Source of the DNA: an uncultured Eubacteriales bacterium
GTDB taxonomy: Bacteria > Bacillota > Clostridia > Lachnospirales > Lachnospiraceae
DNA length: 37,610 nt
Direction: 5' to 3'
Assembly (NCBI GenBank): GCA_900316755.1
Contig: ONED01000040.1
Span: 1-37,610, forward strand
The stretch's first letter is position 1. Each line of letters opens with the position of its first letter. Positions 1 to 37,610 of this stretch are shown here, piece after piece. The notes beneath the pieces were generated by a model. That model made no database searches, was not told the origin of the DNA, and was given only the letters and a program-made list of their open reading frames with translations. Position numbers and translations under genes: made by a program.

Positions 1-273
1 CTGGAGTCTGTAGAGCATAAATATCTGGATGGCAGGGCAGTGATGAACTGTGGAGAAGAAACAGCCGGAGAGATTGACAAAGAAGTGATGAAGATGCTAA
101 AGACCGCCTATGAGGAGGCGAAACGTCTCCTTTCTGAGAATCGGGAAGCATTGGATAAGATTGCGGACTTCCTGATTGAGAAAGAAACGATTACCGGGAA
201 AGAGTTTATGGAAATTTTCCACAAGGTGCAGGGTGTTGAGGAAACGGATGAAACCAATACACCGGAAGTATAG
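1..273 (+). CDS. ftsH: ATP-dependent zinc metalloprotease FtsH, C-terminal end (5' truncated)
   Basis: The reading frame is open from the first base and ends at TAG 271-273, giving about 90 residues. The visible helical segment, with AEEAKRLL-like and NREALDKIADFLIEKETITG motifs, matches the end of the FtsH peptidase M41 domain. FtsH is a membrane-anchored AAA+ protease that degrades misassembled membrane proteins and some regulators. The AAA and HEXXH regions lie upstream, outside the window. The frame closes with an acidic tail (ETDETNTPEV) and is followed directly by a strong terminator, so uvrC downstream is probably a separate transcription unit. Identification rests on family recognition of the C-terminal helix only. 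Confidence 0.85.
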   Translation: MESVEHKYLDGRAVMNCGEETAGEIDKEVMKMLKTAYEEAKRLLSENREALDKIADFLIEKETITGKEFMEIFHKVQGVEETDETNTPEV

Positions 274-285
274 GAAAAGGGATTT

Positions 286-311
286 GCGGGATTGCAAATC
301 CCGCTTTTTTT
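286..311 (+). terminator. Rho-independent terminator of ftsH
   Basis: GCGGGATT (286-293) pairs with AATCCCGC (297-304) across a three-base loop. Seven T residues follow (305-311). A competing register, GGGATTTGC with GCAAATCCC (279-287/294-302), is also possible. Confidence 0.9.
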
Positions 312-342
312 ATGTTATCATAAACGGGAAGGAGTAACGCAT

Positions 343-2181
343 ATGTTTCAGATAGAAGAGGAATTAAAAAAGCTCCCGGCAAAACCCGGCGTATACCTGA
401 TGCATGACGAAAAAGATGAAATAATCTATGTGGGAAAAGCCATCAGTTTGAAAAACAGGGTACGGCAGTATTTTCAGGCGAGCAGAAATAAAAGTCCCAA
501 GATAGAGCAGATGGTGACCCATATTCAGCGTTTTGAGTATATTGTGACGGATTCGGAACTGGAAGCCTTGGTTTTAGAGTGTAACCTCATAAAGGAACAC
601 AGACCGAAGTATAATACGATGCTGACGGATGACAAAACCTATCCGTTTATCAAGGTGACGATAGGCGAGGCGTATCCGCGTATTATGCTGGCACGTACGA
701 TGCAGAAGGACAAGGCAAAATATTTCGGTCCATATACCAGTGCCGGCGCAGTAAAGGACACGATTGAATTGATTCGGAAGTTGTACTGCATCCGAAGCTG
801 CAACCGAAACCTTCCGCGGGATATGGGGAAAGAAAGACCGTGTCTGAATTATCATATCAAGCAGTGCAAGGCGCCGTGTCAGGGCTACATTTCGGAAGAA
901 GAATATCGCAATGCCATCGAGGAAGCGGTGCGGTTCTTAAGCGGGCATTATGAGGATGTTCTGCATGACTTAGAGCGGCGTATGACGGAGGCTTCCGAGA
1001 ACATGGAGTTTGAAAAAGCGATTGAGTATCGGGAACTTTTAAACAGTGTCAGACAGATTGCACAGAAGCAGAAGATTACCGATGTGAGCGGTGAGGACAG
1101 GGATATTCTGGCTGTGGCAAAGGATGCAGAGGATGCAGTTGTACAGGTGTTTTTTATCCGTGGGGGAAGATTGATTGGAAGGGATCATTTTTTTCTGCGA
1201 AATACTTCCGGAGACTCCAAAGGCAGGATTCTGGAAAGCTTTATCAAGCAGTTTTATGCCGGAACACCGTACATTCCGTCGGAACTTATGCTACAGGAGG
1301 AGATAGAAGAAAAAGAGCTTTTGGAACAGTGGCTTTCGAAAAAGAAAGAGCACCGGGTGCGTATCAAAGTACCGAAAAAAGGGGAAAAGGAGAAATTGGT
1401 GGAACTGGCAGGAACCAATGCGGCACTGGTTTTAAATACAGATAAAGAGCGTCTGAAGCGGGAAGAGGGACGCACCATCGGGGCAGTAAAGGAAATCGAG
1501 AAGCTCCTTGGACTTTCCGGTCTCGTCCGCATGGAAGCGTTTGATATTTCGAATACAAGCGGTTTTGCATCCGTCGGTTCTATGGTGGTCTATGAAAAAG
1601 GGAAACCAAAACGAAGCGATTATCGAAAATTTAAGATTCAGAGTGTACAGGGACCGGATGACTATGCGAGCATGGAAGAAGTTCTTACGAGACGGTTTTC
1701 TCATGGTCTGGAGGAATTGAAAAACAATGACGAATCCGGGAGCTTTACCTCTTTTCCGAACTTGATTCTGATGGACGGGGGAAAGGGACAGGTAAATGTG
1801 GCGCTGGAGGTGCTTCAGAAACTGGATCTCTCGATTCCGGTCTGCGGAATGGTAAAAGATGATTCTCACCGAACCCGCGGTTTGTATTACAATAACAGGG
1901 AGATTCCAATCGACCGAAAGTCGGAAGGATTCAAGCTGATTACACGGATTCAGGATGAGGCACATCGGTTTGCAATCGAGTTCCATCGGAAGCTGCGGGG
2001 AAAAAGTCAGGTGCATTCTGTGTTGGATGAGATTGAAGGAATCGGTCCGGCAAGGAGAAAGGCATTGATGAAACACTATGCAAATCTGGATGAAATTCGA
2101 AATGCAAGTGTGGAGGAATTAAAAAAATTGCCTTCTATGAATGAAAAATCTGCAAATGAAGTATACAGTTTTTTTCATTGA
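343..2181 (+). CDS. uvrC: Excinuclease ABC subunit C
   Basis: This 612-aa protein makes the dual incisions in UvrABC nucleotide excision repair. In order it shows the N-terminal GIY-YIG nuclease ([18 protein letters not shown] near residues 15-35), a cysteine cluster (C..SCNR...C), a UVR motif for UvrB binding ([13 protein letters not shown] around 220), the RNase H-like second nuclease ([10 protein letters not shown]...GSMVVYE) and a C-terminal helix-hairpin-helix pair ([16 protein letters not shown]). Length is normal for the family. An upstream in-frame extension exists, but ATG 343 has GGGAAGGAG at 326-334 and begins the conserved [12 protein letters not shown] sequence, so it is preferred. 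hprK and glcK follow, a common Clostridia order. Confidence 0.97.
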
Positions 2182-2221
2182 TGGTATACTAGAAGAAAAA
2201 GAATAATGAGAGGAAGAGGAT

Positions 2222-3148
2222 ATGCCTGAAGTAAAACTTACAAAACTGGTGGAAAAGATGAATTTAAAAAATCTGACACCGGAAATTGACTTGACCGAAA
2301 AAGTGATTACGGTTCCGGATATCAACAGACCTGCACTGCAGTTGACAGGGTATTTTGATCATTTTGATTCTGAGCGGGTACAGATTATTGGTTACGTGGA
2401 ATACACGTACTTACAGACACTGACGGAGGAACGAAAACGGGAAGTGTATCAGGAGCTGCTCTCTTATGGTATTCCGTGTCTGATTTTTACGACAGAGATA
2501 CGTCCGGATGAAGAATTGCTCCGACAGGCTGAAAAGACGGATACCCCGGTGTTTGCAACGGACAAGAAGACGTCGCCTTTCCAGGCAGAACTGATTCGCT
2601 GGCTTAATGTGGAGTTGGCTCCATGTATCTCTATTCATGGTGTCTTGGTTGACGTATATGGGGTCGGAGTGCTGATTATGGGAGAAAGCGGTATTGGAAA
2701 GAGTGAAGCAGCACTGGAACTGATTAAGCGTGGACATCGTCTGGTGGCAGATGACGTGGTGGAAATCCGAAAGGTAAGTGATGATACGCTGGTCGGTACT
2801 GCCCCGAGTATTACGAAGCATCTGATTGAGCTTAGGGGGATTGGAATTGTGGATGTTAAGACCCTGTTCGGTGTTCAGAGTGTAAGGGAGACGCAGACGA
2901 TAGACCTTGTGATTACACTGGAAGAATGGGCAAAAGACAGAGAATATGACCGCCTGGGTCTCGAAGAAGATTATACGGAGTTTTTAGGAAACAAGATTGT
3001 CTGTCATTCGATTCCAATTCGGCCGGGACGGAATTTGGCAGTCATTGTAGAATCTGCTTCCATCAATCACAGGCAGAAGCAGATGGGTTATAATGCCGCT
3101 CAGGAGTTATACAGACGAGTACAGCAAAGCTTAACAAAAAAGAAATAG
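2222..3148 (+). CDS. hprK: HPr kinase/phosphorylase
   Basis: This 308-aa bifunctional enzyme phosphorylates and dephosphorylates Ser46 of HPr, the switch for carbon catabolite repression through CcpA. The N-terminal domain (about 1-130) is followed by the kinase domain, with Walker A GESGIGKS at 154-161, DDVVEIR just after it, and the family signature LRGIGIVDVKTLFG. RBS GAGAGGAAGAGG precedes the ATG. A TATACT box at 2185-2190 could serve an internal promoter, but no good -35 is seen. It starts 40 bases after uvrC and ends 12 bases before a glucokinase, which couples sugar phosphorylation to the repression sensor. Length and motifs are all typical. Confidence 0.97.
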   Translation: MPEVKLTKLVEKMNLKNLTPEIDLTEKVITVPDINRPALQLTGYFDHFDSERVQIIGYVEYTYLQTLTEERKREVYQELLSYGIPCLIFTTEIRPDEELLRQAEKTDTPVFATDKKTSPFQAELIRWLNVELAPCISIHGVLVDVYGVGVLIMGESGIGKSEAALELIKRGHRLVADDVVEIRKVSDDTLVGTAPSITKHLIELRGIGIVDVKTLFGVQSVRETQTIDLVITLEEWAKDREYDRLGLEEDYTEFLGNKIVCHSIPIRPGRNLAVIVESASINHRQKQMGYNAAQELYRRVQQSLTKKK

Positions 3149-3160
3149 GAGGAACGGAAG

Positions 3161-4090
3161 ATGTATTGTTTTGGTGTAGATATTGGGGGTACGACAGTGA
3201 AGATGGGGCTCTTCAAGGAGGACGGAACTGTGCTTGATAAATGGGAGATTCCCACAAGGACAGAAGATGGAGGCTCTGCGATTCTGCCGGATATTGCAAA
3301 GGCAATTGAGGAAAAGCTGAATGCACATCAGATTGATAAAAAAGAGGTCTGCGGTGTTGGTGTGGGAGTACCTGCACCGGTGACTGACGACGGTGTGGTA
3401 AAGCAGACAACAAATCTGGGTTGGGGATATAAACAGGTCAGACAGGAACTGGAAGAACTGACCGGGCTTTTGGCAAAAATCGGAAATGATGCAAACGTAG
3501 CTGCCCTTGGTGAAATGTGGAAAGGCGGCGGACAAGGAAATAAGAATATGGTGATGGTGACATTGGGAACCGGTGTCGGCGGCGGTGTGATTATCAATGG
3601 AAAGATTCTGACCGGAACCAACGGAGCCGGTGGAGAAATCGGACATATCGTGATGGAACCTGATGAAACAGAGCGGTGTGGCTGTGGCAAGACAGGATGT
3701 CTGGAGCAGTATGCATCTGCAACCGGGATTGTCCGTCTGGCAAAGCGTCAATTGGCAAAGTTTGAAGGAGAGACGATTCTCGATGCAGAAACTGTGACGG
3801 CGAAGGATGTCTTTGATGCAGTGAAACAGGGAGATACAGCTGCAATATTGATTGCAGAAGAATTTGGTACATATCTGGGACATGGATTAGCGACGGTTTC
3901 CGCTTTGGTAGACCCGGCGATCTATGTCATTGGTGGTGGCGTTTCAAAGGCAGGGGAAATCCTGTTTGACTATATCAAAGGACCTTATATGGACAAGGCG
4001 TTTTTTGCCAACAAGGAAGTGAAATTTGCACTTGCTGAATTAGGAAATGATGCAGGTATTTATGGAGCTGCCAAGATGGTATTGCCATAG
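3161..4090 (+). CDS. glcK: ROK-family glucokinase
   Basis: This 309-aa cytoplasmic kinase of the ROK family is expected to convert glucose to glucose-6-phosphate with ATP. It has the N-terminal phosphate-binding motif DIGGTTVKMG, LGTGVGGGVI, the GEIGHI motif and the ROK zinc-binding cysteines CGCGKTGCLE. RBS AGGAGG lies 8 bases before ATG 3161. It sits 12 bases after hprK and is probably co-transcribed with it. Glucose specificity is inferred from close resemblance to Gram-positive GlcK; fructokinases or N-acetylmannosamine kinases of the ROK family are the alternatives. The gene runs into one arm of the large palindrome, which supplies its apparent terminator. Confidence 0.92.
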   Translation: MYCFGVDIGGTTVKMGLFKEDGTVLDKWEIPTRTEDGGSAILPDIAKAIEEKLNAHQIDKKEVCGVGVGVPAPVTDDGVVKQTTNLGWGYKQVRQELEELTGLLAKIGNDANVAALGEMWKGGGQGNKNMVMVTLGTGVGGGVIINGKILTGTNGAGGEIGHIVMEPDETERCGCGKTGCLEQYASATGIVRLAKRQLAKFEGETILDAETVTAKDVFDAVKQGDTAAILIAEEFGTYLGHGLATVSALVDPAIYVIGGGVSKAGEILFDYIKGPYMDKAFFANKEVKFALAELGNDAGIYGAAKMVLP

Positions 4091-4151
4091 GCGTGGAAGA
4101 AAAATATTGGAAGACAAGGGGCATATCGCAGTAGCGAAATCGGTCTCACTG

Positions 4152-4200
4152 AGCCTGAGGCAGTCGGCACACACGCCACTACCAAGGGCTTTTTCTTTTA
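4152..4200 (+). terminator. Terminator-like end of the left palindrome arm (for glcK)
   Basis: AGCC (4152-4155) can pair with GGCT (4187-4190). Inside, AGT-c-GGC (4162-4168) pairs with GCC-ACT (4175-4180) across ACACAC. TTTTTCTTTT follows. The stem is bulged, so strength is uncertain. Confidence 0.5.
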
Positions 4201-4426
4201 GACTTCATCTTCTGCATTTTCTAACACTCTGTTTTTTGAGAAGTAATTACATCTATCAAAAAGGAACTCACAACACACAGATTTTCGGATAAATCGTATG
4301 CGAGAATGCATCCGTCTAGACTTTCTACAATCCTGAGCCTTGCCATTTGAGCATACGGTTTATCTGAAAATCTGAGGTTGCTCAGACAACTTTTTGATAG
4401 ATGAGAAAATACAAGAAGAATGCAGA

Positions 4427-4475
4427 TAAAAGAAAAAGCCCTTGGCAGCGGCGTGTGTGCCGATTGCCTCAGGCT
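4427..4475 (-). terminator. Terminator-like end of the right palindrome arm (for the PBP gene)
   Basis: This is the mirror copy of the glcK terminator. On the minus strand GGCA..CGGC pairs with GCCG.TGCC across ACACAC, followed by AAGGGC and a T-rich tract. The few changes between arms fall in the stem, and this copy pairs somewhat better than the left one. Confidence 0.5.
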
Positions 4476-4524
4476 CAGTGAGACCGATTTCGCTACTGCG
4501 ATATGCCCCTTGTCTTTCGGATAT

Positions 4525-6951
4525 TTATTCTCCTTGAGTTCCTTCGGAAGCTTGTCCTTCTTGAGAAGCAGTAGCCTCTTTCGGTTTTGTTTCTGTGTTT
4601 CCGGAATCCCCGTGACCCGGGCAACTTTGCTTCGGTGCCGTTCCGGGTGCAAAGTACTCGGTATACCGGGAGCAGGAGCTCCCGCTTGCCAGTTTTCCGG
4701 TTTTTGCACAGATGGTCTTTTTCTCAATCGACTCCGGTATTTCGAATGTTTTGGATTCGTAGCCTTCATGAATCCGCGTCATAATGGTTTTCCACAACCG
4801 GTTATGGAAACTCTGGTTCAGGTGTTCCATTGGCTGGCTGTCATCAAAACCGGTCCAGATAGAGGCAGTCAGATACGGGGTATATGCACATAGCCATAAG
4901 TCTTTGGATTTCTGGCTGGTACCCGTTTTTCCTGCAACCTGCATATTGGACATCTTTGCGGCACCGCCGGTTCCGTTGCGGTCTTCAATGACATCAATCA
5001 TGGCATCGGTAATCAGTGCAGCAGTGGTATCTTTCATGGCGACATGCGTTTCCGGTGTCTTATCGTACAACAGTTTTCCGTTGTGGTCATAAATTTTCGT
5101 GTAAACGGTGGGTTCCGTATACACTCCGCCGTTTGCAATGGAAGCGTATGCGGCTGTAATCTCCATATTATACACGCCCTTCGAAATACCGCCGAGAGCA
5201 AGTGGCTGGTACATATCGTCCTCCGCATTTAGCGTCGTGAACGAAAAATTCTCAGTCAGATATTGGAATCCAAGCGCCGGGGTAATCTCTGTCAGCTTCT
5301 TTACGGAACAGACATTGGCAGATTGGGTAATACATTCACGGATTGTCAGATTGCCTTTATAGTAATTGCCCCACCAGTTGCTGACCTGCTTACCGTTGTT
5401 GTATTTAAACGGAGCATCTCGAATGACCGTTGCAAGTGTGTCTCCGTAGGAGTCCAGCGCAGGGATGAAGGTGGACAGTACTTTAAAGCAAGAACCAGGC
5501 TGTCTGGTGGACTGGGTCGCACGATTCAGGCTCATGCTTTCTGTTTTTTCTCCGCGACCGCCCACGATTGCCTTTACGTATCCGGTGTATTGATCCATCA
5601 CCACAAAGGATGCCTGCGGCTGTGGGGAGATGGTAACACGTTTCATTACAGTATCGTTTTCTGAAGTTTTCAAGGTCTCAATATATTCGTCTATCATGGC
5701 CTCTGCCTCAGCCTTTGAATCAAAGGTAGTGCCATACTCGCCATATTTTTTATTATAGTTTGCGGTGACATAGGCATTCAGCCCATTCTGGTCATAATGG
5801 TTCTGAGTCTCGTCCTCGTGTATAATGGAAATCGCACAGCTCACGCCCCATTTCACAGAAGACGGGTAGTTCTCATCCTTATTCAGCTCCTCCTCACAAA
5901 TTTGCTGCATACGCACATCCTGTGTGGAAATAATACTTAATCCTCCGCTGTAAACAGCATTGTGTGCCTGTGTTTCCGTGTATCCAAGCTCATTTACCAG
6001 GTCATTCATTACCTGCTTTGCAACTTCATCTACGAAGTAGGAATTGACCTTTAAGCTTTCCGTGTATTCGGTGTTGGAAACCTGAATACGGGAATACACG
6101 TCGTCAGCCAGAGCTTCGTCATGTTCTTCCTGCGTGATATAGCCCTGCTCCAGCATATCCCCAAGCACTTTTTTCCGGCGTTTCGCGTTTGATTCCGGAT
6201 TAGTAATGGGGTTTAAGTTTCCCGGACTTTGTGTAATAGCGGCAATCGTTACACTTTCTGAGAGCGTAAGGTCGCTGACATCCTTTCCAAAGTACCGTCT
6301 GGAAGCAGCCTGCACACCCAAAGTATTCTGACCGAGGTTAATCGTATTCAGATAGTTCTCCAGAATGATGTCTTTGTCCCCAATCTCTTTTTCAATCTTC
6401 ACAGCGAGGTAGAGCTCCTGTATCTTCCGCTGGATTTTCTCCCATCTTGTCTCATTGACAAAGTTGGGGAACACGCTGTTTTTAATCAACTGCTGTGTAA
6501 TGGTGCTGGCACCCTGTGAAAACTGTCCGGATGTAAAGCCTGTGACCCCGGCGCGGATAATTCCTTTTATGTCGATTCCGTTGTGCTCTCGGAATCTGGT
6601 GTCTTCCACTGCGATAAACGCATTTTGCATATAAACCGGAATTTCATCAATCGATACATACACACGGTTGGAGCCTGCATCCACAAAGGTATCAAGTACC
6701 GTGGTGCCGTCATTGGCATAGACGGTAGTAGTGTACGCAGAAGGTTTGATGTCCTCTGCGGTAATCTGCGGTGCATTATCAATAATTCTTTTGAAAAGAA
6801 ATCCCCCGGCAATCAAGCCGACCACGCCCACGAACAAACAAATGATGAGAAATGTCTTAAAAAACCGAACCATTCTTCGTTTTTGTTTCTTCGCTGCTTT
6901 TGAGGTAATCTTTTCACGTTGCTTTGAAGCATTCTTTCTTCCATAGTTCAT
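4525..6951 (-). CDS. Class A penicillin-binding protein (bifunctional transglycosylase/transpeptidase)
   Basis: This 808-aa membrane protein polymerises and cross-links peptidoglycan outside the membrane. A basic cytoplasmic tail (residues 1-29) is followed by one membrane segment (about 30-53), then the GT51 glycosyltransferase with the catalytic Glu in EDTRFREHNG (E116) and QGASTITQQLIKN. The transpeptidase domain has SCFK (Ser487), SAN (544-546) and KTGTS (675). A Gly/Ser/Thr/Glu-rich tail with a few cysteines ends the protein. The start at 6951 has AAAGGAGG upstream. It is transcribed towards glcK and away from yigZ. The exact paralogue (PBP1a/1b/2c type) cannot be told from sequence alone. 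Confidence 0.95.
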   Translation of the reverse strand: MNYGRKNASKQREKITSKAAKKQKRRMVRFFKTFLIICLFVGVVGLIAGGFLFKRIIDNAPQITAEDIKPSAYTTTVYANDGTTVLDTFVDAGSNRVYVSIDEIPVYMQNAFIAVEDTRFREHNGIDIKGIIRAGVTGFTSGQFSQGASTITQQLIKNSVFPNFVNETRWEKIQRKIQELYLAVKIEKEIGDKDIILENYLNTINLGQNTLGVQAASRRYFGKDVSDLTLSESVTIAAITQSPGNLNPITNPESNAKRRKKVLGDMLEQGYITQEEHDEALADDVYSRIQVSNTEYTESLKVNSYFVDEVAKQVMNDLVNELGYTETQAHNAVYSGGLSIISTQDVRMQQICEEELNKDENYPSSVKWGVSCAISIIHEDETQNHYDQNGLNAYVTANYNKKYGEYGTTFDSKAEAEAMIDEYIETLKTSENDTVMKRVTISPQPQASFVVMDQYTGYVKAIVGGRGEKTESMSLNRATQSTRQPGSCFKVLSTFIPALDSYGDTLATVIRDAPFKYNNGKQVSNWWGNYYKGNLTIRECITQSANVCSVKKLTEITPALGFQYLTENFSFTTLNAEDDMYQPLALGGISKGVYNMEITAAYASIANGGVYTEPTVYTKIYDHNGKLLYDKTPETHVAMKDTTAALITDAMIDVIEDRNGTGGAAKMSNMQVAGKTGTSQKSKDLWLCAYTPYLTASIWTGFDDSQPMEHLNQSFHNRLWKTIMTRIHEGYESKTFEIPESIEKKTICAKTGKLASGSSCSRYTEYFAPGTAPKQSCPGHGDSGNTETKPKEATASQEGQASEGTQGE

Positions 6952-6977
6952 GAATATAGCCTCCTTTATTCGAAAAC

Positions 6978-7006
6978 ATTATAGCAAACTTACCGCTTTA
7001 AATAAA
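6978..7006 (-). promoter_or_regulatory. Promoter for the PBP gene
   Basis: On the minus strand TATAAT (6978-6983) lies 17 bases after TTTATT (7001-7006), a weak -35. It is 26 bases upstream of the PBP start, within the divergent gap to yigZ. Confidence 0.5.
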
Positions 7007-7054
7007 GAAAAAAATGAAAAGTTCACGCTTTCTAAGGAAAATCTTAAGAAAATG

Positions 7055-7084
7055 TTGTGAAAATTGATGGAATGCTGTTATAGT
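7055..7084 (+). promoter_or_regulatory. Promoter for yigZ
   Basis: TTGTGA (7055-7060), an 18-base spacer and TATAGT (7079-7084), with a TG extended -10 (TGTTATAGT). It lies 31 bases before the start codon. Confidence 0.6.
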
Positions 7085-7115
7085 AGTAGAAAATGCAAGG
7101 AAAAGAGGAAAGAAG

Positions 7116-7772
7116 ATGTTGGACCGGTATAAGACCGTATATAGCGGCGGTGAAGGTGAAATTGTGGAAAAAAAGTCGAGATTTATTGCGACGGTACAGC
7201 CTGTGAAGAGCGAGGAAGAGGCTCTTGTATTTATAGAGGGATTAAAGAAAAAATATTGGAATGCAACGCATAATTGTTTTGCCTATGTGACAGGGGAGAG
7301 GTTCGAACTGCAGCGATGCAGTGATGACGGTGAGCCTGCAGGAACGGCCGGAAGACCGATGCTGGAGGTGCTTCTTGGAGAGGAGATTCACGACACGGCG
7401 GTGGTGGTGACGCGGTATTTCGGCGGTACTCTGCTCGGAACGGGCGGATTGGTACGCGCATACCAGAGTGCGGTGAAGGCAGGTCTTTTGGCAAGTACGG
7501 TGATTACCAAAATCCGGGGATGTGTGGTGTCTGTCAGCACGGACTATACAGGACTTGGAAAAATTCAATATATTCTCGGTCAGAGGGGACTTTCTGTTTT
7601 GAATACGGAGTATACGGAGCGGGTTTCGCTTCAGATCCTTATACCGCATACGGATACAAAACAGGTGATGGCAGAGATTACGGAGGCGACCAGCGGGCAG
7701 GCAGTGATGGAAGTGCGAAGGGAGTGTTATTTTGCTAATGCAAACGGAAAACCGGAACTTTTTGCAGACTGA
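7116..7772 (+). CDS. yigZ: YigZ/IMPACT family protein (UPF0029)
   Basis: This 218-aa protein of the YigZ/IMPACT family has the N-terminal UPF0029 fold with the conserved core RCSDDGEPAGTAGRPML (about 68-84) and VVVTRYFGGTLLGTGGLVRAY. The C-terminal ferredoxin-like UPF0029-C domain follows (TDYTGLGKIQYIL to the end). In eukaryotes IMPACT restrains GCN2, but the bacterial role is not established. RBS GGAAAGAAG precedes ATG 7116. It has its own promoter, and another promoter follows before typA, so it is probably monocistronic. Length is standard and family assignment is secure. Confidence 0.93.
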   Translation: MLDRYKTVYSGGEGEIVEKKSRFIATVQPVKSEEEALVFIEGLKKKYWNATHNCFAYVTGERFELQRCSDDGEPAGTAGRPMLEVLLGEEIHDTAVVVTRYFGGTLLGTGGLVRAYQSAVKAGLLASTVITKIRGCVVSVSTDYTGLGKIQYILGQRGLSVLNTEYTERVSLQILIPHTDTKQVMAEITEATSGQAVMEVRRECYFANANGKPELFAD

Positions 7773-7781
7773 ATTTGGTAC

Positions 7782-7809
7782 TTGTAAAATCCCGTGAATG
7801 TGCTAGAAT
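7782..7809 (+). promoter_or_regulatory. Promoter for typA
   Basis: TTGTAA (7782-7787), a 16-base spacer and TAGAAT (7804-7809), with TG two bases before the -10. It is 47 bases upstream of the typA start. Confidence 0.55.
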
Positions 7810-7856
7810 AAGTGCGTTATATCAGATTTGGAATTAGGAAAAGAGGAAGATTTGTG

Positions 7857-9686
7857 ATGAAAACAAAACGTGAAGATATCCGTAATATTGCGATTATTGC
7901 CCACGTTGATCATGGGAAAACGACATTGGTAGATGAGCTTCTGAAGCAGAGCGGAGTGTTCCGTGAAAATCAGGAAGTGGCAGAACGTGTCATGGACTCC
8001 AATGATATTGAAAGAGAACGCGGGATTACCATTCTGGCAAAAAATACGGCGGTATATTATAAGAATACAAAAATTAATATTATTGACACCCCGGGGCATG
8101 CGGACTTTGGAGGAGAAGTGGAGCGTGTCCTTAAGATGGTAAACGGGGTTATATTGGTGGTGGACGCTTTTGAAGGAGCTATGCCGCAGACAAAATTTGT
8201 CCTGAAAAAGGCTCTGGAGTTAAGCCTTCCGGTCATTGTCTGTATTAATAAGATAGATCGTCCGGAGGCAAGACCGGATGAAGTCATTGATGAGGTGCTG
8301 GAATTGTTTATGGATTTGGATGCCTCAGATGAGCAGCTTGACTGTCCGTTTGTCTATGCTTCCGCAAAAGCGGGACATGCCGTTTTGGACTTGACAGAAG
8401 ACCCGAAGAATATGGTGCCGCTGTTTGAAACGATTCTGGATTATATCCCGGCGCCGGAGGGAGATCCGGATGCAGATACGCAGGTGCTTATCAGTACCAT
8501 CGACTACAATGAATATGTGGGTCGTATCGGAATTGGGAAAGTAGATAATGGAAAGATCAGTGTCAATCAGGATATGGTCGTCGTCAATGCGCATGATCCG
8601 GACAAGCAGAGAAAGGTAAAGATTAGTAAACTGTATGAGTTTGACGGACTGAATAAGGTGGAGGTCAAGGAAGCCACCATTGGTTCCATTGTTGCGATTT
8701 CCGGCATCTCGGATATTGCCATCGGAGATACGCTTTGTTCTCCGGAGCATCCAGTTGCAATCCCGTTCCAGAAGATTTCGGAACCGACGATTGCCATGCA
8801 GTTTTTGGTGAACGACAGTCCGTTTGCAGGACAAGAAGGAAAATATGTGACTTCCCGCCATCTGCGGGAGAGGCTTCTTCGGGAATTGAATACAGATGTC
8901 AGCCTTCGTGTGGAGGAATCCGAAGAAAGTACAGACAGCTTTAAGGTATCCGGAAGAGGAGAACTGCATTTGTCTGTTCTCATTGAGAATATGAGAAGAG
9001 AGGGCTATGAATTTGCGGTAAGCAAAGCGGAAGTCCTTTATAAAAAAGACGAAAATGGAAAGTTGCTGGAGCCGATTGAGACCGCTTATATTGACGTGCC
9101 GGATGAGTTCACCGGAACGGTGATTGATAAACTGAGCCAGAGAAAGGGAGAACTGCAAAGCATGAGTGCTTCCAACGGGACGACGACACGGCTGGTATTT
9201 TCCATTCCGGCCAGAGGTCTTATCGGATACCGGGGTGAGTTTTTGACCGACACCAAGGGAAACGGGATTCTGAATACAGCGTTTGAGGGATATGTGCCAT
9301 ACAAGGGAGACATCCAGTATCGTAAGCAGGGCTCGCTTATCGCATTCGAGACCGGAGAATCGGTAACCTATGGGTTGTACAGTGCACAGGAGCGTGGGAC
9401 GCTTTTTATCGGACCGGGCGAGAAGGTTTACGCAGGAATGGTTATCGGGCAGAATGGAAAGACGGATGACATTGAGGTCAACGTCTGCAAGACCAAACAT
9501 CTGACGAATACCCGTGCATCGGGCTCAGATGAAGCACTCCGCCTGACAACGCCGCGTACCTTAAGTCTTGAGGAAGCCTTGGATTTTATTGACACGGATG
9601 AGCTTTTGGAAGTCACGCCAAAGACACTTCGGATTCGGAAAAAAACACTGGATGCAAGACTGAGGAAACGGGAGAAATTCCAGTAA
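7857..9686 (+). CDS. typA: Ribosome-associated GTPase TypA/BipA
   Basis: This 609-aa translational GTPase of the EF-G/LepA superfamily acts on the 70S ribosome in 50S assembly and stress or cold adaptation. G1 AHVDHGKTT begins near residue 16, the switch I region reads ERERGITILAKNT, G3 is DTPGHADFGGEVER and G4 is NKIDR. Domain II, the EF-G III/V-like domains (GRGELHLSVLIENMRREGYE) and the BipA-specific C-terminal domain (KTKHLTNTRASGSDEALRL) follow. The frame could extend 15 codons upstream, but ATG 7857 has AGAGGAAG at the right distance and gives the normal family length. GTG 7854 is an adjacent alternative. Confidence 0.96.
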   Translation: MKTKREDIRNIAIIAHVDHGKTTLVDELLKQSGVFRENQEVAERVMDSNDIERERGITILAKNTAVYYKNTKINIIDTPGHADFGGEVERVLKMVNGVILVVDAFEGAMPQTKFVLKKALELSLPVIVCINKIDRPEARPDEVIDEVLELFMDLDASDEQLDCPFVYASAKAGHAVLDLTEDPKNMVPLFETILDYIPAPEGDPDADTQVLISTIDYNEYVGRIGIGKVDNGKISVNQDMVVVNAHDPDKQRKVKISKLYEFDGLNKVEVKEATIGSIVAISGISDIAIGDTLCSPEHPVAIPFQKISEPTIAMQFLVNDSPFAGQEGKYVTSRHLRERLLRELNTDVSLRVEESEESTDSFKVSGRGELHLSVLIENMRREGYEFAVSKAEVLYKKDENGKLLEPIETAYIDVPDEFTGTVIDKLSQRKGELQSMSASNGTTTRLVFSIPARGLIGYRGEFLTDTKGNGILNTAFEGYVPYKGDIQYRKQGSLIAFETGESVTYGLYSAQERGTLFIGPGEKVYAGMVIGQNGKTDDIEVNVCKTKHLTNTRASGSDEALRLTTPRTLSLEEALDFIDTDELLEVTPKTLRIRKKTLDARLRKREKFQ

Positions 9687-9696
9687 TGTAACATTC

Positions 9697-9775
9697 CGTT
9701 CTCCGCAAGACCACTCCTGACCGGACTGCGTTTGCCAAACCGACACAGGGGACAGGGGTTGCTTTGCGGAGAACG
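9697..9775. repeat. Inverted repeat with structured 55-nt interior after typA
   Basis: CGTTCTCCGCAA (9697-9708) is exactly complementary to TTGCGGAGAACG (9764-9775). The interior can pair further (ACTCCTG with CAGGGGT, using one G-U pair). There is no T-run on either strand immediately after it, so it is not a standard intrinsic terminator. It separates typA from the toxin-antitoxin pair and could be a processed RNA structure or a small repeat element. Confidence 0.65.
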
Positions 9776-9878
9776 AAATCTCAAAAGAAGAAAAAAGGTT
9801 GATAATTTGGGTAAAAAGGAATATACTAATGATGTAAGGAAAGTAAGGAATATATTACCTTTAAAAGGAGGGTTTACT

Positions 9879-10136
9879 ATGGAACTGGCTAAAGTGACAT
9901 CAAAAGGTCAGGTGACAATACCTGTGGAAATCAGAAGAAAGCTTGGAATCAAGACCGGAGATAAGGTGTTATTTATGGAAGAATCAGGAAGAGTTTACAT
10001 GATGAATTCTTCAATGGATGCGCTTCGTGAAGCCCAGAGAGCATTTGTCGGCGAGGCAGAAAGACTTGGTCTTAAGAATGATGATGATGTTGTGGCAATG
10101 ATTAAGGAGCTTAGGGAAGAAGGTGTGGTGAAGTAG
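9879..10136 (+). CDS. AbrB/MazE-family antitoxin-like DNA-binding protein
   Basis: This 85-aa protein has an N-terminal swapped-hairpin AbrB domain (MELAKVTSKGQVTIPVEIRR, then KLGIKTGDKVLFMEE) and a C-terminal helical part that would contact the toxin. The domain normally binds DNA as a dimer and autoregulates its own operon. The frame opens about 49 codons earlier, but ATG 9879 follows AAAAGGAGGG and begins the conserved domain, so it is chosen. Its stop codon abuts the ATG of the PIN-domain gene (TAGATG), the tight coupling typical of type II toxin-antitoxin pairs. The antitoxin role is inferred from family and context. Confidence 0.85.
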   Translation: MELAKVTSKGQVTIPVEIRRKLGIKTGDKVLFMEESGRVYMMNSSMDALREAQRAFVGEAERLGLKNDDDVVAMIKELREEGVVK

Positions 10137-10535
10137 ATGAGAATTATGCTTGATACGAATGTGATGATATCGGCATTACTTTTTCCCGGTGCAAGGATGG
10201 ATGCAATGATGAACTGCATATTTACACAGCACCAGCTTGTATTGTCATCTTATGTAGTGGATGAGTTAAAGAGTGTTGTCAGACGGAAGTTTCCGAAAAA
10301 GGAACAGGCGATTGATAAGTTACTGATGATGATGAGTTTTGAGTATGTATACACTCCAAAGAAGATAGAAAGTGGGATTTTTGATATCAGAGATGTCAAG
10401 GATTATCCTGTGCTGTATACTGCAATCATTGAAGATGTGGATATATTAGTTACAGGAGACAAGGACTTTGCAGATATCAATATTGAAAGACCGGAGATAA
10501 TGACCCCGACAGAGTTTATGGAAGAATTTCTTTAA
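10137..10535 (+). CDS. PIN-domain ribonuclease, putative toxin (COG1569 type)
   Basis: This 132-aa PIN-domain protein starts MRIMLDTNVMISALLFPG, where Asp6 and Asn8 belong to the first acidic motif. The later acidic residues are Glu near 43 (VVDELKSVV), Asp near 92 (DVKDYPVLYTA) and TGDKDF. PIN toxins of VapC-like systems are Mg-dependent RNases that cut tRNA, rRNA or mRNA. Start and upstream stop are adjacent, so translation is coupled to the AbrB-like partner. All expected acidic residues appear present, so the toxin is probably intact. The target is unknown. No mobile-element genes surround the pair. Confidence 0.85.
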   Translation: MRIMLDTNVMISALLFPGARMDAMMNCIFTQHQLVLSSYVVDELKSVVRRKFPKKEQAIDKLLMMMSFEYVYTPKKIESGIFDIRDVKDYPVLYTAIIEDVDILVTGDKDFADINIERPEIMTPTEFMEEFL

Positions 10536-10586
10536 GCCATTCTCTTCAGGTTTCATAATTCCGTTTTCAATGTTTTGCTATTTTTA

Positions 10587-10615
10587 TTGCATGTCCTTGA
10601 AATAAATTGTATAAT
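10587..10615 (+). promoter_or_regulatory. Promoter for hpf
   Basis: TTGCAT (10587-10592), a 17-base spacer and a perfect TATAAT (10610-10615), 35 bases before the hpf start codon. Confidence 0.75.
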
Positions 10616-10650
10616 ATAAATATAAAAACATCGAAAAGGAGTTGAACTGT

Positions 10651-11181
10651 ATGAGATTTATTATTAGCGGTAAAAACATCGATGTAACTTCTGGTTTAAG
10701 AACTACAATCGAACAGAAATTAGGAAAACTGGAAAGGTATTTCACTCCGACAACGGAAATCATTGTAACGCTCAGTGTGGAAAAAGAGCGTCAGAAAATT
10801 GAGGTAACGATTCCGGTAAAAGGAACGATTATCCGTTCCGAGCAAGTCAGTGATGATATGTATGTCTCCATTGATTTGGTGGAAGAGGTGATTGAGCGGC
10901 AGCTTCGCAAGTACAAGACCAAAATCATAGACAGGAATCAGGAGGGTGGAGAGCTTCAGCCTGAGTTTGTAGAGGAAGAAGACGATACGGATGACGGCGA
11001 GATTAAGATTATCCGTACCAAACGGTTTGGCATGAAACCTATGTTTCCGGAGGATGCCTGTGTACAGATGGAGCTTCTGGGGCATAACTTCTTCGTATTC
11101 CGAAATGCGGAGACGGACGAAGTGAATGTGGTATACAAAAGAAAGAACGGAACGTTCGGACTGATTGAACCGGAGTTTTAA
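10651..11181 (+). CDS. hpf: Long-form ribosome hibernation promoting factor
   Basis: This 176-aa protein joins 70S ribosomes into inactive 100S dimers in slow growth. The N-terminal S30AE domain (MRFIISGKNIDVTSGLR to about residue 100) is followed by an acidic linker (EEEDDTDDGE). The C-terminal dimerisation domain reads IIRTKRFGMKPMFPEDACVQM and ends KNGTFGLIEPEF. Its presence makes this the long Gram-positive form. A TTG at 10642 could extend it by three codons, but ATG 10651 is placed directly after AAAAGGAG and is preferred. It has its own promoter and terminator, so it is monocistronic. Confidence 0.96.
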   Translation: MRFIISGKNIDVTSGLRTTIEQKLGKLERYFTPTTEIIVTLSVEKERQKIEVTIPVKGTIIRSEQVSDDMYVSIDLVEEVIERQLRKYKTKIIDRNQEGGELQPEFVEEEDDTDDGEIKIIRTKRFGMKPMFPEDACVQMELLGHNFFVFRNAETDEVNVVYKRKNGTFGLIEPEF

Positions 11182-11218
11182 ATTTTAAATTGAATCCTTT
11201 GGCAGATTATGCTATTAT

Positions 11219-11255
11219 AAGAACATACAACTATCTCGGTTGTATGTTCTTTTTC
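11219..11255 (+). terminator. Terminator after hpf
   Basis: AAGAACATACAAC (11219-11231) pairs perfectly with GTTGTATGTTCTT (11239-11251) around a seven-base loop. The stem runs straight into a TTTTT tract. Confidence 0.9.
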
Positions 11256-11277
11256 TATTTACATAATATTTATTTGA

Positions 11278-11295
11278 TATGACCGTTCGGTCATA
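11278..11295. promoter_or_regulatory. TetR-type operator-like palindrome
   Basis: TATGACCG and CGGTCATA form an 18-bp palindrome with two central T bases. TGACCG-NN-CGGTCA is a pattern seen at operators of TetR-family repressors. It lies in an AT-rich leader about 110 bases upstream of the SSB-like gene. No tetR gene is in the window. A hairpin in RNA is the alternative explanation. Confidence 0.5.
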
Positions 11296-11406
11296 AAAAT
11301 CCGTTTAAAAAAATAAATTAAAAATTTTAGTTCTAAAACTCACATTCCATTCATACATTAACTAATGAATGAAAAGTACAATTCAGAGGAAGGAGATTTT
11401 AAATTC

Positions 11407-12036
11407 ATGTCAGATAAGATTATTGAAAACAATCAAGTAACAATTATAGGAGAAGTCGCGTCGGAATTTACATTCAGCCATGAGGTATTCGGAGAAGGAT
11501 TTTATATGGTAGATGTGCTGGTAAAGAGACTCAGCAATTCAGATGACCGGATACCGCTTATGATTTCGGAACGTCTCATTGATGTACATCAGGATTATAC
11601 CGGGGAGTATATTATGGCAACCGGACAATTCCGCTCGTACAATCAGCACGAGGAAAAGAAAAACAGGCTGGTACTGTCGGTGTTTGTGCGAGAAGTCTCT
11701 TTTGTGGAAGAAGAGCTGGATGGCGCAAAGACAAATACGATTTTGCTGGACGGTTATATTTGCAAGCGCCCCATCTACCGGAAGACTCCGCTTGGAAGGG
11801 AAATTGCGGATTTGCTCCTTGCGGTAAACAGACCTTATGGAAAATCAGACTACATACCTTGCATCTGCTGGGGACGCAATGCAAGATTTGCTTCGGGCTT
11901 TGAGGTAGGGGAGCATGTTCAGGTGCTTGGACGCATTCAAAGCAGGGAATATGTAAAGAAACTGACGGAAACCGAGACGGAAAAACGTACCGCATATGAG
12001 GTATCTGTCAGTAAATTAGAGTGCGTCGTACATTGA
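11407..12036 (+). CDS. SSB-like protein with OB-fold domains
   Basis: This 209-aa protein has an N-terminal OB-like half (NNQVTIIGEVASEFTFSHE to about residue 95) and a C-terminal half more like single-stranded DNA-binding protein (TILLDGYICKRPIYRKTPLGREIADLLLAV, then IPCICWGRNA and GEHVQVLGRIQSREY). It lacks the acidic DDDIPF-like tail of canonical SSB. ATG 11365 could add 14 residues, but GAGGAAGGAG at 11386-11395 favours ATG 11407. It stands between an hpf terminator and a dapA promoter, so it is a single-gene unit. A housekeeping SSB is probably elsewhere. The exact role is unknown; accessory ssDNA binding is inferred. Confidence 0.75.
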   Translation: MSDKIIENNQVTIIGEVASEFTFSHEVFGEGFYMVDVLVKRLSNSDDRIPLMISERLIDVHQDYTGEYIMATGQFRSYNQHEEKKNRLVLSVFVREVSFVEEELDGAKTNTILLDGYICKRPIYRKTPLGREIADLLLAVNRPYGKSDYIPCICWGRNARFASGFEVGEHVQVLGRIQSREYVKKLTETETEKRTAYEVSVSKLECVVH

Positions 12037-12061
12037 CATTTTCGCAGAATAGTGCTAAAAT
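12033..12061 (+). promoter_or_regulatory. Strong promoter for dapA
   Basis: A perfect TTGACA (12033-12038), a 17-base spacer and TAAAAT (12056-12061), with a TG extended -10. The -35 overlaps the stop codon of the SSB-like gene. No T-box or lysine riboswitch-like leader fits in the 40 bases that remain before dapA. Confidence 0.8.
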
Positions 12062-12101
12062 CCTGTAAAAAGGTTGAGGTTGATAATTAAGGAGGTAGAC
12101 T

Positions 12102-12986
12102 ATGGCAATTTTTACAGGAGCAGGTGTAGCGATTATCACACCATTTCGCGAAGATGGAAGTATAAATTACGATAAATTGGAAGAATTGATTGATTTCCAT
12201 TGCAATAACGGAACAGACAGCATCGTTATCTGTGGGACAACAGGTGAGTCTGCTACGCTTACAGAAGCAGAGCATGTAGAGTGTATCAGAAAGGCAGTGG
12301 AATTCACAAAAGGAAGGATTCCGGTTGTGGCAGGTACCGGTTCTAATTGTACGCGCACAGCGATTGAATTATCGACGGAAGCGGTGGCTGCAGGCGCAGA
12401 CGGCTTGCTTATTGTGACACCATATTACAATAAAGCGACGCAGGCGGGACTGATTCAGCATTATACTGCGATTGCAAAAGAGGCGAAGGCACCTATTATC
12501 ATGTACAGTGTGGCCAGCAGAACAGGATGTAATATTGAACCTGCGACGGTAGCGGCACTTGTAAAAAACGTGGAGAATATTGTCGGGGTGAAGGAAGCCT
12601 CCGGAAATATCTCGCAGATTGCAGACATTATGAATCTCACCGATGGAAAGATTGAGCTGTATTCCGGAAATGATGATCAGATTGTACCGATTCTGTCGCT
12701 GGGAGGAATTGGTGTCATCTCTGTTCTTTCAAATGTGGCACCGAGACAGACCCATGAGATTTGTGCAAAATGGTTTGCCGGTGAGGTAGAAGAGAGCGCC
12801 AGACTGCAGATTAAGGCACTTCCGCTGATACATGCATTGTTCAGTGAAGTGAATCCGATTCCGGTGAAAAAGGCGATGAACCTTATGGGATTCGAAGTGG
12901 GTGGACTTCATATGCCGCTTACAGAGCTTACAAAGGCAAACGAAGAAAAACTTGTCAAGGCCATGAAGGATTATGGTATTTTATAA
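12102..12986 (+). CDS. dapA: 4-hydroxy-tetrahydrodipicolinate synthase
   Basis: This 294-aa TIM-barrel aldolase condenses pyruvate with aspartate semialdehyde, the first committed step to diaminopimelate and lysine. Visible motifs are GTTGES (about 44-49), VTPYYNKATQ with the catalytic Tyr near 133, YSVASRTG, the Schiff-base lysine in GVKEASGN (about 161) and GGIGVISVLSN. RBS AAGGAGG precedes ATG 12102. Length is exactly typical. A terminator separates it from dapB, so the two pathway genes are neighbours but may be regulated separately. Confidence 0.96.
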   Translation: MAIFTGAGVAIITPFREDGSINYDKLEELIDFHCNNGTDSIVICGTTGESATLTEAEHVECIRKAVEFTKGRIPVVAGTGSNCTRTAIELSTEAVAAGADGLLIVTPYYNKATQAGLIQHYTAIAKEAKAPIIMYSVASRTGCNIEPATVAALVKNVENIVGVKEASGNISQIADIMNLTDGKIELYSGNDDQIVPILSLGGIGVISVLSNVAPRQTHEICAKWFAGEVEESARLQIKALPLIHALFSEVNPIPVKKAMNLMGFEVGGLHMPLTELTKANEEKLVKAMKDYGIL

Positions 12987-12995
12987 AACGAAAAT

Positions 12996-13028
12996 GGGTG
13001 TGTCGCTATTGCGGTACACCCTGTTTTT
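12996..13028 (+). terminator. Terminator between dapA and dapB
   Basis: GGGTGTGTCGC (12996-13006) pairs with GCGGTACACCC (13011-13021) across a TATT loop, including two G-U pairs. TGTTTTTG follows. A TATAAT box at 13036-13041 just downstream could start dapB, but its -35 is unconvincing. Confidence 0.75.
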
Positions 13029-13115
13029 GTGATACTATAATGTTAAGATTCGGGTGTACAAGGTATGCGACAATCCGAAGAGATTATGAGTGGAACAGTT
13101 CGGGAGGAAAACAAT

Positions 13116-13874
13116 ATGGTGAAGATAATTATGCATGGCTGCAACGGAAAGATGGGTCAGAATATTACCAGAATCGTGAAAGAGGATCAGGATGCAGAGA
13201 TTGTGGCAGGGGTGGATGCTTATACCGGGATTGCCAATGACTATCCGGTATTTGAAAGTATAGAAAAGTGTGATGTGCCGGCAGATGTGGTCATAGATTT
13301 TTCGAACGCATCCGCAGTAGACGGATTGCTGGATTATTGTGTAGAGAAGCAAATTCCGGTGGTACTCTGTACGACAGGACTTTCCAAGGAGCAGCTTTTG
13401 AAAGTTGAGGAGGCAAGTAAAAAAGTAGCAGTATTAAAGTCTGCAAATATGTCACTGGGAATCAATATGCTTCTGAAATTACTTGAGGAAGCAGCCAAGA
13501 TACTGGCACCGGCGGGATTCGATATCGAGCTTGTGGAAAAGCATCACAATCAGAAGGTGGATGCACCGAGCGGCACCGCGCTGGCACTGGCGGATGCCAT
13601 CAATCATGCGTTGGATGATGCGTATACATATAATTATGACCGCAGTCAGGTGCGAAGAAAGCGGGAAAAGAATGAAATCGGAATTTCTGCAGTGCGCGGC
13701 GGCACCATCGTGGGAGAACATGAAGTCTTTTTCGCAGGTGAGGACGAAGTGATCGAGTTTAAACATACGGCATATTCCAAGGCAGTATTCGGAAAAGGAG
13801 CTGTGGAAGCCGGAAAGTTTTTAAAGGGAAAAGAAGCAGGTCTTTACGATATGAAAGATGTGATTCGATTTTAA
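13116..13874 (+). CDS. dapB: 4-hydroxy-tetrahydrodipicolinate reductase
   Basis: This 252-aa protein catalyses the second diaminopimelate-pathway step, NAD(P)H reduction of the DapA product. The Rossmann motif GCNGKMGQNI lies near residue 7. The catalytic segment EKHHNQKVDAPSGTAL holds the His-His pair and Lys, and EHEVFFAGEDEVIEFKH follows. The frame continues upstream, but ATG 13116 follows CGGGAGGAAAAC and begins the conserved MVKIIMHG strand; ATG 13086 is less well placed. fbp follows after 13 bases, so dapB and fbp are probably co-transcribed, an unexplained pairing of lysine and gluconeogenic genes. Confidence 0.95.
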   Translation: MVKIIMHGCNGKMGQNITRIVKEDQDAEIVAGVDAYTGIANDYPVFESIEKCDVPADVVIDFSNASAVDGLLDYCVEKQIPVVLCTTGLSKEQLLKVEEASKKVAVLKSANMSLGINMLLKLLEEAAKILAPAGFDIELVEKHHNQKVDAPSGTALALADAINHALDDAYTYNYDRSQVRRKREKNEIGISAVRGGTIVGEHEVFFAGEDEVIEFKHTAYSKAVFGKGAVEAGKFLKGKEAGLYDMKDVIRF

Positions 13875-13887
13875 AAGGGGCGAAGGA

Positions 13888-15834
13888 ATGAGCAATTTAG
13901 AAGAAAAATATTTGGAGCGGCTTTCCGAAGAATATCCGACGATTTCAGCTGCCTCCACGGAAATTATCAATTTGCAGGCGATTTTGAATCTGCCGAAAGG
14001 AACGGAGCATTTTCTTACGGATATTCACGGGGAGTATGAGGCATTTCTTCATGTGTTAAAAAATGGTTCCGGTTCGGTGAAACGAAAGATTGACGAAGTA
14101 TTTGGGAATACTTTGAGCAGGAAAGATAAAAAAGCACTGGCGACCCTGATTTACTATCCGAAGGAGAAACTGAAGGAGATAGGAAAGATCGAGGAAAACA
14201 TGGCAGACTGGTATAAGATTACCCTGTACCGTCTGGTTGAAATCAGTAAACATGTGGCAGAAAAATACACCCGCTCGAAGGTGCGAAAAGCCCTGCCGCA
14301 GGATTTTGCCTATATCATCGAAGAATTGATTACCGAAAAGGCAGAGCTGGCGGACAAGGAACTGTACTATAATGAGATTGTAAATACGATTATCCGTCTT
14401 GACCGGGCAGAGCCTTTTATTATCGCTCTGAGTGAATTAATCCAAAGATTGACGGTGGATCATCTGCATATCATCGGTGACATTTTTGACCGGGGACCGG
14501 GTCCTCACATTATTATGGATCGTCTGCTCAAATATCATTCCGTAGATATCCAGTGGGGCAACCATGATGTGCTGTGGATGGGGGCAGCAGCCGGGCAGAA
14601 GGCCTGTATTGCCAATGTCATTCGAAACTGTGCAAGGTATGCCAATCTGGATGTTCTGGAAGACGGTTATGGGATTAATTTACTGCCGCTTGCCACATTT
14701 GCCAATCAGGCTTATCATGATGACCCGTGTGAGTGTTTCAAACTGCGGGGCGATACCGACTACAATGAGTTGGAAGTGGAGACGGATGTAAGAATCCATA
14801 AGGCAATTTCCATCATCCAGTTCAAGCTGGAAGGACAGATGATTCTTCAGAATCCGGAATTTAAAATGGAGTCCAGACTTCTTCTGGATAAAATCGATTA
14901 TGCAAAAGGAACGATTATGCTTGAAGGACGGGAATATGCGCTTTTGGATACTTATTTTCCAACGATTGACCCACAAAATCCATATGCACTGACTCCGGAA
15001 GAAGAGGATATTATGGACCGTTTGGAAAAGGCATTCTTAGGATGCGAAAAACTGCAGGAGCATGCAAGATTTCTTTTGACAAAGGGAAGCCTGTACAAGG
15101 TATATAACTCCAACCTTTTGTATCATGGGTGCATTCCGCTGAATGAAGACGGTTCTTTCAAGGAAGTAACTCTCTTTGGAAAGAAATTGTCCGGAAAATC
15201 CTTGTATGAGAAGCTGGACAGTTATATTCGCAAGGGATTTTTTGCACTCAATAAGAAAGACCGGGAAAACGGCAAAAATATCATGTGGTATATCTGGCAG
15301 AGCCCGGATTCGCCGCTTTTTGGAAAAGATAAGATGACCACTTTTGAGCGTTATTTTATCAAAGAGAAGGAGACGCACAAAGAGACGAAAAATGCGTATT
15401 ACAGACTGATTGAAAATGAGGAAGTGGTGGACTCTATTTTCAGAGAGTTCGGGCTTAATGAGAATGAATCCCATATTATTAATGGACACGTGCCGGTGAA
15501 GAAAGGAGAAAAACCGGTAAAATGCAACGGCAAAGTGTTGATTATTGACGGTGGATTTTCAAAAGCATACCAGAAGGAAACCGGAATTGCCGGCTATACG
15601 CTGATTTATAATTCGTACGGATTGATTCTGGTGGCGCATTGTCCTTTCGAATCTGCGGAAAAAGCGATTCTGGATGAGTCGGATATCCATTCAGAAAGCA
15701 TGACAGTCAGCAGAACCGTTTCCCGCAAGTGTGTGGGCGATACGGATATCGGACGCGAAATCAAGGAAAATATCAAGGATTTGGAAAAGCTTTTGGAAGC
15801 ATACCGCTGTGGCGAGCTCAGCGAACGTGTGTAA
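13888..15834 (+). CDS. fbp: Fructose-1,6-bisphosphatase, class III
   Basis: This 648-aa enzyme hydrolyses fructose-1,6-bisphosphate to fructose-6-phosphate in gluconeogenesis. It is the large Firmicutes class III form built on a metallophosphoesterase core. Visible metal motifs are DIHGEYEAF (about 45), GDIFDRGPGPH (about 197), WGNHDVLWMG (about 222), INGHVPVKKGEKP and IDGGFSKAYQ near the C-terminus. Length agrees with the Bacillus enzyme, slightly under 700 residues. The start lies 13 bases after dapB, with GGGGCGAAGG upstream. Together with hprK and glcK it shows that carbon-flow genes cluster in this stretch. The assignment is firm. Confidence 0.95.
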   Translation: MSNLEEKYLERLSEEYPTISAASTEIINLQAILNLPKGTEHFLTDIHGEYEAFLHVLKNGSGSVKRKIDEVFGNTLSRKDKKALATLIYYPKEKLKEIGKIEENMADWYKITLYRLVEISKHVAEKYTRSKVRKALPQDFAYIIEELITEKAELADKELYYNEIVNTIIRLDRAEPFIIALSELIQRLTVDHLHIIGDIFDRGPGPHIIMDRLLKYHSVDIQWGNHDVLWMGAAAGQKACIANVIRNCARYANLDVLEDGYGINLLPLATFANQAYHDDPCECFKLRGDTDYNELEVETDVRIHKAISIIQFKLEGQMILQNPEFKMESRLLLDKIDYAKGTIMLEGREYALLDTYFPTIDPQNPYALTPEEEDIMDRLEKAFLGCEKLQEHARFLLTKGSLYKVYNSNLLYHGCIPLNEDGSFKEVTLFGKKLSGKSLYEKLDSYIRKGFFALNKKDRENGKNIMWYIWQSPDSPLFGKDKMTTFERYFIKEKETHKETKNAYYRLIENEEVVDSIFREFGLNENESHIINGHVPVKKGEKPVKCNGKVLIIDGGFSKAYQKETGIAGYTLIYNSYGLILVAHCPFESAEKAILDESDIHSESMTVSRTVSRKCVGDTDIGREIKENIKDLEKLLEAYRCGELSERV

Positions 15835-15939
15835 AAATCTCCCAATTGGAAATGTAGTATATATTTGGGGAAAGTGTAAATATTATTACCAAGAAGAAAT
15901 TCTTACAAATATTTAGAGCTACAGGAAAAGGAGATAGAC

Positions 15940-16284
15940 ATGAAAAAGTGGAAAAAAGTAGTTTTAACTGTATTATGTATGGGGGTTATCCTTGGCACAA
16001 CTGCATGCGGCAACGGAAATAACAATACGAATGACGATGCAGCCAATGATACCAACACTCAGCAGAACAACCCGAATGATACGACAAACGGCAACGTGAC
16101 AGACGACAAGAATAATGACGGTGTCATTGACAATCTCGGGAATGCCGTTGGGAATGGCGTGGAGGATGTCGGAGAAGGTGTAAAGGATATCACGGATGAT
16201 GTGACCGGCAACAATAACAATAATAACAATAACAACATGAACAGTGCAACCGAGAATAATACAAACGGAACCACGAACAGGTGA
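15940..16284 (+). CDS. Asn/Asp-rich putative lipoprotein
   Basis: This 114-aa protein begins with a basic, hydrophobic signal (MKKWKKVVLTVLCMGVILG) and a possible lipobox TTAC with Cys23. The -3 residue is Thr rather than Leu, so the lipobox is imperfect. The remainder is low complexity, rich in Asn, Asp, Thr and Gly, with a run of nine Asn codons (16210-16236) and a central repeat-like stretch (GNAVGNGVEDVGEGVKDITDDV). RBS AAAAGGAG precedes it. The AAC/AAT codon tract could slip during replication. It is probably a small surface-anchored spacer or wall-interacting protein; no known domain is recognised and its function is unknown. Confidence 0.75.
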   Translation: MKKWKKVVLTVLCMGVILGTTACGNGNNNTNDDAANDTNTQQNNPNDTTNGNVTDDKNNDGVIDNLGNAVGNGVEDVGEGVKDITDDVTGNNNNNNNNNMNSATENNTNGTTNR

Positions 16285-16291
16285 TGAGAAG

Positions 16292-16320
16292 GGGAACGCA
16301 AGAAAAGCGTTCCCTTTTTT
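16292..16320 (+). terminator. Terminator after the lipoprotein gene
   Basis: GGGAACGC (16292-16299) pairs with GCGTTCCC (16307-16314) across an AAGAAAA loop, followed by six T residues. A TATACT box (16333-16338) just after it may belong to the hisA promoter. Confidence 0.92.
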
Positions 16321-16394
16321 GCGGAAAAGTGTTATACTAAGGGCATGTGTGCAAAGAATGCAGGTAGAACAGTCTTAAGTAAAGGAGAAGGACT

Positions 16395-17162
16395 ATGAGA
16401 TTCAGACCTTGTATTGATATTCACAACGGAGCGGTGAAGCAGATTGTAGGCGGTTCGCTGCGGGATGAAGGAAATCAGGCGGTGACGAATTTTGCGTCAA
16501 AGCAGGGCGCAGACTTTTTTGCGAAAAAGTACAAAGCGGACGGAATCCGGGGCGGACATATCATATTGCTGAATCCGAGCACGTCTGAATATTACGAAGC
16601 GACGAGAGCACAGGCGATGAAGGCGCTTTTGGCATACCCGGGAGGACTGCAGATTGGAGGCGGCATCACTGCGGACAATGCAGGAGAATATCTTGCGGCG
16701 GGAGCAAGCCATGTGATTGTCACTTCTTATCTGTTCCGGGACGGGGAGCCGGACTGGGAAAACTTAAAAAAACTGGAAAGAGCAGTGGGGAAAGAGCATA
16801 TTGTGGTGGATTTAAGCTGTCGGAAACGGGAGGATGCGTATTATGTCGTGACTAACCGCTGGCAGACATTTACCCGTGTGAAGGTGTGCGAGGAGGTACT
16901 GGATCGGTTTGCCCGGCATTGTGATGAGTTCCTGATACATGGGGTTGATGTGGAGGGAAAGGCATCGGGAGTGGAGCTTCCGCTGGTAAGGCTCCTTGCC
17001 GGATGGGGGAAAATTCCGATTACATATGCCGGAGGAATCGGCAGTATGGAAGATTTAGAAAATTTTCGCGCAGCCTGCGGGGGAAAACTGGACTTTACCA
17101 TAGGAAGCGCGCTGGATATATTCGGGGGAGCGATTCCGTATGATGTCGTGGCGAAACTGTAA
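16395..17162 (+). CDS. hisA: Phosphoribosylformimino-AICAR-phosphate isomerase, eukaryotic type (HisA)
   Basis: This 255-aa TIM-barrel isomerase catalyses the fourth step of histidine synthesis (ProFAR to PRFAR). Unlike ordinary bacterial HisA it carries the signatures of the fungal/plant HIS6 form (TIGR02129): CIDIHNGAVKQIVGG at the start, VVDLSCRK, WQTFTRV, EFLIHGVDVEG, ITYAGGIGSM and GSALDIFGG near the end. RBS AAAGGAGAAGG precedes ATG 16395. No other his gene is nearby; it sits alone between a lipoprotein terminator and the secA promoter. The sequence looks intact. The classical HisA may be missing elsewhere, or this may be a second copy. Confidence 0.88.
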   Translation: MRFRPCIDIHNGAVKQIVGGSLRDEGNQAVTNFASKQGADFFAKKYKADGIRGGHIILLNPSTSEYYEATRAQAMKALLAYPGGLQIGGGITADNAGEYLAAGASHVIVTSYLFRDGEPDWENLKKLERAVGKEHIVVDLSCRKREDAYYVVTNRWQTFTRVKVCEEVLDRFARHCDEFLIHGVDVEGKASGVELPLVRLLAGWGKIPITYAGGIGSMEDLENFRAACGGKLDFTIGSALDIFGGAIPYDVVAKL

Positions 17163-17189
17163 CTTCCCTGTAAACAATTCGTAAAGTGG

Positions 17190-17218
17190 TTGAAGAAACA
17201 TTTATTAGATGTTAAAAT
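17190..17218 (+). promoter_or_regulatory. Promoter for secA-prfB-hom
   Basis: TTGAAG (17190-17195), a 17-base spacer and TAAAAT (17213-17218), 41 bases before the secA start. The next genes follow without a visible terminator. Confidence 0.6.
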
Positions 17219-17259
17219 AAAAAGTAATGTAAAATTTGATACGAGTAAGGAGTAGGCAA

Positions 17260-19827
17260 ATGGGCTTTTTTGAAAAGATTTTTGGAACACACAGTCAAAA
17301 TGAATTGAAACGGATTTATCCGATTGCAGACCGCATTGAGGCTATGGATGACAAGATGCAGAAGCTTACGGATGACGAACTTAGAAATAAGACCAAAGAG
17401 TTTAAAGAGCGGCTGGCAAATGGAGAGACGCTGGATGACATTCTCCCGGAAGCTTACGCAGTTGTGCGGGAAGCAGCATATCGGGCAATCGGGATGAAGC
17501 ATTATTATGTGCAGCTTGTCGGCGGTATTATTCTCCACCAGGGTCGGATTGCCGAGATGAAGACCGGAGAAGGAAAGACGCTTGTGTCCACCCTTCCTGC
17601 CTATCTGAATGCGTTGGAAGGAAAAGGGGTTCATATTGTAACCGTCAATGATTACCTTGCAAAACGTGACGCAGACTGGATGGGAGAAGTACACCGATTT
17701 CTCGGACTGACAGTCGGCGTTGTCCTAAACGATATGGACAATGAGGCACGGCGGGAGGCATATAACTGCGACATCACTTATGTCACCAACAACGAGCTTG
17801 GCTTTGATTATCTGAGAGATAACATGGTCATCTATAAAGAGCAATTGGTGCAAAGAGGGCTTCATTACGCGATTATCGATGAGGTGGACTCGGTGCTGAT
17901 TGATGAGGCGAGAACGCCGCTTATTATTTCCGGACAGAGCGGAAAATCCACGAAATTGTATGAGGCCTGTGATATTCTGGCGAGACAGCTTGTCCGTGGC
18001 GAGGCCAGTGGGGAATTCTCCAAGATGAATGCCATCATGGGAGAAGAGATTACAGAGACCGGAGATTTCATTGTAAGCGAGAAGGAAAAACAGATTAACC
18101 TGACAGAAGACGGGGTAAAGAAAGTGGAGCAGTTCTTCCACATAGAAAACCTCGCAGATGCGGAAAACCTCGAAATCCAGCATAACATTATCCTTGCACT
18201 TCGTGCGCATAACCTGATGTTCAAGGATCAGGACTATGTGGTAACAGAAGACGGACAGGTTATGATCGTGGATGAGTTTACCGGACGTATTATGCCGGGA
18301 CGCCGTTATTCGGACGGACTGCATCAGGCGATTGAGGCAAAGGAGCACGTAAAGGTAAGGCGCGAGAGCAAGACGTTAGCGACGATTACATTCCAGAATT
18401 TGTTTAACAAGTTCAAAAAGAAAGCCGGTATGACCGGTACGGCTCTTACCGAGGAACAGGAATTCCGTGATATTTACGGTATGGACGTGGTGGAGGTTCC
18501 GACCAACGTTCCGGTACAGAGACAGGATTTGGAGGACGCGGTATATAAGACACAGCGGGAAAAATTCATTGCCGTTTGTGATGAAATTGAACGGGCACAT
18601 GCAAAAGGACAGCCGGTTCTGGTCGGTACGATTACCATTGAGACATCAGAGCTGTTAAGCCAGATGCTCCGCAAGAGAGGGATTAAGCACAACGTATTGA
18701 ATGCGAAATATCATGCGATGGAAGCGGAGATTGTTGCACAGGCAGGTCAGCATGGGGCAGTTACCATCGCTACCAATATGGCGGGTCGTGGTACGGATAT
18801 TAAGCTGGATGAAGAAGCGAGAGCGGCAGGCGGACTTAAAATTATCGGTACAGAGCGCCATGAGTCCAGACGTATTGATAATCAGCTCCGTGGACGTGCC
18901 GGACGTCAGGGTGACCCGGGAGAGTCCAGATTTTATATTTCTCTGGAGGACGATCTTTTACGGCTCTTTGGTGCAGAGAGACTGATGAGTGTGTTTAATA
19001 CGCTGGGAGTGGAAGAGGGAGAGCAGATTGAACACAAGATGCTTTCCAACGCAATCGAAAAAGCACAGAAAAAGATTGAGAGCAATCATTTTGGAATCCG
19101 TAAAAACCTGTTAGAATACGATCAGGTTATGAACGAACAGAGAGAGATTATTTACGAAGAGAGACGCCGTGTGTTAGACGGAGAGAGTATGCGCGATTCC
19201 ATTTACAATATGCTCACGGAGTATGTGGAGCGAACCGTGGATTTATATGCTTCGCCGGAAGCGGAATCTGATGAATGGGATTTGGAAGGCTTAAGTACGG
19301 AACTTACGACCTCATTATTGCTTCCACCGGTTACTTTTCCAGAAGTGAAAGAAATGTCTCAGAAGGAATTGAAGCATATGCTAAAAGAGCGGGCAGTGAA
19401 AGGGTACGAGGCAAAAGAAGCGGAGTTCCCGGAGCCGGAGCAGATTCGTGAGGCAGAACGTGTCATCCTTTTGAAAGTCATTGACCGGAAGTGGATGGAC
19501 CACATTGATGATATGGATCAGCTTCGTCAGGGAATCGGCCTTCAGTCGTATGGACAGAAGAACCCGCTTGTGGAGTATAAGATGCTGGGCTATGATATGT
19601 TCGGGGAGATGACGGATGCCATCGGTGCAGATACGGTGCGGCTGCTTTTCCATATCCGGATTGAGCAGAAGGTAGAGAGAGAGCAGGTTGCGAAGGTGAC
19701 CGGAACCAATAAGGACGAAAGTCTCGCCCATGCACCAAAGAAACGGGAAGAAAAGAAGGTATACCCGAATGACCCGTGTCCATGCGGAAGCGGGAAAAAA
19801 TATAAACAATGCTGTGGCAGAAAATAA
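17260..19827 (+). CDS. secA: Preprotein translocase ATPase SecA
   Basis: This 855-aa motor drives preproteins through SecYEG using ATP. It shows Walker [10 protein letters not shown] (about 103), the preprotein cross-linking region, [63 protein letters not shown] and the C-terminal zinc motif [13 protein letters not shown] that binds SecB or lipid. ATG 17260 follows GTAAGGAG and starts the conserved MGFFEKIFG; an upstream TTG in frame is not needed. prfB starts 18 bases after its stop, so the two form an operon, a common Firmicutes arrangement. Confidence 0.97.
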
Positions 19828-19845
19828 AATGAAAGAGGTGATAAT

Positions 19846-20977
19846 GTGGTTGAATTAGATCAGATGAAAAGTGTTTTACTTTCTTACGAAGAACCACTGA
19901 AGGAAATGAGGGATTCACTTTGACCTGCCTGAAAAGGAAAAACGGGTGGAAGAACTGGAACGAAAGATAGAGGAGCCCGGATTCTGGGACAAGACAGAGG
20001 AGTCCCGCCAGGTGATGCAGGAATTAAAGAGTCTGAAAAATGCCATTGAGACCATGGAGCAGCTTACAAGAAGCTATGAAGATATCGGCGTCCTGATTGA
20101 GATGGCATATGATGAGAATGACGAAAGTCTGATTCCGGAGATTCAGGGTGAGCTTGAAGCACTTCAGGATTGCTATGATACGATACGGATTCAGAGACTG
20201 CTCTCCGGAGAGTACGACAAGGATAATGCTATTGTGACCCTGCATGCAGGTGCCGGCGGAACAGAGTCCTGCGACTGGGCGAATATGTTGTATCGTATGT
20301 ACACCAGATGGGCGGAGCGCAAAGGTTTCTCAGTGGAAGTATTGGATTTTCTGGATGGCGATGTAGCAGGACTTAAGACGGTTACTTTCCAGGTAAATGG
20401 AGAAAATGCATACGGGTATCTGAAGTCTGAAAAAGGCGTACATCGTCTGGTGCGGATTTCTCCGTTTAATGCAGCGGGAAAGAGGCAGACTTCTTTTGCT
20501 TCCTGTGATGTAGTGCCGGATATTGAGGAAGACCTTGATATAGATATCAACGAAGATGATTTGAAAGTCGATACCTACCGGGCAAGCGGCGCCGGCGGAC
20601 AGCATATCAATAAGACCTCATCAGCGGTGCGTATCACGCATCTTCCGACAGGAATCGTGGTACAGTGTCAGAATGAGCGTTCGCAGCACAGTAATAAGGC
20701 GAAAGCCATGCAGATGTTGAAAGCAAAGCTGTATCTTTTAAAGGAGCAGGAGCAGGCAGAGAAGGTATCTGACATCCGTGGAGAAGTGAAAGAAATCGGA
20801 TTTGGAAACCAGATTCGTTCCTACGTTATGCAGCCCTACACATTGGTGAAGGACCATAGAACAAATGCGGAGACAGGAAATGTGACAAGTGTGCTGGATG
20901 GAAACATCGATATGTTTATAAATGCATATCTGGCGGCTCAAAATAGTGAAAAACAGACAGGGAGAGGAACATCATGA
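19846..20977 (+). CDS. prfB: Peptide chain release factor 2, with programmed +1 frameshift
   Basis: RF2 ends translation at UGA and UAA. The product is read as 19846-19920 joined to 19922-20977, 376 aa. A GTG start at 19846 follows AGAGGTGAT, 25 codons lead to CTT TGA C, and the +1 frame continues D-L-P-E-K. The peptidyl-transferase motif GGQ is near residues 250-252 (ASGAGGQHINKTSS). The stop-codon-reading tripeptide SPF is near 205-207. ATG 19844 is out of frame and closes at once. The 3' end overlaps hom by four bases (ATGA). Frameshifting gives autoregulation by RF2 level. Confidence 0.95.
19909..19924 (+). promoter_or_regulatory. RF2 programmed frameshift site
   Basis: An internal Shine-Dalgarno-like AGGG (19909-19912) lies four to five bases before the slippery CTT (19918-19920) and the in-frame TGA C (19921-19924). 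Slow reading of UGA at low RF2 lets the ribosome slip +1 and make full-length RF2. Confidence 0.9.
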
Positions 20978-22191
20978 TAAAGATTGCAGTATTAGGATAC
21001 GGAACAGTAGGATCAGGAGTAGTAGAAGTTATAAAGACGAACGGAGCACTCATCAATCAGAGAATCGGCGAAGAGCTGGAGATAAAGTATGTGCTGGATC
21101 TGCGGGAGTTCCCGGGAAGTCCGGTGGAACATCTGATTACACATGATTTTGAAGAGATTATAAAGGATGAAGAAGTAAAGATTGTGGTCGAGGTGATGGG
21201 TGGTATTGAACCGGCTTATACGTTCGTCAAGAGAAGTCTTCTTGCGGGAAAAAGCGTGGCTACTTCGAATAAAGCGCTGGTTGCCAAGCATGGGGCAGAA
21301 CTTCTTTCAATTGCCGGGGAAAGAAATTTAAACTTCTTGTTTGAGGCAAGTGTGGGAGGGGGAATCCCGATTATCCGTCCTCTGACCTCTTCTCTGACCG
21401 GAGATGAGGTGGAAGAGATTACCGGTATCTTAAACGGTACAACCAACTATATGCTGAGCAAGATGTATTATGAAAATGCGGATTACGATGCGGTATTGAA
21501 GGAAGCACAGGAAATGGGATATGCAGAGAGAGACCCCAGTGCCGACGTGGAAGGACAGGATGCCTGCAGAAAGATTGCCATCCTCGCTTCTCTGATTTCT
21601 GGGAAATGTGTGGATTTTGAGCACATTTACACAGAAGGGATTACAGAGATTACAACGGAAGATATTGGTTATGCCAAAGCACTGGACATGAAGATTAAGC
21701 TTCTGGCTTCCTGCAAGCGGGAAGATTCGCAGTTTGGGGCAATTGTTGCACCGCATATGATTGCGAAGAATCATCCGCTTTACAATGTGGAAGATGTGTT
21801 TAATGCGATTTTTGTCAAAGGAAATATGCTGGGGGATGCGATGTTTTACGGAAGCGGAGCCGGAAAGCTCCCGACGGCCAGTGCGGTTGTAGGTGATATC
21901 GTGGAAGCAGCTAAAAATCCGGAGCGCAGTGTAATGGGCACCTGGAGTGGAGAAACGTTAGAACTGAAAGAAAAATCGGATACAAAGAAACGGTTTTTTG
22001 TTCGTGTAAAAGGGAGCGAAGAGGCGCTCCGAGAAGAACTGGATAAAGTGTTCGGAACGGTTCGGATTGTGAAACTTCCGGAGCTGAATTCGGAATTTGG
22101 TTTCCTGACAGAAGTGATGAGCGAAGGTGATTATGAAACCGGAGCAAAACAGTTTCCACAGATTTGCCATATGATAAGAGTAGAAGCATAA
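20974..22191 (+). CDS. hom: Homoserine dehydrogenase
   Basis: This 405-aa oxidoreductase reduces aspartate semialdehyde to homoserine, the branch towards threonine and methionine. The N-terminal Rossmann domain has GYGTVGSGVVEVIK. The catalytic domain contains TSNKALVAKHGAEL, GGGIPIIRPL and NGTTNYML, with a lysine/aspartate-rich active-site segment (YAERDPSADVEGQDA). An ACT-like C-terminal region (about 330-405) probably gives feedback control. The ATG overlaps the prfB stop (ATGA), so translation is coupled. The next gene is a phosphoglycerate-mutase-like protein expected to use homoserine. Length is typical for the Gram-positive enzyme. Confidence 0.95.
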   Translation: MIKIAVLGYGTVGSGVVEVIKTNGALINQRIGEELEIKYVLDLREFPGSPVEHLITHDFEEIIKDEEVKIVVEVMGGIEPAYTFVKRSLLAGKSVATSNKALVAKHGAELLSIAGERNLNFLFEASVGGGIPIIRPLTSSLTGDEVEEITGILNGTTNYMLSKMYYENADYDAVLKEAQEMGYAERDPSADVEGQDACRKIAILASLISGKCVDFEHIYTEGITEITTEDIGYAKALDMKIKLLASCKREDSQFGAIVAPHMIAKNHPLYNVEDVFNAIFVKGNMLGDAMFYGSGAGKLPTASAVVGDIVEAAKNPERSVMGTWSGETLELKEKSDTKKRFFVRVKGSEEALREELDKVFGTVRIVKLPELNSEFGFLTEVMSEGDYETGAKQFPQICHMIRVEA

Positions 22192-22216
22192 AAAGGACAA
22201 CATAGGGGGCGAGCGC

Positions 22217-23386
22217 GTGAAGTATCTCATTGTATTAGGTGATGGAATGGCAGACGAGCCAATCGAGGCGATTGGCGGGAAGACACCGTTAGAAGCGGCA
22301 GAGAAAAAAGAAATGGACAGACTGGCTAAGACAGGAGAGGTTGGGCTTTCCTATATGGTGCCGGAGGGGATGAGTCCGGGAAGTGATACGGCGAATTTGT
22401 CGGTTGCAGGGTATAATCCGAAAATCTATTATTCCGGGCGTTCTCCACTGGAGGCACTCAGCATTGGAGTGGATATGAAACCCACGGACGTGTCGCTGCG
22501 CTGCAATGTAGTAACGCTTTCAGAGGAAGAGGAAGCTTACGAGGATAAGCGGATTTTGGATCACAGCTCCGGTGAAATCAGTACGGAGGATGCGGCAGTC
22601 TTAATAGAAGCCCTGAAGGAAGGATTAAAGAGAGAAGGTTATGAGTTCTACGTGGGAACCAGTTACCGCCACCTTTTGGTCTGGGCAAACGGGAAGGTAG
22701 TGGAGTTGACGCCGCCTCACGATATTCTGACGAAGCGGATTGGAGATTATCTTCCGCAGGATCCGGTGCTTCGCGAGATGATGAAGAAAAGCTATGATAT
22801 TCTGGCGAACCATCCCATTAACATCAAACGGAAGGAACAGGGCTTAAATCCTGCCAATTCTGCATGGTTCTGGGGTGCAGGTACGAGACCGGCGCTCACC
22901 TCTTTCACAGAAAAGACCGGGAAGAGGGGTGTTATGATTTCTGCGGTGGATCTTTTGAAGGGGATTGCCGTGGGAAGCGGCATGGACAATCTTTCGGTGG
23001 AAGGCGCAAATGGCGGCCTACATACCAACTACAAAGGAAAAGCAATGGCAGCACTTGACGCACTTTTGGAAAAAGGGTACGATTTTGCGTATGTCCATAT
23101 AGAAGCACCGGATGAGATGGGACATCAGGGACTTTTGAAAGAAAAAATCCAGGCGATTGAGTCGATTGACAGGGAGATTGTGAGAACTCTGACGGAAGGC
23201 TTAGAGAAAGCCGGGGAAGACTATCGGATGCTGATTCTGCCGGATCATCCGACTCCAATCCGGATTCGGACGCACTCCGCGGGACCGGTTCCGTACTTGC
23301 TGTACGACAGCCGCAGGGCGCTTGGCAGTCAGGAGATGTACTGTGGAGAGCGGGATTGTCCGGAAGGAAGGGTATACACTGATTGA
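22217..23386 (+). CDS. ApgM-like metalloenzyme, probable alternative homoserine kinase; C-terminus frameshifted
   Basis: This 389-aa product belongs to the cofactor-independent phosphoglycerate mutase (archaeal ApgM) branch of the alkaline-phosphatase superfamily. Visible motifs are LGDGMADEP at the N-terminus, SPGSDTANLS (about 55), HIEAPDEMGHQG and LPDHPTPI...RTHSAGPVP. In Firmicutes the version beside hom (TIGR02535) is proposed to phosphorylate homoserine, which fits its position 25 bases after hom. The GTG start follows GGGGGCGAG. After about residue 372 the frame reads a non-family tail ending at 23386. Shifting by one base near 23339 restores ESGIVRKEGYTLIDHLLE and a stop at 23415-23417. 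Confidence 0.8.
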   Translation: MKYLIVLGDGMADEPIEAIGGKTPLEAAEKKEMDRLAKTGEVGLSYMVPEGMSPGSDTANLSVAGYNPKIYYSGRSPLEALSIGVDMKPTDVSLRCNVVTLSEEEEAYEDKRILDHSSGEISTEDAAVLIEALKEGLKREGYEFYVGTSYRHLLVWANGKVVELTPPHDILTKRIGDYLPQDPVLREMMKKSYDILANHPINIKRKEQGLNPANSAWFWGAGTRPALTSFTEKTGKRGVMISAVDLLKGIAVGSGMDNLSVEGANGGLHTNYKGKAMAALDALLEKGYDFAYVHIEAPDEMGHQGLLKEKIQAIESIDREIVRTLTEGLEKAGEDYRMLILPDHPTPIRIRTHSAGPVPYLLYDSRRALGSQEMYCGERDCPEGRVYTD

Positions 23387-23413
23387 CCACCTGCTGGAAT
23401 CCGATGTTATTTG

Positions 23414-24301
23414 TTAAGAGATAATAGACCTCTGGTATTCACTGGGGGTCATTTTTGTATATTTCTTAAAACATTTTGAAAAATACTGTGGGGTATCAAA
23501 GCGGAGCAGATTGGAAATCTGTGCAAAGTTATAGTTCCCTTCGCGGATGAGTTTCCTTGCTTCTTTGATTTTTAATCCATTACAGTAGTTTATGATGCCG
23601 CCTGTCTGATAGAGAGAAAAGAGCCCCTTGATGGTGCTTTCGCTTTTGCCCATGGCATTTGCGATAATCGAAATACTGAGCCGTTCATACAGGTTCTGAT
23701 CAATATAGTCCAATATTCTCTTGACCTCTGTCGGAACATTGATGCCGTTGACGCGATAGTTTAGACGGCTTTTTTTGGTGACGGTCTCTTTGTGGCGGTG
23801 CAGTTTGATAAAGAAGATTTCTAATAGATTCTTTACCATCTGCTCACTTCCGAAAGGGGCATCCGGCAGCTTCTCAAGGCGTTGCAGCAGCGGATTGTTT
23901 GGCTCCTCAAGCTGAAAGCAGGAGAGCCCTTCTGCAAACAGCATGGAAAGCAGGGCTTTTTCCTCCGCATCCAGGCGGAAAATCTTCCCATCAAATTGTT
24001 TCATTTCCCGACTTTTACATTCAAAGGTCAGAATACTGACATTGGGTGCGGTGTTTTTATTTCCGGACAGATTATGAAATTCATTGGGCTTGTGAAAGGT
24101 CAGCTCACCGCTTTTAAGGATAAACTGGCTTTTGTCGGCGGTACAGAGCATTTCCCCTTTATCAATATACACCATTTCCCAGAAATCGTGACTTTCGCCT
24201 TCATAATAAAAATCCTTGGAAAGCTCCATGTAGAAAATTGTAATCAGTTTTTCAACCCGGAATACGGATGAAAATCCATGTCTTATAAAATTGTCTTTCA
24301 T
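23414..24301 (-). CDS. AraC-family transcriptional regulator with cupin sensor
   Basis: This 295-aa regulator has an N-terminal cupin-like sensor (FYYEGESHDFWEMVYIDKGEM, then SGELTFHKPNEFHNLSG) and two C-terminal AraC helix-turn-helix motifs (LSISIIANAMGKSESTIKGLF, then FAQISNLLRFDTPQYFSKCFKKY and TPSEYQ). The frame extends 18 codons upstream, but ATG 24301 follows AGGTGATAAT and is preferred. It is divergent from the PIG-L operon and shares a promoter region with it, so it probably activates that operon when a sugar binds the cupin domain. The 3' end overlaps the displaced C-terminal frame of the upstream kinase-like gene by a few bases. Confidence 0.9.
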   Translation of the reverse strand: MKDNFIRHGFSSVFRVEKLITIFYMELSKDFYYEGESHDFWEMVYIDKGEMLCTADKSQFILKSGELTFHKPNEFHNLSGNKNTAPNVSILTFECKSREMKQFDGKIFRLDAEEKALLSMLFAEGLSCFQLEEPNNPLLQRLEKLPDAPFGSEQMVKNLLEIFFIKLHRHKETVTKKSRLNYRVNGINVPTEVKRILDYIDQNLYERLSISIIANAMGKSESTIKGLFSLYQTGGIINYCNGLKIKEARKLIREGNYNFAQISNLLRFDTPQYFSKCFKKYTKMTPSEYQRSIIS

Positions 24302-24331
24302 ATTATCACCTATTCGTCTGATTTTATTAGT

Positions 24332-24360
24332 ATTGTACCCGATTTTACATTCCAATGCAA
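24332..24360 (-). promoter_or_regulatory. Promoter for the AraC-type regulator
   Basis: On the minus strand TTGCAT (24355-24360), a 17-base spacer and TACAAT (24332-24337). It is 31 bases upstream of the start codon and overlaps the likely -35 of the divergent operon. Confidence 0.75.
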
Positions 24361-24391
24361 CCTTAGAAACAGTATAATTTTAATATCTAAG
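24350..24391 (+). promoter_or_regulatory. Promoter and flanking inverted repeat of the PIG-L operon
   Basis: TATAAT (24373-24378) sits 17 bases after a poor -35, TTCCAA (24350-24355), which fits an activator-dependent promoter. CTTAGA (24362-24367) and TCTAAG (24386-24391) flank the -10 as an inverted repeat. The AraC-type protein encoded divergently is the likely regulator. Confidence 0.5.
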
Positions 24392-24412
24392 AAAAAGAAG
24401 GAGGAAACGAGG

Positions 24413-25120
24413 ATGTATACTGTTTTAGTTATTTCCTGTCATCCGGATGACATGGAAATTGCCTGCGCAGGTACGCTTTTAAAGTGTAAGGAGCGGGGAG
24501 ACCGTGTTGTGGTATGTCATCTATCCAGTGGGAATCTGGGACATGAGATTATTCCGCCGGAGGAACTCACCGTAATGCGTGCCAATGAGGCAAAAAGGAG
24601 TGCTGCAATTGGCGGATTTGAGGTCATGCACGGAGGCTTTGATGATTTGGAAATCTATGACAACAATAAAGAATCCAGAGATAAGGTAGTAGATATCATC
24701 AAGCAGGTAGACCCGGATTTTATTATCACCCATTCACCGGACGATTATATGCCGGACCATGTGGCGACTTCTAAGCTGGTGTTTGATGCCTGCTTTACGG
24801 CGACTTTGCCGAACTACCACACAAAAACGGAAGGGCATGCAAGACTGGTTCCGGTGTATTATATGGACACTTTGGCAGGTGTTAATTTTAATCCCACAGA
24901 ATATGTGGATGTGACAGCATTTATTGACAGGAAGCTTGAGATGTTAAACTGCCATGAATCTCAGATTGTCTGGATGCGGGATCATGACCACATAGATTTT
25001 CCGGATATGGTTAAGACTTGCTGCAGATACAGAGGTTTCCAGTGCGGAGCTGATTATGCCGAAGGATTCCGGCAATGTCAGGTATATTTAAAGGGCACAA
25101 CAAAACGGATGTTGCCATAA
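24413..25120 (+). CDS. PIG-L family N-deacetylase (LmbE-like)
   Basis: This 235-aa zinc-dependent deacetylase has the family motif [15 protein letters not shown] (His12, Asp14, Asp15 region), [17 protein letters not shown] in the middle and a C-terminal segment rich in aromatic and acidic residues. Family members remove acetyl groups from N-acetylglucosamine units of small molecules or lipids; BshB acts on a sugar malate. ATG 24413 follows GAAGGAGGAAACGAGG; the frame upstream is longer but untranslated by this criterion. As first gene of an operon with a NagB-like isomerase, sugar kinase and aldolase, it probably deacetylates an N-acetylamino sugar. Bacillithiol synthesis is less likely because no bshA or bshC is adjacent. 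Confidence 0.88.
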
Positions 25121-25143
25121 AGAAAGAGAGGAGAAGAAAGAAT

Positions 25144-26091
25144 ATGGATTTTAATTCAACAGTAAAAGGATCAGCGTTAGAGGGTTTCTATCCGGCAGGA
25201 TGGGATTTTGAAAAAATAGATGGATGTATTGATGAACCGGAAACAGTTTGTGACCGTCAGGACTTCTGGAATCCGGAGTTTACCCCGGTATCCTGTAGGA
25301 CACTGGGAGAGTTTGAAACGTATATGGGACATGAGATTGCCATGCAGATTAAGCTGGCGAAGGAACGCAACGAAAAAATTGCATTTATTTTGCCGGTGGG
25401 ACCAATGGGAATGTACAAATGGGTGGTATATTTTCTGACTGAGTGGAAAGTTGCCTGTGACCATGTGTACACATTCAACATGGATGAATGGGCAGACGGA
25501 GAAGGAAATACGCTTCCTTCCGACAATCCGGGGGCATTCCAGTATGCAATGGAACAGGCACTTTTTAATCCATTAGGGGAATTGACCGTTCCGAAGGAAC
25601 AGAGAAATTTTGCAACAAAAGACAATCTTCCGACTTATCCGGAAAAGATTGCGGCACTGAAAGCAGAGGGGGCAAAACTGGTACTGGTATATGGTATCGG
25701 AAGAATGTGTCATATTGCATTCTGGGAACCGACCTTTGCAGCAGATTATGCTACCGAAGAGGAGTGGAGAGCGCAACCTTACCGCATCGGAGCAAAGATT
25801 CATCCATTGACCGTAGAGCAGAATGCATTGACCAGCTTTAAATCCCGCACACCATTGGTTCCATGCAGAGCAAACACGATTGGACCGGGTCTTTTCCTAC
25901 AGGCGGATTATGCTATTGGTGGGGCAGATGGAACCTTGGGTCGTGGCATGCAATGGCAGGGACTGTCGCTTTGGATGACTTTAAGACACGGCACCACCCC
26001 GTGGATTACGTCTTCTTACATACCGACTTTGGCAGGAAAGTTGTTCTTCTTGGAAGAATTAGCAGGTCCATTGGTAGCGGAGTGCAATTAG
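25144..26091 (+). CDS. Glucosamine-6-phosphate deaminase/isomerase-like protein (NagB superfamily, divergent)
   Basis: This 315-aa protein is longer than NagB (about 266) and shares the sugar-phosphate-isomerase fold. FNMDEW (111-116) matches the FNMDEY motif that holds the catalytic Asp72 of NagB. The second motif, normally GxGxDGHIAFNEP, reads [13 protein letters not shown] (184-196). The His and Glu stay, but the Asp of the NagB triad is Met188. This argues against ordinary glucosamine-6-phosphate deamination and suggests a related ketose or amino-sugar isomerisation. RBS GAGAGGAGAAG precedes ATG 25144. It lies 23 bases after the deacetylase and four before the kinase. Confidence 0.78.
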
Positions 26092-26095
26092 ATTT

Positions 26096-27076
26096 ATGGA
26101 AGAAAAACAGAAAAAGGGGATTGTGGTTGCCGGAAGTGTACTGGTTGACAAAATTAATGAAATCAGGGCATATCCGCAGAGTGGTGAGTTAACACAGATT
26201 GTTCATTTGGAAAAGGCAGTGGGTGGATGTGTGCCAAACGTGGCGCTGGATTTGAAGAAGATTTGTCCGGACATGGAAGTGAAGGCGATTGGAAAAATCG
26301 GGAAAGATGAAGAGGGTGTCTATGTATCCGGAGTGTTAGAGCAGGAAGGTGTAGATATCAGTGGACTCGTCCTCATGGAAGGGGAAAAAACAAGTTTTAC
26401 GGAGGTTATGAGTGTTTTAAATGGACAGCGTACCTTCTTTACTTACGCAGGAGCAAGCGCGGACTTTGGCTTTGAAGATGTGAAGTTTGAGCAGATACAT
26501 CCCAAAATGCTCCATCTGGGATACTTTTTACTCTTGGAAAAGGTGGATAATGGCGATGGTCGACGGATTCTGGAGGAAGCAAAAAAGCGGGGAATCAGGA
26601 CATCCATCGATTTGGTTAGTGAAAATTCTGACCGCTACGCATTGGTACTGCCCTGCATCCCCTACACAGACTATCTCATTGTCAATGAGATAGAAGCAGG
26701 GAAACTTACCGGAATCGAACCGATAGATGAAAACTTAGAGAAAATCGCACACAGGCTCATGGATATGGGCGTGAAAGAAAAGGTAATCATTCACAAGCCG
26801 GACAGGTCTGTGTGCCTTTCGAAAGAACAGTATACGGTGGTGGGCTCTTATATTCTTCCGGATGGGTACATTAAAGGAACGACCGGTGCGGGAGATGCAT
26901 TCTGTGCAGGTTCCCTGTTTGGAATCTATCAGGGATGGCGGGATCAGGAAATTCTGGAATTTGCTTCTGCCTGTGCGGTCATGGCTCTCGGAAGTGCAGA
27001 TGCGACCAGTGGTCTTGTAAAAGAACAGGATGTGAAAGCATATTGTAAAAAATTTTACAGAAGAAAGGAGAACTAG
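26096..27076 (+). CDS. PfkB-family carbohydrate kinase
   Basis: This 326-aa ribokinase-superfamily protein has the substrate-side GG motif (GGCVPN, 43-48) and the ATP-site signature GTTGAGDAFCAG (261-272) with catalytic base Asp267. PfkB enzymes phosphorylate sugars such as fructose, tagatose-6-phosphate, KDG or adenosine. Here a ketose or ketose-phosphate substrate is expected, because an aldolase follows immediately. The start lies four bases after the isomerase stop with only a weak GGAG upstream, so translation is probably coupled. Substrate identity cannot be read from sequence. Confidence 0.92.
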   Translation: MEEKQKKGIVVAGSVLVDKINEIRAYPQSGELTQIVHLEKAVGGCVPNVALDLKKICPDMEVKAIGKIGKDEEGVYVSGVLEQEGVDISGLVLMEGEKTSFTEVMSVLNGQRTFFTYAGASADFGFEDVKFEQIHPKMLHLGYFLLLEKVDNGDGRRILEEAKKRGIRTSIDLVSENSDRYALVLPCIPYTDYLIVNEIEAGKLTGIEPIDENLEKIAHRLMDMGVKEKVIIHKPDRSVCLSKEQYTVVGSYILPDGYIKGTTGAGDAFCAGSLFGIYQGWRDQEILEFASACAVMALGSADATSGLVKEQDVKAYCKKFYRRKEN

Positions 27077-27079
27077 AAA

Positions 27080-28009
27080 ATGTTAGTAACCATGAATGAA
27101 GTGCTGAAAGATGCAAAAAAAGGGCATTATGCGGTAGGATTGTTTAATGCGGTGACATTGGAATTGGCTCAGGGAATTATTGCGGCGGCAGAAGAAACGG
27201 GTTCACCGGTGATTTTTGGAACGGCAGAGGTATTACTCCCATACAATTCTCTGGAAGATTTGGCTATGATTCTGATTCCGATGGCAAGACGTGCAAAGGT
27301 CCCGGTTGTGGTACACCTGGATCATGGGTTGCATAAGGAAACATGTCTCAAGGCATTGGAACTTGGCTTTTCTTCCATTATGTACGATTGTTCTTTGGAT
27401 AGTTATGAGGAAAATTGCAGGAAAGTGAAGGAGATGGCAGATATTGCCCACTCCTATGGTGCTTCTATCGAAGGGGAAATCGGACACGTAGGGGGTGCAG
27501 AGGGTGCAGCTACGGCCGAGCAGCAGGATGATGCCTCAAAGTACTATACGACACCGGAGGAAGCAAAAGATTTTGTGGATAAGACAGGCGTAGATGCACT
27601 GGCGATTGCAGTGGGAACAGCACATGGTGCCTACAAATTGCCACCGAAGCTGGACTTCGAGCGTATTCGAAAAATCGCGGCAACCGTGGACACACCACTG
27701 GTACTGCATGGCGGTTCCGGATTGACTGATGAGGATTTCCGAAAAGCAATCGAAGCGGGGATTTCCAAGGTTAATATTTTTACGGACATCAATGTGTCTG
27801 CGGTGGAAGCAGCACTTAGTCACTTCACAGAGATGAATAAGGGAATCATTGATTTACTTCCTTCTGTTCGCAATGCAGTAAAGAAATCTGTAATGGAGAA
27901 AATGCGTCTGTTTGGATGCTATGAGAAAGGTGGAACCTCAAAACATACATACACAGATGCATTGGTGAGAAAAGTAGTAGAAGAAGTTCTGCGGGAGCTT
28001 GGAAAATAA
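27080..28009 (+). CDS. Class II fructose/tagatose-bisphosphate-type aldolase
   Basis: This 309-aa zinc-dependent aldolase has VHLDHG (78-83, with catalytic Asp81 and zinc His82), MYDCSLDSYEEN, EGEIGHVGG (131-139), AVGTAHGAYK and LHGGSGL, all expected in class II ketose-bisphosphate aldolases (FbaA/GatY/KbaY). It would cleave a ketose-1,6-bisphosphate to dihydroxyacetone phosphate and an aldehyde. Its start is only three bases after the kinase stop, and RBS AAAGGAG overlaps the kinase end. It closes the operon and is followed by a good hairpin. Tagatose specificity is possible but not provable here. Confidence 0.93.
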   Translation: MLVTMNEVLKDAKKGHYAVGLFNAVTLELAQGIIAAAEETGSPVIFGTAEVLLPYNSLEDLAMILIPMARRAKVPVVVHLDHGLHKETCLKALELGFSSIMYDCSLDSYEENCRKVKEMADIAHSYGASIEGEIGHVGGAEGAATAEQQDDASKYYTTPEEAKDFVDKTGVDALAIAVGTAHGAYKLPPKLDFERIRKIAATVDTPLVLHGGSGLTDEDFRKAIEAGISKVNIFTDINVSAVEAALSHFTEMNKGIIDLLPSVRNAVKKSVMEKMRLFGCYEKGGTSKHTYTDALVRKVVEEVLRELGK

Positions 28010-28030
28010 AATGATGCAGTAAACAATGAT

Positions 28031-28069
28031 GGGAGACTATTGTGAAAACAGTAGTCTCCCGTTCGTTTA
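28031..28069 (+). terminator. Terminator of the PIG-L-aldolase operon
   Basis: GGGAGACTATTGT (28031-28043) pairs with ACAGTAGTCTCCC (28048-28060) across a GAAA tetraloop with one G-U pair. The following tract is GTTCGTTT, so it is a strong hairpin with a weak U tail. Confidence 0.75.
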
Positions 28070-28111
28070 CGAAGAAATATACGAGTTTGTCAAGTGAAGT
28101 GAGAAACTAAC

Positions 28112-28708
28112 TTATAAGACAGAAAAATCGGGCATATATTTCCGGTCATCTTTGGAAGAAAGCGGGCGGATGACTCTGCACGGATTACCTCCGGCAACCA
28201 CCTTTGGTGGAATATCGCCCACAACAACACTTCCGGCGGCGATGATAGAACCATCCCCGATGCTGGCACCTGATACAATGGCAACATGACCGCCAATCCA
28301 TACATCATTTCCAATGCGAATCGGCAGTGCATATTCAATACCGGCTGCACGTCGTTCTATGTCAAAGGCGTGACCTGCACCATAGATACCACAGTTTGGT
28401 CCGATAAATACATTGTCTCCGATGGTGACTTCGTTTCCGGCTAAGAGAACCAGATTATAGTTGGCAAAAAAGTTTTCGCCAATGCTCACTCTGTTCCAAA
28501 AATCACACTGAAACGGGGTTTCAATACAAAAATGATCTCCGGTCTTTTTAAATTCCCGTCGAATCATTTCCTTGCGTTCCTTGGTCTGTGAGGGACGGAG
28601 TTGATTGTATGTAAAACTTAATTCTTGACTGCGTTTTCTTTCTCGGCACAGACTCTCCTCCCGTGCATCGTAAAGGTAGCCGGCCAGGGCTTTTTCTTCT
28701 TCGGTCAT
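28112..28708 (-). CDS. Maltose/galactoside O-acetyltransferase-like enzyme (left-handed beta-helix)
   Basis: This 198-aa acyltransferase of the Maa/LacA group has an N-terminal Mac domain (ALAGYLYDAREESL) and hexapeptide repeats (NYNLVLLAGNEVTIGDNVFIGPNCGIYGAGHA, VWIGGHVAIVSGASIGDGSIIAAGSVV). It ends with PCRVIRPL. The catalytic His is in GAGHAFD. It transfers acetyl from acetyl-CoA to a sugar hydroxyl, often for detoxification. ATG 28708 follows AGGAGAGA; an upstream in-frame extension overlaps the creatininase gene and is rejected. It is the last gene of the ASRT operon, 14 bases after the creatininase gene. Confidence 0.9.
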   Translation of the reverse strand: MTEEEKALAGYLYDAREESLCRERKRSQELSFTYNQLRPSQTKERKEMIRREFKKTGDHFCIETPFQCDFWNRVSIGENFFANYNLVLLAGNEVTIGDNVFIGPNCGIYGAGHAFDIERRAAGIEYALPIRIGNDVWIGGHVAIVSGASIGDGSIIAAGSVVVGDIPPKVVAGGNPCRVIRPLSSKDDRKYMPDFSVL

Positions 28709-28722
28709 GTTAAAAATCTCTC

Positions 28723-29460
28723 CTACTGAATTATTTCCTGTAACGCTTCCAGCGTGCACCGCACCATATGTTGTCCAAGTTCCATGCTGGTTTCCTTTGC
28801 ACTTTCTGCGAACCATTCTGTATTATCTTTTGTTCTTTCCAAGTCCACATGATCCGGATAAAGCGCATACATCAGACTGGATTCGTATTTACCCGCATGG
28901 TCAAATCCACCACATTTGTGCTGCGCATCGGCACTGATTAACGGAATAACCTTGATATAGGAAAATGGGTCATCACCGCTGCCGAGACTCTCATAATAGT
29001 CAGCGTAATCGTTGCTTCCCCACCAGCCCTTGCCTCGGGTATCTTCCATGTATTCCATGATGACCTTCTTTGCTGCTTTGTGGCAGGCAAGGGTCATGGG
29101 CATGAGACCCGCTTCCTCTGTCTGATGGTGGGCTACACAGTAAATGTTTTTATTACCTCCATAAATCATGGATTTCAATATGCAATAAATGTACTGCTCG
29201 TAGGCATCCACATCTACATGAATCGTACCGCTTTCCGGTCCGGCAACAGCGTAACTTGCAACGCCATACCAGATAGGAGGGCAGACTACAATCTCTTTCG
29301 TCTTTTCCAACTCCCGCATGATTCCGTTAATGACCATCGTATCTGTGCCACAGCTCGCATGCCGTGCGTGATATTCGATGGTACCGATTGGAATGATAAA
29401 TGGTACCCTGCGCTTTTTTGCATCCTCCAGTTCTTGGAAGAACATATCTACCATCTGCAT
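28723..29460 (-). CDS. Creatininase-family amidohydrolase, divergent
   Basis: This 245-aa metal-dependent hydrolase belongs to the creatininase/MftE family. Creatininase itself opens the creatinine ring. IPIGTIEYHARHASCGTDT keeps the first metal ligands as E29, H31 and D40 with canonical spacing. The second motif, usually NGHxxN-like with a His and a Glu ligand, is A-H-H-Q-T-E (110-115), so the Glu appears replaced. The start at 29460 has GGGAGGGG upstream. It lies between a creatinase-like gene and an acetyltransferase gene, on one minus-strand operon. Substrate is uncertain. Lactone- or cyclic-amide-opening relatives are known in sugar catabolism. Confidence 0.83.
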   Translation of the reverse strand: MQMVDMFFQELEDAKKRRVPFIIPIGTIEYHARHASCGTDTMVINGIMRELEKTKEIVVCPPIWYGVASYAVAGPESGTIHVDVDAYEQYIYCILKSMIYGGNKNIYCVAHHQTEEAGLMPMTLACHKAAKKVIMEYMEDTRGKGWWGSNDYADYYESLGSGDDPFSYIKVIPLISADAQHKCGGFDHAGKYESSLMYALYPDHVDLERTKDNTEWFAESAKETSMELGQHMVRCTLEALQEIIQ

Positions 29461-29501
29461 AATTTTCCCCTCCCGTGTTTTCTGCAAAATCAATATTGTT
29501 G

Positions 29502-30680
29502 TTAAAACTCCAATTCATACAAAGTGCCAATTTCAGGTGAAAGGATGTCGCAACCTGTTTCCGTTACGGCAATACCCTTTTCCCAACGTACACCAAATGT
29601 ATCCGTAGAGATAAAAGTATCGACTTGGTATGTCATATTTGGCTGTAATTTGTATTCGGAAGAAGTCTCTACCCATGGAGCTTCCACCTCAATCATGCCG
29701 GTTCCATGAAGCGGTCCGTACACGAAGTTGTCTTTGTATCCGTTATCTACATAGTATTTGTAGAAGTTCTTTGCAATATCAGAAGCCTCCACACCGGCTC
29801 TGACCTGCTTTACCGTCCAGTTGTGAGCTTCTAAACCAAATAATACCACATCACGGCGTCTTCCTTCAAGTTTTCCCAACACAATCGGGTATCCGATTGC
29901 AGCAGAATAACCGTCGATTTTTGCAGAAAGATTTAATTGCACAATATCTCCCTTTTCGAATTTGCGGTAGCCGGATCGGGAGATAGCATGGCGCGTAGAG
30001 GCTTCTGAAAATACATACATAGGAAGACCTTCGTATTCAGCGCCTTGTTCGTATACCACGCGTTCTGCGACCCCTACCATTTGAAGTTCTGTCATACCGG
30101 GTTTGATTTCTTTGATGACCTGTTGGCTTGCCAGCTCCGCAATGCGGTATCCTTCTCTCAAACAGTTGATTTCATTTGCGGATTTAATCTTGCGGAGCTC
30201 CACCATGATGTGGTCTGCGCGTACGATTTCTGCTTCCGGGAAAGCTTCTTTAATGGCTTCCATAATGATAACGGAAGTGTCAAGATAGCTGGCAACACCA
30301 ATTCTCAATTTCTTTCCCTTGATGCCAAGTGCATTGAATACATCTTGATAGGTATCTGCCTGTAATTCCGGGTATGCAGGGTCTGCACCCTCTCGGTAGG
30401 CCTTTAATACGAATACTTTATCCAGTCGAGAGCGGTCTGCGCCAAATTCCTTGCTTTCCGGTCCTACCATAAGTGCTGCATCTCCGGTGGGAGAAATGGC
30501 TACGCCACAACGTTCAAATAATGGCCAGTAACCCGAAAAATATCTGGCATTGGCATAATCAGATTCGTTTGAATTGACAATCAGTGCGTCTAAGCCTTCT
30601 TTTACCAGAATCTTAGCTGCGCGTTTTACTCTTTCTTTGTATTCCGAATCCGGAATATATACTTTTCCGTGTTCTAACAT
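29502..30680 (-). CDS. Creatinase-like M24 pita-bread protein lacking metal ligands
   Basis: This 392-aa protein has a creatinase N-terminal domain (about 15-155) and an M24 catalytic domain (about 170-390). Metallopeptidase M24 members bind metal through two Asp, a His and two Glu. Here the sites read LN (N250), AA (260-261), H325, D354 and E367, so most ligands are gone. His231 (STRHAIS) occupies the place of creatinase His232, and KGDIVQLN resembles the creatinase strand. This suggests a metal-free creatine-amidinohydrolase-like enzyme rather than Xaa-Pro peptidase. The start has AGGAGGAAATTAAA upstream. It lies 12 bases after the ASRT gene and 41 before the creatininase gene. Confidence 0.82.
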   Translation of the reverse strand: MLEHGKVYIPDSEYKERVKRAAKILVKEGLDALIVNSNESDYANARYFSGYWPLFERCGVAISPTGDAALMVGPESKEFGADRSRLDKVFVLKAYREGADPAYPELQADTYQDVFNALGIKGKKLRIGVASYLDTSVIIMEAIKEAFPEAEIVRADHIMVELRKIKSANEINCLREGYRIAELASQQVIKEIKPGMTELQMVGVAERVVYEQGAEYEGLPMYVFSEASTRHAISRSGYRKFEKGDIVQLNLSAKIDGYSAAIGYPIVLGKLEGRRRDVVLFGLEAHNWTVKQVRAGVEASDIAKNFYKYYVDNGYKDNFVYGPLHGTGMIEVEAPWVETSSEYKLQPNMTYQVDTFISTDTFGVRWEKGIAVTETGCDILSPEIGTLYELEF

Positions 30681-30692
30681 TTTAATTTCCTC

Positions 30693-31064
30693 CTAATCTT
30701 GCTTGCTGGTACAATATCCCGGTGTTGTGTAGAATGCCACTGTTCGTGGTTCTGCACGTCCATACTGTGCAATGACAGGTTCATCACTTTCTAACATAAT
30801 AGCGTATTGTTCTCCTGTGACAGCGGTGTGGGAACCAAAATCTTTCTCCTCATTTGTACGAAGACAACGGACGCGTCTGGCTCCAACAGTAATACCCGGA
30901 ATAGTTACAGAGTCTTTGTCTGTATATAGTAGTGTGATTGTTATATGTGCATCCACGTCACCAGTATTAGTAATAATGATGGATTCATGACCCGGAATAC
31001 AGTTTACGCCCATCGGGGGTAACTCTGCATCAGGGAAGATCCATATTTTTTCCCCGTAGCTCAT
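30693..31064 (-). CDS. Sensory rhodopsin transducer (ASRT)-domain protein
   Basis: This 123-aa soluble beta-sandwich protein matches the Anabaena sensory rhodopsin transducer family (PF07100). The conserved features are GHESIIITNTGDVDAHITI, LLYTDKDSV, VGARRVRCLRTNE and SDEPVIAQYGRAEPR. In cyanobacteria it binds sensory rhodopsin. Most homologues occur without any rhodopsin and are suspected to bind carbohydrate or other small molecules. No rhodopsin gene is here. It is first in a four-gene minus-strand operon with its own near-consensus promoter, so a metabolic or ligand-sensing role is more likely than light sensing. Confidence 0.85.
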   Translation of the reverse strand: MSYGEKIWIFPDAELPPMGVNCIPGHESIIITNTGDVDAHITITLLYTDKDSVTIPGITVGARRVRCLRTNEEKDFGSHTAVTGEQYAIMLESDEPVIAQYGRAEPRTVAFYTTPGYCTSKQD

Positions 31065-31104
31065 AATCTACTCCTTTCCTGAAAAATCCTATAATGGTAT
31101 TTTC

Positions 31105-31133
31105 ATTGTACTAAGGGTGATTATTTTGGTCAA
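31105..31133 (-). promoter_or_regulatory. Promoter for the ASRT-creatinase-like operon
   Basis: On the minus strand TTGACC (31128-31133), a 17-base spacer and TACAAT (31105-31110), 41 bases before the ASRT start. A TGAAATTTCA palindrome (31144-31153) lies just upstream of the -35 and may be an operator. Confidence 0.75.
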
Positions 31134-31164
31134 TAATTTGAAGTGAAATTTCAAAATAATTTCA

Positions 31165-31177
31165 TTAAAACGTTTAA
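31165..31177. promoter_or_regulatory. Candidate LacI-type operator (TTAAAACGTTTAA)
   Basis: The CG-centred core AAACGTTT (31168-31175) is shared with a site at 33543-33550. It lies between the divergent ASRT and LacI-fusion promoters, a usual place for a LacI-family operator. It misses the CcpA consensus at several positions. Confidence 0.5.
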
Positions 31178-31186
31178 CTTTACCTG

Positions 31187-31215
31187 TTTGCAAAATTTAC
31201 CAATTATGTTATAGT
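31187..31215 (+). promoter_or_regulatory. Promoter for the LacI-fusion regulator
   Basis: TTTGCA (31187-31192), a 17-base spacer and TATAGT (31210-31215), 29 bases before the start codon. Confidence 0.6.
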
Positions 31216-31244
31216 AATAAAAAATCAGATAAGGAGTAGGAACT

Positions 31245-33494
31245 ATGGCTACCATAAAAGATGTTGCAAGGGAAGCAGGTGTTTCTATTGCAACTGTTTC
31301 AAATTATTTGAATCGTACAAAACCGGTGAGTAAAGAGGCGTCTAAGGAAATTCAAGCAGCAATTGAAAAACTGCAGTATTCTCACAATATGATTGCCAGA
31401 AATTTCAGAACAAAGCAAAATATGGATATCGGAGTAATTTTGCCGGACTTCAGTGATTCTTATTATGTTCAATTATTTCAGGGAATCAAATCATATTTTC
31501 AAAATTCGGATTATTATATCAACCTGGAATTTTCCAGAAATATTCCAGAGTTTGAAAAGAATATAGCAAACAATTTTTTAAAAAGACAAATATGCGGTTT
31601 GATATTGGTGTCTTGCCAGCCGGATAACTGGAAGTTTTATTATGATAATTTTACTTCCAGAAATATTCCACTTGTGTTGATTGACCGGAATATTCATGGT
31701 CTGGATGCAAATTATGTGTCGTTCAATAATTACACACTAATGAAAAATATGGTTACCCGTCTGTTAGAAGAGGGACACAGGGAAATTTGTCTTGTGTCCG
31801 GACCCGAAAAATATTCCTGTGAGGCAGAATGTGTGCAGGGATTTCAAAATGCTTATCAGGAAAATGGTATGGTGGCAGAGAATTCTATGGTGGTAAAAAC
31901 CGACATGAGCAAAGAGGATGCGTTCCGTAAAACAATTAATTTATTGAAGAGTAAAAGACCGGAAGTGATTGTAACCACATCAGAATCACTTGCCAGTGGT
32001 ATTATTGAAGGAATGACAATATTAGGCTATAGCATAGAGAATATTCCTGTTATTACGCTTAGTGAGGAACGTTGGAATAGTCATACACACTCTTTTGCCT
32101 CACGTTCTGTGGTAAGGACAGTTATTAAGCTGGGACAGACAGCTTCACGTATTTTGGAAAAGCAATTGCTGTCCCCTTTGACCAAGGAAACGGAACGCAT
32201 TGAATTGAGTGAATATCGTGAAAGCAAGGAATATGTACCAACAGAATTGGAAGAGAAGAAGATCCTTGGAAAAACAGCAAAAATAAGGCTTCTCATGTTA
32301 GATACTCCACAGGTAGAAGCAATGATGAGGCTCGTTAAAAATTTTGAGAACCGGACCGGCATCACTGTAGAAGCAACAACGTTGCCGCATCACTATATAT
32401 ACGAGGCTATTATAGAAAATTATCGGAGTGACGAAACTGCTCCATATGATATTTTCATGTATGATATGCCGTGGCTTCCCTCTTTGGCTGCCGGGCATAT
32501 TCTAAAGGATATCACAAAGGAGGTGGAGCCGCTTCGGAATATTTTTTTTCCGAAATGTCTGGAATATTTTGGTGGATTTCAGGGGAAATATTATGGTCTG
32601 CCGTTTATGTATGCGCCACAGATTCTATACTATCAGAAGGATTTGTTTGAAGATCCGGCTTTAAAGGCTGAGTATGAGAGCGTGAGCAGCATATCCTTGC
32701 GCCCGCCTGTCACTTTAAAAGAGTTTAATACCATTGCAGACTTTTTTACATATAAGACGGATGCCATTAAATACGGGATATCCATTCCGGCAGCTTATAG
32801 CGAATGCCTGGCACCGGAGATTCACATGCGACTTCGAGCTTTTGGAGGAAAGGTGTTTGATGCACGGGGGAAAGTATGTCTGGATTCCGAGCAGACACTG
32901 AAAGCATATATTAATTTCATGCGTTCCGTAAAATGTGCAAAACCGGATTATAGAAAAACGACAGATAATAGTGCTGTGCAGGAGTTCATGGCAGGTGAGA
33001 CCGCAATGCTGATTTCTTATCCTTCATTCCTCACCGATATCACAGATCTGCGGAAGAACAGCATTATCGGTTCCATTGGATATCATATGATTCCGGGACG
33101 CGCGCCTCTGTTGGGCGGATGGGGTCTGGGTATTAACAACCGTTCTGAAAAAAAGAAGGAAGCCATCGAATTTTTGAAATGGACCTGCGATGAGCAGGTT
33201 GCCAATTATTCCACTCTGCTGGGCGGACAGTCCGCCATTACCAGTGCTTATACCAATGATGCATTGGTGGACTTATATCCGTGGCTGCCGTTGTATCATT
33301 CCATATGTCAATATACGGAACCCACGTTGCCGCCGACTCTTTCCAACGGCAGAGTCATCCCGCAGTATGAGATTGATGATGTTATCTGCAAGTGGATTTA
33401 TAAATTGATGGAGACGGAGATTCAGGTCATGGAGGCAATCAAAAACACGCACCAGGAGTTAGAGGGGCTGGCGGAGAAGTATCTGAAGAGCTGA
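31245..33494 (+). CDS. LacI-family regulator fused to an ABC-type solute-binding domain
   Basis: This 749-aa protein starts with a LacI helix-turn-helix (MATIKDVAREAGVSIATVSN) and hinge helix. A LacI/ribose-binding sensor domain (about 58-325) follows. The C-terminal 400 residues (from about 340) match a type-1 extracellular solute-binding protein (ENRTGITVEATTLPHH, DIFMYDMPWLPSLAAGHI, FQGKYYGLPFMYAPQILYYQKDLF). There is no signal peptide or membrane segment, so both binding domains must act in the cytoplasm. The gene is visibly more AT-rich in its 5' half than the core genes. RBS AAGGAGTAGG precedes it. It probably controls the adjacent operon and the downstream genes. Confidence 0.85.
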   Translation: MATIKDVAREAGVSIATVSNYLNRTKPVSKEASKEIQAAIEKLQYSHNMIARNFRTKQNMDIGVILPDFSDSYYVQLFQGIKSYFQNSDYYINLEFSRNIPEFEKNIANNFLKRQICGLILVSCQPDNWKFYYDNFTSRNIPLVLIDRNIHGLDANYVSFNNYTLMKNMVTRLLEEGHREICLVSGPEKYSCEAECVQGFQNAYQENGMVAENSMVVKTDMSKEDAFRKTINLLKSKRPEVIVTTSESLASGIIEGMTILGYSIENIPVITLSEERWNSHTHSFASRSVVRTVIKLGQTASRILEKQLLSPLTKETERIELSEYRESKEYVPTELEEKKILGKTAKIRLLMLDTPQVEAMMRLVKNFENRTGITVEATTLPHHYIYEAIIENYRSDETAPYDIFMYDMPWLPSLAAGHILKDITKEVEPLRNIFFPKCLEYFGGFQGKYYGLPFMYAPQILYYQKDLFEDPALKAEYESVSSISLRPPVTLKEFNTIADFFTYKTDAIKYGISIPAAYSECLAPEIHMRLRAFGGKVFDARGKVCLDSEQTLKAYINFMRSVKCAKPDYRKTTDNSAVQEFMAGETAMLISYPSFLTDITDLRKNSIIGSIGYHMIPGRAPLLGGWGLGINNRSEKKKEAIEFLKWTCDEQVANYSTLLGGQSAITSAYTNDALVDLYPWLPLYHSICQYTEPTLPPTLSNGRVIPQYEIDDVICKWIYKLMETEIQVMEAIKNTHQELEGLAEKYLKS

Positions 33495-33540
33495 AAGAAT
33501 ACAATTACAACTGGCCATAAGTCTGATATTCTTTGGATAA

Positions 33541-33553
33541 TGAAACGTTTAAA
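33541..33553. promoter_or_regulatory. Second AAACGTTT candidate operator
   Basis: TGAAACGTTTAAA contains the same AAACGTTTAA core as the site at 31168-31177. It lies 34 bases upstream of the -35 of the promoter for the remnant gene and the 730-aa protein. Confidence 0.45.
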
Positions 33554-33583
33554 TGAAATAGAGTGAAAAAGGAGCAAAGCTTA

Positions 33584-33612
33584 TTGACTGGGAACGAGCC
33601 ACTCAGTAAAAT
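33584..33612 (+). promoter_or_regulatory. Promoter for the chimeric remnant and the 730-aa gene
   Basis: TTGACT (33584-33589), a 17-base spacer and TAAAAT (33607-33612). A perfect GAGAATTCTC palindrome (33624-33633) lies around the probable transcription start. The rest of the 178-base gap shows no gene. Confidence 0.65.
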
Positions 33613-33672
33613 AAAATTATAAAGAGAATTCTCAGAGGCGCAGATTACTATTGAGAGAAAGGAAGATGTTAA

Positions 33673-34077
33673 ATGAATGGGATTAAATTTGAGGGGATAC
33701 TGCCCGCACTTATTACTACGCTTAGAGAGGATAATAAGTCTGTAAACGAAACATCGGTTAGAAAGCTTGTGGAGCTTCATATGGTAAGAAAGCTGGTGGC
33801 TCTCCGCAAGAGTTTAGATGCTTTGGGGAGTGATGGCAAAGTTGATTTTTTAAATCGGGAGAGTCGCGGCTATCCGCTGGTCTATTCAAGAACCGATGGG
33901 GTGGAAACTTATCTGATGTGCATGAATCCAAGTGCGCAGACACAAACGGTTGATTTGAAAAAAATTGACGGAAAAGATAGACAATATCAGGGGGTGCTTC
34001 AGAATAAAGAAGTAGTGTTTGAACACGGAGTGCTTACTTTGCCGGGAGTGAGTTTCTGGATTGGAAAGGATGTATGA
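33673..34077 (+). pseudogene. Chimeric remnant: DapA/NanA-family N-terminus joined to GH13 glucosidase C-terminus
   Basis: This 134-codon open frame encodes two unrelated pieces. Residues 1-36 (GIKFEGILPALITTLREDNK, then VRKLVELHM) match the start of a dihydrodipicolinate synthase/N-acetylneuraminate lyase-type aldolase. From about residue 37 it becomes the C-terminal end of a GH13 alpha-glucosidase-type enzyme (VRKLVALRKSLDALG, RGYPLVYSRTDGVE, MNPSAQTQTV). Neither has a catalytic domain. Two 17-bp near-direct repeats (33756-33772 and 33783-33799, 15/17 identical) flank the junction. An internal deletion fusing two genes is the simplest reading. A promoter, an RBS (GAAAGGAAG) and the ATGA overlap with the next gene remain. 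Confidence 0.75.
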
Positions 34078-36266
34078 GGATGAAGACGAATATGAGTACC
34101 TTACCTATAGTATCTGATATAGAAGCAATTACATACGATTATTTTCCAACTGCATGGCAGGCTGTTGTCTGGCGTAACTGGGGCTATGTCCCGGTGGAAA
34201 GAATCGCCGAAGCACTTGGTACCTGCCCTGAGAATATCAGAGCAGCGGCTAAAGAGCTAGGTTTGAATCCGGAAGAACCGGTCAATGAGGCGTGGAAAAA
34301 ACGCGGATTTTTGACTTTGATTCGCGATAACTGGCATCTGTGTACCTATGAACAGATTATGACGTTATTGAATTTGTCCGAGGAAACTTTGGCTTTCATT
34401 TTAAAAGAGGACGATTTCATGTGGATTAAACTGGGCGGGATGAAGCCCGATGTAGAAGCACCGCACTATGCGCCTCTGACAGAGGAAGAGAGGCAAAGGA
34501 CAGAACAGATTGCGGAGCTTTTTGCAAGACGTTTTCCGGTAGGAGAGGGAGCCCGTGACAATGCATTTGCGTTCGTGGAGGAATTTCAAAGACCCTTGTC
34601 GGAAAAAGAGGTTTTGGAAGGAACGAATTTTGCAGATACAGACGGCATTCGTATGATTTATCCTTATTTTGCGTTATACGGCGATACTTTGATTGATGAA
34701 AGTATTGACCCGTTTCCGGAGCGTCTGCTTCGTGATTATGCAAGGGCAGGTGTGAATGGAATCTGGATGCAGGGTGTACTTTATCAACTGGTGGAATTCC
34801 CTTTTGATCCATCCCTGTCAAAGGGATGGGAGAAGCGAATCCATTCCTTGAAAAAGTTGGTAGAAAAAGCGAAGAAGTTCGGAATTGGTGTGTATCTGTA
34901 TCTGAATGAACCTCGGGCCATGTCAGAAGCGTTTTTTCAGAAGTATCCGTACCTTCAAGGTGAGAGGGAAGGGGATTTTTATGCCATGTGCACTTCCACG
35001 CAGAAGGTTCAGGATTATCTATACCGGAGCATGAAGAAGCTCTTTACCATGGTTCCGGAACTGGCGGGATTTTTCACGATTACCATGTCAGAAAATCTGA
35101 CCAATTGTTATTCCAGATTGTTTGGAGAGATGAAATGTCCCCGCTGCAAAGAACGGAAACCGTGGGAAGTGATTGCAGAGGTGAATAATCTTATGGCAAA
35201 GGGTGCCCATGATGCCGCACCCGATGCAAAGGCGATTGCGTGGACATGGGGTTGGGCAGATGACTGGGCGGAGAAGGTGGTTCCGCTACTTACGGAAGGC
35301 CAGATTCTGCAGTGTACCAGTGAAGAAGCAATGCGGTTTTGTATTGGTGGTGTGGAAGGAAGGGTGCTGGATTATACCATGTCTCTTTGCGGACCGGGTG
35401 AAAAGACGCGGAAAATGTGGAAGACTGCCGGGAAATGTGGCATGCAGATGTCTGCCAAGGTTCAGATTAACGATACATGGGAGATGGCAACGGTTCCGTA
35501 TATCCCGGTATTTGATAAGGTGGCGGAGCATACCCGTAATCTGAAGAAACAGGGAATCCGTCATCTGCAGGTGAGCTGGACTCTGGGCGGGTGTCCCAGT
35601 CCCAATTTGCGGCTGGCGGCGTGGCTGATGGAAGAGAAGGGAACGGTACAGGAGTTTTTAACAGACTGGCTGGGCAGAGACGCAGGTGAGGCTGTCTTTG
35701 AAGCACAAAAGAAGCTGAGTCAGGCATTTTCTCATTTTCCGTTCCATATTGATTCTTTGTATTATGGTCCACAGAATTATGGGCCGATGGCTCCGTTCTT
35801 TTTAAAAGCCACCGGGTATCATGCCAGCATGGTTGGCTTTCCCTATGATGATTTGGAACGCTGGAGCGGCATTTATCCGACGAATGTGTATGAGGACGAA
35901 TACCGTCAATTGTGCGATGGCTGGCGGGAAGGTCTGGAACTTTTGATGCGGTACGAAGGGTATGACAAGGAGCTGGATGAAGTGATTCTTATGGCAAAAG
36001 TGATTCTTTGTCAATATGAAAGTGCGTATCATCATATCCGGTTTGTCAATTGCCGGGGGACGATGTCGGAAGAACTGTTATTCATTATTCGCGAGGAAAT
36101 GGAAACAGTGCAGAAGATGATTCAGCTACGGCTTGTGGATTCCCGGGTGGGATTTGAATCCAGCAACCATTATTTTTATACGCTACAGGATTTGCGGGAG
36201 AAAATGATTAATCTTGCGTTTTGTGAGACTTACTTATATCATGAGCTTTATCAAACAAAATCATGA
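34074..36266 (+). CDS. Uncharacterised 730-aa protein with a glycosidase-like TIM-barrel region
   Basis: I do not recognise a named family. The N-terminal 120 residues hold two similar units (WRNWGYVPVERIAEALGT... and IRDNWHLCTYEQIMTLLNL...EDDF), each with a helix-turn-helix-like helical pair. The central part (about 180-450) reads like a glycoside hydrolase barrel: RDYARAGVNGIWMQGVLYQL, FGIGVYLYLNEPRAM, FFTITMSENLTNCY, a C-P-R-C pair and AIAWTWGWADDW. The C-terminal 250 residues are helical. No signal peptide is seen, so it is cytoplasmic. It overlaps the remnant upstream (ATGA) and shares its promoter. Carbohydrate processing is inferred only. Confidence 0.65.
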   Translation: MRMKTNMSTLPIVSDIEAITYDYFPTAWQAVVWRNWGYVPVERIAEALGTCPENIRAAAKELGLNPEEPVNEAWKKRGFLTLIRDNWHLCTYEQIMTLLNLSEETLAFILKEDDFMWIKLGGMKPDVEAPHYAPLTEEERQRTEQIAELFARRFPVGEGARDNAFAFVEEFQRPLSEKEVLEGTNFADTDGIRMIYPYFALYGDTLIDESIDPFPERLLRDYARAGVNGIWMQGVLYQLVEFPFDPSLSKGWEKRIHSLKKLVEKAKKFGIGVYLYLNEPRAMSEAFFQKYPYLQGEREGDFYAMCTSTQKVQDYLYRSMKKLFTMVPELAGFFTITMSENLTNCYSRLFGEMKCPRCKERKPWEVIAEVNNLMAKGAHDAAPDAKAIAWTWGWADDWAEKVVPLLTEGQILQCTSEEAMRFCIGGVEGRVLDYTMSLCGPGEKTRKMWKTAGKCGMQMSAKVQINDTWEMATVPYIPVFDKVAEHTRNLKKQGIRHLQVSWTLGGCPSPNLRLAAWLMEEKGTVQEFLTDWLGRDAGEAVFEAQKKLSQAFSHFPFHIDSLYYGPQNYGPMAPFFLKATGYHASMVGFPYDDLERWSGIYPTNVYEDEYRQLCDGWREGLELLMRYEGYDKELDEVILMAKVILCQYESAYHHIRFVNCRGTMSEELLFIIREEMETVQKMIQLRLVDSRVGFESSNHYFYTLQDLREKMINLAFCETYLYHELYQTKS

Positions 36267-36302
36267 GATTTTTCAAACAAAATTTTATAGACGATAACCG
36301 AG

Positions 36303-36348
36303 AAATCCGTTATACTAAGTATAGTTAGATACTTCGTGTAACGGATTT
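36303..36348. repeat. Long hairpin upstream of the ATPase gene
   Basis: AAATCCGTTA (36303-36312) pairs with TAACGGATTT (36339-36348). Three more pairs and one mismatch lead to AAGTAT (36317-36322) with ATACTT (36329-36334), loop AGTTAG. A TATACT box lies inside the stem. The RBS TTGGAGG follows directly, so it could be a promoter-embedded control hairpin or the terminator of the 730-aa gene. Confidence 0.7.
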
Positions 36349-36366
36349 TGCTTTGGAGGTGTTTTC

Positions 36367-37610
36367 ATGGGGAGAAACGTAGCCATCGGTATACAGAACT
36401 TTAGTGAGCTTATTGAAAAAAATTACTTTTATGTAGATAAGACCGCCTTCATCAAGGAATGGTGGGATAGCGGGGACAGTGTGACACTGATTACCAGACC
36501 GAGGCGGTTTGGAAAGACGCTGAATATGAGTATGGTGGAGCAGTTCTTTTCGCTGGAATATGCAGGACGGGGAGATTTGTTTGAAGGACTTGCTATCTGG
36601 GAAGATGAGGAGTATCGGAAGATACAGGGGATCTATCCGGTGATTAGTCTTTCCTTTGCCAATGTGAAAGAACGCACCTATGTACAGACCAGGGAGCGCA
36701 TTTACCAAATTCTTGCAGATTTGTATAATAAATATCACTTTTTGCTGGATAGTGACATTATGACGGCTCAGGAGAAGGAGTATTTTCTGAGTGTGCGTCC
36801 GGATATGCCGGAAACAGTTGCGACTTTCTCTCTGCATAAGCTTTCTGACTTTTTGCACCGGTACTACGGAAAGAAAGCCATCATTCTTTTAGATGAGTAT
36901 GATACGCCCATGCAGGAAGCTTATGTAGACGGATTTTGGGATGATTTGGTGGGATTTACCAGAAGCCTTTTTAACTCTACCTTTAAGACGAATCCATACC
37001 TTGACAGAGCGATTATGACCGGGATTACCAGGGTAAGTAAGGAATCCATCTTTTCTGATTTGAATAATCTGAAAGTGGTGACTACCACATCAGATGAATA
37101 TGCGACTTCCTTTGGATTCACGGAGGAAGAGGTATTTGCTGCACTGGAGGAATGTAATCTTGCCGGAGAAAAGGAAGAAGTGAAGCGATGGTACGACGGA
37201 TTTATCTTTGGAACACATAAAGATATTTATAATCCGTGGTCCATTTTGAATTTTATAGACACAGGAAGCTTTAGCACTTACTGGGCCAATACCAGTGCAA
37301 ATAGTCTGGTAGGGAAGCTCTTGCGGGAGGGTGACCGGAGAATTAAGGAGAAATTTGAAATACTGATAGAAGGCGGCGTAATACAATCTCCCATTGATGA
37401 ACAGATTGTGTACAATCAACTGCGGGGTGGAGAGGGTCCTATCTGGAGTCTTCTGCTTGCAAGTGGGTATTTGAAAGTGCTGTCTTACGAAAGTATCCTG
37501 GAGTCTTCCAATCCAAAGTATACGCTGACACTGACCAATTGGGAAGTGAGATTGATGTTCCAAAACATGATACGGAACTGGTTTATGGATGCCGAGGGAG
37601 ATTATAATGA
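36367..37610 (+). CDS. AAA-ATPase-like protein (PF09820 family), truncated by the window end
   Basis: The reading frame stays open to the last base, giving the first 414 residues. It begins MGRNVAIGIQNFSELIEKNYFYVDK-like and has a Walker A-type motif RPRRFGKT (about 49-56), a Walker B LLDEYDTPM (about 177), MTGITRVSKESIFSDLNN and WYDGFIFG. These are the usual features of the AAA-ATPase-like family that normally ends in a DUF1703 PD-(D/E)XK nuclease-like domain, which lies beyond the window. Such genes often occur in many copies in Lachnospiraceae and Bacteroidales genomes. Their function is unknown; a mobile or defence role has been suspected. ATG 36367 follows TTGGAGGTG. Confidence 0.88.
   Translation, partial: MGRNVAIGIQNFSELIEKNYFYVDKTAFIKEWWDSGDSVTLITRPRRFGKTLNMSMVEQFFSLEYAGRGDLFEGLAIWEDEEYRKIQGIYPVISLSFANVKERTYVQTRERIYQILADLYNKYHFLLDSDIMTAQEKEYFLSVRPDMPETVATFSLHKLSDFLHRYYGKKAIILLDEYDTPMQEAYVDGFWDDLVGFTRSLFNSTFKTNPYLDRAIMTGITRVSKESIFSDLNNLKVVTTTSDEYATSFGFTEEEVFAALEECNLAGEKEEVKRWYDGFIFGTHKDIYNPWSILNFIDTGSFSTYWANTSANSLVGKLLREGDRRIKEKFEILIEGGVIQSPIDEQIVYNQLRGGEGPIWSLLLASGYLKVLSYESILESSNPKYTLTLTNWEVRLMFQNMIRNWFMDAEGDYN

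Follow-up and report, generated by a model that had tools for sequence, protein, structure and literature searches.

ASRT (ASRAH) proteins were proposed in 2009 to be sugar sensors on the basis of their gene neighbourhoods, and stand-alone intracellular members were placed beside genes for a sugar isomerase, an aldolase, a kinase or monosaccharide ABC transporters (main text of De Souza, Iyer and Aravind, 2009; PMC2739507). Words starting with creatinin, peptidase or acetyltransferase do not occur in the main text of PMC2739507. Among the titles and abstracts of the open-licence literature, no paper was found that joins ASRT with a creatininase, none that joins at least three of creatininase, creatinine amidohydrolase, Xaa-Pro peptidase, M24 family, rhodopsin transducer and sugar ABC transporter, and nothing on an ASRT-M24-creatininase module, which does not imply that such a module is unpublished. 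We know of no ASRT ligand that has been shown since 2009.

Creatinase and creatininase have the same folds as two proteins of the locus described here. DoeA/EutD, the M24-fold ectoine hydrolase, is paired with a second hydrolase, a deacetylase, for a small nitrogen-containing compound, and IolN (3-dehydro-scyllo-inosose hydrolase) is a creatininase-family enzyme of carbohydrate (inositol) breakdown. For creatinase as well as for ectoine hydrolase, cleavage of a C-N or similar bond is presumed to proceed with no pair of metal ions.

In the 37,610-nucleotide stretch of DNA analysed here (the window), four closely packed genes lie on the minus strand at 28112-31064. They encode an ASRT protein of 123 aa (30693-31064; PF07100, 75.9 bits against a cut-off of 25), an M24-fold (creatinase/prolidase fold) protein of 392 aa (29502-30680; PF00557, 95.1 bits; PF01321, creatinase-N, 46.7 bits), a creatininase-family putative hydrolase of 245 aa (28723-29460; PF02633, 105 bits against 31.3) and a Mac/hexapeptide sugar O-acetyltransferase-like protein resembling maltose acetyltransferase (28112-28708; PF12464, 43.3 bits; PF00132). 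These profile matches bear out the gene set that a preliminary description had read from the sequence. For the last two genes the open reading frames span 28723-29493 and 28112-28816, and the likeliest starts are the ATG codons at 29460 and 28708, respectively. Read by eye, the genes are separated by 12, 41 and 14 nt and their starts are preceded by purine-rich, ribosome-binding-like stretches. The four genes may share a single promoter, as the preliminary description has it; the site TTGACC-17-TACAAT (31133-31105, minus strand), 40 nt upstream of the ASRT start, matches 10 of the 12 consensus positions, a comparison with the consensus only, and is weak on its own, since the scanned region holds 12 such sites against 8.2 (sd 2.5) expected. 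A hairpin at 28005-28075 (-23.7 kcal/mol, z -6.8), between the operon and a convergent aldolase gene, was not flagged by the terminator scan and is possibly a two-way terminator. Conservation of the neighbouring PIG-L/NagB-like/PfkB/aldolase operon alongside the module was sought, and isolated matches only were found.

The preliminary description had staked its reading on a conserved association of ASRT and hydrolase genes in other genomes, and this association survived scrutiny: among the best 80 of 317 loci with relatives of the M24 protein, ASRT lies within 5 kb in 60, a creatininase-family gene in 59, both in 44, the mutarotase gene rhaM in 25 and an acetyltransferase gene in 14. A set of 82 loci was derived from 97 (80 + 17) by removing 8 judged duplicates from contig coordinates and 7 whose M24 gene had been missed by the gene caller. 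In this set ASRT (58/58 genes) and creatininase (56/56) are always on the strand of M24, ASRT is absent from 24 loci, and M24 has neither partner in 7; the module loci show ten patterns of gene content and order, with a median ASRT-M24 gap of 36 nt. Such locus counts are not independent because the loci are related, and in 28 clusters at 85% M24 identity ASRT occurs in 20, creatininase in 17 and both in 11. The partners diverge in a correlated manner over 38 loci (r 0.67-0.87 against permutation maxima of 0.32-0.42), which could come from shared ancestry alone because the permutations ignore relatedness. Across 391 genomes of the class, ASRT adjoins 25 of 31 type I M24 genes as compared to 2 of 38 ordinary M24 genes, in a count that omits two fragment rows and listed M24 rows below 88 bits, and among the matches listed, class-I creatininase adjoins type I M24 at 24 of 27 places (by eye).

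The ASRT protein matches the PDB entries 2ii7 (E 1.6e-13) and 1nc7 (E 1.8e-8), and its pocket motif is GHESIIITN. This departs from the published pocket signature SHEshChhN, with its His and Cys (De Souza et al., 2009; PMC2739507): in all 58 module ASRTs the first Ser is replaced by Gly and the Cys is absent, while His, Glu and Asn are present. An M24 partner was present for 35 of 39 ASRTs of this Cys-free GHE class, compared with none of 20 of the SHE type. Of 119 ASRT places outside the window, 59 were examined with their flanks (28 of the 29 in one list and 31 of the 90 in another, weak-scoring ones being favoured), plus one further place. The preliminary description calls the protein rhodopsin-free; a search for rhodopsin (PF01036) gave no match in the window's genome, which is 96.7% complete, but none in the control genomes either. 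Bacillota, including Paenibacillaceae, and Spirochaetes, together with one short Bacteroidales MAG contig, keep a GHE-class ASRT with an M24 protein that lacks the usual metal site, often near sugar genes.

The fold of the M24 protein is treated in PMC4108388. The model of the protein (pLDDT 91) finds a prolidase at Foldseek rank 1, creatinase at rank 10 and DoeA at rank 35. In the alignment to 2zsg, N250, A261, H325, D354 and E367 stand where the metallopeptidases have Asp, Asp, His, Glu and Glu. N250 and either A or S at 261 are found in 41 of 41 type I sequences; H325 and E367 are retained, and the first Glu has become D354. Both metal-binding Asp are missing from these 41 and from all 20 type II sequences aligned. 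Prolidases share the fold and are the best matches, an M20 ArgE/DapE-type deacylase adjoins the module at one locus (L075), and another (L083) carries an apparent oligopeptide transporter, judged by eye, all of which would suit a peptidase in an operon for sugar-linked amino acids or peptides; the absence of both Asp throughout makes this reading quite unlikely. The lost ligands are equally compatible with a non-catalytic protein, and an M24 protein that serves ASRT as a partner for binding or regulation would agree with the way in which the ASRT pocket class tracks M24. We nevertheless regard such a non-enzyme as improbable, as the invariance of H325, E331, E333, R365 and E367 in 41/41 type I rows and in all 21 rows aligned for type II hints either at catalysis or at tight binding.

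In combining the M24 fold with largely lost metal ligands, the protein resembles creatinase (TM 0.81 to 7yto_B and 1chm_A). The preliminary description had considered a creatinine/creatine route, in which the creatininase-family enzyme would open creatinine and the M24 protein would split creatine to sarcosine and urea. The folds of both enzymes are indeed present, within 5 kb of each other in the 59 loci mentioned above, but the evidence does not support this route, which we consider highly improbable. The M24 protein is nearest to prolidases, has 19% identity to creatinase, and combines a dismantled metal site with no sign of creatinase's substrate site; a search with its N-terminal domain returned prolidases and one unrelated chain and no creatinase to align, so that a likeness of F55-E56-R57 to creatinase Phe62/Arg64 is not claimed. 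The creatininase-family protein (model pLDDT 87.5, TM 0.70 to creatininase) matches creatininase entries of the PDB, yet scores 63.9 bits with the creatininase equivalog TIGR04448, far below its cut-off of 235. It retains equivalents of creatininase E34, H36, D45, H120 and H178 (E29, H31 and D40 in 26/26 sequences, H111 in 25/26), whereas Q113 replaces E122 in 26/26, leaving incomplete the set E34, H36, D45, H120 and E122 (positions from the alignment), which we take to be the metal ligands of creatininase. Moreover, sugar transporters, regulators and proteins resembling mutarotases and glycosidases make up most of the recurrent neighbours that have an annotation, and no sarcosine or urea gene was recognised among them, some clusters being unannotated.

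The M24 protein pairs with a second hydrolase as DoeA/EutD does, but it scores 62.6 bits with the ectoine hydrolase model (cut-off 613), its partner hydrolase is of a different family from that of DoeA/EutD, and it stands in a sugar context; the creatininase-family protein falls below the MftE equivalog TIGR03964 (42.5 bits against 172). IolN (NF041098) is its second-best named model, and of the 18 type II loci 3 have a protein of the PTE family, which includes lactonases, and 11 have an M81 protein. Hydrolysis or isomerisation of a nitrogen-free cyclic ketone, lactone or cyclitol in the manner of IolN is therefore conceivable, yet unlikely: the protein reaches 55.8 bits with NF041098, whose cut-off is 245, and the alternate hydrolases include PF01522 proteins, whose known members are mostly deacetylases. 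A PF01522 hydrolase is present in 7 of the 82 loci, only 1 of which also has a creatininase. Creatininase genes beside M24 were found in Bacillota records only, where one usually accompanies the ASRT-M24 pair; none was found at the loci from Spirochaetes, Paenibacillaceae or Bacteroidales, and outside Bacillota other metal hydrolases may take that place.

The neighbourhoods agree best with the other option of the preliminary description, the handling of a modified sugar. Sugar neighbours were found at 47 of the 82 loci (RbsA-like in 31, a count that may include other ABC ATPases, RbsB-like in 25, RbsC-like in 23 and RhaM in 19) and none within 6 kb at 35, where some contigs are short. No gene for a transporter, a glycosidase or a mutarotase belongs to the window's own operon; the genome has one rhaM gene at another place. 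The acetyltransferase matches the Pfam families Mac and Hexapep and remains below the maltose and galactoside O-acetyltransferase equivalogs (162.8 against 314 and 182.3 against 347). Divergent from the operon, at 31245-33494 on the plus strand, lies the gene for a regulator of 749 aa in which a LacI DNA-binding domain and a LacI sensor domain are fused to an ABC solute-binding domain (PF00356, PF00532, PF13416, PF01547). This LacI-SBP architecture recurs in one related locus (L126); a second fusion was sought in the window's genome and none was found, the other match covering only the LacI half (27%). The intergenic region between the two transcription units contains the operator-like palindrome TTAAAACGTTTAACTT (31165-31180, plus strand), and in 11 of 12 related loci its AACGTT core precedes the LacI-SBP gene. 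Across the window's genome, the degenerate operator pattern has one perfect match, that in the window, and two with one mismatch, compared to four for the reversed control at up to one mismatch. A wider regulon was not adopted: one of the one-mismatch sites is inside a ptsI-like gene, the other between genes without evident link, and both were taken as chance.

Following this, we propose, with about even confidence, that the operon is a conserved module degrading a modified, probably amide-bearing, sugar. A ribose/rhamnose-type ABC transporter, whose genes accompany the module in many relatives, would import the sugar or glycoside, and a mutarotase of the RhaM or DUF4432 type would make one form of the sugar available. 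ASRT, whose beta-sandwich has a pocket, would bind that form or a derivative and deliver it to, or tune, the M24 protein, which would cleave a C-N or similar bond with no need of a metal pair; the creatininase-family enzyme would use what is left of its metal site to hydrolyse an amide or ring bond. Surplus or intermediate sugar is probably the target of the acetyltransferase, and the LacI-SBP protein would sense the sugar and control the operon at the AAACGTTT site. More tentatively, and with a good deal of doubt, the GHE-class ASRT may be a dedicated subunit, delivering the ligand or acting allosterically, in a new class of M24 enzymes that work on a sugar derivative and need no metal, with the unrelated metal hydrolases of the creatininase, PF01522, M81 and PTE families filling one slot of the pathway.

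A distinct ASRT pocket class is thus tied to one specific partner in many genomes, and in two it is fused to a sugar-acetyltransferase-like protein. All four genes are present in a cultured relative, Muricomes intestini DSM 29489 (locus L128). With a concrete ASRT-M24 pair, a regulator for which there is a candidate operator, and cultured carriers of the module, the question of the ASRT ligand is therefore directly testable. The results further suggest that the labels 'peptidase' and 'creatininase' for the genes of the module would mislead. If ASRT is indeed a subunit of the M24 protein, a protein that began as the partner of an enzyme would have been co-opted late as the rhodopsin transducer of Anabaena.

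Profile matches bore out the four minus-strand genes that the preliminary description had placed at 28112-31064, which encode an ASRT protein (PF07100), an M24 protein of the creatinase fold, a creatininase-family protein and a maltose-acetyltransferase-like protein. As read from the sequence by eye, their likely starts lie at 31064, 30680, 29460 and 28708, respectively, with ribosome-binding-like stretches ahead of the starts and with intergenic gaps of 12, 41 and 14 nt from the ASRT to the acetyltransferase gene. A promoter-like site is present upstream of the ASRT gene, and a strong hairpin lies between this operon and a convergent plus-strand aldolase operon (24278-28009: PIG-L deacetylase, NagB-like, PfkB kinase and class II aldolase genes), which possibly encodes an amino-sugar pathway and for which isolated matches only were found among the loci examined. 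Elsewhere in the window, a 223-aa protein (11365-12036) carries a single-strand-binding domain in its C-terminal half only; at 33673-36266, the gene of a 134-aa protein whose sole domain is the C-terminal one of maltogenic amylase overlaps by 4 nt with that of a 730-aa protein, for which a Pfam search gave no match; and a predicted AAA-ATPase-like gene (PF09820; 36367-37608) runs off the contig end.

The ASRT gene is uncommon, being found in 2/10 genomes of the genus, 19/397 of the family and 71/391 of the class. Among 60 fetched ASRT-centred stretches, which were not randomly sampled, an M24 gene of the window's type (at least 58% identity) stood beside ASRT in 17, in 13 of them together with a creatininase gene. 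Stronger evidence of association came from the independent direction, in which GTDB contigs were scanned with the M24 alignment alone: within 5 kb of the best 80 of 317 M24 relatives, ASRT was present in 60 cases, a creatininase gene in 59 and both in 44. Among the matches listed for the 391 class genomes, ASRT lay within 5 kb of 25/31 genes of the window's M24 kind (type I, at least 440 bits), 9/13 of a second kind (type II) and 1/12 intermediate genes vs. 2/38 ordinary M24 genes, both of the latter being partial matches on type II proteins. Close creatininase-family places (at least 370 bits; 27 among 31 listed), compared by eye, adjoined a type I M24 gene in 24 cases, once on the opposite strand. 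Over 82 loci, gene order varies, and ASRT (58/58) and the creatininase gene (56/56) share the strand of M24. ASRT, M24 and creatininase proteins diverge together over the 38 loci having all three, a correlation that shared ancestry alone could also yield. By record titles, the best 80 of 317 M24 loci belong to Lachnospiraceae, Oscillospiraceae, a Christensenella MAG, Treponema, other Spirochaetes, Paenibacillus, Cohnella and one short Bacteroidales MAG contig. ASRT occurs within 5 kb of M24 in Treponema (L158), another Spirochaetia record (L145), Paenibacillus (L198), Cohnella (L197) and the Bacteroidales contig (L194); in the same 80 loci, the creatininase gene was found beside M24 in Bacillota records only, and not in those of Paenibacillus or Cohnella. 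The conserved association of ASRT and hydrolase genes thus holds in other genomes, and the module is real and widespread; searches of open-licence papers found no description of it.

Breakdown of creatinine or creatine, which the preliminary description had considered possible, found no support. The M24 model (pLDDT 91) shows the prolidase/creatinase fold, prolidases ranking first among its structural matches, creatinase 10th and ectoine hydrolase 35th. Compared with prolidase-like 2zsg, the metal ligand positions are N250, A261, H325, D354 and E367; N250 is invariant and position 261 is Ala or Ser in 41/41 type I sequences, both Asp are likewise absent in the 20 aligned type II sequences, and H325, E331, E333, P335, R365 and E367 are common to both types. 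The model of the creatininase-family protein matches the creatininase fold; Gln replaces the ligand Glu122 in 26/26 sequences, and the protein scored 63.9 bits vs. a creatininase cut-off of 235. By these ligand changes and this score, both proteins depart from the usual form of their families, and we class neither as a creatinase or creatininase.

The hydrolase beside M24 may be exchangeable. PF01522 proteins occur in 7/82 loci, only one of which has the creatininase gene; no creatininase gene is visible in 27/82 type I loci, among which a PF01522 gene is present in just 6. Of 18 type II loci, 11 have an M81 protein as a neighbour and 3 have a member of the PTE family. A type II module of ASRT with the GHE pocket motif, the second M24 type and an MlrC-like M81 protein was seen in L063-L068, L071, L082, L085, L087 and L093. 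Since creatininase, PF01522, M81 and PTE proteins are different families, mostly of metal-dependent hydrolases, these alternate neighbours suggest one hydrolytic step with several solutions.

According to De Souza and colleagues (PMC2739507), His and Cys of the motif SHEshChhN contact ethanediol in a Thermotoga protein. Among 59 ASRT proteins from 60 fetched loci, 39 were of the GHE class without Cys and 20 of the SHE type (18 with Cys); M24 of this kind lay within 5 kb of 35/39 GHE and 0/20 SHE-type genes, and the module ASRTs in the 82 loci were GHE without Cys in 58/58. In two genomes (L084, 8189-9166; L086, 8233-9228; both minus strand), an N-terminal maltose-acetyltransferase and a C-terminal ASRT domain form a single protein. 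Taken together, the link of pocket class to M24 and this fusion suggest that GHE ASRT is part of the enzyme system itself, with a ligand differing from that of the SHE class.

Divergent from the operon, the gene at 31245-33494 encodes a LacI-SBP protein, with LacI DNA-binding, LacI-type sensor and full ABC solute-binding domains. The same domain arrangement was verified for one related locus, L126, homologues of similar length occur in other related loci, and a literature search for such a fusion found no description. An AACGTT-centred site precedes the divergent LacI-SBP gene in 11/12 related loci, its conservation being partly ancestry since the compared loci are related; the operator-like site of the window (31165-31180) is the sole perfect match to the degenerate operator pattern in its genome.

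Handling of a modified sugar, the alternative in the preliminary description, best suits the neighbourhoods: sugar-gene neighbours recur over the 82 loci, but 35 of them have none of those sought within 6 kb. Neighbour clusters, named for the most part from one annotated representative each, comprised ribose-type ABC ATPases (31), binding proteins (25), permeases (23), AraC (26) and LacI (25) regulators, and rhamnose-mutarotase-like (19), acetyltransferase (14), GH20b-domain (8) and AllA-like (7) proteins. For the one binding protein tested, the top-scoring model was that of rhamnose RhaS, at 113 bits vs. a cut-off of 342. Two GH20b-domain proteins were checked; that of L187 matched hexosaminidase in its N-terminal part only, and that of L088 was supported by Pfam GH20b alone. 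The window's genome has one RhaM gene, on another contig (C64; L213, 5318-7438, minus strand), beside what we take to be genes for a DUF4867-type protein and an amidohydrolase; in L083, accessory genes resembling this set accompany the module. Most likely, the module serves for a modified sugar, with a putative substrate and mechanism that we infer.
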